A DNA stretch of 64,000 nt. It comes from an uncultured bacterium. GTDB taxonomy: Bacteria > Bacillota > Clostridia > Lachnospirales > Lachnospiraceae. The DNA is taken from positions 1-64,000 of the forward strand of contig CANCXX010000024.1 in assembly GCA_947381965.1 (NCBI GenBank), given 5' to 3'. The notes beneath the pieces were generated by a model, which saw nothing but the letters and a program-made list of their open reading frames with translations, was not told the DNA's origin and ran no database searches. The position numbers and the translations under genes are program-made. Of this stretch, positions 1-64,000 are shown piece after piece (position 1 is the stretch's first letter; every line of letters begins with the position of its first letter).

Positions 1-169
1 CAGGCTTTATGCGGCCTGTGGCAAGTTTTCTTTTATTTAACTGTTGAACTCCCGGCAAGCTGCCTGGTCGTCCCCAAATGGTACAGGAGGCAGTAATTCT
101 GCCTCTGAGAGCCTGCTGGGGGGAAGATGCCCTTAAATTGTGAAAACTTAAGCAAAGGGCAAAATTGCC
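1..169. other. intergenic region upstream of hup, no gene recognised
   Basis: No convincing gene is visible. One plus-strand frame is open from the window edge to a stop at about 96, but its translation resembles no family I recognise, so I do not call a gene end. A perfect 7-bp hairpin, GAGGCAG-TAATT-CTGCCTC, lies at 87-105. It has no T-run, so it is not an evident terminator. Confidence 0.4.
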
Positions 170-198
170 TTGACAAACAAATACAAAAACGATATATA
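170..198 (+). promoter_or_regulatory. sigma-A-type promoter of hup
   Basis: A perfect -35 TTGACA at 170-175 is followed after 17 bp by TATATA at 193-198. The start of transcription would fall near 205, about 50 nt before the hup start codon. The consensus quality fits a highly expressed nucleoid protein gene. Confidence 0.75.
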
Positions 199-256
199 TA
201 AATATAGGCGTTTCAGAAGAGACATCAAAACACTCATATAAAGAGGAGGAGTTCAT

Positions 257-535
257 ATGAACAAGACAGAATTAGTTGCAGCGATGGCTGATCAGGCTGG
301 CATATCCAAAAAAGATGCAGAAAAAGCTCTGAAGGCTTTTACTGATGTTGTTTCAGAAGAATTGAAGAATGATGGAAAGGTCCAGCTGGTTGGTTTTGGT
401 ACTTTTGAAGTATCCAAGAGGTCAGCCAGAGAAGGCAGAAATCCTCAGACTGGTGAGGTAATGCCTATTGCAGCTTCCAAGGCTCCTAAATTCAAAGCTG
501 GCAAAGCTTTAAAGGATTTAGTTAACGAAGAATAA
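257..535 (+). CDS. hup: HU-family DNA-binding protein
   Basis: This 92-residue histone-like protein bends and compacts DNA as a dimer in the nucleoid. It starts MNKTELVAAMA. The N-terminal helices are followed by the conserved GFGTFEV segment and the arm signature GRNPQTGE near residues 57-64, and the chain ends with the usual KALKDLVN helix. The ATG follows GAGGAG at 5-nt spacing. A strong promoter precedes it and a terminator follows immediately, so it is probably mostly transcribed alone. Its place before rqcP-yabP-yabQ-divIC is the usual one in Clostridia. Confidence 0.97.
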   Translation: MNKTELVAAMADQAGISKKDAEKALKAFTDVVSEELKNDGKVQLVGFGTFEVSKRSAREGRNPQTGEVMPIAASKAPKFKAGKALKDLVNEE

Positions 536-552
536 GATGCGGAAATTTAAAG

Positions 553-579
553 AGCCTGCCAGAGAGCAGGTTCTTTTTG
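553..579 (+). terminator. rho-independent terminator after hup
   Basis: A 7-bp stem AGCCTGC/GCAGGTT (one G-U pair) with a 6-nt loop is followed by a T-run at 574-578. A TTG at 577 lies inside this T-run, which argues against that codon as the start of the next gene. Confidence 0.75.
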
Positions 580-609
580 TATTATAAAAAAGATTTGAGG
601 TACAGATAT

Positions 610-849
610 ATGAGATTGGACAAATATTTGAAGGTTTCCCGCCTGATTAAGAGAAGGACGGTTGCAAATGAGGCATGTGATGCGGGCAGGGTTTTAATCA
701 ATGATAAACCGGCCAAGGCTTCTTCAAATGTAAAGACGGGAGATATTATCACCATAGCGTTTGGAAATAAAGATGTGAAAGTGGAAGTTTTAAGCGTGCA
801 GGAGACGGTAAAGAAGGAAGAGGCAAAAGAATTGTTCCGTTATCTTTAA
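610..849 (+). CDS. rqcP: S4-domain RNA-binding protein RqcP
   Basis: The protein is 79 residues, essentially one S4 domain: MRLDKYLKVSRLIKRR at the start and the AGRVLINDKPAKAS loop in the middle. RqcP (YabO, related to Hsp15) binds obstructed large ribosomal subunits and helps RqcH add alanine tails to stalled nascent chains. I choose the ATG at 610 because it follows GAGG at 597-600 and begins at the family start; an upstream in-frame TTG lies in the hup terminator. The neighbours yabP, yabQ and divIC match the Bacillus subtilis order. Confidence 0.92.
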   Translation: MRLDKYLKVSRLIKRRTVANEACDAGRVLINDKPAKASSNVKTGDIITIAFGNKDVKVEVLSVQETVKKEEAKELFRYL

Positions 850-918
850 TTTTGATATTCTATCAGCGGCAGTTTTTGAATATAATCTCTTAGAAATGAT
901 TGTATCAGGAGATTTGTT

Positions 919-1209
919 ATGGAAGAACTGACCAATTTAAATAAACGGGCACACAAGCTGATACTGAATAACAGGAGGTCATGTAATTTAACAGGTGTTA
1001 ATGATGTGCTGTCTTTTGATGAAAATGAGATTATATTGGAAACTGAGCAGGGAATGCTTATGATTAAAGGAAATGAGCTGCATGTGAACAGGCTTACTCT
1101 GGATAAGGGAGAGGTAGACGTGGACGGGCGGATTGACAGCTTTACTTATTCGGAGCAGGCAGGCATGGGGAATAAGGGAGAGTCTCTTCTGTCCAGACTG
1201 TTCAGGTAA
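919..1209 (+). CDS. yabP: sporulation protein YabP
   Basis: This 96-residue protein has the YabP/YqfC fold pattern: short beta-rich segments including GVNDVLSFDENEIILET and KGNELHVNRLTLDKGEVDVDGRID. In Bacillus subtilis YabP is a mother-cell, sigma-E-controlled protein required for sporulation. The ATG follows AGGAG at 7-nt spacing. The stop codon is directly followed by the GTG of yabQ, so the two are almost certainly co-translated. Confidence 0.93.
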   Translation: MEELTNLNKRAHKLILNNRRSCNLTGVNDVLSFDENEIILETEQGMLMIKGNELHVNRLTLDKGEVDVDGRIDSFTYSEQAGMGNKGESLLSRLFR

Positions 1210-1704
1210 GTGCCTATGAGCCAGAATATTGTTGATGAGGTAACTTTCTTTTTGCATTCTTTCTTGCTGGGTGCAGTGATTTCTTTTGTATATGATGGAT
1301 TTATTATTTTGCGCAGGCTGATAAAGCATAATCTTCTGCTTATTTCGCTGGAGGATATGATTTTCTGGATCGCCTGTGCGATTGGCGTTTTTTATATGCT
1401 ATATGAAGAAAATAATGGGATTCTCCGGTGGTTTGCCGTATTTGGCGCAACGCTGGGGATGATAGCATATAAAAAAAGTATCAGCTCCCTGCTGGTTAGG
1501 ACAGTAACGGTTATGGTAGAACGGGTAATGCGTGTTTTGCTTACGGTCTTGCGGTTCTTGTTAAGGCCGGTATGCTTTGTGGGCAGAAAGGTGCGGGGGG
1601 CTTTGGGAATTTCTTCAAGAAAGGGAAAGAAAGTAGGGAGATGTCTGAAAAATAAGTTGACGGGCAGGTTGAAATTACTTAAAATAACACTAAGCAGACA
1701 TTGA
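1210..1704 (+). CDS. yabQ: spore cortex biosynthesis protein YabQ
   Basis: The protein has 164 residues with several hydrophobic segments near residues 14-35, 45-65 and 70-88 and a very basic C-terminal tail. This fits YabQ, a membrane protein of the outer forespore membrane needed for cortex formation. The reading frame opens with GTG abutting the yabP stop, and an ATG two codons later (1216) is an equally possible start. The position between yabP and divIC supports the call. Confidence 0.88.
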   Translation: MPMSQNIVDEVTFFLHSFLLGAVISFVYDGFIILRRLIKHNLLLISLEDMIFWIACAIGVFYMLYEENNGILRWFAVFGATLGMIAYKKSISSLLVRTVTVMVERVMRVLLTVLRFLLRPVCFVGRKVRGALGISSRKGKKVGRCLKNKLTGRLKLLKITLSRH

Positions 1705-1725
1705 AGATTCAGGTAAGGAGTAGCT

Positions 1726-2031
1726 ATGGCGAGAAAAGCAGCATATAGGAAAAGGCGTCAGAACCGTCTGGGTATGTTTCTGGCATATATGGTTGTGGTT
1801 ATGCTGCTTATTGTGGTGGCTTTCAGCAGTGTAGAACTTATGGAAAAGAAAGAAGCCTACCGTTTAAAGGAATTAGCGCTGGAAGAGCAGATTGAAGATG
1901 AGCAGGAGCGGGCCCGTGAGATAGAGGAATTTGAAAAATATACCCATACCAAGAAGTATATTGAAGAAATCGCCCGCGATAAGCTGGGACTGGTGTATGA
2001 GGGCGAGATATTATTTAAGGACGAGAATTAA
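1726..2031 (+). CDS. divIC: septum formation initiator DivIC
   Basis: This 101-residue bitopic protein has a basic cytoplasmic N terminus, one membrane segment at about residues 17-38 and an extracytoplasmic coiled coil rich in Glu and Arg. It ends with the DivIC/FtsB signature YIEEIARDKLGLVYEGE. DivIC works with FtsL and DivIB in the divisome. The ATG follows AAGGAG at 5 nt. A strong terminator starts at the stop codon and closes the rqcP-divIC operon. Confidence 0.93.
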   Translation: MARKAAYRKRRQNRLGMFLAYMVVVMLLIVVAFSSVELMEKKEAYRLKELALEEQIEDEQERAREIEEFEKYTHTKKYIEEIARDKLGLVYEGEILFKDEN

Positions 2032-2057
2032 AGCAGGTGAAAGAACCTGCTTTTTTT
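2031..2057 (+). terminator. rho-independent terminator after divIC
   Basis: A perfect 8-bp stem, AAGCAGGT/ACCTGCTT, with a 6-nt loop is followed by an unbroken T-run. It overlaps the last base of the divIC stop codon. Confidence 0.9.
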
Positions 2058-2236
2058 GTCATAAAATTTTTGTTTTTTGCTACATGATTTTGACAAACTA
2101 TTTTTTGCTTTTTAAGTATAATTATCACTTGCAGGAGGAGGCAGTGGTGTGGGAAGTGCGTTTCACACGTATTTGTGCCTGCAGCTTGTGTGGATTATAC
2201 ATAAGCAAATGACAGGCTGGAAGAGCGGGGATTTAT

Positions 2237-3442
2237 ATGAAAAAGCAGATATTAAGCGGAAGAGAAGAATTTAACAGTATACTGCCTGAATATGGAAGGA
2301 GAAAGCTGCTCACCTATGCCGATTCTATCAGAGAACTGGCGGACAGCTTTAAAGAAACAGAAAATAACAGAGAACACCTGCTGGAAGAAGCAGATACGGA
2401 CAGAAGGGATTATATATGGCAGAAGCGGTTAAGCGAAAATAAAGAACTGATGGTGGAGCATTTGCAGGAGATGGCGCAGATTATGACTCAACTGGCAGAG
2501 GAAGCACGGAAATGCGTACCTATGGGAGAACGGAGGTTTAAACAGATTTCGCATGCACTGCGGGAAGTGGATATCCAGTTAAAAAATCTGTATCTGATTG
2601 AAAATGAAATAGGACGCATGGAGGTTTCCCTTACCATGAGAAATGCCAGAAAAAATACGCTTTCAGCGGAGGAAATCGGAGACTTGCTGTCTGTTCTGCT
2701 GAATATGCGGCTTGTCAGTGCACAGGATAATGCTATTTTTATAGGAGCAGACTGGCAGACCTTTTATTACGTGGAAGAAGCCCGTTACCATGTGCTTACA
2801 GGCGTTGCTAAGGCAGTTAAGGAGACGGAGAGGGTTTCGGGCGATAATTATGTGTTTTTTGAGACAGGTACAGGAAATCTGACAGCTGTACTTTCGGACG
2901 GAATGGGGTCCGGTGATAAGGCGTGCAATGACAGTACCATGGTGGTTGAACTGATGCAGAAGTTTTTAGAGGCAGGATTTCAAATGGAAATGGCGATACA
3001 GATGATTAACAGCGCACTGCTTGCAGGAGGGGAAAACACCAATATTTCTACGCTGGATTTGTGCAGTCTGGATCTGTATAGTGGAGAATGCCGTTTTGTG
3101 AAAGTGGGGAGCGCCAGTTCCTTTATTAAAAGGCAGCATTTGGTAGACAGGATTTCAGCTGGAAATCTTCCTTTGGGAATCTTCCAGAAGCCGGATATGG
3201 AAGCCGTAGGGAGAGCGCTGATGGATGGGGATTATATAATTATGGTATCAGACGGCATAATGGATGCCCTGTCCCAGGGTATCGGTGAGGACATGCTTCC
3301 GGAGCTGATTGGAAATACCAATTTGGAAAATCCGGGAGAAATGGCAAATGCAATACTTAATTTCAGCATTCAGCAGAGCCGGGGGCGTATCCGTGATGAT
3401 ATGACGGTGTTGGTTATTGGGATATGGAAAAAAGAACAGTAA
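2237..3442 (+). CDS. spoIIE: SpoIIE-like PP2C phosphatase lacking the membrane domain
   Basis: SpoIIE dephosphorylates SpoIIAA to activate sigma-F in the forespore. The 401 residues contain a helical, charged region (about 1-180) matching the central part of SpoIIE, then a PP2C domain: SGDNY near 201, LSDGMGSG near 220, VSDGIMDA near 337 and DDMTVLV near 387, which carry the metal-binding aspartates. The usual roughly 300-residue N-terminal block of ten membrane helices is missing. Only about 180 bp separate the divIC terminator from this ATG, so it is not hidden upstream. The position before tilS is that of true spoIIE, so I infer a shortened cytosolic orthologue. A full-length paralogue elsewhere cannot be excluded. 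Confidence 0.85.
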   Translation: MKKQILSGREEFNSILPEYGRRKLLTYADSIRELADSFKETENNREHLLEEADTDRRDYIWQKRLSENKELMVEHLQEMAQIMTQLAEEARKCVPMGERRFKQISHALREVDIQLKNLYLIENEIGRMEVSLTMRNARKNTLSAEEIGDLLSVLLNMRLVSAQDNAIFIGADWQTFYYVEEARYHVLTGVAKAVKETERVSGDNYVFFETGTGNLTAVLSDGMGSGDKACNDSTMVVELMQKFLEAGFQMEMAIQMINSALLAGGENTNISTLDLCSLDLYSGECRFVKVGSASSFIKRQHLVDRISAGNLPLGIFQKPDMEAVGRALMDGDYIIMVSDGIMDALSQGIGEDMLPELIGNTNLENPGEMANAILNFSIQQSRGRIRDDMTVLVIGIWKKEQ

Positions 3443-3500
3443 TGGTGATACGGTATTTGGACCTTTGACATTTGCTTTCAATTCCGATATATTATATAGT

Positions 3501-4895
3501 ATGATTAATAAAGTACTGAATTATGTCAAAAAGTATCAGATGATTGAACCGGAGGATACCATAGTGGCGGGAGTTTCAGGGGGCGCAGATTCTGTCTGCC
3601 TCCTTTTTGTGCTGATGGAGATACAAAGAAAGATTCCCTTTACGATTTTGGTGGTACACATCAATCATAAAATCCGGCAGGATGCGGCGGCAGATGCAGA
3701 TTTTGTAAGAGGACTCTGTGAAAAGTGGGATCTTCCTTTTTTTCTTGTGGAAGAGGATGTAAAAAGGCAGGCAGAAGCATGGGGAATTTCCGAGGAAGAA
3801 GCAGGAAGACAGATACGGTATCAGGCTTTTTTTAAAGCATTGGGAAATAAAAAAGGAAAGGTGGCAGTGGCCCATAACAGCAATGACAGAGCGGAAACCA
3901 TGTTGTTTCATCTGTTTAGGGGAACTGGTCTTGCAGGCGCAGGGGGCATACGTCCGGTATCAGGAAAGATTATCCGTCCGCTGCTTTGTATAGGGAGAAA
4001 TGAGATTGAAGGGTGGCTGGAAAAAAGAGATATTTCTTTTTGCACAGACAGCACCAATCTGCAGGATGTTTACACCAGAAACCGTATCCGTCACCATATT
4101 CTTGCATATGCGGAAGGGCAGGTCTGCCAGGGGGCGGCAGCCAATATGAACCGGGCGGCGGATCAGCTTTTGGAGGCGGAAGAATATATCTGCAGGCAGA
4201 CACAGGATGCCATGGAAAGATGTGTGCAGATAAATAGAGATGGAATATCTATAAAGTTACCGGAATTATTTCAGGAAGATGCCTATTTAAGAGGGCGTAT
4301 TCTGCTTAACTGTGTTGGGCAGGCAGCGGGAAGCAGAAAAAACATTACGGCAGCCCATATTAAAAATATGGAAAACCTTTTTAAGGGGACAGGAAGCAGG
4401 GAAATTCATCTACCCTATGGTCTTTTGGTTTACAAAAAATATGATGTGGGTATGATACAGAAGAGAGAAAAGGATAACCGGGTGGATGGCATGGAGGGGA
4501 GAAAAAGTGAATATGAGGTATTCATACCATCGGTTATGGAGATTCCAACTCTTGGAAGGGTTGAATTCACAATATTTTCACAGAAAGAATCTCAAATTAT
4601 TCCACAAAAAACGTATACGAAATGGTTTGATTATGATAAAATAACTTCGTCTATTGTGTTTAGGACCAGAAAACAAGGGGATTATTTTACCATCAACAAA
4701 AGCAAGGGGCACAAATCATTACAAGATTATTTTGTAAATGAAAAGGTTCCCAAAAAGGACAGGGACAAGATTTTTTTACTTGCAGAAGGTTCCCATGTAA
4801 TATGGATACCGGGGTATCGGATAAGCGAGCATTATAAGATAAGCGGAGAGACAAGGAATATTCTGCAGGTAAAAATAATGGATAAGGAAGGGTAA
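3501..4895 (+). CDS. tilS: tRNA(Ile)-lysidine synthase
   Basis: TilS attaches lysine to C34 of the CAU-anticodon tRNA-Ile so that it reads AUA. The 464 residues show the PP-loop ATPase motif SGGADS near residue 28, the HNSNDRAETMLFHLFRGTG segment and a C-terminal domain ending in the conserved WIPGYRISEHYKI region. The frame is open back to 3417, overlapping spoIIE, but the family start corresponds to the ATG at 3501. No clear Shine-Dalgarno lies before it, so translation may be coupled to spoIIE. The gene order spoIIE-tilS-hpt-ftsH is conserved in Firmicutes. Confidence 0.94.
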   Translation: MINKVLNYVKKYQMIEPEDTIVAGVSGGADSVCLLFVLMEIQRKIPFTILVVHINHKIRQDAAADADFVRGLCEKWDLPFFLVEEDVKRQAEAWGISEEEAGRQIRYQAFFKALGNKKGKVAVAHNSNDRAETMLFHLFRGTGLAGAGGIRPVSGKIIRPLLCIGRNEIEGWLEKRDISFCTDSTNLQDVYTRNRIRHHILAYAEGQVCQGAAANMNRAADQLLEAEEYICRQTQDAMERCVQINRDGISIKLPELFQEDAYLRGRILLNCVGQAAGSRKNITAAHIKNMENLFKGTGSREIHLPYGLLVYKKYDVGMIQKREKDNRVDGMEGRKSEYEVFIPSVMEIPTLGRVEFTIFSQKESQIIPQKTYTKWFDYDKITSSIVFRTRKQGDYFTINKSKGHKSLQDYFVNEKVPKKDRDKIFLLAEGSHVIWIPGYRISEHYKISGETRNILQVKIMDKEG

Positions 4896-4922
4896 ATACC
4901 AAAGGAGGAAAGGAGTCATTAT

Positions 4923-5447
4923 ATGGCTGAAAAGATTAGGGTTCTGCTTTCAGAGGAGGAAGTGGATGCTAAAATCAAGGAGATTGGCGAGCAGATCAGC
5001 AGAGATTATGCAGGAAAGCAGGTTCATCTGGTTTGTGTGTTAAAGGGTGGAAGCTTTTTTATGTGTGAACTGGCAAAAAGGATTACGGTGCCGGTATCCT
5101 TGGATTTCATGTCGGTTTCCAGCTATGGAAGTGAAACCAAGTCCAGCGGCGTGGTCAGGATTGTAAAAGATTTGGATGAGCCGCTTACAGGAAAGAATGT
5201 AATCGTGATAGAGGACATTGTGGATTCCGGGCGTACTTTAAGCTATCTTATGGATATGCTAAAGGACAGGGGGCCGGAAAGCTTAAGGCTTTGCACTCTG
5301 CTGGACAAACCGGAGCGGAGGGTAGTGGATGTGCATGTGGATTATACCGGGTTTCAGATACCGGACGAGTTTGTAGTGGGATATGGTCTTGATTATGACC
5401 AGAAATACAGAAACCTTCCTTATATAGGGATGGTGGAGTTTGAATAG
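4923..5447 (+). CDS. hpt: hypoxanthine phosphoribosyltransferase
   Basis: This 174-residue purine salvage enzyme converts hypoxanthine or guanine plus PRPP to IMP or GMP. The PRPP-binding motif [17 protein letters not shown] is clear near residues 93-109, and the flexible-loop region [11 protein letters not shown] is present. It starts [14 protein letters not shown] after AAGGAGG and GGAG. It lies 27 nt after tilS and 41 nt before ftsH, the standard order. Confidence 0.96.
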
Positions 5448-5488
5448 GTAAACATAACCGGAAGCATCCGGCAAGCGAGGTAAGAACA

Positions 5489-7327
5489 TTGAATAAAAAA
5501 TATAGAGGATATAACGCATATTTTATACTTGTGCTTCTGCTGCTGGCACTGCTGGTCATTCCCAGCCTTTTGGATAATGATCAGGTAGAATATACCAGAG
5601 GGGAGCTGGTCCGGGACCTGGAAGATGGAAATGTAATTTATGCCGGCATTGCTCCCAACAGACAGACGCCTACCGGCAAGGTAAATATTATGTTAAAAAG
5701 CGGGCAGGCCAGAACCCTGTACGTGACGGACGTTATGGAAATGGAGCAGCTTCTTATTTCCCACGGGGTTGACCCGGAGGTAAGAAAGGTGCAGGAGGAG
5801 AGCTGGTTTCTCACCAGTGTGTTCCCGGTCCTTCTTGCTATTATAGTGATGGTGTTCTTCTTTGTAATGATGAACAGCCAGAATGCAGGCGGCAGCAACA
5901 AAATGATGAATTTTGGAAAGAGCCGGGCAAGACTTTCCATGGGAGAAGGAAAGATAACATTAAAGGACGTAGCAGGGCTGAAAGAGGAAAAGGAAGAGCT
6001 GGAGGAGATAGTGGAATTTCTGCGGGACCCTGCCAAGTTTACAAAGGTGGGGGCCAGAATACCTAAGGGAGTGCTTTTGGAGGGTGCACCCGGTACAGGA
6101 AAAACACTGCTTGCAAAAGCCATTGCCGGAGAAGCAGGCGTTCCTTTTTTCAGTATTTCCGGTTCTGACTTTGTGGAAATGTTTGTAGGTGTGGGCGCTT
6201 CCAGAGTACGTGATTTGTTTGAAGAGGCCAAGAGACATTCTCCCTGTATTGTGTTTATAGATGAAATTGACGCGGTGGCAAGGCGCCGTGGCACAGGTAT
6301 GGGCGGAGGCCACGACGAGAGGGAGCAGACCCTAAACCAGTTGCTTGTGGAAATGGATGGATTTGGCGTGAATGAGGGCATTATAGTGCTGGCAGCTACC
6401 AACCGTGTGGATATTTTGGACCCGGCAATTCTTCGTCCGGGACGTTTTGACAGAAAAATCAGTGTAAACAGACCGGATGTTGGAGGCAGGGAAGACATTT
6501 TAAGGGTTCATGCCAAAAATAAACCTTTGGCAGAAGATGTGGACTTAAAGCAGATTGCCCAGACTACGGCAGGATTTACAGGAGCAGACCTTGAAAATCT
6601 GCTGAACGAGGCTTCTATAGTAGCGGCAAAGGATAACAGAAGCTTTGTGGTACAGGAGGACATTAAAAAGTCCTTTATTAAAGTGGGAATCGGTGCAGAG
6701 AAGAAAAGCCGCATTATTACGGATAAAGAAAAGAAAATTACTGCTTACCATGAAGCAGGCCATGCGATTTTGTTTCATGTGCTGCCAGATGTGGGGCCGG
6801 TCTACACGGTATCAATTATTCCCACAGGACTTGGGGCGGCAGGTTATACCATGCCACTTCCGGAGAAGGATGATATGTTTATTACCAAGGGCAGAATGCT
6901 GCAGGATATTATGGTTTCCCTGGGAGGGAGAATTGCGGAAGAGATTATCTTCAGTGATATCACTACAGGCGCTTCTAGCGATATTAAAAAGGCCACTAAA
7001 GAGGCGAGGGATATGGTCACCAGGTATGGTATGTCGGAAAACATTGGCGTAATCAATTATGACAGCGACGACGATGAAGTATTTATCGGACGGGACCTAG
7101 CCCACACCAAGAGTCACAGTGAGCTGGTGGCGGGAGAGATAGACAAGGAAGTAAGAAATATAATTGATGACTGCTATGGTAAGGCTAAAACAATTATTGT
7201 AGAGCATTTGGATGTACTTCATAAATGTGCAGAGCTGCTTCTTGAAAAAGAAAAGATTGGGCGGGCGGAATTTGAAGCCTTGTTTATCACAAAAGATAAC
7301 TCACCGGAGGCCTTTTTCACTTCATAG
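5489..7327 (+). CDS. ftsH: ATP-dependent zinc metalloprotease FtsH
   Basis: The 612-residue membrane AAA protease has two N-terminal membrane segments (about 10-28 and 108-130) around a small external domain. The AAA module follows, with Walker A GAPGTGKT near 198, Walker [12 protein letters not shown] and the SRH region, and then a zinc protease with HEAGH near 420. FtsH hexamers degrade membrane and short-lived cytosolic proteins. The start is a TTG at 5489 preceded by GCGAGG at 8 nt; no better ATG precedes the first membrane helix. It closes the conserved block. Confidence 0.96.
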
Positions 7328-7437
7328 ATAAAAACAGGCATTTTGGAAAGTGTCTGTACAGACTGGCATAAAAAATGAATTGTAAAAAGTGCACAAAAAT
7401 GGATGACCAAATTTGTAATATTTGTGAATCGTTAGTA

Positions 7438-7466
7438 TTTACGCAAAATAGGTGTTATGGTATTAT
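7438..7466 (+). promoter_or_regulatory. promoter of candidate small RNA downstream of ftsH
   Basis: TTTACG at 7438-7443, a 17-bp spacer and TATTAT at 7461-7466 form a plausible sigma-A promoter. It lies 110 bp after ftsH and over 200 bp before the next gene. A terminator follows about 100 bp later, so it would drive a short transcript. Confidence 0.5.
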
Positions 7467-7472
7467 ACTACT

Positions 7473-7566
7473 TGTAACCCCCCAATACATTATATAGTTT
7501 TTTGCTATACCCCATAAGAAGAAATACCTTCTCTAAAAAGGACAGTAACTTGTTACTGTCTTTTTT
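7473..7566 (+). ncRNA. candidate small RNA, unknown family
   Basis: Between the predicted promoter and a strong terminator lies about 94 nt with no sensible reading frame. Three simple hairpins can be drawn: TATAG/CTATA at 7493-7509, AGAAG/CTTCT at 7517-7532, and the terminator at 7541-7566. A C-rich stretch (7477-7483) near the 5' end could be a seed for pairing with Shine-Dalgarno sequences. I do not recognise the family. It could also be a regulated leader of the downstream amylase gene. Confidence 0.4.
7541..7566 (+). terminator. strong rho-independent terminator
   Basis: An 8-bp perfect stem GACAGTAA/TTACTGTC with loop CTTG is followed by six T. It ends the candidate small RNA and any read-through from ftsH. 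Confidence 0.9.
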
Positions 7567-7615
7567 ACTGTCCGATATGCCTGCTTAAGCAGAAAGATAT
7601 TAGGCAGAATGTATA

Positions 7616-7642
7616 TTGATTAACAGGGACGTATAGTATAAT
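7616..7642 (+). promoter_or_regulatory. possible promoter of the first GH13 gene
   Basis: A consensus -10 TATAAT lies at 7637-7642, about 43 bp before the gene. The best -35, TTGATT at 7616-7621, is only 15 bp upstream of it, so an activator may be needed. Confidence 0.4.
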
Positions 7643-7684
7643 ATAAATATACGGCTTGAATTTGAGGAATGGAGAGGATGCTCA

Positions 7685-9835
7685 ATGGATTTCGACCAGT
7701 TGATGAAGGCAGAAAAAAACAGGGAATATATTTATAGTATGCGCCCTGTCTTTAACAGAAACGCATTGTTTAGTGATACCACAGGGGATTATGTGATTCC
7801 CGCTGAACCGAACCCTTATTCAAAGATTACAATTAAATTTCGTGCAGGTCTTAATAATGTTGACAGAGTTTTTCTGGTGCACAAGGGAGTCCGTCATTTA
7901 ATGCTGAAGGAAGAATGCAGCGAGTCCTTTGATTATTTTGCATGTGAAATGGAAGTGGAGGATGAAGAATTTACCTATCATTTTGAGATTCAGGTAGGAA
8001 AAATCGTATGTATTTATGATGTCAGAGGGGTGGCAAAGGAGGCGGTGCCGGAGTATGCTTTTCGCATTATTCCAGGCTTTCATACGCCCCAGTGGGCAAA
8101 AGGGGCTGTTATATACCAGATATATGTGGACCGTTTTTACAATGGAGATCCGACAAATGATGTGCTGACATCGGAATATGAATATATAGGCGATAAAACG
8201 GTACGGGTGGAGGATTGGAATAAGTATCCGGCAGTGATGGGAGTCCGGGAATTTTATGGAGGAGATTTGCAGGGGGTTCTGGATAAGATGGATTATCTGC
8301 AGGAACTTGGAGTAGATGTTATTTACTTTAATCCATTGTTTGTTTCTCCTTCCAACCACAAATATGACATTCAGGATTATGACTATATTGATCCCCATAT
8401 AGGAAAGATTGTCAGTGATGAAGGAAATCTGCTTGACCACAGCCAGCATGAAAACCGGTTTGCCACCCGGTACATTGACAGGGTTACAAACAAAAAAAAT
8501 CTTGACGCCAGTAATGAGCTTTTTGCCAAGGTGGTGGAGGAAGCACACAGAAGAGGGATGAAGGTCATTCTGGATGGTGTGTTTAATCATTGCGGTTCAT
8601 TTAATAAATGGATGGACAGGGAAAGAATTTATGAAAATGCCCAGGGGTATGAAAAGGGCGCATTTATATGCTGGGACAGCCCTTACCGGGATTATTTTCA
8701 GTTCTACAATGAATATACATGGCCATATAACTCCAGCTATGACGGCTGGTGGGGACATGATACCCTGCCCAAGCTAAATTATGAAAAATCAAGAGAGTTG
8801 ATGGATTATGTGCTGAAAATTGCTGCAAAATGGGTGTCGCCGCCTTATAATGCGGATGGATGGCGCTTGGATGTGGCTGCAGACCTGGGGCATAGTCCTG
8901 AATTTAACCATAACTTCTGGAAAGAATTCCGCAGGGCAGTCAGGGAGGCTAATCCTGACGCAATTGTACTGGCGGAACATTATGGAAGTCCCAGAGACTG
9001 GCTTAATGGCAAAGAATGGGATACGGTAATGAACTATGATGCGTTTATGGAACCTGTAACCTGGTTTTTAACAGGTATGCAGAAGCATAGTGATGACTAC
9101 AGAGGAGATTTATTTGGAAATGCGGACAGCTTTATTGGCGCCATGCGTCATCATATGTCCAGTTTTACCACTCCGTCTCTTCAGGTTGCCATGAATGAGC
9201 TTTCGAATCATGACCATTCCAGATTTCTTACCAGAACAAACAAGAAAGTAGGAAGGACAAATACCCTGGGGCCTCAGGCGGCGGATGAGGGTGTGAATAA
9301 GGCGGTTATGCGGGAAGCGGTAGTTATCCAGATGACCTGGCCGGGGGCGCCTACAATCTATTATGGGGATGAGGCGGGAGTTTGCGGTTTTACCGATCCG
9401 GATAACCGCAGAACCTATCCCTGGGGACATGAAGATTTGGAATTGATTCAGTTTCACCGGGAAATGATACGGATTCATAAGGAAAATGCGGAGATTCTTA
9501 CAGGCTCTCTTAAGTATGTTACCAACGACTACAATATTATAGGCTATGGAAGATTTAACAGAAGAGCTGCGGTGGTGGTGATTGTAAATAATAATGACCA
9601 TGAGGTGACAAGGGAAGTGTGTATATGGCCCCTTGGGATTCCAAGGGAATGTGTGGTAAAAAGACTGATGTTTACCACATGGGAAGGATATACGGCAGAG
9701 CCGGAAGAATATCAGGTAGCGGCAGGAAAAGTGAAAGTGTATCTCCCGGCAACCTCTGCAATTGTGCTCAGATATGTAAGCCCGGTTGAAGCAGCCCGGA
9801 TAAAATCGGACGCTGATAAACTTATAGACGGATGA
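7685..9835 (+). CDS. GH13 alpha-glucan hydrolase (neopullulanase/cyclomaltodextrinase-like)
   Basis: This 716-residue protein has no signal peptide and probably acts in the cytoplasm on maltodextrin-type oligosaccharides. An N-terminal beta-sandwich (about 30-130) resembles the CBM34-type domain of neopullulanases. The GH13 barrel starts at GAVIYQIYVDRF. Conserved regions are DGVFNHCG, DGWRLDVAAD (nucleophile Asp near 393), AEHYG (acid/base Glu near 430) and NELSNHDHS (third acid near 508). The exact specificity cannot be read from the motifs. A terminator separates it from ftsH, so it is its own unit, perhaps with the small gene that follows. Confidence 0.88.
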   Translation: MDFDQLMKAEKNREYIYSMRPVFNRNALFSDTTGDYVIPAEPNPYSKITIKFRAGLNNVDRVFLVHKGVRHLMLKEECSESFDYFACEMEVEDEEFTYHFEIQVGKIVCIYDVRGVAKEAVPEYAFRIIPGFHTPQWAKGAVIYQIYVDRFYNGDPTNDVLTSEYEYIGDKTVRVEDWNKYPAVMGVREFYGGDLQGVLDKMDYLQELGVDVIYFNPLFVSPSNHKYDIQDYDYIDPHIGKIVSDEGNLLDHSQHENRFATRYIDRVTNKKNLDASNELFAKVVEEAHRRGMKVILDGVFNHCGSFNKWMDRERIYENAQGYEKGAFICWDSPYRDYFQFYNEYTWPYNSSYDGWWGHDTLPKLNYEKSRELMDYVLKIAAKWVSPPYNADGWRLDVAADLGHSPEFNHNFWKEFRRAVREANPDAIVLAEHYGSPRDWLNGKEWDTVMNYDAFMEPVTWFLTGMQKHSDDYRGDLFGNADSFIGAMRHHMSSFTTPSLQVAMNELSNHDHSRFLTRTNKKVGRTNTLGPQAADEGVNKAVMREAVVIQMTWPGAPTIYYGDEAGVCGFTDPDNRRTYPWGHEDLELIQFHREMIRIHKENAEILTGSLKYVTNDYNIIGYGRFNRRAAVVVIVNNNDHEVTREVCIWPLGIPRECVVKRLMFTTWEGYTAEPEEYQVAAGKVKVYLPATSAIVLRYVSPVEAARIKSDADKLIDG

Positions 9836-9883
9836 CTGCTTTGGTTAAAAAGTAAAGAGAGGAATAGGATTTAGATAATAAGG

Positions 9884-10108
9884 ATGAAAAAAAGAAAGAT
9901 TACTATGCTTATAATATTTTTTTGCAGTTTGTTTGTGTGTCTGATATCCATACGGCTTTTCTGGAATATGGGGGCTTTTGTGGATGAATATAATACAACG
10001 CCCAGCATTGTATGCGGAGGGGAATTTTGGCTTTTAACAGACTGGCTGCGGCTTGCCCTCTCTGGTATAACGGTGCTGGTGTCAGGAATTGAGCTATTTC
10101 GGAAATAA
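9884..10108 (+). CDS. small membrane protein, unknown function
   Basis: The 74-residue product has two hydrophobic segments, about residues 8-26 and 53-68, with a basic N terminus MKKRK and a C-terminal LFRK. I recognise no family. The Shine-Dalgarno is weak: GAGAGG is about 20 nt away and AAGG abuts the ATG. The start is therefore uncertain. It sits between the GH13 gene and a terminator and may be the last gene of that transcript. Confidence 0.55.
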   Translation: MKKRKITMLIIFFCSLFVCLISIRLFWNMGAFVDEYNTTPSIVCGGEFWLLTDWLRLALSGITVLVSGIELFRK

Positions 10109-10139
10109 AAAACAGACAGGGAATAAAGACTATAATGAG

Positions 10140-10175
10140 AAGGCCGCATAAACTGTCAGTTTATGCAGCCTTTTT
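10140..10175 (+). terminator. terminator between convergent genes
   Basis: A 15-bp stem with a single C-A mismatch (10140-10154 with 10158-10172) is followed by TTTTT on the plus strand. It can also fold on the minus strand, downstream of the His/Cys-rich gene, though with a poorer T-tail. Confidence 0.85.
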
Positions 10176-10218
10176 GACATCCAGGACATTCGTACACTGT
10201 TGTACAATCAGCTATATC

Positions 10219-10698
10219 TTAGCAATGACGTCCGCCGTGATGTCCCCCATGATGTCCGCCTCCGGAGTAATACTGGCGGCTGGGCGAAGCTGCCTGATGG
10301 CTTCCATTACAGGAGTTGCATGCGTAACCGCAGGTAGCTCCCGCTGCGTAAGTACAGCCGTCACCATGCACATGGGAACAGTTTAAGGCTGATGTAACGC
10401 ACCCGGTTGCCTGACTGCAGATATGGGAGCAGTTGCCAAATACACCATTTCCGGAGTAGCAGCTGTCTGTGTGAACATGGAGGCAGTTGGCTGCCATTTG
10501 ATAGCAGTCCTGCGTATGTTCATGAGAGCATGGCGTTCCCGCCAGACATTCGGCAGTATGCGCTGCGTGATGACCGCAAAGACCTCCAACAACAACTGGC
10601 TGGGTAGCTGGCGCTGCACAGACAGGAAGGCTGGCGGTTGCAAAAACTACTGCGGCAGACACAAAAGAAGCAAGCTGCCTTTTAAATTTGAGTTTCAT
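10219..10698 (-). CDS. secreted His/Cys-rich repeat protein
   Basis: The 159-residue product begins with a typical signal peptide (basic MKLKFKR, hydrophobic core, cleavage after PVCAA). The mature chain is built from degenerate repeats of the form C-x-H-x-H-x3-C: CSHEHTQDC, CLHVHTDSC, CSHVHGDGC and a variant CSHICSQATGC. It ends in a glycine/histidine tail HHGGHHGGRHC. Such spacing suggests metal binding or disulfides; this is inference. The start follows AAAGGAGG. A hairpin GCCCT-AA-AGGGC lies just upstream of this ribosome binding site. No known enzyme domain is visible. Confidence 0.8.
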   Translation of the reverse strand: MKLKFKRQLASFVSAAVVFATASLPVCAAPATQPVVVGGLCGHHAAHTAECLAGTPCSHEHTQDCYQMAANCLHVHTDSCYSGNGVFGNCSHICSQATGCVTSALNCSHVHGDGCTYAAGATCGYACNSCNGSHQAASPSRQYYSGGGHHGGHHGGRHC

Positions 10699-10833
10699 TT
10701 TTTCCTCCTTTTATCGCCCTAAAGGGCTGATGAAACAAAAATAATTCCCTCTATGACTAAGGTATCATGTTTTTCTACTTTTGTCATCCCCTATTTGGCA
10801 AATATAATTAAGGAAAATAAAATATCGGAAAAG

Positions 10834-10862
10834 TTGAAGAGGGAGAAGCAATCTGATAAAAT
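10834..10862 (+). promoter_or_regulatory. promoter of the SDR-MoxR-DUF58-transglutaminase unit
   Basis: TTGAAG at 10834-10839, a 17-bp spacer and TAAAAT at 10857-10862, about 50 bp before the SDR start codon, in a region divergent from the His/Cys-rich gene. Confidence 0.55.
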
Positions 10863-10915
10863 AAAGATTAGTAAATAATTATCTGACAAAGAAAATGAAA
10901 GGAAGGGAAACACAT

Positions 10916-11662
10916 ATGCTATTGGAAGGAAAGGTGGCAATTGTAACGGGAGGAACCAGGGGAATTGGCTTTGAAATCGTGCGTAAGTATCTTACAAACG
11001 GAGCAAAGGTGGTTTTGTTTGGTTCCAGGCAGGAAACGGTGGATAAGGCTCTTGCAAAGCTAAAAGAAGAAAATGCAGAATGGACAGTGGAAGGAATGTT
11101 TCCAAAGCTGACAGATGCGGCAGAGGTTGAGAAGGCAATTCTGGCAGTTCAAGAGAAATTCGGGAAAATTGACATACTGGTAAACAATGCGGGAATTTCC
11201 CAGAATACACCGCTTTACAATTATACGGCAGAGGAATTTGACAAGGCAATTGACTTAAATGTGCGGGCGTTGTTTTATGCTATTTTGCCGGCCGCAAAAA
11301 TTATGAAGGAACAGGGCGGCGGCTGTATTATTAATACCAGTTCTATGGTAAGCATCACAGGGCAGCCGGCAGGGGTTGGATATCCTACCAGCAAGTTTGC
11401 GGTAAATGGTATGACAATCTCCCTTGCAAGAGAGTTGGGGAAAGACCATATCAGGGTAAATGCAGTAGCTCCTGGAGTGACAAAGACAGATATGGTTGCG
11501 GCGCTTCCACAGCAGACGGTTGACGCTATTTCAGCCAAAATTCCTGTGGGAAGGCCGGGAGAACCGGAGGAAGTTGCCAACGCCTTTTTGTATCTTGCCA
11601 GTGACCTGGCGAGTTATGTGACAGGCGAGATTTTATCAGTTGACGGAGCATGTAAGGCATAA
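10916..11662 (+). CDS. short-chain dehydrogenase/reductase
   Basis: The 248-residue protein is a classical SDR: cofactor motif GGTRGIG near residues 12-18, NNAG, the catalytic Ser in NTSSM, the YPTSK tyrosine/lysine pair near 154-158, and the SVDGA C-terminal signature. The overall pattern resembles FabG and BaiA-type hydroxysteroid dehydrogenases. The FGSRQE segment after beta-2, with Ser-Arg rather than an acidic residue, suggests NADP(H). The substrate cannot be told. The start at 10916 follows AGGAAGGG at about 10 nt; an in-frame ATG at 10895 lacks a site. Confidence 0.88.
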   Translation: MLLEGKVAIVTGGTRGIGFEIVRKYLTNGAKVVLFGSRQETVDKALAKLKEENAEWTVEGMFPKLTDAAEVEKAILAVQEKFGKIDILVNNAGISQNTPLYNYTAEEFDKAIDLNVRALFYAILPAAKIMKEQGGGCIINTSSMVSITGQPAGVGYPTSKFAVNGMTISLARELGKDHIRVNAVAPGVTKTDMVAALPQQTVDAISAKIPVGRPGEPEEVANAFLYLASDLASYVTGEILSVDGACKA

Positions 11663-11668
11663 AATATC

Positions 11669-12604
11669 ATGGAAAATTACGAATTAGCAGGGAAATTGAA
11701 AGACAATATCAATCAGGTTTTTGTGGGAAAACAAGAGGTGGTGGAAAACCTGCTGATTAGTTTTTTGGCAGGGGGTCATGTTCTTTTGGAAGATGTGCCG
11801 GGTGTGGGTAAAACCACACTGGCTTTGGCCCTGGCCAAAAGTATGGCATGTAGTTTTGGGAGAATCCAGTTTACACCGGATACGCTGCCAGGAGATGTGA
11901 CCGGAATAAGCGTTTATCATATGAAAACGGGGGAATTCTCTTATCAGCCTGGTGTGGTGATGAATCAGGTGCTTCTGGCAGATGAAATAAACAGGACTTC
12001 GCCCAAAACCCAGGCAAGTCTTTTGGAGGCCATGGCGGAAGGACATGTGACGGTGGACGGCGAAGTGCATATGCTGCCCCAGCCGTTTTTGGTGATTGCA
12101 ACCCAGAATCCGGTGGAATTTTTGGGAACCTATCCGCTGCCAGAGGCCCAGATGGACCGCTTTATGATGCGTCTTTCCATTGGGTATCCTGACAGAGAGC
12201 AGGAAATGAAGATGGCACAGCAGTTTTTGGAGGGGAAAACGCTGGATAAGATAGAAGCTGTCTGTCAGGCGGAAGATGTTCTTGCTATAAGACAGGAAGT
12301 GGCGGGAATTACCGTGAAGGAGTCTGTTCTTGGTTATATTACGGATATGGCATGGGCAACCAGAGAGGAGCCCCGTTTCCTGCTGGGAGCAAGTCCAAGG
12401 GCGCTGCTGGCGTTGGTGCGGGCGTCACAGGCCAGAGCTTTTTTGCAGAAGCGAAATTTTGTGAAGCCGGATGACGTGAAAGCAGTGGCAATGCAGGTAC
12501 TTCTTCACCGTTTGGCGTTATCTTCTGAGGCCAGAATCCAAAAGGAGAATGGGGCGGCTATTTTAAAAAGCCTGATTTTGAAAACAAAAATTCCTGTTGA
12601 CTGA
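11669..12604 (+). CDS. MoxR-family AAA ATPase
   Basis: This 311-residue AAA+ chaperone-like ATPase shows Walker A GVGKTTLA near 45-52, Walker B VLLADEINR, the sensor region ATQNPVEFLGTYPLPEAQMDRF and a C-terminal lid. MoxR proteins form hexamers that mature partner proteins. Here it starts 6 nt after the SDR gene and is followed by DUF58 and transglutaminase-like genes, the classic MoxR-DUF58-TGc cluster whose cellular role is not well defined. Confidence 0.92.
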   Translation: MENYELAGKLKDNINQVFVGKQEVVENLLISFLAGGHVLLEDVPGVGKTTLALALAKSMACSFGRIQFTPDTLPGDVTGISVYHMKTGEFSYQPGVVMNQVLLADEINRTSPKTQASLLEAMAEGHVTVDGEVHMLPQPFLVIATQNPVEFLGTYPLPEAQMDRFMMRLSIGYPDREQEMKMAQQFLEGKTLDKIEAVCQAEDVLAIRQEVAGITVKESVLGYITDMAWATREEPRFLLGASPRALLALVRASQARAFLQKRNFVKPDDVKAVAMQVLLHRLALSSEARIQKENGAAILKSLILKTKIPVD

Positions 12605-12673
12605 TATTGGATTTTGGTTTATGAGAAAGGACTATGGATTTTGGGGAAAATGGGAAGGGAAGAGTGAGGAACC

Positions 12674-13840
12674 ATGAAAATGCGCAGATGGATCTGGCTG
12701 TATTTGTGGGTACTGTCTCTGGCAGCAATCAGCAGTTATGGAGGGGCTGTCAGTTATGGAATTTTTTTCGGTATAACGCTTGTGCCGGTAATTTCACTGG
12801 TTTATCTGCTGGCGGTATATTTTCAGCTTAGGATTTACCAGCAGGCAGAGAGCAGAAACATGGTATGCGGGCAACCCATGCCATATTTTTTTGTGCTGCA
12901 GAACAATGGATATTGTGCGTTTGCCGGTATCAGTGTTGTGCTATTTTCTTCTTTCTCTTATGTGGAAGAATTACCGGGAGATGTGGAGTATGAGCTTTTA
13001 CCAGGGGATAAATGCAGGTTTGATACAAGACTGGTTTGCAGATACAGAGGAGAGTATGAAGTGGGAGTAAAGGAAATTATTATGACTGATTTTTTCCGGC
13101 TGTTTCGCATCAGATACCCTATTCCGGGAACGATTAAGGCGATTGTCCTTCCCCAGATTCCTCATATTGACCGACTTCTTAGCATTGATAATCTTTCAGC
13201 GGCGGTGCAGAAGGAAGCTTTGGGAAACCCAACGGAACCGGATATGGTAGTGCGGGATTATGTAAGGGGAGACGCGTTAAAGCAGATTCACTGGAGAGCA
13301 ACCGCCAGAGAGCAGAAGTTAAAAGTACGGCACAGGACAGGAGAGGAAAAACAGGGGATTTCGCTGCTGTGGGATACGAAACGATGGGGAAAGGAACAAA
13401 AGAAATATCTTCCCATTGAAAATAAAGTTCTGGAGGCGGTTCTTGCTCTTGGTATGTTTATGGCTGAAAGAGGTACTTCCTTCAATGCCTTTTATGGGCA
13501 AAAGGGGATTTGCAGGGAACAGGTGGAAGGAATAGGGGGATTTGACGCATTTTACAATAGTGTTTCCAAAGTAATTTTTGATGAGGGGGAGGAGTTTTCG
13601 GTCTTAATGTCGGAAGTTTTGAGGCAGGATATTTTCCTTAAAAGCAAAGTGGTATTCTGTGTGGTCAGCGGATTAAATGAAAATATTATGGGGCAGGCGG
13701 ACCGGCTGGATAAGGCCGGTATTCTGACGATTTTTTATGTGGTTACGGATGAAAACATAGAGGATTATATAAAACAAAGTAATGAGAGAAAAAAGATTAT
13801 AGTGCTGCCTGTGGAAGCCGGGCTGGAAGGGAGGCTGTAA
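12674..13840 (+). CDS. DUF58 domain-containing membrane protein
   Basis: The 388-residue protein has two membrane segments near residues 7-22 and 26-48. The DUF58 core is recognised by DYVRGDALKQIHWRATAR near residues 192-210, and a von Willebrand A-like C-terminal region follows. It is the usual partner of MoxR ATPases. Its stop is immediately followed by the ATG of the transglutaminase gene. Confidence 0.88.
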   Translation: MKMRRWIWLYLWVLSLAAISSYGGAVSYGIFFGITLVPVISLVYLLAVYFQLRIYQQAESRNMVCGQPMPYFFVLQNNGYCAFAGISVVLFSSFSYVEELPGDVEYELLPGDKCRFDTRLVCRYRGEYEVGVKEIIMTDFFRLFRIRYPIPGTIKAIVLPQIPHIDRLLSIDNLSAAVQKEALGNPTEPDMVVRDYVRGDALKQIHWRATAREQKLKVRHRTGEEKQGISLLWDTKRWGKEQKKYLPIENKVLEAVLALGMFMAERGTSFNAFYGQKGICREQVEGIGGFDAFYNSVSKVIFDEGEEFSVLMSEVLRQDIFLKSKVVFCVVSGLNENIMGQADRLDKAGILTIFYVVTDENIEDYIKQSNERKKIIVLPVEAGLEGRL

Positions 13841-16150
13841 ATGAAGATAAAACTCCGCCTGGGTGAAAAGGAAATCTGGCGTACAGCAAATGCGGGACTG
13901 CTGGTTGGCATTGGAATGTTTGTTGGGGGACCATTTTTGGGATTGGAGCCTTTTTATTTTGCGTATGTGTTTACTGTGGCGGCGGAACTGGCCATATTGA
14001 CAATTTTTAGCCTGGCGGCGGTAAGGGGGCGTATTTTGTGCCTTGCGGGAGGGCTGGGAAGTCTGATCTGTATAGGAACCATTGCCGGAGGGGATAAATG
14101 TATCTCCTTTTTCCGCTCTTATCTGCATTTTCTCATGGGAGATACCCTATGGCCTGGAGAACTGACAGTGTGGTATGGCGTCATACAGGCAATTATTTTG
14201 ACGTTGTTTTGTTACTTGCTTGCATGGGTTATGGAAAAAGATTTTCGGCTGAAAGCGGCGGCAGCGGCTACGCTTCTTTTTATTATGCTGTACTGCCTTT
14301 TTGCACAAAAGAATATTTCACAATTGGGAATGGTATTTCTCATTGGTTATGTTGCTGTCATTTATACAGAATGGACCCAGATCCGGTGGGAAAAGTCCGG
14401 TGGAAAAAGCAGGCAGGCATATATGTTATGGGTTATGCCCTTTTTGACAGCGTATCTTCTTCTAATGGCGTTTATGCCTGCACCGGAAAAACCATATGCG
14501 TGGAGGATTGTTAAGGACACTTACCACCATATGAAAGAATTTTTTATAGAACTGACCCAAAGTATTTTTCATAGCTGGCAGGAAGAGTATGACATGTCTT
14601 TAAGCGGATTTTCGGAGGAAGGGGGGCTTGGCGGCAGCTTTATGGAAAGCAATAAGGAGATAATGACGATATATGCCCCAAACGGGCTTAAGACAAATGT
14701 ATATCTTATTGGAAAGGTATACGACACTTTTGATGGAAAGCAGTGGAAGCAGCTAAATAGAGATACTTCCAAAGAACGTCTGATGGATACGGCGGAAACT
14801 TTGTATGCGGCACAAAGATATGACAGCCAGTTTCTTGCAGATTACTTGCATCCGGTAAATCTTACTATCACCTATCGTTATTTTAATACCGCTTTTTTGT
14901 TCGCTCCGTTAAAGACAGCAGCTTTAATGCGGGACATGGACTATTTGGAATTTACACAGATGGGCGGTTCTCTCTTTTTTGATAAAAAGAAAGGATATGG
15001 GACAGAATACGAAGTTACCTTTTACCAGATAAATGAAGGTCAGGAAGTCTTTTACCAGTTTTTGGAGGCACAGCAGCAGGAGGATAAGGAACTTTTACGG
15101 GAAGTGCTTGCCAATCTGGAAAGAAGGACAGGGGAATGGGTGGATGAAGAAGATATGGAACATTACAGGCAGGTGATTTATGAGTATTATCTGAGTGATG
15201 TGAATCTTTCAGAAGAGGTATTAAAATATCTGGAGAAGATAACAGAAGATGCGCGGACAGAGGTGGAAAAGCTCAGAGCAATTGAAGCGGAGCTGTCAAC
15301 CTATACTTATAGCCGGGAGATAGGGGAACTGCCAGAAAGTGTTATGGATGAAGGTAGTTTTCTGGAGTACTTTCTGCTGGAGAGCCGGAAAGGATATTGT
15401 AATTATTTTGCCACTGCTTTTGTACTTTTGGCAAGGGCAGAAGGAATACCGGCGCGATATGTTCAGGGGTTTTGTGTTCCTTCACTGGGAAGAGGGGAAA
15501 CTGTGGTTTATGCTTATATGGCACACGCGTGGCCGGAGGTGTATCTTGATGGTGTAGGATGGATACCTTTCGAACCAACGCCGGGCTATCATGCTGTGAG
15601 ATATACGCCATGGAGTTTAAAGAACAGAAATTCCGGTCAGTCAGGAAGGGAAAATAGGAAAAAGGAGCCAGACAGGGAAAAAATAATGGAGAAGGAAGAA
15701 GCGGGTCAGATAAAAGAAGGGGCTAATGTTGTCCATAGATGGAAAGATGTGGGAAAGAGCTGGGGGATGGCAGCGGCATCTGCTCTGGGTATAGTTCTTC
15801 TTCTTTGGCTTCTTGGACAATGGATAGGCAAATGGCGCTACAGGAAAATGCCGGAGGAAGGAAAATTTAAGCTGGAAGTTGAAAGAAACCTGCAGATTTT
15901 AGCCTGGATGGGATTACAAAGGGTGCCGGGAGAAACGCTGGAAGAATTTAAGAACAGGGTGGAGGAAAGTTCCTATAAGGGATTCGTAGAGTTTATTGGC
16001 AGTTATGAAGAGTTCTTATATGGAAATAAAGGCGTTGGACAGGATACGCTGGCAGAGATTAAGAGACAGCAAGAAGAGCTTGAGAAAATGCTGAAGGAAA
16101 AGAGAAGGTGGGTGTATGTATATTATAGGATAATGGGCGTCTGGCAGTAA
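13841..16150 (+). CDS. transglutaminase-like membrane protein
   Basis: This 769-residue protein has about six N-terminal membrane segments (residues 15-215), an extracytoplasmic region with a papain-like transglutaminase domain, a further membrane helix near 640-660 and a cytosolic tail. The catalytic Cys is in SRKGYCNYFA near 518, the His in AHAWPEVY near 562, and FEPTPG near 579 supplies the third position with Glu-Pro rather than the common Asp-Pro. Arrangement and length match the TgpA/DUF3488-like partner of MoxR and DUF58. The substrate is unknown. It ends the operon, followed by a strong terminator. Confidence 0.88.
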   Translation: MKIKLRLGEKEIWRTANAGLLVGIGMFVGGPFLGLEPFYFAYVFTVAAELAILTIFSLAAVRGRILCLAGGLGSLICIGTIAGGDKCISFFRSYLHFLMGDTLWPGELTVWYGVIQAIILTLFCYLLAWVMEKDFRLKAAAAATLLFIMLYCLFAQKNISQLGMVFLIGYVAVIYTEWTQIRWEKSGGKSRQAYMLWVMPFLTAYLLLMAFMPAPEKPYAWRIVKDTYHHMKEFFIELTQSIFHSWQEEYDMSLSGFSEEGGLGGSFMESNKEIMTIYAPNGLKTNVYLIGKVYDTFDGKQWKQLNRDTSKERLMDTAETLYAAQRYDSQFLADYLHPVNLTITYRYFNTAFLFAPLKTAALMRDMDYLEFTQMGGSLFFDKKKGYGTEYEVTFYQINEGQEVFYQFLEAQQQEDKELLREVLANLERRTGEWVDEEDMEHYRQVIYEYYLSDVNLSEEVLKYLEKITEDARTEVEKLRAIEAELSTYTYSREIGELPESVMDEGSFLEYFLLESRKGYCNYFATAFVLLARAEGIPARYVQGFCVPSLGRGETVVYAYMAHAWPEVYLDGVGWIPFEPTPGYHAVRYTPWSLKNRNSGQSGRENRKKEPDREKIMEKEEAGQIKEGANVVHRWKDVGKSWGMAAASALGIVLLLWLLGQWIGKWRYRKMPEEGKFKLEVERNLQILAWMGLQRVPGETLEEFKNRVEESSYKGFVEFIGSYEEFLYGNKGVGQDTLAEIKRQQEELEKMLKEKRRWVYVYYRIMGVWQ

Positions 16151-16188
16151 GTAATGAAGGAATAAAAAGGATTACCGGATTGCAAAAC

Positions 16189-16216
16189 AAAAGCTCCGGC
16201 GTATGCCGGAGCTTTT
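16189..16216. terminator. bidirectional terminator
   Basis: A perfect 12-bp stem AAAAGCTCCGGC/GCCGGAGCTTTT with loop GTAT lies between the convergent transglutaminase and lipoprotein genes. The A/T ends give T-runs on both strands. Confidence 0.92.
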
Positions 16217-16243
16217 ATGTAGCTGTAAAATAACAAAATGAAA

Positions 16244-16951
16244 TTAGTGAATCATTGCGGCTTCAATATCGCTGCCAAATCCATCCATATCGGTAGGAAG
16301 CCATGCAACCTTACTCTTGCCGCTTACCTCAACACTAAGTTTTTCACAGGTAACTGTTATTTCAACCGGTTCAGGGTCAAGCTCCATTCCTGCAAGACCA
16401 GTCATGAAATCATTGATATAATCTTGCATATATTTGTTGAATACATCCATATCGCCGTTAGCAATGGCAAGCTGATCTTCCTCAGATGCGGTAAGCTTTT
16501 CAGTCATGGTGTTGGCTGCATCAGTCATAATTGTGGTCATTGCATCAGTGGAGAAACCGGTTACTTTTAATGTAACAACTACTGAATCTTTTTCTTCAGA
16601 AGTAATCTCTGCTGTATAGGTGATTTTATTCAGCATAGTGGTCATGGAATCGGAAAGCTTCTGGATTTCCTCATCAGTCATTTCAATACCGGCAGAGGTA
16701 AGTTCGCTTTTGATTTCATCTACCATTGCGGTGTCAGCTCCTTCTTCGAAGAAAGCGCTGCGAACATCTTCTTCTGAAGCAAAACCAAGAAGGTCTTTCA
16801 TCTTTGACGCATCATCTTTGGCCGCAAGTTCAAATAAAGCGCCTACTGTCTGGTCAGCCGGAACCAGCTTTTCTCCGCAACCTGTCAGGGTCATACACAA
16901 TACTGCCATGGTTGCGATGACAGCAAGTACTTTGGTTTTCATTTTTTTCAT
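16244..16951 (-). CDS. lipoprotein of unknown function (DUF5105-like)
   Basis: The 235-residue protein begins MKKMKTKVLAVIATM and has a lipobox LTGC near residues 21-24, so it is a membrane-anchored lipoprotein. The mature part is acidic and helical with several SxM and TxM repeats. It resembles clostridial lipoproteins annotated DUF5105 or DUF4878, a weak match from memory. The start at 16951 follows AAAGGAGATAGGAG; an in-frame ATG 14 codons upstream would precede this site and is rejected. A clear minus-strand promoter lies upstream. Confidence 0.85.
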   Translation of the reverse strand: MKKMKTKVLAVIATMAVLCMTLTGCGEKLVPADQTVGALFELAAKDDASKMKDLLGFASEEDVRSAFFEEGADTAMVDEIKSELTSAGIEMTDEEIQKLSDSMTTMLNKITYTAEITSEEKDSVVVTLKVTGFSTDAMTTIMTDAANTMTEKLTASEEDQLAIANGDMDVFNKYMQDYINDFMTGLAGMELDPEPVEITVTCEKLSVEVSGKSKVAWLPTDMDGFGSDIEAAMIH

Positions 16952-16998
16952 GATAACTCCTATCTCCTTTTCTCCTTTAAATAAAAACTCCAATTAGC

Positions 16999-17027
16999 AT
17001 TATAATCCTCTAAATAAAGAATGTAAA
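16999..17027 (-). promoter_or_regulatory. promoter of the minus-strand lipoprotein gene
   Basis: On the minus strand TTTACA (17027-17022), exactly 17 bp, then TATAAT (17004-16999). The start would be near 16992, giving a 40-nt leader before the ATG. Confidence 0.75.
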
Positions 17028-17046
17028 TAGGACAAAAGTAATTATT

Positions 17047-17084
17047 TTCACAGTTTGTTCATAAGTTTGTAAACAAATTGTGAA
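17047..17084. promoter_or_regulatory. imperfect inverted repeat in divergent region
   Basis: Arms TTCACAGTTTGTT (17047-17059) and AACAAATTGTGAA (17072-17084) differ at one position and flank a 12-bp spacer. It lies between the divergent lipoprotein and alpha-glucosidase genes, so it is a candidate operator for one or both. Confidence 0.4.
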
Positions 17085-17137
17085 GACTTGTTTATTTAAA
17101 GAAAATCAGCTAAAATGTATCCAAAGCGCCGGGCTAT

Positions 17138-17188
17138 TTGCGAAACACGCCAATGCAGAAGTACCAGGCAGATTTATAAGTTTCGCAA
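17138..17188. promoter_or_regulatory. spaced perfect inverted repeat upstream of alpha-glucosidase
   Basis: TTGCGAAAC at 17138-17146 and its exact complement GTTTCGCAA at 17180-17188 are centred 42 bp apart, about four helical turns. A TATTATAC box follows at 17190. Two half sites on one DNA face could bind a LacI-type regulator, but the full LacI palindrome is absent. Confidence 0.4.
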
Positions 17189-17224
17189 CTATTATACAGC
17201 CTGTTGGGAAAGGAGAATGGAAAG

Positions 17225-18874
17225 GTGACAGGTAAGAATATATTAACAGACGGTGAAAAGTGGTGGAAAGGAGCCGTCATTTACCAGATTTATCCCCGCA
17301 GCTTTGCAGACAGCAATAAAGATGGCATTGGGGACATTCAGGGGATTATTTCCAGGCTGGATTATCTGGAAAATCTGGGGATAGATGCCATATGGCTTTC
17401 TCCGGTGTGCAAGTCTCCACAGGACGATAATGGGTATGATATCTCAGACTATCAGGATATAGATCCCATGTTTGGAACGCTGGCAGATATGGAGATGCTG
17501 ATAGAAGAGGCAGGAAAGCATCACATCCGAATTATTATGGATTTGGTGCTGAACCATTCCTCAGATGAACATTACTGGTTTTTGGAGGCAAAAAAGAGCA
17601 GAGACAATCCATATCATGATTATTATATCTGGAGGGATGGTACAGAAGGAATTCTGCCAAATGATATGGGGGCTGCTTTTGGAGGTCCGGCCTGGGAGTG
17701 GGTCCCTGGGCTGGAACAGTATTATTTTCACCAGTTTTCGGTAAAGCAGCCGGATCTAAACTGGGAAAATCCCAAACTTCGCCAGGAAATTTATGATATG
17801 ATTAACTGGTGGATTCAAAAAGGAGTGGGAGGATTCCGGCTGGATGTAATTGACCAGATTGCAAAGGAGCCAGATAAAAAAATTACCAATAATGGCCCCA
17901 GGCTTCATGAATATTTAAGGGAGATGAGCAGGGAAACTTTCCAAAAGGCCGATCTTGTTACCGTAGGGGAGACATGGGGAGCCACAACAGAGCTTGCAAA
18001 GCTGTACAGTAAGCCGGATAACAGTGAGCTGTCCATGGTGTTTCAATTCGAACATATCTGTCTGGACCAGATAGAGGGAAAAGAAAAATGGGATTTATCT
18101 CCGCTGCCTTTTCTTAAGCTGAAGGAGGTGTTTAGCCGGTGGCAGAGAGAACTTTACGGAAAAGGATGGAATAGTCTTTTCTGGAACAATCACGACTTGC
18201 CAAGAATTGTGTCCCGCTGGGGAAATGATGGGAAGTACCGGACAGAGTCTGCCAAAATGCTTGCAATTCTTCTTCATGGTATGCAGGGAACTCCCTATAT
18301 TTATCAGGGGGAAGAGCTTGGAATGACAAATATTCAATATGGAATAGAGGAATACCGTGATATTGAAACCCTTAATTTATATAAGGAGCGGATGGAAAAA
18401 GGATATACGGAAAGAGAGATTATGGAGTCTGTCCATGCCAAAAGCCGTGATAATGCAAGAACGCCAATGCAGTGGGATGATAAGGAAAATGCGGGATTTA
18501 CGGAAGGAACACCATGGATAAAAGTAAATCCAAATTATCTGAAAATCAATGCAAAGGCCCAGATAAATGATGAAGATTCTGTTTTTAACTGTTATAAAAA
18601 GCTGATTTTGCTTCGCAAGGAAAATTCGGTATTTGTTGATGGAAGTTTTCAAATGCTGCTTGAGAACGATGAAAATATTTTTGCTTATACCAGAACCAAT
18701 AGGGACTCCACACTTTTGGTGGTCTGTAATTTTTATGATAAGACGCTGGAGTATCCGCTAAAGCAGGAAGACGAGCCCATGGAGCTGCTTATCAGTAATT
18801 ATAAAGATGCGGAAAAATCCATACGGCTTCGCCCATATGAAGCAAGGATGTATTTAAAGAAGTTAAAGCCCTGA
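17225..18874 (+). CDS. GH13 alpha-glucosidase (oligo-1,6-glucosidase type)
   Basis: The 549-residue cytosolic enzyme starts near the barrel entry KGAVIYQIYPRSF. Catalytic regions are MDLVLNHSSD, GFRLDVID (nucleophile near 204), GETWG (acid/base near 248) and NNHDLPR (near 320), with the QPDLNW region V of oligo-1,6-glucosidases. The Val after the nucleophile is the residue tied to alpha-1,6 specificity in isomaltases, so isomalto-oligosaccharides are the likely substrates. I choose the GTG at 17225 because AAAGGAG lies 9 nt before it; an in-frame TTG at 17204 lies upstream of that site. It is monocistronic, ended by a hairpin. Confidence 0.9.
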   Translation: MTGKNILTDGEKWWKGAVIYQIYPRSFADSNKDGIGDIQGIISRLDYLENLGIDAIWLSPVCKSPQDDNGYDISDYQDIDPMFGTLADMEMLIEEAGKHHIRIIMDLVLNHSSDEHYWFLEAKKSRDNPYHDYYIWRDGTEGILPNDMGAAFGGPAWEWVPGLEQYYFHQFSVKQPDLNWENPKLRQEIYDMINWWIQKGVGGFRLDVIDQIAKEPDKKITNNGPRLHEYLREMSRETFQKADLVTVGETWGATTELAKLYSKPDNSELSMVFQFEHICLDQIEGKEKWDLSPLPFLKLKEVFSRWQRELYGKGWNSLFWNNHDLPRIVSRWGNDGKYRTESAKMLAILLHGMQGTPYIYQGEELGMTNIQYGIEEYRDIETLNLYKERMEKGYTEREIMESVHAKSRDNARTPMQWDDKENAGFTEGTPWIKVNPNYLKINAKAQINDEDSVFNCYKKLILLRKENSVFVDGSFQMLLENDENIFAYTRTNRDSTLLVVCNFYDKTLEYPLKQEDEPMELLISNYKDAEKSIRLRPYEARMYLKKLKP

Positions 18875-18924
18875 GCGTTGATTACTTTAAGATTAATGCA
18901 GTGCTGTACTGGTGTGCAGAGTGC

Positions 18925-18954
18925 AAGGCAGGAAAGGGGCGCTTTTCCTGCCTT
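18925..18954. terminator. hairpin between convergent genes
   Basis: A perfect 11-bp stem AAGGCAGGAAA/TTTCCTGCCTT lies between the ends of the alpha-glucosidase (plus) and rsgA (minus). T-tails are short on both strands, so termination efficiency is uncertain. Confidence 0.6.
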
Positions 18955-18994
18955 GTTAAGGTTAGGGGCAAAAGAGGGTTTATAGCGGCCTTGG

Positions 18995-20035
18995 TTATGG
19001 GGTAAAACGGTTTCGTTTTTTCTTTCCGGAAGTCCGCTGCTGTTTCATTTTCAAAATCTGTTCCCGCTGCCTGGCATATTTTTCTTCTCTCTGAATATTC
19101 AGGTAATTTTTCCATCGCCGTTTATCAAGGGAGCCGTTTCCTAATGCGGCAAGGATGGAACAGCCAGGTTCGCTGGTATGTGTGCAGTTTCGAAATCGGC
19201 AGGAGGCGGACAGGTTTTCAATATCCGTAAAAGAGCTTTGCACTCCTTCCTCAATTTCGCTGACAATCAGTTTCCGTATTCCTGGTGTGTCTATCAGGCA
19301 TCCGCCACCAATTATGGTTTGTCCGTCCGGCAGTCTGATATGCTCCGGAAGAAACAGGCATTGTCTGTAAGTTGTGGTGTGTCTGCCCTGTGCGTCAGAA
19401 GTGCGGATGGCGCCGGTTAGCATTTCTTCTTTTCCCATAAGGCAGTTTGCCAGTGAAGATTTTCCGACACCAGATGAACCAAGCAAAACAATGGTTTTTC
19501 CTTTTTCAAAAAAGCGTGCCATTTGATAGATTCCCTCTCCGGTTACGGAACTGATGCAGAAGGCCTCTATACCGGGAGCCGTGCTGACAAGCAGGGACAA
19601 ATAGGTTTCTTTATCTTCGCATAAATCTGCTTTGGTCAGAATGACAACCGGCAATGCGCCGCTTTGCCATGCAACGGTTAAATACCGCTCCAGCTTTGAG
19701 GGATGAAAGTCCTGGTTTAGAGACATGACGATAAATACATAATCAAAGTTTGCCGCTACTGCCTGATCAGGCAGTCCTTGGGTGGCATTGAGCCGCATAA
19801 GTACAGATCTTCTGGGAAGAATTTCTGTAATCAAGCTATCGCCGGAAGAATTATAGTTTATCTGCACGTAATCACCCACGGTTGGGAATTCGGCGGTTTC
19901 ACTGGTATGATAGAAGTTAACTGTTTTTAGTTTTCCATAAAATGACTTCCCCTTATTCCATAGTTCGTATCTGTCACGGTGAACAGCAGTGACCATGGCA
20001 GCAGAAGGGAGGTCTGGTATTGTATATTTTTCCAT
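18995..20035 (-). CDS. rsgA: ribosome small-subunit GTPase RsgA
   Basis: RsgA is a circularly permuted GTPase that checks late 30S maturation. The product has an OB-fold N terminus (VGDYVQINY), the G4-like motif TKADL, the P-loop GSSGVGKSS, the G3-like DTPG, and a C-terminal zinc site built from CRFRNCTHTSEPGC. The start at 20035 lies two bases after the stop of a possible leader ORF. An ATG four codons upstream (20047) overlaps the AAAGGA site and is less likely. It diverges from the usual RsgA in lacking prpC-stk neighbours, so it may be a second copy. Confidence 0.92.
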   Translation of the reverse strand: MEKYTIPDLPSAAMVTAVHRDRYELWNKGKSFYGKLKTVNFYHTSETAEFPTVGDYVQINYNSSGDSLITEILPRRSVLMRLNATQGLPDQAVAANFDYVFIVMSLNQDFHPSKLERYLTVAWQSGALPVVILTKADLCEDKETYLSLLVSTAPGIEAFCISSVTGEGIYQMARFFEKGKTIVLLGSSGVGKSSLANCLMGKEEMLTGAIRTSDAQGRHTTTYRQCLFLPEHIRLPDGQTIIGGGCLIDTPGIRKLIVSEIEEGVQSSFTDIENLSASCRFRNCTHTSEPGCSILAALGNGSLDKRRWKNYLNIQREEKYARQREQILKMKQQRTSGKKKRNRFTP

Positions 20036-20037
20036 TT

Positions 20038-20184
20038 TTATATCCATTCCTTTCTGTTTTCAAATTGTTGTGCGCTTGTGGTTTTATGAAGAGCGCAGAC
20101 AAATTTCCCCAGAGCATTTTTCAAATACGCTCTAATCTTAATGTCCGCAAGCAACGGGACATGTGTGCATGCTGGCATACACAT
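20038..20184 (-). CDS. possible 48-residue leader ORF of rsgA
   Basis: On the minus strand AAAGGAGG lies 11 nt before an ATG that opens a 48-codon frame (starting MCMPACTHVPLL). Its TAA ends two bases before the rsgA ATG. This arrangement would couple rsgA translation to the small ORF. The peptide resembles nothing I know, and codon use does not decide the matter. Confidence 0.35.
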   Translation of the reverse strand: MCMPACTHVPLLADIKIRAYLKNALGKFVCALHKTTSAQQFENRKEWI

Positions 20185-20310
20185 TTGGCCCTTGCCCTCC
20201 TTTAATTTGGGGACAGCGTTTTTTATTTTGTGATGGATATATGGTCTGCATATGACATGGTTTTTCTGCCCGTGTTTTTAAATATAATTTCTGGACAGCA
20301 GACTAATTTT

Positions 20311-20370
20311 GGACATAAAAAGACCGCGGCATAAATGTATATTGTTAATGCAAAAAGAATACGCCGCGGT
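20311..20370 (-). terminator. terminator of the 29-codon gene
   Basis: On the minus strand ACCGCGGC and GCCGCGGT form a perfect 8-bp GC-rich stem around a 32-nt loop, followed by CTTTTTA. It ends the short transcript from the 29-codon gene and insulates the rsgA leader. Confidence 0.65.
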
Positions 20371-20384
20371 TAACTTGTGAATTG

Positions 20385-20474
20385 TTAAAATAAAGATGCT
20401 TTTAACTTTCGCAGTCCGGGGGTAATCATTTGCAGGCCAAAGCTGGGTTTAATAAAATTTGTCTGTCTCAACAT
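20385..20474 (-). CDS. 29-residue peptide gene, unknown
   Basis: A complete small transcription unit: promoter TTGACA-17-TATGCT, a near-perfect AAAGGAGGT 7 nt before the ATG, a 29-codon frame starting MLRQTNF and ending KLKASLF, then a terminator. The peptide is basic (two Arg, four Lys, no acidic residues) with hydrophobic residues between, and contains no Cys or Trp. It could be a signalling or antimicrobial-like peptide, a RiPP precursor lacking nearby enzymes, or a regulatory leader. It runs divergently from the ZTP riboswitch. Confidence 0.6.
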   Translation of the reverse strand: MLRQTNFIKPSFGLQMITPGLRKLKASLF

Positions 20475-20515
20475 ATGAATTACCTCCTTTTCAAAATTAT
20501 TAAGCAACTGTATAA

Positions 20516-20544
20516 AGCATAGGACAGAGAAAGAGATTTGTCAA
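20516..20544 (-). promoter_or_regulatory. promoter of the 29-codon gene
   Basis: Minus-strand TTGACA (20544-20539), 17 bp, then TATGCT (20521-20516). Transcription would start near 20509, giving a leader of about 34 nt that carries the AAAGGAGGT site. Confidence 0.65.
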
Positions 20545-20616
20545 TGCAAAACTGATTTCGTAATTAAAAAATTTCCCTCTTGCAAATCGGTATATTTTCC
20601 CTTATCATAATAACAG

Positions 20617-20735
20617 ATACACGACTGACGGAAGCAGGAAACGCCTGTGTAGGAGTACCTACGGGAAGTGTATAAATAAGAAATGAGCCGACCGTCTGGG
20701 CAGCCTGGTGAAGGTATGTCCAGGCGATTTTGTAT
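20617..20735 (+). promoter_or_regulatory. ZTP (pfl) riboswitch
   Basis: The leader carries the conserved pfl elements: CGACTGACGGAA near 20622, a hairpin region with CCTACGGGAAGTGTA and the 3' core GCCGACCGTCTGGGCA (20687-20702). P1 can form between ATACAC (20617-20622) and GTGTAT (20668-20673). Downstream, GCCTGG and CCAGGC (20703-20724) form a hairpin followed by ATTTTG, a likely regulated terminator. ZTP riboswitches sense the AICAR derivatives ZMP/ZTP. The two genes downstream act on AICAR and FAICAR, so the fit is very good. Confidence 0.85.
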
Positions 20736-20760
20736 TCTGGATAGAATGGAGGAAAACGAG

Positions 20761-21474
20761 ATGAAAATGTTGTCACTTGAACAGGAGCTTGCGGAAAATG
20801 CGTATCCGGGAAGGGGAATTGTCATTGGCAGGTCTAAGGATGGTGCAAAGGCTGTGACGGCTTATTTTATTATGGGAAGAAGCGTCAACAGCCGTAACCG
20901 TATTTTTGTATCAGAGGGAGAAGGAATCAGAACTCAGGCCCATGACCCGTCCAAATTGGAAGACCCCAGTCTGATAATTTACGCACCAGTCAGAGTGCTG
21001 CCTCATATGACGATTGTTACCAATGGAGATCAGACGGATACGGTTTATGACGGTATGGAAAAAGGAATGACTTTTGAGCAGTCTTTAAGGAGTCGTGAAT
21101 TTGAGCCGGACGGTCCCAATTATACTCCCAGAATTTCAGGGATTATGAATGTAAAAGATGGTATTTTTGATTATGCAATGTCCATATTAAAAAGTAATAA
21201 TGGAAACCCGGAAAGCTGTAACCGGTATACGTACTCTTATGAAAATCCGGCAGCCGGAGAGGGGCATTTTATCCATACCTATATGCACGATGGCAATCCG
21301 CTTCCAAGTTTTGAGGGAGAGCCCAAATGTGTGGAAATTTCCGGCGATATTGATGCGTTTACAGATAAGGTATGGAGCAATTTAAATGAGGAAAACAAAG
21401 TATCCTTATTTGTAAGATACATTGACATTGCCACAGGAAAATATGAAACACGCATAATAAACAAAAACAAATAA
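20761..21474 (+). CDS. purO: IMP cyclohydrolase, PurO type
   Basis: The 237-residue protein matches the archaeal-type IMP cyclohydrolase family, which closes FAICAR to IMP: NAYPGRGIVIGRS near the start, a YFIMGRSVNSRNR segment, and YTPRISGIMN. In most bacteria this step is done by the N-terminal half of PurH. The ATG at 20761 follows GGAGG at 8 nt. The frame stays open upstream into the riboswitch, but that part is RNA structure and not coding. It is paired with a stand-alone AICAR transformylase, from which a repeat array separates it. Confidence 0.9.
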   Translation: MKMLSLEQELAENAYPGRGIVIGRSKDGAKAVTAYFIMGRSVNSRNRIFVSEGEGIRTQAHDPSKLEDPSLIIYAPVRVLPHMTIVTNGDQTDTVYDGMEKGMTFEQSLRSREFEPDGPNYTPRISGIMNVKDGIFDYAMSILKSNNGNPESCNRYTYSYENPAAGEGHFIHTYMHDGNPLPSFEGEPKCVEISGDIDAFTDKVWSNLNEENKVSLFVRYIDIATGKYETRIINKNK

Positions 21475-21481
21475 TAATAGG

Positions 21482-21698
21482 TGCGGAACTGGAAACAGCA
21501 TTTGCCGTCCATATGCCCAGAGAATTTATGTACGCCAAGCGGACAGAAATTGCTCTGAGGGAAAAGGCATATGGAGGGGGAATGCGGAACTGGAAACAGC
21601 ATTTGCCTGTCCATATGCCCAGAGAATTTATGTACGCCAAGCGGACAGAAATTGCTCTGAGGGAAAAGGCATATGGAGGGGGAAATGCGGAACTGGAA
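21482..21698. repeat. tandem 101/103-bp structured repeat in the purine operon
   Basis: Two near-identical units (21482-21582 and 21583-21685) and a partial third copy (21686-21698) each begin TGCGGAACTGGAA. The units differ by two single-base insertions. Each contains an inverted repeat, CCATATGCC with GGCATATGG, enclosing CAGAG/CTCTG, so each unit can fold into a hairpin. The array lies between two co-transcribed genes. A related unit of the same period lies in the gal operon (57612-57741). Confidence 0.9.
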
Positions 21699-21711
21699 TA
21701 GGAGAAAAATA

Positions 21712-22890
21712 ATGAATGAAATTCAATTAAAGTATGGATGTAATCCAAATCAAAAACCCTCCCGTATTTTTATGGAGGATGGAAGTGAACTGCCAGTTAA
21801 GGTTTTAAATGGCAGGCCCGGTTATATTAATTTCCTTGATGCGTTTAACGGGTGGCAGCTGGTAAAGGAATTGAAGGAGGCGGCAAACCTTCCGGCGGCG
21901 GCTTCTTTTAAGCATGTTTCCCCCGCAGGGGCGGCAGTGGGGCTACCTCTTTCGGAAACTCTGGCGAAAATTTACTGGGTGGATGATTTGGGAGAGCTTT
22001 CCCCGCTTGCCTGCGCTTATGCGAGAGCAAGGGGAGCAGACAGAATGTCTTCTTTTGGGGATTTTATAGCCCTTTCGGATGTGTGCGACGAGGACACGGC
22101 AAGATTAATTAAGCGGGAAGTGTCAGACGGTGTGATTGCGCCGGGGTATACAAAAGAAGCGATGGAACTTTTGATGGCCAAGAAAAAGGGGAACTATAAT
22201 ATTATCCAGATTGACCCTGCTTATGTGCCTGCGCCTGTGGAGAGGAAGCAGGTGTTTGGAATCACCTTTGAACAGGGAAGGAATGAACTGGATATTAACG
22301 ATGAACTGCTTTCAAATATTGTAACTGAAAATAAGAAGCTTTCCAAAGAGGCGGAACTGGATATGAAAATATCCCTGATTACCTTAAAATATACCCAGTC
22401 AAATTCAGTCTGTTATGTAAAGGGCGGACAGGCAATCGGCATTGGGGCTGGGCAGCAGTCCAGGGTGCACTGTACCAGATTGGCAGGGCAGAAGGCGGAC
22501 AATTGGTATTTGCGGCAGGCGCCTCAGGTTTTGAATCTGCAGTTCATAGAGTCTCTTGGCCGCGCGGACAGGGATAATACTATAGATGTTTATATAGGTG
22601 ATGAATATGAAGATGTACTAAGAGACGGAGAATGGCAGAAGCGCTTCAGGGAAAAACCCCCTGTTTTTACCAGAGAGGAAAAACGTGTGTGGCTGGACGG
22701 CAATAAGGAAGTGACCCTTGGATCAGACGCTTTCTTTCCGTTTTCCGATAATATTGAACGTGCCTATAAGAGCGGCGTAAAATATATTGCGCAGCCAGGC
22801 GGTTCTGTCCGGGACGACCTGGTGATTGAATGCTGTAATAGGTATAACATGGTAATGGCATTTACCGGAATAAGGTTATTCCACCATTAA
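21712..22890 (+). CDS. purH: stand-alone AICAR transformylase (PurH C-terminal type)
   Basis: The 392-residue protein corresponds to the AICAR formyltransferase part of PurH, which uses 10-formyl-THF to make FAICAR. It shows ASFKHVSPAGAAVG near residue 62, the KYTQSNSVCYVKGGQAIGIGAGQQSR core with the Lys-His-type catalytic region, and AFFPFSDNIERA and YIAQPGGSVRDD near the end. The cyclohydrolase half is absent and is supplied by the preceding gene. The start at 21712 follows TAGGAG at 7 nt. Confidence 0.93.
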   Translation: MNEIQLKYGCNPNQKPSRIFMEDGSELPVKVLNGRPGYINFLDAFNGWQLVKELKEAANLPAAASFKHVSPAGAAVGLPLSETLAKIYWVDDLGELSPLACAYARARGADRMSSFGDFIALSDVCDEDTARLIKREVSDGVIAPGYTKEAMELLMAKKKGNYNIIQIDPAYVPAPVERKQVFGITFEQGRNELDINDELLSNIVTENKKLSKEAELDMKISLITLKYTQSNSVCYVKGGQAIGIGAGQQSRVHCTRLAGQKADNWYLRQAPQVLNLQFIESLGRADRDNTIDVYIGDEYEDVLRDGEWQKRFREKPPVFTREEKRVWLDGNKEVTLGSDAFFPFSDNIERAYKSGVKYIAQPGGSVRDDLVIECCNRYNMVMAFTGIRLFHH

Positions 22891-22951
22891 AAAAGTAAGG
22901 TTTATCAGTGCAGTATCAAAGGAGCAGCCTGCAATAGGCAGAAGGATAGGA

Positions 22952-23149
22952 ATGGATAATATAGATGAAGTAATCCAATTGCTGGATTCTATGGCTCAGA
23001 ATGGAGTCAGTCGTATAAAGGTGGAAACATCGGAAAAGGAAACGGAAGGAAGCTTCCGAAAGACATATCATCATGGAAGATGTGATGTGGGAAGCCCCTT
23101 TGCAACAGGAAGGCTTTTTGACCTGGGAGAGGAGTCCGGGCAGCAGTAG
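22952..23149 (+). CDS. small conserved-looking protein, unknown
   Basis: A 65-residue frame starts MDNIDEVIQLLDSMAQNG after GAAGG at 6 nt. It contains HHGRCDVGSPF, which looks like a conserved C-terminal signature with Cys and two His. I recall similar short clostridial hypothetical proteins but assign no function. It follows purH by 61 nt and is closed by a terminator, so it may belong to the purine transcript. Confidence 0.65.
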   Translation: MDNIDEVIQLLDSMAQNGVSRIKVETSEKETEGSFRKTYHHGRCDVGSPFATGRLFDLGEESGQQ

Positions 23150-23165
23150 GCAAATGATGGATAAA

Positions 23166-23206
23166 AAACAGGCCTTTGGAATGGATAAAGCTCCAAAGGT
23201 CTGTTT
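23166..23206. terminator. terminator between convergent genes
   Basis: CAGGCCTTTGGA (23169-23180) pairs with TCCAAAGGTCTG (23192-23203) over 12 bp with one G-U. TTT follows on the plus side and an A-run precedes it, giving a T-run on the minus strand, so it can serve both directions. Confidence 0.8.
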
Positions 23207-23222
23207 AGAGTAGGAAATTATG

Positions 23223-23720
23223 TTAAAGTGCACGCTGGATTTCACCGCATCCGATTTTGACGCCGGCATTTCCGGAGGGCTGGGAGGTAAAATCGTCAGG
23301 ACCGGAATGGATAATGACGGATTTGCCTATAATTTCTTCTATAGTAAAACGTTTGTCATAAAAAGCAGACCAGGCGTACCCCTGATTCCCAAGAAGCGGG
23401 AGCAAATCGCCTGCATGGTCAGGGTGGGGCGCTCCTTCTGGATTGTAATGTTCCCCTGTATTTTGAAAGCTGCCGGAACAATCGCCAAAATCGTGGATAT
23501 GAAGGGCGTAGAAGTTACTTGCCCCTTCTTCGGAAATATTGGGCAGTCCAAAAACTTCCGCTTCTATCAATACGCCGCCGTAAGAGGTGGGATAAAACTT
23601 TATAAGGCCGCTTAGTCCTGGATGTTCTGGGTTTCCTGTAATCCATGCGGCTGCGCCGGGCCGCTCATAAGATAATTGCTGGATAAAATTGATTCTTGGA
23701 GTAATCTGGTTAGAATACAT
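23223..23720 (-). CDS. sodC: Cu/Zn superoxide dismutase family protein, cytosolic
   Basis: The 165-residue protein has the metal ligands of SodC: LHIHDFGDC near residue 73, GEHYNPEGAPHPDHAGDLL, and a C-terminal VIIHSGPDDF with PSGNAGVKIGCG. The family converts superoxide to oxygen and peroxide. Unlike most bacterial SodC it has no signal peptide or lipobox: the chain starts MYSNQITPRINFIQQ and appears cytosolic. The loop around the active-site Arg is altered (KIGCGEI), so activity should not be assumed. It is its own transcript, convergent with the small gene at 22952. Confidence 0.85.
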   Translation of the reverse strand: MYSNQITPRINFIQQLSYERPGAAAWITGNPEHPGLSGLIKFYPTSYGGVLIEAEVFGLPNISEEGASNFYALHIHDFGDCSGSFQNTGEHYNPEGAPHPDHAGDLLPLLGNQGYAWSAFYDKRFTIEEIIGKSVIIHSGPDDFTSQPSGNAGVKIGCGEIQRAL

Positions 23721-23847
23721 AGTAAGTCCCTATTGATTTTTTAATTATAATATGCTAAGAAAAATTTAAGATGAATAAATTCCTTATATGTAGTATAGTT
23801 ATATTGGATTTTTGATAAAAATATAGTTGGAAAGAGAGATGAAATAA

Positions 23848-24729
23848 ATGGCCTTTTGTATTATTACGGATTCTGCATCTGATGTGCCGGAGCGTGTGAT
23901 TAAGGAGTATGATTTACATGTGATTCCCACACCTGTTACAATAGAGGGGAAAGACTATTTTGACGGGGAGACGATATTTCCTGACCAGTTCTATGAGGTT
24001 CAGGCATCAGGAAAAGAAATTTCAACCTATCATGTAAGTCAGAATATGTTTTATGAGCATTTTCTTCCCTTTGCAGAGAGGGGGGATGAGGTGCTATATT
24101 TATGCTTTTCCACGGGAATTGCGGGAACATTTAATGCGGCAAGGCTGGCATATGAGGAGATACAGGAGGAGTATCCTGGTTTTCAGCTTACAATTATTGA
24201 TACAAAGTGTGCGTCTGTGGGATATGGACTTGTGGCGGAGAGACTGCTTTGTATGCAGAAAAACGGGGCTCCAAAGGAGCTGCTGATTGAAGCGGCGCAT
24301 TTTTTCTGTGAGCATATGGAACATGCGGTTACGGTGGTGGAACTGGGGTACTTGTTTAAAGGCGGGCGTCTTAGCAGAACTTCTTTTCTTGCGGGGACTG
24401 TGCTGGATATTAAGCCGATTATTATAGTGGATGAAAATGGTTCGCTGAAAGCAGTAGAAAAGGTACGGGGATGGAAAAAGGCCCAAAAAAGAATTCTGAC
24501 CATGGTTGGCGAAAAAGGAAAAAATCTTGAGAACCAGGTGGTGGGCGTCTGCTACGGCACAGACAGGGAGGCTTATGAATATATAAAAAAGGAACTTGTG
24601 GAAAGATATCATGTAAAAGGGCTTTTGGAAGGGCGTGTGGGCTGTGCCATTGGCGCACATACGGGTCCTGGAATTTTGGGGATTGTATTTTTAAATGAGA
24701 CTGATGAAAAGTACGATGCGTATTTATAA
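23848..24729 (+). CDS. DegV family fatty-acid-binding protein
   Basis: This 293-residue protein starts with the family motif ITDSASDVP and carries the STGIAGTFNAARLA helix-loop near residue 90 and GYLFKGGRLSRTSF near 167. DegV/FakB proteins bind a fatty acid and present it to the kinase FakA; no fakA is in this window. The final HTGPGILGIVF strand is complete. It precedes the sufC gene by 36 nt and may be co-transcribed with it. Confidence 0.93.
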   Translation: MAFCIITDSASDVPERVIKEYDLHVIPTPVTIEGKDYFDGETIFPDQFYEVQASGKEISTYHVSQNMFYEHFLPFAERGDEVLYLCFSTGIAGTFNAARLAYEEIQEEYPGFQLTIIDTKCASVGYGLVAERLLCMQKNGAPKELLIEAAHFFCEHMEHAVTVVELGYLFKGGRLSRTSFLAGTVLDIKPIIIVDENGSLKAVEKVRGWKKAQKRILTMVGEKGKNLENQVVGVCYGTDREAYEYIKKELVERYHVKGLLEGRVGCAIGAHTGPGILGIVFLNETDEKYDAYL

Positions 24730-24765
24730 TAAACGACTTGCAGGCCGGAAAAGTGTGGAGGATTT

Positions 24766-25497
24766 ATGCTGGAAGTAAAAAATCTGATGTTCCATCCCCT
24801 TGAAAACGGGTTGGAAAAAAGTATTATAGAAGATGTCAGCTTTATGGTGGCGGATGGGGAGATGCTGGTAATTACCGGACCAAACGGCGGGGGAAAATCC
24901 ACTCTTGCCAAGCTGCTTATGGGCATTGAAAAACCAGATGGCGGAAAAATATTTTTAGATGGCGTGGACATCACGGACTTTCGTATTGACCAGAGAGCCA
25001 ATGAGGGGATTGGGTTTGCTTTCCAGCAGCCGCCCCGGTTTAAGGGAATGACAGTAAAACGTCTTCTTTCCCTTGCGGCCGGAGAAGAAATGCCGGAGAA
25101 GAAATGCTGCGATTATTTAAGCAGCGTAGGGCTTTGTGCCAGGGAATATTTAAACCGGGAGGTGGATAATACCCTTTCCGGCGGGGAAATGAAGCGGCTG
25201 GAAATTGCAACGGTTCTTGCAAAACCCCATAAGCTGTGTATTTTTGATGAACCGGAGGCAGGAATTGATTTGTGGAGTTTTTCCATGCTGGTAAAGCAGT
25301 TTGAACAGCTTCATGCGGACAAGAAGGAAAGCCTGATTCTTATTTCCCATCAGGAACGGATTATTCAGATGGCGGATCGCATTATGGTGATCAGAGATGG
25401 AAAGATACAGGCCCTTGGAAGAAAGGAAGAGGTATATCCGGGACTTGTAAACGAGGACATGGGGTGCGCCTGTATGAACCCGGCTCACAGATTATAA
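24766..25497 (+). CDS. sufC: SufC-type Fe-S assembly ATPase
   Basis: The 243-residue ABC ATPase shows Walker A GPNGGGKST near 38-46, the Q-loop FAFQQPPRFKG typical of SufC, the signature TLSGGEMKRLEIA and Walker B LCIFDEPEAGIDLWS. SufC powers the SufB scaffold. Here it is followed only by one SufB/SufD-type gene; sufD, sufS and sufU are absent. This is the minimal two-gene arrangement called SMS in anaerobes. Confidence 0.92.
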   Translation: MLEVKNLMFHPLENGLEKSIIEDVSFMVADGEMLVITGPNGGGKSTLAKLLMGIEKPDGGKIFLDGVDITDFRIDQRANEGIGFAFQQPPRFKGMTVKRLLSLAAGEEMPEKKCCDYLSSVGLCAREYLNREVDNTLSGGEMKRLEIATVLAKPHKLCIFDEPEAGIDLWSFSMLVKQFEQLHADKKESLILISHQERIIQMADRIMVIRDGKIQALGRKEEVYPGLVNEDMGCACMNPAHRL

Positions 25498-25610
25498 GCA
25501 TAGGGCCGTATTCTGCCAGGGAAACAGCAGAGACAGGAATAGGAAATTCTCTAAGGCATGATATTAGATGAGATATAAGAAGGAAAATGTGGGAAAGGAA
25601 GAAAACAGTG

Positions 25611-26534
25611 GCAGATATTGACAAGGTAACGGCGTCTATTCTTGAAAAAATAGACGGTGAGGGCTTCCGGCAGGAGGGGGCTTATAATTTAAGGTATAAC
25701 GGTTATTCCCTTTGTCATGGAAATACAGAGCACATTACCATTAAAAGAAAAGAGGATAAGCAGGGAATTGACGTTTACATCAGCGGTGAAACCAAAGGCG
25801 AACAGGTGCACATTCCTGTGGTGGTTGCCGCATCTGGAATAACGGATGAGGTGTACAACGATTTTTATATTGAAGATGGCGCGCAGGTGACGATTGTTGC
25901 AGGCTGCGGCATTCATAACAGCGGCTGTAACGACAGCCGCCATGATGGGATTCATACGTTTCACATTGGCAAATGTGCCAATGTGCGATATGAAGAAAAA
26001 CACTATGGTGAAGGGGAGGGAACCGGGGCCAGGATTTTAAATCCGGTTACTAAAATCATTATGGAGGCGGACTCTGTGTTTACCTTAGATACGGTACAGA
26101 TTAAAGGTGTGGATTCTACTGTGAGGGAAACGGAAGTGGTTATGGGGGAAGGTGCAAAACTGTTTGTGATTGAAAAGCTGATGACCCATGATGACCAAAG
26201 CGCAGTTTCAAATATGGACATTTATTTAAATGGGGCGGACAGTTCCGCTCAGATTACTTCCCGCTCTGTGGCAAGGGGGCGGTCAAAGCAGACCTTTCAT
26301 CCGAAAGCGATTGGAAACGCTCTGTGCCATGCCCATATCCAGTGTGATTCGATTATTATGGACAGTGCACAGGTGTGTTCCATTCCTGAGATTGACGCAA
26401 AGCATGTGGACGCTGGGATTATACATGAGGCGGCCATTGGAAGGATTAATAATGAACAGCTGATTAAGCTGAATACCTTTGGGCTAAATGGGGAAGAGGC
26501 GGAAGCTGTGATTATAGAAAACTTTTTAAATTAA
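25611..26534 (+). CDS. sufB: SufB/SufD-type Fe-S scaffold protein (minimal system)
   Basis: The 307-residue protein has the SufB/D beta-helix core (repeats such as GAQVTIVAGCGIHNSGC and AQITSRSVARGRSKQTF) and a C-terminal helical end with CSIPEIDAKHVDAGIIHEAAIGRI. It is shorter than classical SufB (about 465 residues), as expected for the minimal SmsB form. The start is ambiguous: GTG at 25611 follows GGAAAGGAAG at good spacing, while ATG at 25587 has a site too close. Confidence 0.9.
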   Translation, partial: ADIDKVTASILEKIDGEGFRQEGAYNLRYNGYSLCHGNTEHITIKRKEDKQGIDVYISGETKGEQVHIPVVVAASGITDEVYNDFYIEDGAQVTIVAGCGIHNSGCNDSRHDGIHTFHIGKCANVRYEEKHYGEGEGTGARILNPVTKIIMEADSVFTLDTVQIKGVDSTVRETEVVMGEGAKLFVIEKLMTHDDQSAVSNMDIYLNGADSSAQITSRSVARGRSKQTFHPKAIGNALCHAHIQCDSIIMDSAQVCSIPEIDAKHVDAGIIHEAAIGRINNEQLIKLNTFGLNGEEAEAVIIENFLN

Positions 26535-26563
26535 ATATGCTTGCGGTATGAGGAGGGAGAAAG

Positions 26564-28288
26564 ATGAAAAAACTGCTTGTTTATTTAAAGGATTATAAAA
26601 AAGAAAGCGTATTAGGGCCTCTGTTTAAATTACTGGAGGCTTCTTTTGAACTTATAGTGCCTCTTGTTGTGGCGTCCATGATTGATGTGGGAATTGCGGG
26701 ACATGACAGAGGATATATCTTAAAAATGTGTCTGATTATGGCTGCGCTGGGATTAATTGGGCTGACCTGCTCTGTGACGGCCCAGTATTTTGCTGCAAAA
26801 GCGGCGGTGGGATTTGCAACCAAATTACGGCATGGCTTATTTGCCCATATCCAGAGCCTTTCTTTTTCCCAAATGGATAAAGAAGGCACCTCCACATTAA
26901 TTACAAGAATGACAAGTGATATCAATCAGGTGCAGTCCGGGGTGAATCTGGTTCTGCGCTTATTCCTTCGTTCTCCTTTTATCGTATTTGGGGCGATGAT
27001 TATGGCCTTTACAGTGGACGCAGCGGCGGCGCTGGTTTTTGTGGTGGTAATTCCTGTGCTGTCAGTAATTGTTTTTGGCATTATGCTGATAAATATACCT
27101 TTGTTCAAAAAGGTCCAGGGCGGGCTGGATAAGGTAATGGGAATCACCAGAGAAAATTTAACCGGAGTGAGGGTAATCCGTGCCTTTGGAGAGGAAGAAA
27201 ATGAAATACATAAATTCGATGTGGTAACAGACAGCTTGAAACGGATGCAGGAAATTGCAGGAAGAATTTCCGCATTAATGAACCCGCTTACATATATTGT
27301 GATTAACGCAGGGCTGATTGCGCTGATTTATGTAGGCGCTTTGCGGGTGGAAGCAGGCATTTTGACACAGGGGCAGGTGGTGGCGCTTGTAAATTATATG
27401 TCACAGATTCTGGTGGAACTGGTAAAGCTGGCCAACCTGATTATTACTGTTACCAAGGCAGTTGCCTGCGGAAACAGAATTGAGAGTATTTTTGAGATCC
27501 CGGCGGGTATGGAGCAGGGAAGCACCGCGTCTGATGGGGAAAGGGGAACGGTGGAATTTGATCATGTAAGCCTGCGGTACTATGAAGGAGGAGAGGAAGC
27601 TCTTACAGATATTCATTTTAAGGCAAAAAGAGGACAGACTATCGGCGTGATTGGCGGTACAGGTTCAGGAAAGTCTTCGTTAGTAAATTTAATCCCCCGC
27701 TTTTATGATGTAGCAAAAGGACAGGTGCTGGTGGACGGGACGGATGTGCGGGATTACGCTCTTGAGAAGCTTCGGGATAAGATTGGGGTAGTAATGCAAA
27801 AAGCGGTGCTGTTTAAGGGGACCATCCGGGAAAATCTTCTATGGGGAAATGAAAACGCCAGTGACGAGGAGCTGTGGGAGGCTTTGCGGACGGCACAGGC
27901 AGAAGAGTTTGTTATGAAGAAAGAGGGAAAACTGGAAGAGATGATTGAGCAGGAGGGAAGAAATCTTTCCGGCGGTCAGAAACAGCGTCTGTCTATTGCA
28001 AGGGCATTGGTGAAAAAGCCGGAAATCCTGATTTTGGATGATAGTGCGTCCGCACTTGACTATGCAACAGATGCCGCCCTTAGAAAATCCATAAAGGAGA
28101 TGCCGGGAGATACAACAGTGTTTATTGTTTCCCAGAGAGCATCTTCTCTGCTTCATGCGGATACGATCATTGTGCTGGATGACGGCGCTGTGGCAGGAAT
28201 GGGAACACATGAGAAGCTGCTGCAAAATTGCCAGGTATATCAGGAGATTTATTACAGCCAGTTTGAACGCAGGGAGGCAGAGGAATGA
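26564..28288 (+). CDS. ABC exporter half-transporter A (degenerate ATP site)
   Basis: This 574-residue protein has six membrane segments (residues 15-310) and a nucleotide-binding domain with Walker A GGTGSGKSS near 364 and signature NLSGGQKQRLS. The Walker B reads LILDDSASALD near 488, with Asp in place of the catalytic Glu. That change marks the non-hydrolysing half of heterodimeric exporters of the TM287/TM288 or BmrCD type. Its stop overlaps the start of the partner by 4 nt (ATGA). Substrate unknown; multidrug or lipid export is usual. Confidence 0.92.
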   Translation: MKKLLVYLKDYKKESVLGPLFKLLEASFELIVPLVVASMIDVGIAGHDRGYILKMCLIMAALGLIGLTCSVTAQYFAAKAAVGFATKLRHGLFAHIQSLSFSQMDKEGTSTLITRMTSDINQVQSGVNLVLRLFLRSPFIVFGAMIMAFTVDAAAALVFVVVIPVLSVIVFGIMLINIPLFKKVQGGLDKVMGITRENLTGVRVIRAFGEEENEIHKFDVVTDSLKRMQEIAGRISALMNPLTYIVINAGLIALIYVGALRVEAGILTQGQVVALVNYMSQILVELVKLANLIITVTKAVACGNRIESIFEIPAGMEQGSTASDGERGTVEFDHVSLRYYEGGEEALTDIHFKAKRGQTIGVIGGTGSGKSSLVNLIPRFYDVAKGQVLVDGTDVRDYALEKLRDKIGVVMQKAVLFKGTIRENLLWGNENASDEELWEALRTAQAEEFVMKKEGKLEEMIEQEGRNLSGGQKQRLSIARALVKKPEILILDDSASALDYATDAALRKSIKEMPGDTTVFIVSQRASSLLHADTIIVLDDGAVAGMGTHEKLLQNCQVYQEIYYSQFERREAEE

Positions 28289-30072
28289 AGAAGGAAAAGA
28301 AAAAATTTAATCAGAAGGAAACCCTTATTAAAGTTTTGAGGTATATTAAACCCTATAAATTTGTACTTGCATTGACAATTTTGATGGCGGTGATTTCCGT
28401 GGCCCTTACCCTGTATCTCCCGATTCTCACCGGGGACGCAGTGGACCGGATTGCTTTTATTTTTGACCCGTCCCCGCTGAGTGTGAGTATGCCCATGATA
28501 TGGGCGGGATTGTTGGGAGTCCTTCGCAAAATGGGAATTGTGATTGTGCTGACCGCTCTGACCCAGTGGATTATGAATATCTGCAACAATAAAATGGTAT
28601 ACAGCATTATACAGGATATCAGAAAAAAAGCCTTCCGCCGGCTGGAGGAGCTGCCTCTTAAGTATCTGGACGGGCATTCTCACGGGGATATTGTCAGCCG
28701 GGTGGTGGCAGATGTGGACCAGTTTGCGGACGGTCTGCTGATTGGATTTACCCAGTTGTTTACCGGGGTGATTACAATTTTGGGAACCCTTGGGTTTATG
28801 CTTTCTGTGAATGTGGGAATTACCATAGTGGTAGTGGTAATTACGCCTGTGTCGCTGTTTGTGGCAAGCTTTATTGCAAAGCAGACCTTTAGTATGTTTA
28901 AGCTGCAGTCAGAAACCAGAGGGGAGCAAACTGCGCTGATCAATGAAATGATAGGAAACCAGAAGGTGGTTCAGGCTTTTGGACGGGAAGATAAGACCCT
29001 GGAGCGGTTTGACGAAATTAACAGCAGATTGGAAAAGTGCTCTCTTCGCGCCATTTTCTTTTCATCCCTTACAAACCCATGTACCCGTTTTGTAAACAGT
29101 CTGGTATATACTGGCGTGGGATTAACCGGCGCGCTGGCGGCTTTGCGCGGCGGGCTTTCCGTGGGGCAGCTTACCTGTTTCCTTTCCTATGCAAACCAGT
29201 ATACCAAGCCTTTTAACGAAATTTCCGGCGTTATCACGGAGCTTCAAAATGCCCTTGCCTGCGCCGCAAGAATTTTTGAGCTGATTGAGGAAGAACCACA
29301 AAAGCCGGATAAGGACAGCACTGTAGTTCTAAAGAATGCCGGAGGAAGAGTGGATATTGAGGATGTGTCTTTTTCTTATGTGCCGGATAAAAGGCTGATA
29401 GAAAACTTAAACCTTCATGTGAAACCAGGACAGAGAATTGCAATTGTAGGGCCTACCGGATGCGGCAAGACGACGATTATCAATTTGCTGATGCGGTTTT
29501 ATGATGTGGATAAAGGGAAGATTTCTGTGGACGGAAGCAATATACAGAATATTACCAGAAAGTCCCTGCGCACTTCTTATGGAATGGTTTTGCAGGATAC
29601 CTGGCTAAAGCGTGGGACTATCCGGGAAAACATTATTGTGGGAAAACCAGGGGCGACAGAGGAGGAAATCATTGCAGCGGCAAAAGCTTCCCATGCCCAC
29701 AGCTTTATCAAGCGGCTTCCCAATGTATATGATACGGTAATCGGTGAGGATGGAGGGAGCCTTTCCGGTGGACAGAAACAGCTTTTATGTATTACAAGGG
29801 TAATGTTAAGTCTGCCTCCTATGCTGATTTTGGATGAAGCGACTTCTTCTATTGATACCAGAACAGAGATTAGGATTCAAAAGGCCTTTGCCGCCATGAT
29901 GGAAGGGCGCACCAGCTTTATTGTGGCCCACAGGCTGTCAACGATTCAAAATGCGGACGTGATTCTGGTGATGAAGGACGGACATATTATTGAACAGGGA
30001 AGCCACAGGGAGCTATTGGAAAAGAAAGGGTTCTATGCGGAGCTATATAACAGCCAGTTTGCCATTGCGTAA
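28285..30072 (+). CDS. ABC exporter half-transporter B (canonical ATP site)
   Basis: The 595-residue partner has a membrane domain with six helices, Walker A GPTGCGKTT near 388, signature SLSGGQKQLL and a canonical Walker B MLILDEATSSID near 513 with the catalytic Glu. The H-loop is FIVAHRLST. Together with the preceding gene it forms one consensus and one degenerate ATP site. A histidine kinase gene follows after 30 nt. Confidence 0.93.
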   Translation: MKKEKKKFNQKETLIKVLRYIKPYKFVLALTILMAVISVALTLYLPILTGDAVDRIAFIFDPSPLSVSMPMIWAGLLGVLRKMGIVIVLTALTQWIMNICNNKMVYSIIQDIRKKAFRRLEELPLKYLDGHSHGDIVSRVVADVDQFADGLLIGFTQLFTGVITILGTLGFMLSVNVGITIVVVVITPVSLFVASFIAKQTFSMFKLQSETRGEQTALINEMIGNQKVVQAFGREDKTLERFDEINSRLEKCSLRAIFFSSLTNPCTRFVNSLVYTGVGLTGALAALRGGLSVGQLTCFLSYANQYTKPFNEISGVITELQNALACAARIFELIEEEPQKPDKDSTVVLKNAGGRVDIEDVSFSYVPDKRLIENLNLHVKPGQRIAIVGPTGCGKTTIINLLMRFYDVDKGKISVDGSNIQNITRKSLRTSYGMVLQDTWLKRGTIRENIIVGKPGATEEEIIAAAKASHAHSFIKRLPNVYDTVIGEDGGSLSGGQKQLLCITRVMLSLPPMLILDEATSSIDTRTEIRIQKAFAAMMEGRTSFIVAHRLSTIQNADVILVMKDGHIIEQGSHRELLEKKGFYAELYNSQFAIA

Positions 30073-30102
30073 GGAATTACAGGCAATGTCAGGACAGTTC
30101 CT

Positions 30103-31938
30103 ATGGGAGAACAACAAAATATGGCACAGAAAGTAAAGGCGGTGTTTAACCGTATTTTTGGAATACGGCTGCGTTATCGGATGCTTTTGGTATATATAAT
30201 TGGAGGGGCGCTGCCTATTATCATAATTGGACTGTATCTGGTGCATGGAATTTATAATATTCTTACAGAGCAGGCCAAAAGTGCTGAAGTGACGGAACTG
30301 GATATGACCAGAAGGCAGGTGGAGGAGATGGCTAATACCCTGGTCACCGTTACCAAGTATTTTTATTTTGACCCCCAGCTGGAAGAAATTGCAGCCAAGC
30401 AGTATACAGATTATCAGGAGATGGTTCATGATTACCGGAAGTATGATTCCTTTTTAAACTATGGAAGCTACTATAACAATACCATTGCCTGGATGAATAT
30501 TTATCTGACAAATGATACCATTGTGTCCAATTCCCGTTTTACAAAGGTAACAGAGGAAATAGAAGAAGAAGAGTGGTATGCGTTAGCTAAGAAGAAAAAT
30601 GGAGGCGCTTTATGGCGGTTTTGTCAGGTCCCGTCCAAGGATAACCGTGCGCTGACGCTGCTTCGGATGCTGAAGACCAGACGAGGCGGGGATGTGGGGG
30701 TACTGGCAGTGTATGTACGCCCGGATCGTTTTCAGACATTTTTACAGGAGCGGGATTGTGATACTTTTGTAGTTTTAAATGGGCAGACGGTGGTGGCAGG
30801 GCAGGAACAGGGCCTTTATTTTGAACAGGTGGCAGGACTTCTGCCGGAAATGGAGAAAGGGCAGGTACAGAAGAATGTTATGCTTGACAAGCAGGAGTAT
30901 GTGATGACCTGCGAGAACCTGCCCCTTGTGGAATCGGAGGACTATCTGCAGATTATAAGCTTCCGGGCGTACAGGGATATTTTGCAGGAAGTAAGGGGGC
31001 AGATTGCCAAAAGTGCGGCATTTTTTATTTTAAGTGCCGTGTTGTCCATAACGGTTATTCTGCTGTTCTCCCATTCATTCAGCAGCCGGGTAGAGCGCTT
31101 CCGGGCTGAAATGCAGAAGGCAGCGGAAGGGAATTTTGCCCTGGAAAAGAATCTGGGCGGAAGTGATGAAATCAGTGATCTTTACGATTACCTTGGAACC
31201 ATGATTTATCAGATACAAAAGCTTCTGGCAGAGGTCTACCGGGAGCGGCTTCATGCGGAACGGCTGACAATCCAGCAAAAAGATGCGGAATTTAAGATGC
31301 TGGCAAGTCAGATAAATCCTCATTTTTTGTACAATACACTTGAAACGATCCGTATGAAGGCGCGCAGGAGCAGGCAGAGGGATATTGAAGAGATCGTACA
31401 GATGCTTGCAAAAATTATGCGAAGCACTTTGCAGGCAGGGGTAAGTGAGGTTACTATCCGCAATGAGATGGAATTAGTGGAAAATTATCTGAAAATCCAG
31501 CAATACCGCTTTGAGGAAAGAATTCAATATCACATTTATGTGGAGGAAGGGCTGTCACAGCTTTTGATTCTGCCCTTGATTATGCAGCCGATTGTAGAAA
31601 ATTCTATTATTCACGGACTGGAAAGTAAGGAAGGGATTGGAAATATTGACATTAAAGTTTGCCGGAGAGAAAGAAATGTTGTTATTTCCATTGAAGATGA
31701 CGGTCTGGGGATGGATAACGGCACACTGGAAAAGCTGCGGCAAAATTTGAACATCTATAATGAAAAAGGAAAGCATATTGGAGTCAGCAATGTACACCAG
31801 AGAGTGAAACTGAAATATGGGGAAAGCTATGGAGTGGAAATCTACAGTGTGGAAGGAGCAGGCACAAAGGTTGAGATTTTACTTCCGGCGGAAGCGGAAC
31901 TTGGGGGGAGCGCATATGTACAAAGTGATGATAATTGA
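30103..31938 (+). CDS. YesM-type sensor histidine kinase
   Basis: The 611-residue kinase has membrane segments near residues 27-50 and 305-327 around a large extracytoplasmic sensor, a HAMP region, then the His_kinase domain with the phosphorylated His in NPHFLYNTLETIR near 407 and an ATPase domain (PIVENSIIHG, DDGLGMD). Kinases of this class sense sugars and pair with AraC-type regulators. The ATG at 30121 is an alternative start. The 3' end overlaps the regulator gene by 23 nt. Confidence 0.92.
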   Translation: MGEQQNMAQKVKAVFNRIFGIRLRYRMLLVYIIGGALPIIIIGLYLVHGIYNILTEQAKSAEVTELDMTRRQVEEMANTLVTVTKYFYFDPQLEEIAAKQYTDYQEMVHDYRKYDSFLNYGSYYNNTIAWMNIYLTNDTIVSNSRFTKVTEEIEEEEWYALAKKKNGGALWRFCQVPSKDNRALTLLRMLKTRRGGDVGVLAVYVRPDRFQTFLQERDCDTFVVLNGQTVVAGQEQGLYFEQVAGLLPEMEKGQVQKNVMLDKQEYVMTCENLPLVESEDYLQIISFRAYRDILQEVRGQIAKSAAFFILSAVLSITVILLFSHSFSSRVERFRAEMQKAAEGNFALEKNLGGSDEISDLYDYLGTMIYQIQKLLAEVYRERLHAERLTIQQKDAEFKMLASQINPHFLYNTLETIRMKARRSRQRDIEEIVQMLAKIMRSTLQAGVSEVTIRNEMELVENYLKIQQYRFEERIQYHIYVEEGLSQLLILPLIMQPIVENSIIHGLESKEGIGNIDIKVCRRERNVVISIEDDGLGMDNGTLEKLRQNLNIYNEKGKHIGVSNVHQRVKLKYGESYGVEIYSVEGAGTKVEILLPAEAELGGSAYVQSDDN

Positions 31939-33439
31939 CGACGAGACAATGATACGGTGGGGAATCCATGATTTGCTGGACTGGGAAGAAGAGGGATTTA
32001 CTTTCTGTGAGGATGGAAAGGACGGAAAAGACGGGCTGAAAAAACTACTTGCAAACTGTCCTGACCTTGCGCTGGTAGATATTAAAATGCCGGGGATGAG
32101 TGGAATTGATTTGATACATGCCGCACGGGAGGCAGGATATGAGGGAAGCTTTGTAATACTTACAGGCTATTCGGAGTTTGAGTTTGCCAAATCAGCCATT
32201 AAACTTGGGGTAAAAGAATATCTGCTAAAACCCATTGATGAGGAAGAGCTGAAAGACTGCGTACGGAGAATAAGAGAAGAGCTTACACAAAGAGAAGGGG
32301 AGCGTATTTATCATTCTGCCAATGAAAATATTGCCAGGGAAGAACTGCTTCGAAGGATTATCCTGCAAATGGAAAACCGGGAAGAGCTGGAGGAAAAGAT
32401 AAAACGTTATCAGATTCCTTTTGGGGAAGAGATTTTATGTGCGGCGATTCTTACGGACCGGGAGATGTTAAGCCGGAAAGAATCAGGGGAGTTTCAGGAG
32501 AAAGTGCAGTATTTTCTGCAGGAAGAAGGATTGTACAACGAAAAGATGGTGATGGATAACCAGATTGTGCTCGTAAGCTCTGGGATGGATTATAAGATCT
32601 GGGTAGAGCTTCTCTCATGTCGTAATGCGCGGCTTCGGAAAAGGTTTGGGGAAGGGCTTTTGATTGCTGTGGGACATAATGTAAATCAATGGTATGATTT
32701 GTGTTATTCTTATGAGTTTGCTCAGTTTATGTTAGAGCAGGATTTTTTGTTTGGCCATTATGATGTGCTTTCCATCAATACCATTGAGGAACAACAGAAG
32801 AATGCGGAATGTCCTTCCACGGAGCAGTTTATCATGCTGATTGAAGTGGGGGATTTGGATGGAATAAGGGAATGTGTGGAGAAGTTCGGAACTTACTGCA
32901 AGAAAAACCTGATGAAAGAAATGGATATAAAAATCCAGATGATGTATAACATAATGATGATCCGCAATAGCATTGAGAAGAAGTATAATCAGCTTACCGG
33001 GCAGATTACAGAACAGATGGAGGAAATGAACCGGTCGGAAAAACTGGATCTGCTGATGGATTTGTACTGTTGTACGCTTCAGGACATGTGTCGTCAGATT
33101 GGCAGTGACGATTCAGCAACGGTTATCAAGCGGATGTATTATTACATGGAAAAAAATTATATGCAGGACCTTAAGGTGGAAGGCTTTGCAAAGATGTTCA
33201 ATTATAACAGCAACTATCTGGGAAAGATTTTCAGAAAAGAGATGGGGGATAGTTTTAACAATATTCTTGATACCATACGGATTGTAAACGCCAAGAGGCT
33301 TCTTTTGGAAAGCGATATGAAGGTATATCAGATTTCAGAACAGGTGGGATATAGCAATATTGATTATTTTTATCTGAAATTTAAGAAATATGTGGGAATC
33401 AGCCCCAAAGAATATAAAAAAGAAATGATTGATAAGTAG
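31916..33439 (+). CDS. AraC-type response regulator
   Basis: This 507-residue protein has a receiver domain (MYKVMIIDDETMIRWG, phosphoacceptor Asp in LALVDIKMPGMSG, Lys in YLLKPI), a long linker and a C-terminal AraC-type double helix-turn-helix (about 405-507, ending YVGISPKEYKKEM). It should respond to the preceding kinase and activate the sugar transporter genes downstream. The ATG at 31916 lies 4 nt after GGGGGGAG, inside the kinase gene, which indicates coupling. The frame is open farther upstream, but the family start is clear. Confidence 0.93.
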   Translation: MYKVMIIDDETMIRWGIHDLLDWEEEGFTFCEDGKDGKDGLKKLLANCPDLALVDIKMPGMSGIDLIHAAREAGYEGSFVILTGYSEFEFAKSAIKLGVKEYLLKPIDEEELKDCVRRIREELTQREGERIYHSANENIAREELLRRIILQMENREELEEKIKRYQIPFGEEILCAAILTDREMLSRKESGEFQEKVQYFLQEEGLYNEKMVMDNQIVLVSSGMDYKIWVELLSCRNARLRKRFGEGLLIAVGHNVNQWYDLCYSYEFAQFMLEQDFLFGHYDVLSINTIEEQQKNAECPSTEQFIMLIEVGDLDGIRECVEKFGTYCKKNLMKEMDIKIQMMYNIMMIRNSIEKKYNQLTGQITEQMEEMNRSEKLDLLMDLYCCTLQDMCRQIGSDDSATVIKRMYYYMEKNYMQDLKVEGFAKMFNYNSNYLGKIFRKEMGDSFNNILDTIRIVNAKRLLLESDMKVYQISEQVGYSNIDYFYLKFKKYVGISPKEYKKEMIDK

Positions 33440-33449
33440 GACAGAAGAG

Positions 33450-33473
33450 CTGCCAGATGACTGGCAGTTTTTT
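33450..33473 (+). terminator. terminator after the response regulator
   Basis: CTGCCAG-ATGA-CTGGCAG, a perfect 7-bp stem, is followed by six T. The transporter genes therefore need their own promoter. Confidence 0.9.
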
Positions 33474-33572
33474 GTTTAATGGAGAAGGAGTGGCAGATAT
33501 CATATAAAAAATGAACAATTTTCAGGGGTAAAGTGAGAAAATTAGGGCAAAATGCCTCCCAAAAACAGGGTA

Positions 33573-33609
33573 TCTGTAAAATGGATTCTTTTTTATAATA
33601 TTTTACAGA
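33573..33609 (+). promoter_or_regulatory. dyad around the -10 box of the sugar ABC operon
   Basis: Perfect 10-bp arms TCTGTAAAAT (33573-33582) and ATTTTACAGA (33600-33609) flank a TATAAT box at 33594-33599. No good -35 is seen. The arrangement fits a regulated promoter, either an operator or an activator-dependent start. Confidence 0.5.
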
Positions 33610-33629
33610 AAGGGAGGTTGCAAAAGATC

Positions 33630-34562
33630 ATGAAAAAAAAGCAAGAAAAAGTAAAAAAACAAAAATTTTCCATGAGCCTTATGTGGAAACAACGTTACCT
33701 TCTGTTAATGTCGGTGCCATTTGTGATATGGCTGATTATCTTTAAATACGTACCCTTGTGGGGATGGACAATGGCATTTCAGGAAGTAAAACCTAATTCT
33801 TTTTCGCTGCCGATCTGGGAGCGGAAGTTTGTGGGATTTGACAATTTCATTCAGGCATTTACGGACAGATTATTCCCCCAGACGATGATTAATACCATTG
33901 GTATTAGTATTCTGGGTATTGCGCTGGGAACCCTGTCATCTATTATATTTGCCCTGATATTGAATGAAATCTGCTTTACCCGTTTTAAGAAGATAACGCA
34001 GACTGTGTCATATCTTCCTCACTTTGTATCCTGGGTTATTATTGCCAGTATTGCAAAGATGCTGTTAAATGACGGCGGTGCGGTGGATACCATGCTGAAC
34101 ACAAAGCTGCATCTGATGTCCACCAATTCTCCTTTATTCTGGGTGGTGGTCTGCATGATTAATGTGTGGAAGGAAATGGGCTGGGATGCCATTATTTATC
34201 TTTCCGCAATGGCAGGGATTGATCAGGGACTTTATGAGGCGGCAAAGGTGGACGGTGCAAACCGCTTTAAGAGAATATGGCACATTACTCTTCCAAGTAT
34301 TAAGCCAACCATTATTGTGCTGCTGATTATGAGTGTGGGAAGCGCACTGAATGTAGGAATGGAGCGGCAGATGCTTTTAAGCAATGGTATTGTACAGGAT
34401 CATGCAATGGTACTTTCCTGGTTTGCTTATGTCCGTGGTATCGGAAGCAACAATTATGGGCTTGGTACTGCCATAGGTGTGTTCCAGTCAGTAGTTGGCA
34501 TTATTCTTTTGTTTATTGCAAATAAAGTTGCCGGGCTGCTCGGTGAAAGCAAGCTTGTATAG
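33630..34562 (+). CDS. carbohydrate ABC permease, LplB family
   Basis: The 310-residue membrane protein has six predicted helices and the permease EAA loop YEAAKVDGANRFKRIWHITLP near residues 203-223. It begins MKKKQEKVKK, a Lys-rich cytosolic start, after GGGAGG. It pairs with the next gene to form the channel of a CUT1 importer for di- or oligosaccharides. No ATPase gene is nearby, so a shared MsmX-like ATPase elsewhere is expected. Confidence 0.92.
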   Translation: MKKKQEKVKKQKFSMSLMWKQRYLLLMSVPFVIWLIIFKYVPLWGWTMAFQEVKPNSFSLPIWERKFVGFDNFIQAFTDRLFPQTMINTIGISILGIALGTLSSIIFALILNEICFTRFKKITQTVSYLPHFVSWVIIASIAKMLLNDGGAVDTMLNTKLHLMSTNSPLFWVVVCMINVWKEMGWDAIIYLSAMAGIDQGLYEAAKVDGANRFKRIWHITLPSIKPTIIVLLIMSVGSALNVGMERQMLLSNGIVQDHAMVLSWFAYVRGIGSNNYGLGTAIGVFQSVVGIILLFIANKVAGLLGESKLV

Positions 34563-34573
34563 GGGGTGCAAAA

Positions 34574-35470
34574 ATGGCAAATGATAGTTATCAGATTAAG
34601 AATTCGTCAATGGGAGAAAAGGTAGTAGACTATGTGTTGGCAGTATTTTGTGTGCTCCTTATTATCATGACGGTATATCCATTTTTAAATGTGCTGGCAA
34701 TTTCCTTAAACGACCCCATGGATACCATGAGAAATGTAAATTTTATTTTCCCCAGAAAATTTACATTTGCAAATTATATTTACATATTTAAGGAAAACAG
34801 TCTTGGCGGTCCGTTTGTGATGTCAGTGGTAAGGACGCTTGTGGGAACCGGAATTGGTGTGATTTGTACGGCAATGCTTGCCTATGTGCTTAGCAGGAAA
34901 GACTTTTATTTTAATAAACCGTTCACTATTTTGTTTATCATTACCATGTATGTAAGCGGCGGTATGATTCCGGAGTATCTGCTTTTAATGAGAACTCTGA
35001 ACCTGGGAAACAACTTTATGGTATATATTATTCCCGGTTTAATCTGGGTTTACAATGTGATACTGATGCGTTCCTTTATTGAAGGGCTTCCTATGGCTTT
35101 GCAGGAAGCGGGGAAGATAGACGGAGCAAACGATTTTGTAATATGGGCAAGAATTATTCTTCCTCTTTGTACGCCTACCATGGCGACGGTGGCTCTGTTT
35201 ATAGCGGTAGGGCAGTGGAATTCTTTTATGGACACTTATCTTTATGCAAGAAACCTTCCTACCTTACAGTATGTGCTATATGAGATTATGGAAAAGGCAA
35301 CCATAAAGATTGACCCTCATGCACCGGCAGATCAGCTTCAGAATGCGGTTTCTCCTCTGTCTGTGCGTATGGCAATCACAATTGTTGCAACCGTGCCGAT
35401 TTTAATTGTATATCCGTTTTTGCAGAAATACTTTGTGGGCGGTATGACATTGGGAGCGGTGAAGGACTGA
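34574..35470 (+). CDS. carbohydrate ABC permease, YtcP/AraQ family
   Basis: This 298-residue protein has six membrane segments and the EAA motif LQEAGKIDGANDFVIWARIILP near 176-197. The C terminus ends KYFVGGMTLGAVKD, typical of the family. It starts 11 nt after the first permease, with GGGGGTG as ribosome site. It completes the heterodimeric channel. Confidence 0.93.
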   Translation: MANDSYQIKNSSMGEKVVDYVLAVFCVLLIIMTVYPFLNVLAISLNDPMDTMRNVNFIFPRKFTFANYIYIFKENSLGGPFVMSVVRTLVGTGIGVICTAMLAYVLSRKDFYFNKPFTILFIITMYVSGGMIPEYLLLMRTLNLGNNFMVYIIPGLIWVYNVILMRSFIEGLPMALQEAGKIDGANDFVIWARIILPLCTPTMATVALFIAVGQWNSFMDTYLYARNLPTLQYVLYEIMEKATIKIDPHAPADQLQNAVSPLSVRMAITIVATVPILIVYPFLQKYFVGGMTLGAVKD

Positions 35471-35519
35471 TAAGTAAGAAAAATAAGTGAAATTTAATTA
35501 ATAAAAAGGAGAGGAAATT

Positions 35520-37226
35520 ATGAAGGTAAAGAAGTTATGTGCATTATTGCTGACGGCATCTATGGCAGTTGGAATGTTAAGCGGATGCGGAGGCAAAGGC
35601 GATGGAGGAAATGGCAGTACCGGAGGTGATGGCGCAAGCGCAGGTGAAAGCAGCAGCGGCGAGGGTGCAGGCACAGAGGGCGGTGTGGTTGAGCTGACCT
35701 TTTACAATGCGGATGCAACAGAGGATTCCTGGAATGACCCTGTAGCGGAAGTGTTGACAGAAAAAACAGGAGTAAAGCTGAAAACCGAGTATCCGGTATC
35801 CTCCGATGACCAGAAGATTGCCCTGATGATTGCAGAACAGAATTACCCGGATATGATTTATGCAAAAGGCGATGCAGGAAGCTTAATTGACGCAGGCGCA
35901 CTGATTGATATGACAGATTTGATTGAGCAGTATGGCCCCAATATTAAAAAGATGTATGGGGATGAGTTTGACAAGTTAAAGTACTCTGTGGAGGATCCTT
36001 CTATTTATCAGTTATCTTCTTATGCAATGGGAGGAACAACATATAAAAGCTCTGGTAATGCACAGATTCAGTGGGCAGTTTTGAAGGAAAATGACTATAA
36101 CATTCCGAAAACCACAGAAGAGTTTGAAAAGATGATTAAAGATTATATGGCGGCACATCCCACAACAGAAGATGGGATGGATACCATTGGCATTACCCTT
36201 TCAGCTTCCGACTGGCACTGGATGATTACCCTTGGAAATCCGGCAGGCTATATTGCAGAGGGAGCGCCGGATAACGGACAGTGGCTTGTAGATGAAAACT
36301 ATAACGCTATTTATAAGTTCCGTTCAGAAAAGGTGCGCGAGTACTTTAAGTGGTTGAACAGACTGTATAATGAAGGCGTTTTGGATTCTGAATTTGCAAC
36401 TCAGACTCATGAGGACTATATTGCAAAAATTTCTTCCGGACGTGTGCTTGCTTTGTTTGATACGGACTGGGATTATGCAGATGGTGAGAAAATCTTAAAG
36501 GCGGATGGAAAACTGGATAAGACTTACGCAGGACTTCCTCTTACTATGGACGCGGACACAAAGGCAGGATGTCTGTTCAGTCAGGGACTTACCACCGGAC
36601 AGGGCGTCGGAATCACAACTGCATGTAAAGACCCGGTTGCGGCAATTAAGTATCTGGACTTTCTCTGTTCTGACGAAGGTCAGGTGCTGGTAAACTGGGG
36701 AATTGAAGGAACCAATTATTTTATTGATGACGAAGGGCATCGTTACCGCACGGAAGAGGAAGTGAATGAAAAGAATACCAACAAAGACTATGGAAAGACA
36801 ACTGGTGTAGGATATCATTCTTATCCTTTCCCTAACTACGGAACAGGTGTTTTGGATGCTACAGGCAGCACTTTTACAACTGACAGTAAGGAATCCATTA
36901 TTGCAGAGTACGATGAAGAGCAGAAAGCAGCATGTGAGGCATGGGGCGTGGAGCTTTTAGTAGACATTTTCCCTCAGGCATCTGAATTTGAAGTACCCAA
37001 GTATTCCGCAATCTGGGCTTACACAAAGCCGGTGGAATTTGATGAAATTGGCAACAAGCTGGATGAAATTGCATGGTCTGCACTGATAAGCTGTGTGATT
37101 GGAAGCGAAGCAGACTTTGACGCCTCCTATGATAAGATGATTGCGGATCTTGAAAGCTCAGGTATGGGAGAGGCAGAAGAAATGCTTACGGAAATTATTA
37201 AGGAGAGAGTATCTTTGGTTGAGTAA
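35520..37226 (+). CDS. extracellular solute-binding lipoprotein, LipO type
   Basis: The 568-residue protein begins with a signal peptide and lipobox LSGC, then a flexible Gly/Ser-rich linker (residues 24-55) that lifts the binding domain off the membrane. The mature part resembles family-1 sugar-binding proteins (ELTFYNADATEDSW start). Long LipO-type receptors of this size usually bind oligosaccharides. It follows the two permeases with AAAGGAGAGG before the ATG. Confidence 0.92.
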   Translation: MKVKKLCALLLTASMAVGMLSGCGGKGDGGNGSTGGDGASAGESSSGEGAGTEGGVVELTFYNADATEDSWNDPVAEVLTEKTGVKLKTEYPVSSDDQKIALMIAEQNYPDMIYAKGDAGSLIDAGALIDMTDLIEQYGPNIKKMYGDEFDKLKYSVEDPSIYQLSSYAMGGTTYKSSGNAQIQWAVLKENDYNIPKTTEEFEKMIKDYMAAHPTTEDGMDTIGITLSASDWHWMITLGNPAGYIAEGAPDNGQWLVDENYNAIYKFRSEKVREYFKWLNRLYNEGVLDSEFATQTHEDYIAKISSGRVLALFDTDWDYADGEKILKADGKLDKTYAGLPLTMDADTKAGCLFSQGLTTGQGVGITTACKDPVAAIKYLDFLCSDEGQVLVNWGIEGTNYFIDDEGHRYRTEEEVNEKNTNKDYGKTTGVGYHSYPFPNYGTGVLDATGSTFTTDSKESIIAEYDEEQKAACEAWGVELLVDIFPQASEFEVPKYSAIWAYTKPVEFDEIGNKLDEIAWSALISCVIGSEADFDASYDKMIADLESSGMGEAEEMLTEIIKERVSLVE

Positions 37227-37250
37227 CCGGAGATATGATTATACTACGGG

Positions 37251-37265
37251 CCTGTCAGTGACAGG
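37251..37265. promoter_or_regulatory. perfect 15-bp palindrome
   Basis: CCTGTCA-G-TGACAGG lies just after the binding-protein gene and before its terminator. Its role is unclear: part of the mRNA 3' end structure, or a protein site. Confidence 0.3.
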
Positions 37266-37286
37266 TGAGTGTAAAAGGAATTTCAT

Positions 37287-37339
37287 AAAAGCAGGTCATG
37301 ATTCAGAAGTTTTGAATGTGGCCTGCTTTTTGTTTTTTG
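37287..37339 (+). terminator. terminator of the sugar ABC operon
   Basis: AAAAGCAGG and CCTGCTTTT (9 bp) close a longer imperfect stem and are followed by a T-rich tail. Confidence 0.8.
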
Positions 37340-37435
37340 TATGATCTGGAAGGACCTGATAGACAGTTTGAAGGAGCTATGCTAGAATTTCTCTAAGTAA
37401 TATATTAGAGCGTGTTTGAGAGGAGAAATAAATAT

Positions 37436-38059
37436 ATGCTTGATAATAAAGGATTTGATTTATGGGCGGATGGTTATGATAAGAGCGTGGGAGTGTCTGA
37501 TAAGGATGAAACATATCCCTTTGCAGGGTACAAACATATTTTGAACGAAATTTATAACCGTATTTTGTCCCATTCCGGGCGCGCAGTGCTGGACATTGGC
37601 TTTGGAACTGGCACGCTTACCACAAAGCTTTATGAACAGGGGTGTGATATCTATGGTCAGGATTTCTCAGAGAGGATGATTGAACTGGCGCAAAGTAAAA
37701 TGCCGGATGCGAAGCTCTATCATGGGGACTTCTCAATGGGGCTGGCAGACGATTTGAAGAAAACCCGGTATGATGCAATTGTTGCCACATATTCTATTCA
37801 CCATCTGACAGATTCACAAAAAGTTACATTTATAAATAGCCTGCTTCCGCTTTTGAAGGAAGACGGCTGCATTTATATTGGCGATGTAGCGTTCAATACC
37901 CGTGAAGATCTGGAAAAGTGTAAGGCACGGACTGATTGGTGGGATACAGACGAAATATATATTGTTGCAGATGAAATGAAGAAAGCTTTCCCGGCAATGA
38001 ATTTTGAGCAGTTTTCCCATTGCGCAGGACTATTGTCCCTGAAAAGACAGGGAGAATAG
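37436..38059 (+). CDS. class I SAM-dependent methyltransferase
   Basis: The 207-residue protein has the SAM-binding motif VLDIGFGTGTLT near residue 51, an acidic loop YGQDFSERM and the DAIVATYSIHHL segment. The target is unknown; such proteins often methylate small molecules. The ATG at 37436 follows AGGAG at 10 nt. It is convergent with the Crp/Fnr regulator, sharing a bidirectional terminator. Confidence 0.88.
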   Translation: MLDNKGFDLWADGYDKSVGVSDKDETYPFAGYKHILNEIYNRILSHSGRAVLDIGFGTGTLTTKLYEQGCDIYGQDFSERMIELAQSKMPDAKLYHGDFSMGLADDLKKTRYDAIVATYSIHHLTDSQKVTFINSLLPLLKEDGCIYIGDVAFNTREDLEKCKARTDWWDTDEIYIVADEMKKAFPAMNFEQFSHCAGLLSLKRQGE

Positions 38060-38072
38060 CGGTTTATAGTTT

Positions 38073-38117
38073 AGGGTCAACTTGATATTTCTCATAAATG
38101 AGAAGATAGTTGACCCC
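38073..38117. terminator. bidirectional terminator
   Basis: GGGTCAACT and AGTTGACCC form the base of a long hairpin that continues with TTCTCAT/ATGAGAA. It lies between convergent genes, with AAAAAATTT on its right flank giving a T-run on the minus strand. Confidence 0.8.
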
Positions 38118-38124
38118 AAAAAAT

Positions 38125-38745
38125 TTACAGCAGCTTATAGGTCCCTTTTCCAAGTTTTTTGACTAATCCGGCAGATTCACTTTGATTCAAAATTCTCTGA
38201 AGCTGTCTTGCACTGCAATGAAGATGAAAAGCGGACTGCTCTATCCCCTTTAAAGTTTTATTAATGCACTTATATTTCATATAGGACATAACCCGTTCTT
38301 CAAGGGAAGCGGGAGCAGCATCAATGGCAGCCATTGCTCCAATTTTTGCCGAAAGGCTGTTGCATATCAGCTGCAGGAATTGATTATTGGAGAGCAATGC
38401 TTCCTTATACTTTTCAATAGAAAAAGATATACAGGTCAGGGGTTCGGATGCCTGGGCATAAATGCTGTTGCTTTTGGGATAAAAAATATCCATGTCTCCG
38501 AGAAAGTAATCTGTAGTTCCGCTTGACAGTGAATAACGTGTACCATCATCACGAATGAAGTAAATATTTATAGAACCCTGTTCCACAATTTGAAATAAAA
38601 GTTCGTCCTGAAAGGGCGAACGGACCAATTCACCCTTCTCATATTTTATCAGGTAAAAATCAATATCCAGTGAGCTAAGTACAGCATAGTATTTACTTTT
38701 AGCAATGCAGGCTGCAATTTTCTTCTTATCATATAATTTTTCCAT
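38125..38745 (-). CDS. Crp/Fnr-family transcriptional regulator
   Basis: The 206-residue protein has a cyclic-nucleotide-type beta-barrel (about 20-115, with GSINIYFIRDDGTRYSL) and a C-terminal winged helix (CSARQLQRILNQSE as recognition region). The cAMP-binding residues are not preserved. It is divergent from a MATE exporter with a perfect palindrome between them, so local control of the exporter and of itself is likely. Confidence 0.85.
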   Translation of the reverse strand: MEKLYDKKKIAACIAKSKYYAVLSSLDIDFYLIKYEKGELVRSPFQDELLFQIVEQGSINIYFIRDDGTRYSLSSGTTDYFLGDMDIFYPKSNSIYAQASEPLTCISFSIEKYKEALLSNNQFLQLICNSLSAKIGAMAAIDAAPASLEERVMSYMKYKCINKTLKGIEQSAFHLHCSARQLQRILNQSESAGLVKKLGKGTYKLL

Positions 38746-38762
38746 GGATTTTTCTCTAAACA

Positions 38763-38774
38763 GGACATATGTCC
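38763..38774. promoter_or_regulatory. palindromic operator candidate
   Basis: A perfect 12-bp palindrome GGACATATGTCC sits in the 86-bp divergent region between the Crp/Fnr regulator and the MATE gene. A TATAAT box lies 23 bp downstream at 38798-38803 toward the MATE gene, placing the palindrome at the -35 position. Confidence 0.5.
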
Positions 38775-38831
38775 CGGTTTTTGAACTGATTCTATCTTAT
38801 AATGAAAAAAAGTTCAAGGAGGAGAAGAAAA

Positions 38832-40178
38832 ATGGCATCAGTTTTTGAAGAAAAAAATATTTCCAAAGCAATTATGAGAGTTGGATTACCTGCTATGCTG
38901 GGACAGCTTACAACACTGATTTATAATATTGCCGACACGTTTTTTGTTTCTTTGACAAAAGAACCTGCAACAATTGCAGCAGTAACACTGTGCGCACCGA
39001 TATTACTTATAATTATGTCCATTGCGTGTATTTTTGGAATGGGAGGCAGCAGCGTAATTGCCAGATTATTGGGGGAAGAAAAGAAAGAAGAGTCCGGCGC
39101 AATAATGAATTTTTGTGTATATGCCATGGCAATTGCAGGTATTATTACACTTGCCATGGGACTTGTATTTTTGCAGCCTCTGGCCCAAATATCCGGTGCG
39201 GACGCAGATAATATTATTTATACCTGTGATTATCTGAAATGGATTTTTATAGGAGCCCTCTTTATTATGCTGGCAAATGGATTTGTTCATTTGTTCCGCT
39301 CCGTTGGTCTGATAAAAGAGAGTACGATTGGACTGGTACTTGGAAATGTAATTAATATGGCATTGGATTATGTTTTTATTGCAATTCTGGGATGGGGGAC
39401 AGCGGGGGCCGCACTTGCAACCTCTTTAGGGTTTGTATGCGCATCCATATATTATATTGGCTGTATGATTCGTGAAGAACATAAGGGAAATCCATTACTT
39501 CCGTTGACACCTAAACATTTTTCTCCAAACCCAGCAATGATTCGTAATGTAGTAAGCATCGGAATTCCGGGTGCGCTCATTACAGTGCTTATGAGCGTTT
39601 CTAATATTGTACTTAACAACTATATCAGTATTTACGGATCAGACGCAGTCGCTTCTTATGGGATTGCATATAAACTTGATATGATTCCCATTCTGCTGTC
39701 AGTAGGATTATCCCAGGGGGTTGCTCCTTTGGTGGGCTATTATTATGGAGGAAACAAGAAAAAGAAAATGACTGATATAGTGAAGTATACGGTGTTATAT
39801 GGCATTCTTATGGGGGCGGTATTTACTGCTGCCTTTGTATTTTTTGGGAAAACCCTTGCCAGTATATTCCTGCAGGATGATGCTTTGATTGAACAAACAG
39901 GTTACTTTTTGAAGATCCTATGCCTGTCGGCTCCCATGCTTGGCGTCATCAATATGATGACAAGTTATTTTCAGGCATTAGGTAAGGCTGTAAAATCGTT
40001 GACTATCACAGCCTTAAGAAATGCAGTGTTGTTTATTCCGGGAGTTATGATTTTAAACCATTTTTGGAAACTTAATGGGGTGATTGCTGCTCAGCCTGTG
40101 GTTGAAACGATTTTAACAATAATTTGTATTTTTATGTATATAAGAGATATAAAATCCTCCGTAATATTTGATAAATGA
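38832..40178 (+). CDS. MATE family efflux transporter
   Basis: The 448-residue protein has twelve predicted membrane helices and the MATE features GLPAMLGQLTTLIYNIADTFFV near the start and SVGLSQGVAPLVGYYYGG at the start of the second half. It should export cationic drugs or metabolites using Na or H gradients. The ATG at 38832 follows AAGGAGGAG at 7 nt. Confidence 0.93.
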   Translation: MASVFEEKNISKAIMRVGLPAMLGQLTTLIYNIADTFFVSLTKEPATIAAVTLCAPILLIIMSIACIFGMGGSSVIARLLGEEKKEESGAIMNFCVYAMAIAGIITLAMGLVFLQPLAQISGADADNIIYTCDYLKWIFIGALFIMLANGFVHLFRSVGLIKESTIGLVLGNVINMALDYVFIAILGWGTAGAALATSLGFVCASIYYIGCMIREEHKGNPLLPLTPKHFSPNPAMIRNVVSIGIPGALITVLMSVSNIVLNNYISIYGSDAVASYGIAYKLDMIPILLSVGLSQGVAPLVGYYYGGNKKKKMTDIVKYTVLYGILMGAVFTAAFVFFGKTLASIFLQDDALIEQTGYFLKILCLSAPMLGVINMMTSYFQALGKAVKSLTITALRNAVLFIPGVMILNHFWKLNGVIAAQPVVETILTIICIFMYIRDIKSSVIFDK

Positions 40179-40184
40179 TGCAAA

Positions 40185-40217
40185 AATGATGCACCAATGA
40201 TGCACCAATGATGATAC
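40185..40217 (+). repeat. short tandem repeat, 11-bp unit
   Basis: AATGATGCACC occurs twice in tandem (40185-40195 and 40196-40206), followed by a partial unit AATGATGATAC. A related AAATGATGCAA overlaps the MATE stop codon just before. The array spans about 35 bp. Confidence 0.7.
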
Positions 40218-40291
40218 TTTGATACATTTATGTTTTAAAATATTATAAGTCCGGTATTTCAGGTGCAGATTGCGTTATGCGGGGGATGGAT

Positions 40292-42550
40292 ATGAAAAAA
40301 CAAAGGCAAAAGACAGCGGAAATGTACAGTCAGATATGTAAGGTTTTGCAGTATATATTATTACTGGCTTTAACCATAGTGCAGGCAGGGTGCAGCAGCT
40401 TCACCCCTCCGGTTACAGAAAATAATGCTGACATTTACAGGCAGTTTTACAAAAAAGCGCCGGATGTGAAAGAAGAATCCCAGAAACAGGAAGGAAGATG
40501 GGATGGAGAAGAGAAACAGGAAGAAAACCAGGAGGATTTTCTTAAGACCGATTGGCAGGAGCCGGATACAGGAAATCTGGAAATAGCACCAGCAAATGTA
40601 GAGGTTACTGAACAGAAATCAGAAGGATATCTGGATATCAAAATTGGCAGTTTGGAGTTGTCTTCTATTCCGCCAGGATGGAAATTGGAAAAGAGAGTGT
40701 CCGGGGAAGGCACAGCCTGGTATGCCTTGGTTGATGTTCATTCTGAGTGTACAGATGAGGAAATCAAGGGGCATATGGACGGCTATGAGCATGAAATTGT
40801 GATAACGCCTTATGCCATCAGCCGGATGCCTGAAATGCCCTTACAATTAGCAGCAGAGATGAGGGAGCATTTTACCGTCCCGCTTTTGTATGGGATAAAA
40901 GGGGCTGAAAATACAAAAGAAGTAAAGGGATGCTGGTTGTATGGTGAAAATCGTGAAATGGAAGAAAAAGAATATTTTCTTTTTTCTGAAAATGAGTCAG
41001 GGGGGAAGGAATTATTTCATATCAGAGAGGGCGGTGCTGGAATTACTGCCTATAATAATGAAATGGAGGCATTCTGGAAATTTATGGATAAGGGGCTTGT
41101 GTGGATTGACGGGGGAACTTGTCAGGCAGACAGGTATACGCCTAACCGCAGGCCTATGGAATCTTATTTCCTGCTAAATAAAAATAAAGACAATGCCTTG
41201 TTAATGGTATTACAGGAAAATCAGATATCTATATACAGAAAGGATTCTTATGATACGGCAGTATCCACACAGAAAGTGGAAGGATTGGATATGGCATGGA
41301 TTGGGATTGCGGATATTGACAAGGACGGGTACGAGGACTTTCTGTGCAGGTACTGGCTGCTGGATCCGATATATGACATAACAGATACGGAAAAGGACGA
41401 TTTTGAGGGGTATCTGTGGAATGAAGAAGGCCATGTCTTTACTTATGTCTCCGGAGAGCAGATGCTGAAACAGTATGGCGGTATTTGGGAGGAAAGGCTG
41501 GATAAATCAGATGATCATAGAGGCGAGATGATGGTGCCAGAGGAACTGTCCAACTATTGGTCAGGATATTTGTTAAAAAGCAGGGAAGAAATGATGGAGG
41601 CGATGGCGCTGCTGGTATCGGACAGGGAACTTAGCATGAGCGAGATAAAAAGAATTGCAGCGGAAAATCCTGCAATTAAAAAAGAAATGTTGCGAATTGC
41701 GTCTACTTATGACGGCAGAGGCACATGGCTTAAGGTTGACGCCGACAATGATGGGACAGAAGATATTTTTCTGTGTGAATATTTGGGAGGAACTCTTGGC
41801 ATTGTTTATTATTTCCTTTTTTCAGGAACAGAAAAGGGAGACTATATATTAACGGATCAGGCGACAGAGATGAAAACAGAATTTGCTTTTATTAACTGGC
41901 AGGGAAAAAATTATCTGATAAAAACTACCTGGGAGTTTACCAAAAAGGAAATGAATGGAATTTCCCTGGAATGTTATGAAGATGGTGCATATCAGGGAGG
42001 GGTATGGCTGGCTGTCACAGAAAAAGAGGGGAGGGATACCAGAAACATTAATATTTTGTATGATGGAGATGGGGGATATTCCGCCTTAGCATCAAAAGCG
42101 GCAAAATTAGCGGAAGAATATATTTCAGGTGAAGGGATGCAGGCAGGGACAGCGGAGAAGGAAAATGAAGATGGTGAATTTGGCAGGATTTGTGACATAA
42201 ATAATGATGGCATAACAGAGGCATACCATGTTTCGCTTTGGCAGACCACGAATCATTATACAGTTGACCGCCTTTCATTTAGGGCAGAGGAATCTGAGCT
42301 GGAGGAATTATTTTTTAATACCATATACACCGATGAAAGCGGAGGAATTTTCCGGAATATGTGGGTAGATGAGACAGAGTATGGAAATGTGACATATGTT
42401 GTGTTTGAAGAGGGTCTATATGATTTCCGAATTTTGGGGTATTTGTTTTCGGAAACAGACAGCAGGAAATTGTTTCAGGTAGACTGCCATGTGCAGACAG
42501 AGGTGGCGCAAAAAAGTCTTTTAAAGTCGGGCAGACATGGCTTCCAATGA
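40292..42550 (+). CDS. large lipoprotein with EF-hand/VCBS-like motifs, unknown function
   Basis: The 752-residue protein has a signal sequence ending in the lipobox VQAGC near residue 36, then an acidic Glu/Gln-rich linker. Three aspartate-rich loops follow the DxDxDG pattern: DIDKDGYED near 343, DADNDGTED near 484 and DINNDGITE near 635. These match calcium-binding loops of VCBS/FG-GAP or dockerin type. No enzyme domain is recognised. The ATG at 40292 lies 4 nt after GGGGGATGG. Confidence 0.75.
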   Translation: MKKQRQKTAEMYSQICKVLQYILLLALTIVQAGCSSFTPPVTENNADIYRQFYKKAPDVKEESQKQEGRWDGEEKQEENQEDFLKTDWQEPDTGNLEIAPANVEVTEQKSEGYLDIKIGSLELSSIPPGWKLEKRVSGEGTAWYALVDVHSECTDEEIKGHMDGYEHEIVITPYAISRMPEMPLQLAAEMREHFTVPLLYGIKGAENTKEVKGCWLYGENREMEEKEYFLFSENESGGKELFHIREGGAGITAYNNEMEAFWKFMDKGLVWIDGGTCQADRYTPNRRPMESYFLLNKNKDNALLMVLQENQISIYRKDSYDTAVSTQKVEGLDMAWIGIADIDKDGYEDFLCRYWLLDPIYDITDTEKDDFEGYLWNEEGHVFTYVSGEQMLKQYGGIWEERLDKSDDHRGEMMVPEELSNYWSGYLLKSREEMMEAMALLVSDRELSMSEIKRIAAENPAIKKEMLRIASTYDGRGTWLKVDADNDGTEDIFLCEYLGGTLGIVYYFLFSGTEKGDYILTDQATEMKTEFAFINWQGKNYLIKTTWEFTKKEMNGISLECYEDGAYQGGVWLAVTEKEGRDTRNINILYDGDGGYSALASKAAKLAEEYISGEGMQAGTAEKENEDGEFGRICDINNDGITEAYHVSLWQTTNHYTVDRLSFRAEESELEELFFNTIYTDESGGIFRNMWVDETEYGNVTYVVFEEGLYDFRILGYLFSETDSRKLFQVDCHVQTEVAQKSLLKSGRHGFQ

Positions 42551-42583
42551 ATTTTATGAAAAAAGCAGACAAAGCCGGAGGGA

Positions 42584-42892
42584 TTGTTTCGGTATTTTAA
42601 AGAACATCAATTTTCAATTTTAAATCCTTACCATGGAATATATTATATAGAAGGAGCAGGTTTGTTTTTAACACAGGTTATTGTTACCGGAGAACTGAAC
42701 AGTATGGAACATGTTTGGTTGGGGGCCTTGTCTGATAAGTTAAAAAAGCAGAATATGTTCAGGTTGCTGGAAAGTGTTAATAAATTGAAAGGAAAATCAG
42801 AGAGGGAATTTGGTCATGAAGATTTGGAGATAAAGAAGGCAATTATGCAAAGATATGACCTGTCTCAGGAGGAGGCAGAAGAGTATTTATAA
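42584..42892 (+). pseudogene. C-terminal remnant of an Rpn/PD-(D/E)XK-type nuclease-transposase protein
   Basis: The 102-codon frame (NPYHGIYYIEG ... GELNSMEHVWLGALS) resembles the C-terminal third of Rpn-like proteins common in Lachnospiraceae; this match is from memory. The nuclease core that normally precedes it is missing: an in-frame TGA lies about 25 nt upstream of the first usable codon, a TTG. I call it a decayed copy. A short functional derivative starting at TTG after GGAGG cannot be excluded. Confidence 0.5.
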
Positions 42893-42901
42893 GATATTTT
42901 G

Positions 42902-42930
42902 AGCCTGTGCAGGTAATGCACAGGCTTTTT
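42902..42930 (+). terminator. strong terminator
   Basis: A perfect 10-bp stem AGCCTGTGCA/TGCACAGGCT with loop GGTAA is followed by TTTT. It isolates the GH31/GH3 genes from the upstream region. Confidence 0.92.
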
Positions 42931-43115
42931 AGTACATGGCCCTCTTCTCACCATTAAGGGAAGGAGACAGGACTGTGATATTCATAGTATTTTATAGCAG
43001 AAAAATATAGTATCTATCCGGCCTTATTTTTTGTATAATGAAACCAATTGAACCGGAGGGAAGAGGAAAGCAGGTTTGCGGCTGCAGATGCAAAATAAAA
43101 ATAAGGAGGCAGAAT

Positions 43116-45443
43116 ATGAAATATCATAATGGTTGTTGGCTGTTTAAAGAAGGAATTGGCTGTTTTTCTCCACAGCATGTATATGAAACAAAGGTTGGGG
43201 ATCGGGAAGTAGTACTTTGTGCACCTACTGCACGGATTGAAAAGAAGGGAGATACTTTAGGGGGGATTAATCTGACTTTGCGTATTACGGCGCCGATGCC
43301 GGAGGTAATACGTGTCCAGACATATCACTACAAAGGAGTCTTCAAAAAGGCACCGGAATTTGAACTGAATCTTCCGGGAGATCAAAAGCTTGATGTCATA
43401 GAGGAAGCCGGAAAGATAATCATTAAAAATGGGCACTTGAGTCTTGTGATTAATAAGGAACACTGGTCTATGAGCTATGAAAGAGATGGAAAGCTGTTGA
43501 CAAAAAGCGGGGCGAAGGATCTTTCCTATCTGAAAAAGGAATGGAAGGGCTCCGCTTATGATAAGCCGGGCAACGCTTATATGTGTCAGCAGCTGGGACT
43601 TTCAGTAGATGAGCTGATTTATGGATTGGGGGAGCGGTTTACTCCTTTTGTTAAAAATGGGCAGTCGGTATCTGTCTGGAATGAAGATGGGGGCACCAGC
43701 ACGGAACAGTCTTACAAGAACATTCCATTTTATCTTTCAAACCGTGGGTATGGAGTTTTTGTAAATCACCCGGAACGTGTAGAGTTTGAGGTGGCCACAG
43801 AACAGGTCAGTAAGGTGGGATTTTCTGTGGAAGGAGAAAGCCTGGATTACTTTCTGATTGATGGTCCTTCTATGAAGGAAGTGTTAGAGCGGTATACGGA
43901 CTTAACCGGAAAGCCGTCTCTTCCTGCGCAGTGGACTTTTGGGCTTTGGCTTTCCACTTCCTTCACAACCAGTTATGATGAGAAAACCGTAATGAGCTTT
44001 ATTGACGGTATGCTGGATCGGGGAATACCCCTTTCCGTATTTCATTTTGACTGCTGCTGGATGAGAGAGTTCCACTGGACAGACTTTGTGTGGGACGAGC
44101 GGGTGTTCCCTGACCCGGCGGGTATGTTAAAAAGAATCAAGGATAAGGGAATTAAAATTTGTGTCTGGATTAATTCTTACATTGGCCAGGAGTCAGTATT
44201 ATTTGACGAGGGTATGGAAAAGGGGTATTTCTTAAAACGTGCTAACGGAGATGTATGGCAGTGGGATATGTGGCAGCCGGGACTTGCCATTGTGGACTTT
44301 ACCAACCCGGAGGCCTGCCGCTGGTATCAGGAGAAGCTGGAAACGCTGTTGGATATGGGAGTGGACTGCTTTAAAACGGATTTTGGTGAGCGCATTCCTA
44401 CGGATGTAGTATATTATGATGGTTCTGATCCTGTGAAAATGCACAATTTTTATACTTATCTGTATAATAAAACAGTTTATGAAGTATTGGAGAAGAAGCG
44501 GGGAAAGGAAGAAGCTGTTTTGTTTGCCCGTTCTGCAACCGCAGGCAGTCAGAAGTTCCCGGTACACTGGGGGGGAGACTGCTGGTCTGACTATGAGTCC
44601 ATGGAGGAAAGTCTCCGGGGCGGATTATCCCTGACCAGCAGTGGCTTTGGGTTCTGGAGCCATGATATTGGAGGCTTTGAACAGACTTCCACACCGGATG
44701 TATACAAGAGGTGGGCAGCTTTTGGGCTTTTGTCGACCCATAGCCGTCTTCATGGCAGCACTTCTTACCGGGTACCCTGGGTTTATGACGAGGAAGCGGT
44801 GGATGTGATGCGCTATTTTACAAAATTAAAACTGGAACTTATGCCTTATCTTTATAGCTCGGCAGTTCAGACTGCGCGAACAGGAGTTCCCATGATGCGG
44901 AGTATGGCACTGGAATTTGAGGAGGATGATAATTGCCGCTATCTGGATAAGCAGTATATGCAGGGAGACAGTCTGCTGGTAGCGCCTATTTTCAATGAGA
45001 ACGGTATGGCACGTTATTATCTGCCAGAGGGAACCTGGGTAAATTATCTGACAGGGGAAACGGCTTTGGGCGGCGTATGGAGAAGGGAGCATCATGACTA
45101 TCAGTCCATACCTTTATGGGTGAGGGGGAACCATATTGTTGCCACAGGTATTTCCTGTAAAGAGGCGGGATATCGCTTTAAAGAAAATCTGGAACTTAAA
45201 GTTTTTGCCCTTGAGAATAAGACTGAGACAATTGTGTATCAGGATGGAAAAGAACTGGTAACTGCCATGTTTGAAAAAGAGGGTAATGAGATAAAGGGTC
45301 ATGTTTCAGGGGGCGCCGGATGCCGGGTGCGGCTGGTCAACTGTATACTGACTGATGTTAAAGGCGCGTCAATGGAAGTACAGGGAAAAGATACGGTTCT
45401 TGTACTTGAGGATGACGATGTACAGCTTTGGGGCAGAATATAA
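43116..45443 (+). CDS. yicI: GH31 alpha-xylosidase (YicI type)
   Basis: The 775-residue enzyme matches YicI closely: FKTDFGERIPTDV carries the nucleophile Asp near 419 and VHWGGDCW the acid/base Asp near 486, with GFGFWSHDIGGFE and RLHGSTSYRVPW in the substrate site. YicI removes alpha-1,6-xylose from xyloglucan oligosaccharides (isoprimeverose units). No signal peptide, so imported oligosaccharides are the substrate. The start at 43116 follows AAGGAGG; an in-frame ATG upstream at 43055 or earlier lacks homology. A GH3 gene follows after 45 nt. Confidence 0.95.
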   Translation: MKYHNGCWLFKEGIGCFSPQHVYETKVGDREVVLCAPTARIEKKGDTLGGINLTLRITAPMPEVIRVQTYHYKGVFKKAPEFELNLPGDQKLDVIEEAGKIIIKNGHLSLVINKEHWSMSYERDGKLLTKSGAKDLSYLKKEWKGSAYDKPGNAYMCQQLGLSVDELIYGLGERFTPFVKNGQSVSVWNEDGGTSTEQSYKNIPFYLSNRGYGVFVNHPERVEFEVATEQVSKVGFSVEGESLDYFLIDGPSMKEVLERYTDLTGKPSLPAQWTFGLWLSTSFTTSYDEKTVMSFIDGMLDRGIPLSVFHFDCCWMREFHWTDFVWDERVFPDPAGMLKRIKDKGIKICVWINSYIGQESVLFDEGMEKGYFLKRANGDVWQWDMWQPGLAIVDFTNPEACRWYQEKLETLLDMGVDCFKTDFGERIPTDVVYYDGSDPVKMHNFYTYLYNKTVYEVLEKKRGKEEAVLFARSATAGSQKFPVHWGGDCWSDYESMEESLRGGLSLTSSGFGFWSHDIGGFEQTSTPDVYKRWAAFGLLSTHSRLHGSTSYRVPWVYDEEAVDVMRYFTKLKLELMPYLYSSAVQTARTGVPMMRSMALEFEEDDNCRYLDKQYMQGDSLLVAPIFNENGMARYYLPEGTWVNYLTGETALGGVWRREHHDYQSIPLWVRGNHIVATGISCKEAGYRFKENLELKVFALENKTETIVYQDGKELVTAMFEKEGNEIKGHVSGGAGCRVRLVNCILTDVKGASMEVQGKDTVLVLEDDDVQLWGRI

Positions 45444-45488
45444 GAGTATTATGGTATTTGGAAAGACGATGGTATGCGGGGTATAGAT

Positions 45489-47645
45489 ATGAATAATAGT
45501 GAAATCAGAGAAAAGGCGGCGGCACTTACAGCGCAGCTGACGCTGGAAGAAAAAATAGGCATGATTCACGGCGCCCATCTATTTGCAACAAAAGGTGTGG
45601 AGCGTTTGAAAATTCCACCGCTTGTTATGTCAGATGGTCCTATGGGAGTGCGTCAGGAGTTTGAGCCGGATCATTGGAAACCGCTTGGGCAGTCAGATGA
45701 TTATGTGACCTATCTGCCATGTAACAGCGCTTTGGCCGCTACGTGGAACCGAAAGCTGGCACGTACCATGGGCGGCGTTCTGGGAGCAGAGGCAAGGGGA
45801 AGGGGCAAGGATGTAATTCTTGCCCCTGGCATTAATATAAAAAGAAGTCCTTTATGCGGTAGGAACTTTGAGTATTTCAGCGAGGATCCTTATCTTACAG
45901 GACAGATGGCAGCTCCTTTTGTGGAGGGGATACAGCAGTGGGATGTGGCAGCCTGTGTAAAGCATTTTGCCGTTAACAATCAGGAAACCCAGCGGCTTTG
46001 GGTAGATGTGGAGATCGAAGAAGAGGTTCTCAGGGAAATTTATCTTCCTGCATTTTATGACTGTCTGATAAAGGGCGGGAGCCTGACGGTTATGGGGGCC
46101 TATAATAAAATCTATGGAGAACACTGTTGTCAGAGCGGATATCTTCTTCGTGATATTTTGCGGGAAGAATGGGAATATGATGGGGTGGTGATTTCCGACT
46201 GGGGCGGCGTACATGATACAAAGCTGGCAGCAGAGTCAGAACTGGATATTGAAATGTCCGTAACAGACAATTTTGATGCGTATTTTATGGCAGATCCTTT
46301 AAAGAAAGCAGTGGAACAGGGAAACATCCCAAAAGAGCGGGTGGATGAAAAAGTGACCCGTATATTGATGCTGATGATGCGTCTGCATATGATTGGAGAT
46401 GACAGACAAACACGGAAAAGAGGCGTATACAATACACCGGAACACAGGCAGGCAGCTTTGGAAACAGCCAGGGAATCCGTAATTCTTTTAAAAAACGAGG
46501 GAAACATTCTGCCGTTGCAGAAAACAGCGGAAAGGATACTTCTGATAGGCGAAAACGCAAAGCGGATTCATTCAAATGGAGGCGGAAGCGCAGAGATTAA
46601 AGCCCTTTATGAAATTTCTCCTTTGATGGGTGTAAAAATGCTTTTAGGGGGCAGCGTGCAGGTGGATTTTGTCCGGGGATATGACAGTGGCTATGAAAAC
46701 GCCGGAAAAAATGGGGAAGATGAAGCAAACTGGCAGGAGAAGAGCCTGGAGGACGGCGGCGGCCGTGAACAGGCTGAAGCTAAGACTTGGAAACAGACCG
46801 CATTGCAGGATAACTTACACAGGGAGGCTGTGGAGCTTGCAGGGGGGTATGATACGGTGATTTATGTAGGGGGATTAAATCACGACTATGACAGTGAAGG
46901 ATTAGATCGGGCGGACATGAAGCTTCCTTATGGGCAGGATGCGTTAATTTTAGAATTGCTTAAAGTAAAACCGGATATGGTGGTAGTTCTGACAGGCGGC
47001 AGTCCGGTGGAAATGGGAGAATGGATTCACAGGGCAAAATCGGTGCTCTGGAGTTATTATGCAGGCATGGAAGGCGGTTATGCTTTAGCGGAGGTGTTGT
47101 TTGGAAGTGTAAACCCTTCAGGGAAGCTGCCAGAAACTTTTTATAAGAAGGTTACGGATTGTTCTGCCCATTGCCTTGGAGAATTTGCCGGAGTGGAAAA
47201 GGTTTCATATAAAGAGGGCATTTTTGTAGGGTACCGTTATAATGAGACTTTTGGCGTTATACCGCAGTTTTGCTTTGGACATGGGTTGTCCTACACAAAA
47301 TTTGCTTATGAGGATGCAAGGTACGAAGCAGGAGCGGATGGCGGAGCTGTTGTGGGGCGAATCAGAAATGAAGGGACCTGCGCCGGAGCGGAAATTGTTC
47401 AGGTATACCGTATGAGTGAAACAGGCGAGGCTGTGAAAGGTCATTGGAGGATGGCGGAAAATATTGCAAAATTGCGTCCGGCCAGGGAACTTATTGGCTT
47501 TGAAAAGGTTTTTCTTAAGCCGGGAGAGGGGAAAGAGCTGCGGATTCCAGTAAAAGAAGCAAAAGGCAGGTGTAAACTGGGTGTGGGAAGCAGCGTGAAG
47601 GATATCAGAATTGTGATAGAAACAACATTGGCAGGAATGAATTGA
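45489..47645 (+). CDS. GH3 beta-glucosidase
   Basis: The 718-residue cytosolic enzyme has the GH3 N-terminal barrel (MSDGPMGVR, KHFAVNNQET, nucleophile Asp in VISDWGGVH near 236), the C-terminal alpha/beta domain (ETARESVILLKNEGNILPL) and a fibronectin-III-like end. It cleaves terminal beta-glucosyl residues. Next to an alpha-xylosidase it would finish hydrolysis of xylosylated beta-glucan oligosaccharides. The ATG at 45489 follows GCGGGG; upstream bases match the leader of two other genes here. Confidence 0.93.
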   Translation: MNNSEIREKAAALTAQLTLEEKIGMIHGAHLFATKGVERLKIPPLVMSDGPMGVRQEFEPDHWKPLGQSDDYVTYLPCNSALAATWNRKLARTMGGVLGAEARGRGKDVILAPGINIKRSPLCGRNFEYFSEDPYLTGQMAAPFVEGIQQWDVAACVKHFAVNNQETQRLWVDVEIEEEVLREIYLPAFYDCLIKGGSLTVMGAYNKIYGEHCCQSGYLLRDILREEWEYDGVVISDWGGVHDTKLAAESELDIEMSVTDNFDAYFMADPLKKAVEQGNIPKERVDEKVTRILMLMMRLHMIGDDRQTRKRGVYNTPEHRQAALETARESVILLKNEGNILPLQKTAERILLIGENAKRIHSNGGGSAEIKALYEISPLMGVKMLLGGSVQVDFVRGYDSGYENAGKNGEDEANWQEKSLEDGGGREQAEAKTWKQTALQDNLHREAVELAGGYDTVIYVGGLNHDYDSEGLDRADMKLPYGQDALILELLKVKPDMVVVLTGGSPVEMGEWIHRAKSVLWSYYAGMEGGYALAEVLFGSVNPSGKLPETFYKKVTDCSAHCLGEFAGVEKVSYKEGIFVGYRYNETFGVIPQFCFGHGLSYTKFAYEDARYEAGADGGAVVGRIRNEGTCAGAEIVQVYRMSETGEAVKGHWRMAENIAKLRPARELIGFEKVFLKPGEGKELRIPVKEAKGRCKLGVGSSVKDIRIVIETTLAGMN

Positions 47646-47886
47646 AAACTGTCCAGGCTATGCAGAGCCAGATTATTTCGTGACAGTTCCTTACAGGCAG
47701 TTGATGAGTAGGTATTATAACTGACCATTTAAGAAGCCAGATGAACAGTTTATGAAAGAAACATATATAAGACAGAAAGGTCTGTTATAATAAACTTATC
47801 ATCAGGTAAAGGAGCGTGGCTGTTGAAAGTTATTTTATAGTTAGGTTGTATCTGGTTATGACATTAGTGAAATAGGAGAGTTTGAA

Positions 47887-48900
47887 ATGAAATGGAATGA
47901 AACAGAAAAGAAACAGTTAATCATTTTTGCATTGACGGCTTTTGGCCTGCCAATATTTATGGGCATTGCGTTGGGGATCAGTTATTACAGAGGCAATGAT
48001 GTATCAATTTTTGCCGTTGTGCAGATGTATTATCCGGCGGCAGGAGTAATGCTTGCGCTGCTGCTTACAAGAGGAAAAGAAGAAAAGCTGCCAAGAAAAT
48101 ATTTTACCGGCTTTCTTGCATCAACTGTAATATTAATGGCAGCAGCACTGGCAAGTGTCTTTACGCCCCGGATCAACTGGATGATAGCGCAGGAACTTCT
48201 TATGATTGGCCTTACGATAGTTTGTCTGGTATTACTGCTGTTGGAAAAGAAAGAAGTGCGTGCAAAGTATGGCTTAAAATTTACTGGTAAAAAAAATGCC
48301 AGGTCATGGATGTATGTGCTGTTGTTTTTAGTATTATATTTTTGCAGAATTGTTATAAATGGGTTTATGGCAGGGCAGACAAAAGAAACGCTGGCAATTT
48401 TCGCCACTCCGGAAATTTATGGCGCCATGCTGTATCTGGCAATTATATTCTTTATTACTTTTACTCCGTTTTTTGGCGAGGAATATGGATGGCGTTACTT
48501 TTTTCAGCCGCTTTTGCAAAAGCGTTTTGGGTTAAAGGGCGGCGTACTGGTGCTGGGGGTGCTTTGGGGGCTGTGGCACCTGCCCCTTAATATCTTTTAT
48601 TACAGCCCTCAGACCTGGCAGGTTAGCATGGCAATACAGATTGTTACCTGTATAAGTCTTGGAATATTTTTTGGGTACGCGTATATGAAAACAGAAAATA
48701 TCTGGATGGTTTCCATGCTCCATTCTTGGAATAATAACTTGGCAGCAGTACTGTCAGGAGGCGCCGTAGGGGGCGTCACCGTTAAATGGGGAGATGTTTT
48801 GTCTTTGATTATTTTAAATTTGGTTTTTAGCGTTTTTATTTTTTCAAAAGTGTATGGAAAGAAGGAAGCCGCTGTGCCTTTGGATGAAACTTTAGCTTAG
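47887..48900 (+). CDS. CPBP family intramembrane metalloprotease
   Basis: This 337-residue protein has about eight hydrophobic helices and the ABI/CAAX-protease motifs: EEYGWRYFFQPLL near residue 198 (EExxxR), LWGLWHLPLN near 225 (His), and HSWNNNLA near 278. Related proteins cleave within membranes or give bacteriocin self-immunity. The ATG follows TAGGAG at 8 nt. It stands alone between the GH3 gene and the convergent esterase gene. Confidence 0.9.
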   Translation: MKWNETEKKQLIIFALTAFGLPIFMGIALGISYYRGNDVSIFAVVQMYYPAAGVMLALLLTRGKEEKLPRKYFTGFLASTVILMAAALASVFTPRINWMIAQELLMIGLTIVCLVLLLLEKKEVRAKYGLKFTGKKNARSWMYVLLFLVLYFCRIVINGFMAGQTKETLAIFATPEIYGAMLYLAIIFFITFTPFFGEEYGWRYFFQPLLQKRFGLKGGVLVLGVLWGLWHLPLNIFYYSPQTWQVSMAIQIVTCISLGIFFGYAYMKTENIWMVSMLHSWNNNLAAVLSGGAVGGVTVKWGDVLSLIILNLVFSVFIFSKVYGKKEAAVPLDETLA

Positions 48901-48943
48901 AGTGTGTTTGAAACTGTGACGCACATCTGACAGAAAGTAATTA

Positions 48944-50071
48944 TCAAGCACGCTCCAGAAGCGTTTCCAAATATTCGGCAAGAACCTTTGCACAGCGTTT
49001 ATGGGACTTAATGCCAGGGTGGTTCCTTGCGCCCACGGTTTTGCTGGTGGTGGCAGGAAGCTGCAGGAAGGATACTTTATGATCGCCTGTCTGCTTCCTG
49101 TATTTGTTTATGGAATCAACAATTGGAAGGGTCAGTTCATAACCCAGCATTCCATAAACCCATATAATATGGGACCCTGGATTGTTTTGGCGAATAAGGA
49201 TTAAAAAGTTAAAAACTGCATTTTGAAAACGTTCCAAATCTTCTTTTTCGTAGGAGCCATCGGGAGCAGTGCGCTGTTTAAAGCTTTCGCCTGTCAGAGG
49301 ATTTTGCCACATGGGTTGGTTAAAAGCGGAAGCATCATTGGTTCCCAGATTTACAATGACAGCATCCGGCTGCCAGGAGGCAAAATTATAAGGTTTCATA
49401 GCGCCCAGCTTTTCATTGCTCTCCCCTTGTAAAAGTCCGCATATTTTCTCGTAGCAGGAGGGGAGGTTGTGCCGGGGGTTATTATCCCAGCCGCACAGAA
49501 CGCCCCAGCCCCCCTGGGATAAGAGGCGGTAGTCTGCATTTAATATATCTGAAACCATAACTGCATAATTTCTGCTGGAGCTCATAAACATGGGAATCCA
49601 GTCTTCTTCCGCCTGGTTTCCATAGGTGCCTTCCCCGGATGTAATGCTGTCGCCTATGAACTCAAATTTATATTTTCTGTCGGAAACAGGAAGAAAGCTT
49701 CCATCTGAGGAAAAGCCATGAATCAGCAGGCAGTTGGCATTATCTTCGCTCATTGCCTGTAGCTCCCGGAAAAAACGGATATTTTTGACTGAAAGGGAAT
49801 CCATATTACGGAAGAGGCATAACTGATAACGGCCGGCCATAAGCATTTGACGGCTTAAGATATCTCCATTAACGGCGCAGCCTGCCCAGGGTTCATGTAT
49901 ATCAAAGTCCACCTCTATATCAATCCATAGTTCTGTTCCGGTAACATTCACTTCAACGGAGCTTCCATTCCAGAATAATGGTATGGGGTTCTGACTTTCG
50001 TCTGTTCTTCCGTGTATTTTGCAGGCGATTTCTTTTATACTGTAATATATAAGATTTTCATTCTTTTTCAT
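48944..50071 (-). CDS. SGNH/CE2-like carbohydrate esterase
   Basis: The 375-residue protein has an N-terminal jelly-roll (about 10-120, NGSSVEVNVTGTELWIDIE) and a C-terminal SGNH hydrolase: FIGDSITSGEG near 142, GGWGV, VNLGTNDAS and NHPGIKSH with the catalytic His. This two-domain layout is that of CE2 acetyl esterases acting on acetylated sugars. No signal peptide is evident, so it likely deacetylates imported oligosaccharides. It fits the neighbouring glycan genes. Confidence 0.9.
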   Translation of the reverse strand: MKKNENLIYYSIKEIACKIHGRTDESQNPIPLFWNGSSVEVNVTGTELWIDIEVDFDIHEPWAGCAVNGDILSRQMLMAGRYQLCLFRNMDSLSVKNIRFFRELQAMSEDNANCLLIHGFSSDGSFLPVSDRKYKFEFIGDSITSGEGTYGNQAEEDWIPMFMSSSRNYAVMVSDILNADYRLLSQGGWGVLCGWDNNPRHNLPSCYEKICGLLQGESNEKLGAMKPYNFASWQPDAVIVNLGTNDASAFNQPMWQNPLTGESFKQRTAPDGSYEKEDLERFQNAVFNFLILIRQNNPGSHIIWVYGMLGYELTLPIVDSINKYRKQTGDHKVSFLQLPATTSKTVGARNHPGIKSHKRCAKVLAEYLETLLERA

Positions 50072-50103
50072 GTTATCTGATTCCCTTTTTTAAAAGTATT
50101 ATC

Positions 50104-50979
50104 TTATTTGGGGCTGATGTCACTGGCCTGGGTCTGCAAAGGCGGCTCTGGCTGCTGGATAAAGCTGACAGTCAGAACGCCTTCTTGGGTAGTTGCGTTT
50201 ATAACAATTGGATAGTCAAATTTATTGGTAAAGGTTAAGTCTTTGTAGCCTTCCACAATAGCAGAGTCCAGTCCCTTAGGTACATAATCCACCGGAAGGG
50301 AATGGGCATAACGCTGGGTGGGGGCAATGCCCGCTAACAGCATGGATACATAAATGGTGGAAGAAACCTGGCAAATACCGCCGCCTACGCTTGAAACCAC
50401 CCGTCCGCTGGCAAAGGAGGGCGCAACCACATAACCATTTGACCGGGTTCTGGTCCCAATGGAATTGCTGAAAGAAAATTTTTGCCCCGGTTCAATGATG
50501 ATCCCATTGATTCTCCCGGCGGCCAGCTCCACGTTGACTGCTCTTGCTTCAGTGGTGTCGTAAGTGGTGGAATAGGTAGAAAGAACCCCGGCCGGCAGTT
50601 CGGTACCTTTGGCATAGACGCTGATACGCCCTTCCGCTTTACCGCTGGTTATGTAATGAATATAATATTTGCTCAAATCCCTGACGCCATAAAGGGGCAG
50701 AAGGTCAAGGTTGTTTGTCATGTATGCCTTTACATTAAATGCGGCATTTCCCCGGCGTCCTTCCTTCATGCCAATAGTTATAAAGTGCTTCAGCAGTGCG
50801 GAAGGGTCTTTTCCAACGTTTTTCTGAAGGTCGGGGTACGCTTTATAATAGTAATCCGCATCAAAGACGGAAGAATAGTCAATTGGATTTTTGACGGCTG
50901 CCTGAATGGGTTTTAGGCAGACTAAACTAAGTGACAGTGCAAGAAACAGGGCGAGCAATGCTTTAAATTTGTTTTTCAC
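50104..50979 (-). CDS. secreted VanW family protein
   Basis: The 291-residue protein has a signal peptide (KNKFKALLALFLALS core, cleavage near IQAA), a region with DADYYYKAYPDLQKNVGKDP and a VanW domain (EPGQKFSFSNSIGTRT, SVGGGICQVSSTIY). VanW proteins occur in vancomycin clusters and widely in spore formers; their biochemical role is not established. The start is GTG at 50979, preceded by AAAGGAG at 8 nt; in-frame ATGs at 51030 and 51009 lie before that site. Confidence 0.88.
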   Translation of the reverse strand: MKNKFKALLALFLALSLSLVCLKPIQAAVKNPIDYSSVFDADYYYKAYPDLQKNVGKDPSALLKHFITIGMKEGRRGNAAFNVKAYMTNNLDLLPLYGVRDLSKYYIHYITSGKAEGRISVYAKGTELPAGVLSTYSTTYDTTEARAVNVELAAGRINGIIIEPGQKFSFSNSIGTRTRSNGYVVAPSFASGRVVSSVGGGICQVSSTIYVSMLLAGIAPTQRYAHSLPVDYVPKGLDSAIVEGYKDLTFTNKFDYPIVINATTQEGVLTVSFIQQPEPPLQTQASDISPK

Positions 50980-51135
50980 GGTATTTTCTCCTTTGGTATT
51001 GTTGTTCATTCTACCAATAAATCCTAACATAGAAAAATGCTTGTTTCAAGCGTTAAGAGTGGAAAATCATTTTACATAGCAGTGGTACATTAAGGAAAAA
51101 CAAACATGGAATGTACGTTCTTTTCGGCTGTTTAG

Positions 51136-51185
51136 TTGACAAATGGACTACATCGTGTTATCTTTAAAAGGATAACAAAGTGTAG
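51136..51185 (+). promoter_or_regulatory. promoter with dyad operator of the first blaI-blaR1 unit
   Basis: TTGACA at 51136-51141, 17 bp, then TATCTT at 51159-51164. An interrupted inverted repeat overlaps it: CTACA (51148) and GTTATC on the left, GATAAC and TGTAG (ending 51185) on the right. TACA/TGTA half sites are typical of BlaI/MecI operators, so autoregulation is likely. Confidence 0.65.
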
Positions 51186-51203
51186 GCAAAGGAGGATTGC
51201 TTT

Positions 51204-51581
51204 ATGGTTCAGCAAATATCTGATTCCGAGCTGGAATTAATGAAGATTGTATGGGCAAATAACGGTTCGGCGCTTTATGCCCAGATTATGGATGAATTGT
51301 CAAAGATGGGGCGTACATGGCAGAAGAATACAGTTATTACGCTTTTGTCCCGACTGGTGGAAAAAGGACTTTTGAAGACAAACAAGATAGGACGACGCAA
51401 TGAATATACAGCGGTTGTGTCAGAAAAGGACTATCAGGCGGCGCAGACACAGACGCTTCTCAATAAACTTTATGAAGGGAACGCCAAAGGGCTGGTATCT
51501 ACGTTGATACAAAGGGAAATGCTTTCTGCAAAAGATTATGAGGATTTGAGACAATTTTGGGAGAGGGAAAAGAGCAAATGA
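51204..51581 (+). CDS. blaI: BlaI/MecI-type repressor
   Basis: The 125-residue winged-helix protein starts ISDSELELMKIVW and has the recognition-helix region TWQKNTVITLLSRLVEKG near residues 45-62, then a dimerisation tail. Such repressors are cleaved by their BlaR1 partner after a cell-wall signal. The start follows AAAGGAGG. Its stop overlaps the start of the next gene (ATGA). Confidence 0.93.
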   Translation: MVQQISDSELELMKIVWANNGSALYAQIMDELSKMGRTWQKNTVITLLSRLVEKGLLKTNKIGRRNEYTAVVSEKDYQAAQTQTLLNKLYEGNAKGLVSTLIQREMLSAKDYEDLRQFWEREKSK

Positions 51582-53989
51582 GAGATGTGCTGAAAATGAT
51601 TGCTTCCCTGTCCATTTCCGGTTCTCTGCTGATTCTTGCTTTGTTTCTTTTAAAGCCATTATATAAATATAAACTCAGCAAAAGATGGCAGTACTATATC
51701 TGGCTGGTGGTGATTGCCCGTCTGCTTTTGCCGTTTACGCCAAAGGCAAGCTTTTCCGGAACCCTTTTTAAGAAGGCGGACCAGATGGTTTCCCAAATGT
51801 TGTATGAACGAAAAATGGCCAAAGAAACGGAAGTGGTATTCAGGCTGCATAATTATTCCATGCAGCAGGAGGAAAGCATTTCTTTTACAGATGAGGGAGG
51901 CATTGGAAACCTTATTGCAGGCAAGGCCGGTAACGGGCAGGGAAATGAAAGTGAAAGCAAATATAATCTTGTGCCTGCACCAGAGGATAGTGCAGGCACA
52001 GGGATGACCATTGGCTTAATCTGGCTGGGGATGGGGTTAATCTTATTGGTGCGGAAAATCACAATTTACCAGAGTTTTGTAAGGTATGTCAGGGCAGGAG
52101 GCCGGGAAGTTTCAGATGTCAGATTATTGGAGCAGCTAACACAGGCAGGGGAAAGGATTGGAATAAAAAGACCTGTGGATTTGTGCATCAACGAACTGGT
52201 TTCTTCTCCAATGCTTCTTGGATTAAACCATCCCTGTATTGTGCTTTTAAATGACGATTTGCAGGAAAAAGATTTTGAGTATATCGTGTGTCATGAACTG
52301 GTCCATTTAAAACGGGGGGATATGCTTTACAAATGGCTGGTGCAGTTCGCCTTGTGTCTGCATTGGTTTAATCCGCTGGTTTATCTGATGGGACGGGAAA
52401 TTAACCGGGCCTGCGAGCTTTCCTGTGACGAAGCGGTTGTCTGCAGGCTGGATGTACAGGAACGCAGAGCTTATGGGGATATGTTGTTTCGGGCAATGGG
52501 GACAAGGGGAGGTTGTAGAAATTCTGCTATGTCTGTTACGTTGAATGAAAGTGTGGAGCTATTGAAAGAGAGGTTAAGCGCTATTATGAATTTTAAGAAA
52601 AGTTCCAAAGGTGTTATTATACTGACAGCATTATTAACTTTTTTAATTACAACTGGAGCTGTGGCAATGGGGGCCTATGCCAGCCCCGGCCCGAAAGAGG
52701 ACGATGCGCTTCCGTTGTCGGCGGCGAAGGATGATGAGGCGTCTGCATTCCGTTATACGCAGGAGGGCTATTATCAAGAGCCTTATCTTTTTGAAATAGG
52801 CTGGAATGTCAGGCAGGATGCTGACAAGGAATATGCAGGCAGGGAAATATTAATGCCGGATGGCAGTCCAATGACTGTTTTATGTACGGATGGATGTAAA
52901 AACATTTTGGAGGATATGGATATGCTTGCGTCCCTGACGATTCTGCTTACCCGGATGTATGAAGAAACGGCAGGAACAGAATTTCCGTTTCTGCGTCCGC
53001 TGGTGGTAAGCGTCCAAAAGGTGGATGATGTAAGCACAGAAGAACTGGCAGAGATTTATTATCAGGAGAATAGTCTTGCGCAGTTTGCGGCGGTATTTGC
53101 AGAGCTGGATGAAAAAACGCAGGCCCAGTTTTTGGAAAAATGCTATTTGGATGAGAATATCCCGAACTTTTCTGTAGGTGTAGGGCAGCTGAAGGCAGGC
53201 AGTCCTTTGATCGACTATTTTGCAAAGAAAGCTTATGATGATGATAAGATTGCATTTTTTTCTGTACTGACAGGTGGTATGGACACAAAAACGAAGGAAG
53301 AATGGGCTGATAGGGCAGCCGGGGAAGGCCGTGTCGGTTTCCGGTCAATGCTTTTGGGAGAGATGGGCAAAACAGAGGAACTGGATAAGATGGAGGAAAA
53401 TCTGGAAAAAAAGATTCTGGAAGAGTATAAAAAATTTGGTATTACAAGGGAAGGCGCAGCTTATTACTATCAGGGAAGCATGGTTGGTATTTTGTTGGAC
53501 TCCCGGCCGAACAGTTCCTTTGTAAGGCTGGAAATGAACCCGGAAGGCACTGCGAATATCCGTATCACACGGGATGATAGGGAACAGATTGTAGATGTGG
53601 GTTATATGACAGAAGATGAGATAAAAGAGCTTTTTGGAGACATGAACGTACCAGATGATGAAGGAGAGGGAGAGCAGGAGGACTGCGCAGAGAGCGGTAT
53701 CAGGCGGATGACAAAGGAGCAGCTGCCAGAGCGTGTGATGGAGGCAATAAATAATTGCGCTGTCAGAACCTGGTATGTAATTCGCTTAGATGGATGCCAG
53801 TACCTTTATTATAAGGGCGGATGGGAATATGCCTATAAGCCTGAACGGACAACGGATGGATGGGAGATAAAGGTTGTGCGAGCCCGCAGGAGGGAATCTG
53901 CATATTTCCTGTTGCTGCTTCCGGACGAGGCTCCGGTAACGGTAAAATATAATGGGGAAGAGGCGGCTTTAATGGAGATAGAAGGATAG
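51578..53989 (+). CDS. blaR1: BlaR1-like M56 membrane metallopeptidase
   Basis: The 803-residue protein has four membrane segments, a zinc peptidase motif VCHELVHLKRGD near 238 with the downstream ELSCDEAVV, and a membrane helix near 350. The long external C terminus (375-803) does not show the penicillin-binding SxxK domain of true BlaR1, so the signal sensed may not be a beta-lactam. Translation is coupled to the repressor gene. No beta-lactamase gene is adjacent. Confidence 0.9.
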   Translation: MRDVLKMIASLSISGSLLILALFLLKPLYKYKLSKRWQYYIWLVVIARLLLPFTPKASFSGTLFKKADQMVSQMLYERKMAKETEVVFRLHNYSMQQEESISFTDEGGIGNLIAGKAGNGQGNESESKYNLVPAPEDSAGTGMTIGLIWLGMGLILLVRKITIYQSFVRYVRAGGREVSDVRLLEQLTQAGERIGIKRPVDLCINELVSSPMLLGLNHPCIVLLNDDLQEKDFEYIVCHELVHLKRGDMLYKWLVQFALCLHWFNPLVYLMGREINRACELSCDEAVVCRLDVQERRAYGDMLFRAMGTRGGCRNSAMSVTLNESVELLKERLSAIMNFKKSSKGVIILTALLTFLITTGAVAMGAYASPGPKEDDALPLSAAKDDEASAFRYTQEGYYQEPYLFEIGWNVRQDADKEYAGREILMPDGSPMTVLCTDGCKNILEDMDMLASLTILLTRMYEETAGTEFPFLRPLVVSVQKVDDVSTEELAEIYYQENSLAQFAAVFAELDEKTQAQFLEKCYLDENIPNFSVGVGQLKAGSPLIDYFAKKAYDDDKIAFFSVLTGGMDTKTKEEWADRAAGEGRVGFRSMLLGEMGKTEELDKMEENLEKKILEEYKKFGITREGAAYYYQGSMVGILLDSRPNSSFVRLEMNPEGTANIRITRDDREQIVDVGYMTEDEIKELFGDMNVPDDEGEGEQEDCAESGIRRMTKEQLPERVMEAINNCAVRTWYVIRLDGCQYLYYKGGWEYAYKPERTTDGWEIKVVRARRRESAYFLLLLPDEAPVTVKYNGEEAALMEIEG

Positions 53990-54011
53990 AAAATTGTCAT
54001 CAGGTAAGAAA

Positions 54012-54041
54012 ATGGGAAGCCGTATATTTACAGACTTCCCA
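54012..54041 (-). terminator. terminator of the tRNA transcript
   Basis: On the minus strand TGGGAAGTCTG and the matching CTTCCCA arms form a hairpin followed by TTTTCTT, 10 nt after tRNA-Gly. Confidence 0.7.
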
Positions 54042-54049
54042 TATAAAAA

Positions 54050-54120
54050 AGCGGGTGATGGGAATCGAACCCACGTGTCCAGCTTGGAAGGCTGGTGTTC
54101 TACCATTGAACTACACCCGC
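54050..54120 (-). tRNA. tRNA-Gly (TCC)
   Basis: The minus strand reads GCGGGTG...CACCCGC, a perfect 7-bp acceptor stem. It has the D-loop AATGGTAGAA, anticodon loop CTTCCAA with TCC, and T-loop GGTTCGATTCC. The discriminator base is T at 54050. No CCA is encoded. Confidence 0.95.
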
Positions 54121-54148
54121 ATAAATCATATATGTTTTTGTTAGGCAA

Positions 54149-54221
<73 letters not shown>

Positions 54222-54360
54222 AACTCCTGTTTTGCCTTGGCACATGGTATATTTTACAAGCTGGCCTGGGGTTTGTCAAGAAAAAATTTTTAGAACTGTG
54301 TGATTAGTAATGGAGTTCTTGCTTTTTCTTCTTTTTTTCCCTATACTGATGATTATAGTA

Positions 54361-54599
54361 TAGATTGTAATTAGGTAATTGCGAAACTTGAAGTTATGGA
54401 AATATTCTGACAATATATTCCACTCAAATCCTGTTGCACCGGGCATTCCATCAAGCCCAGCAGGACAGAAGACAGTCGGGTAGCGTCCCTCCTGCCTTCT
54501 ATGGTCTTGATTCCATGGTGCATAAGGCTTTTCGCAGAATATATTGTCAGAATATTCAGCAAGTATACGAGTTTCGCAATTACCTAATAGATTGTAATT
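54361..54599. mobile_element. MITE-like foldback element with flanking direct repeats
   Basis: A near-palindromic element with perfect 19-bp terminal arms (54370-54388 and 54570-54588, starting ATTAGGTAATTGCG) and perfect 20-bp inner arms (54401-54420 and 54537-54556). The centre keeps weaker complementarity (TGCACC/GGTGCA). A 12-bp direct repeat TAGATTGTAATT flanks it (54361-54372 and 54588-54599) and may be a target duplication. No transposase is encoded. It lies directly upstream of the lipoprotein gene at 54615. Confidence 0.85.
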
Positions 54600-54614
54600 T
54601 AATTGAGGTTTGGA

Positions 54615-55280
54615 ATGAACAGAAAAATTTTCTTTTTCATAATAGTATGCTTTATTGGGTTGATGTTTACTGCATGCGGCCCGTCAAAGGAGAAAGTGGA
54701 ACAGGCCCAGGAGAAATATGTACAGTTAATAGCTAAACATAATCAGGTAGTGGAATTACACAAAGATATTGACGACGCCTCTCTGGATGAAGCTCTTTTG
54801 AAGCTGAAGGAAAAGGTAGCGGAAGTAGAGGCTTATAATCTGGCGGATATGCAGGATGAGGAAATTGATTTGCTGATTCAGATTATGGATGCCCTGATAG
54901 AGTCTTACGACGGGTATCTGGATACGCTTTCTGATATTTGGGGAGCAGAGGAGGCCGCTGTGCGGGTTCCTGTTTTTATTACGCTGAAAAACAGTACAGA
55001 GCTTTCTTTTTCCAGCCTTAAGCTGTATGAAGAAGGAGATGGCGGCGTTCATGTGAATATACTTGAAAATCTGGAGCCATTAACACCGGGAAAATCTCTT
55101 ACAGGACTTGTGATACAAAGAGATGTAAACAATACCCCATGGATTCTCTCTCTTGCCGATTTGGAGGGCAGGGAGTTTGAGATTGTAATACACGGGGAGG
55201 AATATGGGGAAAGCGTCTCATTGGATATGGTATATGACGAGGGACAACAGGGATTGACGCTTTTACAGGCAGCTTCCTGA
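54615..55280 (+). CDS. lipoprotein, unknown function
   Basis: The 221-residue protein starts MNRKIFFFIIVCFIGLMF with a lipobox FTAC near residue 21. A coiled-coil-like segment (25-110) is followed by a beta-rich domain with LVIQRDVNNTPW. I recognise no family. The ATG at 54615 follows GAGG at 6 nt. The MITE ends about 15 bp upstream of it and probably supplies or disrupts the promoter. Confidence 0.8.
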   Translation: MNRKIFFFIIVCFIGLMFTACGPSKEKVEQAQEKYVQLIAKHNQVVELHKDIDDASLDEALLKLKEKVAEVEAYNLADMQDEEIDLLIQIMDALIESYDGYLDTLSDIWGAEEAAVRVPVFITLKNSTELSFSSLKLYEEGDGGVHVNILENLEPLTPGKSLTGLVIQRDVNNTPWILSLADLEGREFEIVIHGEEYGESVSLDMVYDEGQQGLTLLQAAS

Positions 55281-55411
55281 TGTTACACAAGATATGACTG
55301 TCAGTCTGCAGAATGCAGAACGATAGGCTTAAAGGACAGGGGTAAAGATAAGCCTTAAATGTGCTATAGGCACTGTATCGCAGGCAGGTCTGCGATATGC
55401 GGGGGATAAGG

Positions 55412-56314
55412 ATGGAGAAAGCATATCAGCTGGAGTTTTTTGGAGAGAAAAATGGAAGTTTGTTTGTAAATTGCTGTGGGATGTCAAAAACGGAACCGTT
55501 ACATAGCTTTGGTCCTGCGATTAAGCCTCATTATGTCATTCATTTTATTTTGGGAGGCCGGGGAAGGTTTTCTATTGGGGGCAGGGAGTATTCGCTGGAG
55601 AGGGGATATGGATTTTTAATACCGCCGGATGGACTTGCTTTTTACCAGGCAGATGAAAAGAATCCCTGGACCTATATATGGGTAGGGTTTTATGGGAGTA
55701 TGGCGGAGGAGTTGATAAAATCCATGGGGCTTTCTGTGGCAAACCCTGTTTTTCAGTCGGACAAGGAGACGGAGCTTTATCAGGCGGTTATGGATATGAT
55801 GGAACATAATACGGTGGGAATTGCCAATGACCTTAGGCGGAACGGGCAGCTTCACCTGTTCTTATCACTGATAGCGGAAAGTGCAAGGATCGAGGAAAGG
55901 GGGGAGACTGATAAGGCGGATCAGTATGTGAGACGTGCGGTGGAGTTTATATTAAAGAATTACTGTAACCCTATTAAGGTGACAGATGTGGCAAATTATG
56001 TGTGCATCAACAGGAGCTATCTTTACACTTTGTTCAGGAATGCCATGGGAATGTCGCCCCAACAGTTTTTGACAACTTTCCGTATTACAAGGGCGGCAGA
56101 GCTTTTGCAGCTTACCTCTCTTCCTATAGAGAGCATTGCCCTTTCCTGCGGCTATTCAGATCCATTGGTATTTACAAAATCATTTAAGCAGATGAAAAAG
56201 ATGGCTCCTTCCTCTTACAGGAAAGAGATGCAGATGGGGGAAACCAGAAAAAGCAAGGAATATTTAAAGCAGATAGAGGATTTTATTAATCAGGTAAACA
56301 AATTAAATGGTTAA
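55412..56314 (+). CDS. AraC family regulator, probably of gal genes
   Basis: The 300-residue protein has an N-terminal cupin-like ligand domain (KPHYVIHFILGGRGRFSIGG near 40) and a C-terminal double helix-turn-helix (INRSYLYTLFRNAMG; CGYSDPLVFTKSFKQ). It lies just before galK-galT in the same direction, so galactose sensing is likely. The start at 55412 follows GCGGGGGAT. A TATCGCAG/CTGCGATA hairpin overlaps the region before the ribosome site. Confidence 0.9.
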   Translation: MEKAYQLEFFGEKNGSLFVNCCGMSKTEPLHSFGPAIKPHYVIHFILGGRGRFSIGGREYSLERGYGFLIPPDGLAFYQADEKNPWTYIWVGFYGSMAEELIKSMGLSVANPVFQSDKETELYQAVMDMMEHNTVGIANDLRRNGQLHLFLSLIAESARIEERGETDKADQYVRRAVEFILKNYCNPIKVTDVANYVCINRSYLYTLFRNAMGMSPQQFLTTFRITRAAELLQLTSLPIESIALSCGYSDPLVFTKSFKQMKKMAPSSYRKEMQMGETRKSKEYLKQIEDFINQVNKLNG

Positions 56315-56368
56315 CATTTTGACAGGTATTTTTAACAAACCGGTATAGGTTTGGAAAAGGGTATAGCC

Positions 56369-56374
56369 TATAAT
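56369..56374 (+). promoter_or_regulatory. -10 box before galK
   Basis: TATAAT lies 58 bp before galK with no good -35 at the right distance. A repeated GGTATAG (56343 and 56360) lies just upstream, as direct-repeat sites of an AraC activator would. Confidence 0.45.
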
Positions 56375-56432
56375 GGAAATTGAAAACAGATAAGAAATAA
56401 AACCGCTGGGGCGGTAAGTTTGGAGGCAGCAA

Positions 56433-57596
56433 ATGAAGGATACAATTTTAAAAAAGTTTAAAGAAGTATATGGGGATATGGAAGGGGTAAAGGCGTTTTT
56501 TGCACCGGGACGGGTGAACCTGATAGGGGAACACACGGATTATAACGGCGGTCATGTATTTCCCTGTGCGCTTACCATTGGAACTTATGGGGCGGCAAGG
56601 GTGAGAAAAGATAGAAAGCTCCGGTTTTTCTCCATGAATTTTGAGCGTTTAGGTGTGATTGAGTCTGATTTGGATGACCTGAAACCTTCAAAGGAAGCAG
56701 GCTGGACCAATTACCCAAAGGGCGTTATGTGGGCATTTGGTGAAAAGGGATTTAAAATTCCCTGGGGGCTTGATATTCTCCTGAATGGAAATATTCCTAA
56801 TGGTTCCGGTTTGTCTTCCTCCGCTTCTGTCGAAGTGCTTACAGGATATATTTTAAAAGAGTTTTTCGGATTTAATGTGAACAATCAGGATTTGGCGTTA
56901 ATTGGGCAGTTTGCGGAAAATAATTTTAACGGTGTGAATTGCGGAATTATGGATCAGTTTGCCATTGCGATGGGCAAAAGGGATCATGCTATTTTTCTGG
57001 ATACGGCGGATCTTTCCTATACATATGCTCCGGTCAGACTTGAGGGCGCCAAGATTGTAATTGCCTGCAGCAATAAGAAAAGAGGTCTGGGTGACTCCAA
57101 ATATAATGAAAGAAGAAGCGAGTGTGAGACTGCCCTTGCAGAGCTTCAGAAAGTGGTGAAGATAGAAGGGCTTGGGGATTTAAGTGAAGAACAGTTTGAA
57201 GAATATAAGTCTGCAATTCATGACCCTGTGCGGGTAAGAAGAGCAAAACATGCGGTCTATGAAAACCAGCGCACGGTGAAAGCGGTGGAGGCCTTAAAAG
57301 CAAATGATATTGTACAGTTCGGGCAGATGATGAACGCTTCCCATGTTTCTTTGCGGGATGATTATGAGGTGACAGGCATTGAGCTGGACACCCTGGTTGA
57401 GGAAGCATGGAAAGTGGAGGGCGTAATTGGTTCCCGTATGACAGGAGCAGGGTTTGGCGGCTGTACGGTCAGCCTTGTGAAGGATGAGGCAATTGACACT
57501 TTTATTAAGCAGGTAGGAGAAGCATATCAGTCAAAAATCGGATATGCAGCAGATTTTTATGTAGTAGAAATCGGAGACGGCCCCTGCGTGCTGTAA
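56433..57596 (+). CDS. galK: galactokinase
   Basis: The 387-residue GHMP kinase phosphorylates galactose at C1. It shows the galactokinase signature GRVNLIGEHTDYNGG near residues 26-40, the ATP loop NGSGLSSSAS near 124-133, NCGIMDQF with the catalytic Asp near 173 and GAGFGGCTV near 333. The ATG follows TTTGGAGGC. It forms the Leloir unit with galT, separated by a repeat element; galE is not in the window. Confidence 0.97.
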   Translation: MKDTILKKFKEVYGDMEGVKAFFAPGRVNLIGEHTDYNGGHVFPCALTIGTYGAARVRKDRKLRFFSMNFERLGVIESDLDDLKPSKEAGWTNYPKGVMWAFGEKGFKIPWGLDILLNGNIPNGSGLSSSASVEVLTGYILKEFFGFNVNNQDLALIGQFAENNFNGVNCGIMDQFAIAMGKRDHAIFLDTADLSYTYAPVRLEGAKIVIACSNKKRGLGDSKYNERRSECETALAELQKVVKIEGLGDLSEEQFEEYKSAIHDPVRVRRAKHAVYENQRTVKAVEALKANDIVQFGQMMNASHVSLRDDYEVTGIELDTLVEEAWKVEGVIGSRMTGAGFGGCTVSLVKDEAIDTFIKQVGEAYQSKIGYAADFYVVEIGDGPCVL

Positions 57597-57611
57597 GAAG
57601 TAGGGGGAAGA

Positions 57612-57741
57612 GCCTTGAAGGGCGGAGCGGAACTGGAAATCAGCGAAAGCCCGGAAAGGCACCCAGAGGAAAGCCTGGATGAGAAGCAGACAGGATTTTC
57701 TCTGAGGGAAAAGGGCCTTGAAGGGCGGAGCGGAACTGGAA
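57612..57741. repeat. structured repeat unit in the gal operon
   Basis: A 27-bp sequence starting GCCTTGAAGGGCGG occurs at 57612-57638 and 57715-57741, exactly 103 bp apart. The unit shares GCGGAACTGGAA, CCCAGAG and CTCTGAGGGAAAAGG with the purine-operon array (21482-21698). Its basal stem GCCCGGAAAGGC/GCCTTGAAGGGC replaces CCATATGCC/GGCATATGG there. Like the purine array it ends with CTGGAATAG just before a ribosome binding site. Confidence 0.85.
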
Positions 57742-57763
57742 TAGTAATTTAGGAGGCATATTT

Positions 57764-59284
57764 ATGATACAGGAGGACATCAGAAGGCTTGTTGTTTATG
57801 GACTGAAAACAGGACTTTTTACAGAAGCGGATAAAATTTACATTACGAACAGGCTTTTGGAATTATTTGAGCTGGATGAGCTTACAGATTTAGAGGAAGG
57901 AAAAGAGGCTGAAATTGCACAGACAGGGGTGGAGGATCTTGAGGATATTCTTGGCAGGATGATGGATTATGCTTATGAAAAGGGTATACTGAAAGAAAAT
58001 GGCGTTGTATACCGTGATTTGTTTGATACAAAGATTATGAGTGTGCTGATGCCCCGTCCCGGTGAGGTGATTAATACCTTTGAGGAATATTACAGGCAGG
58101 ATCCGGTAAAGGCTACCGAGTATTATTATAAGCTTAGCTGTGATTCTGATTATATCAGGCGTTACCGGATAAAGAAGGATATGAAGTGGGTTACGGCAAC
58201 GGAATATGGGGACTTGGATATTACCATTAATCTTTCCAAACCGGAAAAAGACCCCAAGGCCATTGCCGCTGCAAGGACTGCAAAGCAGTCCGGCTATCCC
58301 AAGTGTCTGCTTTGCATGGAAAATGAGGGCTATGCAGGGCGGGTGAATCATCCGGCAAGGCAGAACCACAGGATTATTCCGGTGACGATTCAGGGGGATA
58401 AATGGGGATTTCAATATTCTCCTTATGTGTACTATAATGAGCACTGCATTGTATTTAATGGGAAGCATATTCCCATGAAAATAGACAGAGGTGCGTTTTG
58501 CAAGTTGTTTGATTTTGTGGAACAGTTCCCTCATTATTTTGTAGGTTCCAATGCAGATCTGCCCATTGTAGGCGGATCGATTTTAAGTCATGATCATTTT
58601 CAGGGAGGAAACTATGAGTTTGCCATGGCAAAGGCGCCTGTGGAAAGAAGCTTTGAGGTAAAAGGATTTGAAGATGTGGAGGCAGGAATTGTAAAATGGC
58701 CCATGTCGGTTATCCGTTTGAAAGCAGAAGACCGGGAGCGGGTAATTGAACTGGCAGATATGATCTTAAAACATTGGAGAGAATATACGGATGAGGACGC
58801 ATTTATTTATGCAGAAACAGATGGAGAGCCGCACAATACGATTACGCCGATTGCCCGTAAAAGGGGAGAGTGCTTTGAGATTGATTTGGTACTGAGGAAT
58901 AATATTACCACACAGGAGCATCCTCTGGGGGTTTATCATCCCCATGCAAACCTTCACCATATTAAGAAAGAAAATATCGGCTTAATTGAGGTAATGGGGC
59001 TTGCAGTGCTTCCGGCACGGTTAAAAGGCGAGATGGAGAGCTTAAAGCAGGCGATACTGGAAGGAAAGAATCTCAGGGAGGACGAGGTTCTTGCAAAACA
59101 TGCGGACTGGGTGGAAGAATTTTTGCCGGGGTATGACAAAGTAGATGCTTCCAATATAGACGAAATTATAAGAAAAGAAATTGGGATTGTATTTATGCAG
59201 GTGCTTACGGATGCAGGGGTTTATAAGCGTACTTTCGAAGGAGCGCAAGCTTTTGATAAGTTTATAGAAAGTTTGAATGTGTAA
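57764..59284 (+). CDS. galT: UDP-glucose-hexose-1-phosphate uridylyltransferase, type 2
   Basis: The 506-residue enzyme exchanges UMP between UDP-glucose and galactose-1-phosphate. Length and motifs are those of the Firmicutes type-2 GalT: ARQNHRIIPVTI, NADLPIVGGSILSHDHFQGG with the HxH active site near 280, and a long C-terminal helical domain. The ATG follows TTTAGGAGG. It lies downstream of galK and the repeat element. Confidence 0.96.
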   Translation: MIQEDIRRLVVYGLKTGLFTEADKIYITNRLLELFELDELTDLEEGKEAEIAQTGVEDLEDILGRMMDYAYEKGILKENGVVYRDLFDTKIMSVLMPRPGEVINTFEEYYRQDPVKATEYYYKLSCDSDYIRRYRIKKDMKWVTATEYGDLDITINLSKPEKDPKAIAAARTAKQSGYPKCLLCMENEGYAGRVNHPARQNHRIIPVTIQGDKWGFQYSPYVYYNEHCIVFNGKHIPMKIDRGAFCKLFDFVEQFPHYFVGSNADLPIVGGSILSHDHFQGGNYEFAMAKAPVERSFEVKGFEDVEAGIVKWPMSVIRLKAEDRERVIELADMILKHWREYTDEDAFIYAETDGEPHNTITPIARKRGECFEIDLVLRNNITTQEHPLGVYHPHANLHHIKKENIGLIEVMGLAVLPARLKGEMESLKQAILEGKNLREDEVLAKHADWVEEFLPGYDKVDASNIDEIIRKEIGIVFMQVLTDAGVYKRTFEGAQAFDKFIESLNV

Positions 59285-59327
59285 GTGATTTAAGGAAAAG
59301 CAGGAAGAAAACAGAGAAAGGAAATTT

Positions 59328-61094
59328 ATGCAGTTTCTACTTACAGCAGTAAATGCCAGGTACATTCATTCCAACCCGGCGCTTTACAGCCTTAGAGCTT
59401 ATGCGGGGGAAGCGCTAAAGCCCTATATTGCTCTGGCAGAGTATACAATCAATAACAGGATGGAAGAAATTTTAGGGGATTTGTATAAACGGAAACCGGA
59501 TGCGATAGGTTTTTCATGTTATATCTGGAACATAGGAATTGTGCGGGAGCTGGTAAGGGAATTGCCTAAGGTCCTGCCAAAGGCCGATATATGGCTGGGC
59601 GGGCCGGAGGTTTCCTTTGAATCTGAAAAACTTCTTGGAGAGCTTCCTATGGTAAAAGGGATTATGGCGGGGGAAGGAGAGGAAACCTTCAGGGAACTTC
59701 TCTCCTTTTATGCCTGCAGGTCAGGAGAAGGTATTTCCTGCAGGTATCAGAGGATGGAAGATATTCCAGGGCTGGTATTAAGGCAGGGAAAAACCGCTCC
59801 AAGAGAGCTGTTGGAGATGGACAGGCTGCCTTTTCCCTATGAGGAGTTAAAGGACTTAAAAAATAAAATTATTTATTATGAGGCAAGCAGGGGCTGTCCT
59901 TTTAGGTGTAGCTACTGCTTGTCGGCGTGTGAACGTAAGGTACGGCTTCGCAGTACGGATATGGTCAAAAAAGAGTTACAGTTTTTTCTGGAAAAAAGGG
60001 TGCCTCAGGTAAAGTTTACTGACAGGACCTTTAATTGCAGCCCTGTCCATGCAATGGAAATCTGGCAGTATATCAAAGAACATGACAATGGAGTCACTAA
60101 TTTTCATTTTGAAATTGCAGCTGATATTATGGACGAAGAAGAACTTGCGCTTCTTAAAAGCCTCAGGCCGGGGCTTGTACAGCTTGAGATTGGTGTTCAA
60201 AGCACGAATGGGCGGACCCTTAAGGAGATTAACCGAAGTACGGACATCCGTAAAATTACAAGCGTAACAGAAGCTCTCCGGCAGGGGAAGAATATACATA
60301 TTCATCTGGATTTAATTGCCGGGCTTCCGTTTGAAGGGTATGAAAGCTTTGCCCGATCCTTTAATGAGGTGTATGCTATGAAGCCCCAGCAGCTTCAGCT
60401 GGGATTCCTAAAAGTATTAAAGGGAACTCCCATATGGGAAAAGGCGGACAGATATGGAATTGTATATCTGGATAAACCGCCCTATGAGGTGCTTTATACG
60501 AAGTGGATTTCCTATGGAGAAGTATTAAAGCTGAAGCAGGTTGAGGAAATGGTGGAACTTTATTATAATTCCAATCAGTTTGTCTCTACGCTTCCAGTAA
60601 TGGAAAAGATGTTTTCCGGGCCCTTTGCAATGTATGAAAAACTGGCAGATTTTTATGAGGAAAAAGGGTATTTTATAAATGCACCGGCAAGAAGCTATCG
60701 CTATCAGTTGCTTTTAGAGTTTGCCATGAGTCTGGCGCCGGAGATGGAGGCGTTGTACAGGGAATTGCTTACTTTTGACTATTACTTGAGAGAAAATGCC
60801 AAAAGCCGTCCAACGTTTAGCAGGGAGTTGTCCGTCTGGCGTGAGGACATATGGCATTTTTACCAAAAGGAGGAAAAGGAGCCGTCGCTTTTGAAAGCCT
60901 ATGGGAATTACCATGCAAGGCAGACCATGAAAATGACCCATATGGACGTGTTCTTTTATCCTGTATGGGAGGAAGAAAAAGGCGGGGAATGGACACCAAG
61001 GGAAAAGCCGGGATATGTCCTTTTTGACTATGAAAATCGGGACCCTTTAACGGGACAGGCCAACGCGCAGGTGGTGATGGAGGAAGACAGGTGA
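59328..61094 (+). CDS. B12-binding radical SAM protein (DUF4080)
   Basis: The 588-residue protein has a cobalamin-binding-like N domain (VNARYIHSNPALYSL start, WLGGPEVSFE near 90), the radical SAM cluster motif CPFRCSYC near 190-197 and a C-terminal DUF4080 region. The reaction is unknown. Widespread in clostridia. It follows galT by 43 nt with AAAGGAAA before the ATG, though a functional link to galactose is unlikely. Confidence 0.9.
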   Translation: MQFLLTAVNARYIHSNPALYSLRAYAGEALKPYIALAEYTINNRMEEILGDLYKRKPDAIGFSCYIWNIGIVRELVRELPKVLPKADIWLGGPEVSFESEKLLGELPMVKGIMAGEGEETFRELLSFYACRSGEGISCRYQRMEDIPGLVLRQGKTAPRELLEMDRLPFPYEELKDLKNKIIYYEASRGCPFRCSYCLSACERKVRLRSTDMVKKELQFFLEKRVPQVKFTDRTFNCSPVHAMEIWQYIKEHDNGVTNFHFEIAADIMDEEELALLKSLRPGLVQLEIGVQSTNGRTLKEINRSTDIRKITSVTEALRQGKNIHIHLDLIAGLPFEGYESFARSFNEVYAMKPQQLQLGFLKVLKGTPIWEKADRYGIVYLDKPPYEVLYTKWISYGEVLKLKQVEEMVELYYNSNQFVSTLPVMEKMFSGPFAMYEKLADFYEEKGYFINAPARSYRYQLLLEFAMSLAPEMEALYRELLTFDYYLRENAKSRPTFSRELSVWREDIWHFYQKEEKEPSLLKAYGNYHARQTMKMTHMDVFFYPVWEEEKGGEWTPREKPGYVLFDYENRDPLTGQANAQVVMEEDR

Positions 61095-61189
61095 TTACAG
61101 GCAGAGTATGCCTGGGGACAGGAAAATGAATATGCGGGGCAGGAAGGCCATATATTGTATAAGACGTTAAAAAAAGCGGGATACAATAT

Positions 61190-61717
61190 ATGGCTTCTGT
61201 TTTATCTAATATTTCTAACATTATTATACCGGTTCTTATTTTTTATATTATTGCTTATGGCGTGGTGAGCAGGACAAATGTATATGAGGACTTTGTAAAA
61301 GGGGCAAAGGAAGGGCTGAAAACAGTAGTAGGGATTATGCCTACTCTTGTGGCCCTTATGACGGCGGTGGGAATTTTGCGGGCATCAGGATTTTTGGATT
61401 TTCTGGGAAAGCTGGTGCGGCCGGTCAGTGAAAAGGCAGGATTTCCAGCAGAGCTTGTTCCTCTGGCCTTTATTAAAATGTTTTCCTCCTCGGCGGCTAC
61501 AGGTCTGGTGCTGGATATCTTTAAAAATTTTGGAACGGATTCAACAGTGGGACTTATCACTTCTATTATGATGAGCTGTACAGAGACGATTTTTTATACC
61601 ATGAGCATATATTTTCTGGCGGCAAAGGTTACAAAGACCAGATATACCCTTACAGGAGCGTTGTTATCTACGGCGGCAGGGATTGTGGCCAGCGTGGTTC
61701 TGGCTGGGATGATGTAA
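61190..61717 (+). CDS. spmB: spore maturation protein SpmB
   Basis: This 175-residue membrane protein has the nucleoside-transporter-gate domain: FVKGAKEGLKTVVGIMPTLVALM, MFSSSAATGLVLDIF and IMMSCTETIFYTMSIYF. SpmA and SpmB are needed for full spore core dehydration in Bacillus and Clostridium. Here spmA, its usual neighbour, is absent on both sides. The Shine-Dalgarno before the ATG is weak (GCGGGA). Confidence 0.92.
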   Translation: MASVLSNISNIIIPVLIFYIIAYGVVSRTNVYEDFVKGAKEGLKTVVGIMPTLVALMTAVGILRASGFLDFLGKLVRPVSEKAGFPAELVPLAFIKMFSSSAATGLVLDIFKNFGTDSTVGLITSIMMSCTETIFYTMSIYFLAAKVTKTRYTLTGALLSTAAGIVASVVLAGMM

Positions 61718-61805
61718 CATTGTATGAGTGAACATACTTTACGCCTTTGGAATAAGTCCCTATAAATCAAAGAAAATAATTTTTGTAAGGTGGATAATTT
61801 AGGAT

Positions 61806-62039
61806 GTGTGTAACAATAAGGCAGAACTTCAAGGCACGGATTGTATTATTCTGGAACTTAAAGTGGATCATACACCAGAGGAGGCAATTGCGCAGATAAA
61901 GGAAAAGAAATATGAACTGTGCTTTTCGCAAAAAGTTGGAGAGCGGAAACGATATACGGGAAGAGTTTTGCTGGTTGGAATTGGTTATGATAAGAAAAGT
62001 CAAAAACATCATTACAGAATAGAGGTCCTGGGACCCTGA
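61806..62039 (+). pseudogene. C-terminal remnant of a DUF1703 PD-(D/E)XK nuclease-type gene
   Basis: The 77-codon frame reads GTDCIILELKVDHTPEEAIAQ and KYTGR-like VLLVGIGYDKKSQKH, the C-terminal nuclease part of AAA-ATPase-like/DUF1703 proteins (about 550 residues when whole). The ELK of the nuclease core remains but the ATPase part is missing. No ribosome site precedes it. I read it as a decayed copy of a gene family that is highly repeated in gut clostridia. Confidence 0.65.
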
Positions 62040-62068
62040 AGCTGGGAAACAGATAGTTTTAAAAAGTG

Positions 62069-62121
62069 TTGCTTATTGCATAAGACTGTGGTAGTATATG
62101 AATATACTACTGCGGTCTTAT
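62069..62121 (+). promoter_or_regulatory. promoter with long dyad before the second blaI
   Basis: TTGCTT (62069-62074), 17 bp and TAGTAT (62092-62097) form a modest promoter embedded in a 20-bp inverted repeat (62080-62099 and 62102-62121). Seventeen of 20 positions match and the rest allow G-U pairs. The centre GTAGTATAT-GA-ATATACTAC is BlaI-like. A T-run after the right arm means it could also end transcription. Confidence 0.65.
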
Positions 62122-62165
62122 TTTGATAAAAAATGCGGAACTTGATTAAGGAAGGAATGGTGCTC

Positions 62166-62537
62166 ATGGAGATTAAACTTTTTGATTCGGAATTGAAGGT
62201 GATGGATGTGCTATGGCGTGAAGGGGATTCTACAGCAAAGCATATAGCGGCAGTTTTAAGCGAAGAGGTAGGATGGAATGTAAACACTACATATACACTG
62301 ATTAAGCGATGTATAAAAAAAGGCGCAATCAGGCGGTCAGAGCCCAATTTTATGTGTCATGCGCTGATACCTAAAGAAGAGGTGCAGGAGGCTGAAACCA
62401 ATGAGCTGATTAATAAGGTGTATGATGGTTCTGTGGATAAGCTGTTTTCAGCTCTCCTTGGCAGAAAAAAACTTTCCGCCGGACAAATTGAGAAATTAAA
62501 GCAGATTGTAGGAAGTCTGGAGGAGGACGGTTATTAG
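62166..62537 (+). CDS. second BlaI/MecI-type repressor
   Basis: The 123-residue winged-helix protein starts MEIKLFDSELKVMDVLW and has the recognition region NVNTTYTLIKRCIKKGAI near 40-57. It is related to but clearly distinct from the first BlaI in this window. The ATG at 62166 follows AAGGAATGG; an in-frame ATG at 62157 overlaps this site. It is followed 49 nt later by a second M56 peptidase gene. Confidence 0.92.
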   Translation: MEIKLFDSELKVMDVLWREGDSTAKHIAAVLSEEVGWNVNTTYTLIKRCIKKGAIRRSEPNFMCHALIPKEEVQEAETNELINKVYDGSVDKLFSALLGRKKLSAGQIEKLKQIVGSLEEDGY

Positions 62538-62586
62538 AGCGGTATAGGCTTTAAGGAAGAAATTTAAAGCGGAAGGGAGAAGTTTT

Positions 62587-64000
62587 ATGCTATTACAGAA
62601 AAGTATTCAGGGGGCAGTTATTATTTTGGTAATTATTGTGATACGTGCGCTGTTTATTAATAAACTGCCAAAGAGGACATTTGTAATCTTATGGGTAGTG
62701 GCGGTTTTTTGCCTGCTGTTCCCCTTTCCCCTGAAATCAAGAATAAGTGTGTACACCCTTGCGGAGAAAAAAGGAATTTCATCTTCCAAATGGGGAATGG
62801 AAAAAAAGACAGAGTATGTATCTGTTAAAAGTGGAGATGGACAAAAAGAAAGGGCAGGCACAGAGGGAGAATGGCAGGGGGAAGCTGCCCTGTCCGTGCA
62901 AGGGGGTCAGGATGGAAGCAGACGGGAAGGTTTGGGGAAAACGCAGAAAGAGATGCAGCAGAAATTTCCGCAGACGGCTGTGTGGACGCTGCTTTATCTG
63001 TCAGGCGCAATTTTATGCGCCGGGTACTTTGGCATCGTTTATTTTAGATGCTGCAGGGAGTTTTCCACCTCGCTGCCTGTTGACAATGAGGCTGTCAGTC
63101 AATGGCTGAAGGCTCATGCTTTAAAGAGAAAAATTGCGATACGGCAGCTGGACAGTATTAAGGCGCCTCTGACCTATGGGATTTTTTCGCCGGTTATTTT
63201 GCTGCCTAAGAATATAAAGTGGGAATCCGGCAGGAAGGTGACAGAAGAATCAGAGGAAGAAAAAGGGATTTCCGGCAGGCATCCGGATTTCATTCCACAA
63301 GAGCTGCGATTGTGCCTTGAGCATGAATTTGTACACATAAAGTGTCTGGATGGGGTTACAAAACTAATACTGACTGCTGCTTTATGCCTGCACTGGTTTA
63401 ACCCGCTGGTCTGGGTGATGTATATATTTGCCAATAGGGATTTGGAGCTGTCCTGTGACGAAATGGTAGTTAGGACCTTGGGGGAGCATGTGAAGTCTGA
63501 CTATGCAAGAACATTAATCCGCATGGAAGAAACTAAAAGCGGTCTTATTCCCCTTGGCAGCAATTTCAGCAAAAATGCAATAGAAGAAAGGATTACGGCG
63601 GTAATGAAGGTAAAGAAGTTTACCTTGCTTACCGCAGGGGCAGCAGTGATTCTGGTGGTTTTGGTGACTTTGACTTTTGCTACCTCGGCGGCAGAAAAAA
63701 AGGATACGGACATAGAATGCGTGAAGGAATTGCTGGGGGAGGATTACACACAGGAAGAGGCCGGGATGCTGGCAAAGTTATGGTTTGAAGATTATGAAGA
63801 TATGACAGTTAATGAATTCCACGAAAAGGCATGGGCTTTTACTGATTCGCCGGAATATCATGAGCTGGTGGAGCGGTTTTCAAACACAGCGATGGAGTAC
63901 GGACAGCAGGTGGAAAAGGGAGAAGACGGTAATGCGTTCTGGCAGTATTTTTATTATGTGTATGAACCTCTGAACGCAGACAGGTGGAAGATAAGAGAGT
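62587..64000 (+). CDS. second BlaR1-like M56 metallopeptidase (runs past window end)
   Basis: The frame is open from ATG 62587 (after GGAAGGGAG) to the window edge, 471 codons so far. Two N-terminal membrane helices are followed by a long hydrophilic, Gly/Gln/Lys-rich insert (about 65-130), a third helix near 137-157, the zinc motif CLEHEFVHIKC near 244, LELSCDEMVV near 285 and a fourth helix near 343. The sensor domain begins after that and is incomplete. It pairs with the second BlaI. Confidence 0.88.
   Translation, partial: MLLQKSIQGAVIILVIIVIRALFINKLPKRTFVILWVVAVFCLLFPFPLKSRISVYTLAEKKGISSSKWGMEKKTEYVSVKSGDGQKERAGTEGEWQGEAALSVQGGQDGSRREGLGKTQKEMQQKFPQTAVWTLLYLSGAILCAGYFGIVYFRCCREFSTSLPVDNEAVSQWLKAHALKRKIAIRQLDSIKAPLTYGIFSPVILLPKNIKWESGRKVTEESEEEKGISGRHPDFIPQELRLCLEHEFVHIKCLDGVTKLILTAALCLHWFNPLVWVMYIFANRDLELSCDEMVVRTLGEHVKSDYARTLIRMEETKSGLIPLGSNFSKNAIEERITAVMKVKKFTLLTAGAAVILVVLVTLTFATSAAEKKDTDIECVKELLGEDYTQEEAGMLAKLWFEDYEDMTVNEFHEKAWAFTDSPEYHELVERFSNTAMEYGQQVEKGEDGNAFWQYFYYVYEPLNADRWKIRE

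Follow-up and report, generated by a model that had tools for sequence, protein, structure and literature searches.

The window analyzed here is a 64,000-nt stretch of contig CANCXX010000024.1 (assembly GCA_947381965.1) from an uncultured member of the Lachnospiraceae. It contains two arrays of a repeated unit of ~103 nt, one within a purine gene pair and one between galK and galT. The ORF located 5′ of the purine array (20683–21474) has a weak match to IMP cyclohydrolase, under the curated cut-off, and the gene located 3′ is purH. The arrays and their helices (P1, P2, and P3) are laid out as follows.

21483–21583, + strand: unit 1 of the purine array, with motif GCGGAACTGGAA, then ACAG, then the hairpin; match to covariance model R1 at 21483–21595
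21584–21686, + strand: unit 2 of the purine array; R1 match at 21584–21698, 107.9 bits
21611–21619 and 21668–21676, + strand: P2 arms of purine unit 2, with P1 outside P2 (by reading)
21620–21624 and 21655–21659, + strand: start of P3 in purine unit 2, with a 3′ bulge at 21660–21667 (by reading)
21687–21698, + strand: terminal motif GCGGAACTGGAA of the purine array, followed by TAGGAG (21699–21704)
21712, + strand: start of the AICAR formyltransferase gene purH, 3′ of the purine terminal motif
About 57611–57626, + strand: 5′-truncated unit before the gal unit, comprising the end of P2′ and P1′ only (by reading)
57627–57729, + strand: full gal unit between galK and galT; R1 match at 57627–57741, 94.5 bits
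57730–57741, + strand: terminal motif GCGGAACTGGAA of the gal array, followed by TAGTAATT and TAGGAGG; galT starts at 57764

Tandem Repeats Finder reports the purine array as 2.1 copies with a period of 102 and 98% matches. As claimed in a preliminary description of this DNA, two units and a terminal motif (21483–21698) precede purH with a period of 101–103 bp, and a copy with the same period and shared blocks lies between galK and galT, where we find a full unit (57627–57729) together with a truncated unit and the terminal motif. Both arrays do end in CTGGAATAG, with TAGTAATT positioned between the motif and TAGGAGG in the gal copy. The claim that the two stems differ in sequence and still pair is also correct, but the stems quoted for it were out of register: the purine pair CCATATGCC/GGCATATGG is the middle helix, P2, and the gal quotation merges P1 with P2. 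Aligned in structural register, the purine and gal copies both fit one covariance model (107.9 and 94.5 bits, respectively).

Other features of the window include a ZTP riboswitch (20611–20708), ahead of the purine-pair gene that resembles IMP cyclohydrolase, and two short tandem repeats with periods of 14 and 11 (25078–25107 and 40173–40213), which are apparently unrelated to the element.

Structure of the repeat unit

Each unit consists of ACAG, a P1-P2-P3 hairpin with an 8–9 nt bulge on its 3′ side, and CGGAACUNNAA. In 120 units from multiple species, the ACAG and GGAACTNNAA flanks are nearly invariant, as is GGAACUNNAA, and the NN in the flank varies by locus (GG, TA, AT, TT, or AA). Because unit lengths range from 100 to 112 nt and differ by 1–2 nt inside some arrays, a protein-coding repeat was rejected by reading. 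When 30 units from 30 loci were folded as single sequences, most had the same general shape, with a predicted long hairpin in which a small internal loop separates the basal helix P1 from P2, and a bulge of ~8–9 nt, confined to the 3′ side, separates P2 from P3; deviant folds were obtained for L045 and part of L032.

A first try with MAFFT and RNAalifold on 30 units returned only 8 pairs because arm lengths vary. Covariance model R1 was built from 6 co-linear units with the structure set by hand, and model R2 from 120 units from multiple species. In the host alignment (94 matches, 92 distinct), standard pairs occupy 79.0% of cells, compared to 65.2% after shuffling. Two-sided changes occur at 32 of the 35 pairs, and there are 409 two-sided cells, compared to 133.7 in shuffled alignments, a number reached by none of 500 shuffles. 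The host covariation score is 0.272, versus 0.104 for shuffled alignments and ≤0.064 when partners were slid. In the multi-species alignment of 120 units, the covariation score is 0.521, versus 0.156 shuffled, and the number of pairs with a two-sided change was equalled by 38 of 500 shuffles. When every pair of columns was scanned, with 70 of the 94 host rows kept, the top ranks went mostly to model helix pairs; the remaining top pairs mostly join the two flanking motifs, whose variable letters are common to both within one locus. Covariation extends to the foot of P1 and the second position of the motif (104 C-G and 10 U-A among the multi-species units). The alignments used (A3, A4, A5, and A6) were fitted to the model structure, which biases them in its favor; the slid-partner control and the single-sequence folds argue against this bias as the cause of the covariation. 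The preliminary description had suggested a covariance model, with stems that fail to pair as the outcome that would count against it; what we find is strong covariation in both the host and the multi-species alignments. From this, we infer that the structure of the hairpin is under selection, more so than the sequence of its stem.

Mismatches within the helices bear on which strand folds. Across the 120 units, purine-purine mismatches (G-A/A-G) were observed 541 times, versus 568 expected from column make-up, with corresponding numbers of 8 versus 155 for C-U/U-C, 104 versus 382 for G-U, and 41 versus 335 for A-C; the host set has 372 G-A/A-G, 4 C-U/U-C, 54 G-U, and 22 A-C. Since these mismatches would be pyrimidine and A-C mismatches on the opposite strand, the pattern indicates that the gene-sense strand is the folded one, which is compatible with RNA and single-stranded DNA alike.

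Copy number, genomic position, and movement of units

The 12-mer GCGGAACTGGAA has 74 exact copies in the 4.3 Mb host genome, compared to 0 for the reversed control, and model R1 has 112 matches at E ≤ 0.01 among 150 candidates scored. The host genome is a draft, with an estimated contamination of 7.31%. Host contigs C14 and C44 carry identical arrays at a constant 67-base offset and, therefore, look like duplicate contigs; because of this, and because some arrays are split over contig ends, 112 matches overstate the number of distinct copies. Arrays also lie at contig ends and are thus a probable cause of breaks in short-read assemblies of gut genomes.

Within the genus, 9 of 37 genomes have matches at E ≤ 0.001 (8 of the 36 others, in addition to the host), with at least 92 matches in G000, 45 in G002, 42 in G041, 24 in G001, 16 in G025, 9 in G034, 5 in G006, 3 in G043, and 2 in G022. 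In wider samples, model R2 has matches in 9 of 299 family genomes, a patchy distribution, and in 1 of 291 genomes of the class, namely the host. Copy counts and carrier numbers are lower bounds because the candidates scored per genome were limited (≤99 for the genus and ≤12 each for the family and class, the latter two scans having stricter filters). At least 114 stretches of named genomes contain the 18-mer GCGGAACTGGAATAGGAG; among the 80 stretches listed, titles are mostly Lachnospiraceae, Clostridia, or gut isolates or bins, and 62 of these 80 have a model match. One of the stretches with model matches, L157, comes from a cultured species, Acetatifactor muris (strain DSM 23669). Flavobacterium and proteobacterial stretches (L188 and L205) have no model match, and their motif strings probably reflect chance. 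The search of the genome and of related Lachnospiraceae proposed in the preliminary description, for which an absence of further copies had been the opposing outcome, has thus yielded 112 host matches and further carriers in the genus and family. Carriage by phage was considered and rejected: exact motif strings occur in 1 and 7 viral contigs, and among these 8 loci only L387 matches the model.

Copies have a fixed position relative to genes. In 63 of 79 host clusters, an ORF of ≥60 codons starts ≤25 nt from the motif on the same strand (median 13), and a string resembling a Shine-Dalgarno sequence (SD) precedes the start in 61 of these 63. The other 16 clusters, by reading, are at contig ends (9), directly followed by another unit (5), or interrupted by an insertion sequence (2). 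Sampling of eight further carrier species gave 60 clusters, 51 of which precede a gene start ≤25 nt away in sense; by reading, the nine exceptions include five located before more units or a contig end and two weak antisense partial matches, the remaining ones being a chance motif match inside a gene (L105) and one unexplained case (L093). For 80 named and 8 viral loci, there is a start ≤60 nt away in 72 of 74 clusters and an SD-like string in 68 of 74. Checking copies against genes, as had been suggested, therefore places the element in sense directly ahead of gene starts. When a gene is called upstream of a host cluster, it runs in the same direction in 43 of 49 cases, versus 39 of 53 gene neighbors in the window, a difference that is not significant (p = 0.085). 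By reading of the host and named loci, the downstream genes have no shared function. Arrays often open with a truncated unit at the 5′ end (by reading). Among 31 pattern matches of shortened units, some of which are due to chance, the mean basal stem is 5.0, versus 3.15 when shuffled, and 22 of the 31 are above expectation; clear shortened units that keep the basal hairpin directly before the SD are found at L225, L174, L191, L198, L173, and L250.

Two kinds of neighboring signal were observed. A second short hairpin, GTCGCGCAGCGAC, is present in eight loci (L152, L157, L171, L220, L108, L355, L241, and L246) and, in L157 for example, directly precedes TGGAATAG; it may represent a second pre-SD hairpin family. 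At L346, a T-box-like leader (570–832; 71.4 bits, below the gathering score of 93) lies just before an element array upstream of a G041 gene, such that the T-box is separated from the SD by the array.

Sequence identity between units is high inside an array and low between loci. For the 100 of 112 host matches used (3 on contig C44 and 9 short or weak matches were omitted), median identity is 0.97 for within-array pairs (34 pairs, 31 at ≥0.92) and 0.63 for between-locus pairs. Two mosaic arrays, C33:20187–20406 and C82:1866–2082, have one unit in common (0.96), and the other unit of the C33 array matches C52 (0.95); because these arrays share units with other loci, single units have been copied between loci. 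The purH and guaB sites, read in 29 relatives each, are mostly plain spacers with an SD and no element, with clear remnants in G041 (both sites) and G025 (guaB) and a possible diverged copy in G034 (purH). Among 52 proteins encoded after the element in relatives, 4 match, at ≥70% identity, one of 67 host proteins that likewise follow it. Upstream of a class II aminoacyl-tRNA synthetase gene, G041 and G025 both carry an array of two units; compared by eye, the two leaders differ at one pair on both sides, at two pairs by a change to G-U, and at one pair that is broken. Differences within arrays comprise 3 two-sided changes, 15 one-sided changes that keep the pair, and 21 broken pairs, and for selection in place the two-sided changes are too few to prove compensation (3 versus 21 broken). 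As regards MITEs, which have terminal inverted repeats and a target-site duplication, the P1 arms are inverted repeats at unit ends, but the spacers of relatives have diverged too far for a duplication to be defined. By reading, the units of G041 and G002 share P3 sequences that are species-specific.

An insertion-sequence end of the IS110 family is found at six host contig ends (L408, L409, and L410, on C27, C50, and C53, as well as L407, L411, and L412). In three of these six, it lies exactly at the junction of terminal motif and SD, as if this junction were favored as a target by the insertion sequence. L436 (G001, contig C4) has a degenerate copy of the same end, with a unit start within a few bases, and a transposase in viral contig L421 matches DEDD_Tnp_IS110 and Transposase_20. 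The IS110-family insertion sequence was rejected as a carrier of the element, since its end is also found in genus genomes without element matches (G008, G027, and G044).

Proposed role and rival explanations

The preliminary description had proposed a structured intergenic element that is either an RNA controlling expression of the gene after it or a mobile short repeat. The structure is supported by covariation, and both alternatives find support: an RNA role fits the sense-strand folding and the SD-locked position, and movement of units is supported by the mosaic arrays and the empty orthologous sites. In the reading we favor, with a confidence that is evenly balanced, the structured elements constitute a new family, dispersed and arranged in tandem, that occupies the mRNA leaders and intercistronic spacers of certain Lachnospiraceae; they most likely act as RNA in cis and spread by copying of units. 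The upstream edge of the 30S subunit lies, by its geometry, near ~25 nt before the AUG. With the last unit sitting a few bases before the SD of a same-strand gene, P1 is predicted to end ~25 nt before the AUG, and P1 and the near-invariant GGAACUNNAA would then make up a constant structural feature where the 30S footprint begins on its upstream side. There, the P1 structure could act in cis to tune translation initiation and/or to protect the (processed) mRNA 5′ end of the downstream cistron. Such cis action would maintain pairing by selection at each locus, with units near-identical in an array and now and then copied between loci.

Covarying structure on the sense strand of leaders, as expected of a cis-regulatory RNA, is what we observe. 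Moreover, copies that are far apart in sequence (0.63) still pair (79.0% of cells), and selection therefore probably acts locus by locus, pointing to an RNA role in cis. The near-invariant flanks, the position before the SD, and the longer-than-shuffled basal stems of shortened units are also in its favor. Against cis action, no clear effect on sequestration or exposure of the SD is predicted: at 54 loci, SD accessibility is 0.66 for native units versus 0.63 for shuffled units (p = 0.10), and it is slightly lower with the element than with the element removed (0.69, p = 0.05). Other points against it are the few two-sided changes within arrays, the downstream genes without a shared function (by reading), the small overlap of these genes between species (4 of 52), the non-significant co-direction of upstream genes, and a folded strand that could equally be single-stranded DNA.

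The main rival, which we regard as possible if somewhat doubtful, is that of a selfish, mobile, non-coding element that would insert at SDs, targeted either directly or via SD microhomology in a copied unit-plus-SD donor; the hairpin would serve mobility, and effects on genes would be incidental. Sense orientation, the 3′ end beside the SD, the frequent truncated array starts (by reading), and the patchy distribution (9 of 37 genus genomes and 9 of 299 family genomes) would all be explained by such an element without any benefit to the host. The mostly different downstream genes between species, the purH and guaB sites that are empty in most relatives with remnants in G041 and G025, the transfer of units between arrays, and the species-specific P3 sequences in G041 and G002 (by reading) are also in its favor. 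However, a hairpin serving mobility alone would lose its pairing in place, and old, diverged copies keep theirs. Recent copies are few, with five between-locus pairs above 0.9, three of which probably represent one array each, divided between contig ends. A transposase partner was not found; Y1/RAYT is absent from G002 (45 copies), and a target duplication is not definable in the diverged spacers of relatives. A related and rather unlikely possibility is an RNA module that spreads itself by homing to ribosome-binding sites, where unit-plus-UAGGAG donors would be copied before other SDs via SD microhomology. Such homing would account for an orientation that is always sense, a 3′ junction that does not vary, arrays that are often truncated at the 5′ end, and a spread that is patchy, and the inserted hairpin would, as part of the same unlikely scenario, be retained as a portable 5′ leader. 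If true, it would be a mobile element addressed by the translation start signal.

Two further explanations were considered. The units could be binding sites for one trans-acting RNA-binding regulator, of the CsrA type or other, that binds the near-invariant ACAG/GGAACU around P1 and sets the translation of a regulon. We consider this improbable: near-invariant single-stranded flanks do adjoin a stem of variable sequence, the distance to the SD is fixed, and binding would rise with tandem copies, but the downstream genes lack a common function (by reading) and mostly differ from species to species. Local duplication by chance, at two loci in a single genome, would account for tandem copies that are near-identical within an array; with 112 matches in the genome, carriers in other species and genera, and covariation, it is refuted, and we give it next to no weight.

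Dispersed bacterial repeats are usually either parasites tolerated at sites of least harm or short binding sites with conserved sequence. The present family keeps structure over sequence and is positioned in sense a few bases before an SD (61 of the 63 host clusters with a start), ahead of metabolic genes. Because it precedes tens of genes, varies in copy number, and is in some places naturally shortened to P1, the effect of a hairpin bordering the ribosome site on translation and mRNA lifetime can be tested in what amounts to a natural, replicated experiment. It also bears on how a non-coding element comes to target ribosome-binding sites.

Comparison with known systems

The statement in the preliminary description that no named family is known for these repeats agrees with Rfam 15. 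The whole window, at gathering score, has matches only to two tRNAs and the ZTP riboswitch, none on the units; the array, at a permissive threshold, has three matches, all far below gathering; and 12 loci from several species, at E ≤ 0.1, have only T-box and tRNA matches off the units. Searches of open-license full texts listed no description of the element, and the family looks undescribed so far.

Several known systems share some of its properties. In Firmicutes, 5′ stabilizer hairpins lie next to strong SDs at single genes. The element resembles them in having a hairpin directly upstream of a strong SD and differs in being a repeated family before tens of genes; a search of open-license full texts for papers on such hairpins found nothing. 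REP/REPIN elements are dispersed hairpins with a short conserved foot, paired with RAYT transposases. The element is likewise a dispersed hairpin with a conserved short foot, but its stems vary by covariation and not by sequence family. A REP/RAYT system is not supported: Y1 transposase PF01797 is present in 21 of 37 genus genomes but in neither G002 (45 matches) nor G043 (3 matches), both of which carry the element. ERIC elements are imperfect palindromes of ~0.1 kb in transcribed intergenic regions, and one orientation is said to trigger transcript cleavage. The element is similar in size, palindromic character, and location; by description, it differs from ERIC in being locked in position to the SD and arranged in tandem arrays. 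ERIC elements are mentioned in a study of pneumococcal BOX elements (PMC3049150). According to this study, BOX elements, like the family described here, are small, interspersed, and modular, with tandem internal modules and stem-loops, and are proposed to be mobile and to affect co-transcribed genes (PMC3049150). BOX is reported there to be enriched downstream of genes (PMC3049150), whereas the element lies in sense directly ahead of gene starts. BOX elements follow a boxA-boxB(n)-boxC plan with terminal inverted repeats; no boxA- or boxC-like ends were noticed in the element, and the resemblance is limited to modular layout.

The closest published analogue that we found is the family of TAACTGA direct repeats in marine Beggiatoaceae, described as 7-nt units before start codons with a proposed translational role (MacGregor 2015, PMC4679880). 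The two families have much in common: many intergenic sets, mostly in forward orientation just upstream of start codons, distributed patchily over lineages and ahead of genes without pattern (PMC4679880). They differ in what is repeated. TAACTGA units are unstructured heptamers in direct repeat that mostly overlap the expected ribosome site, with SDs being rare (PMC4679880), whereas the element described here is a covarying hairpin of ~103 nt positioned before a canonical SD.
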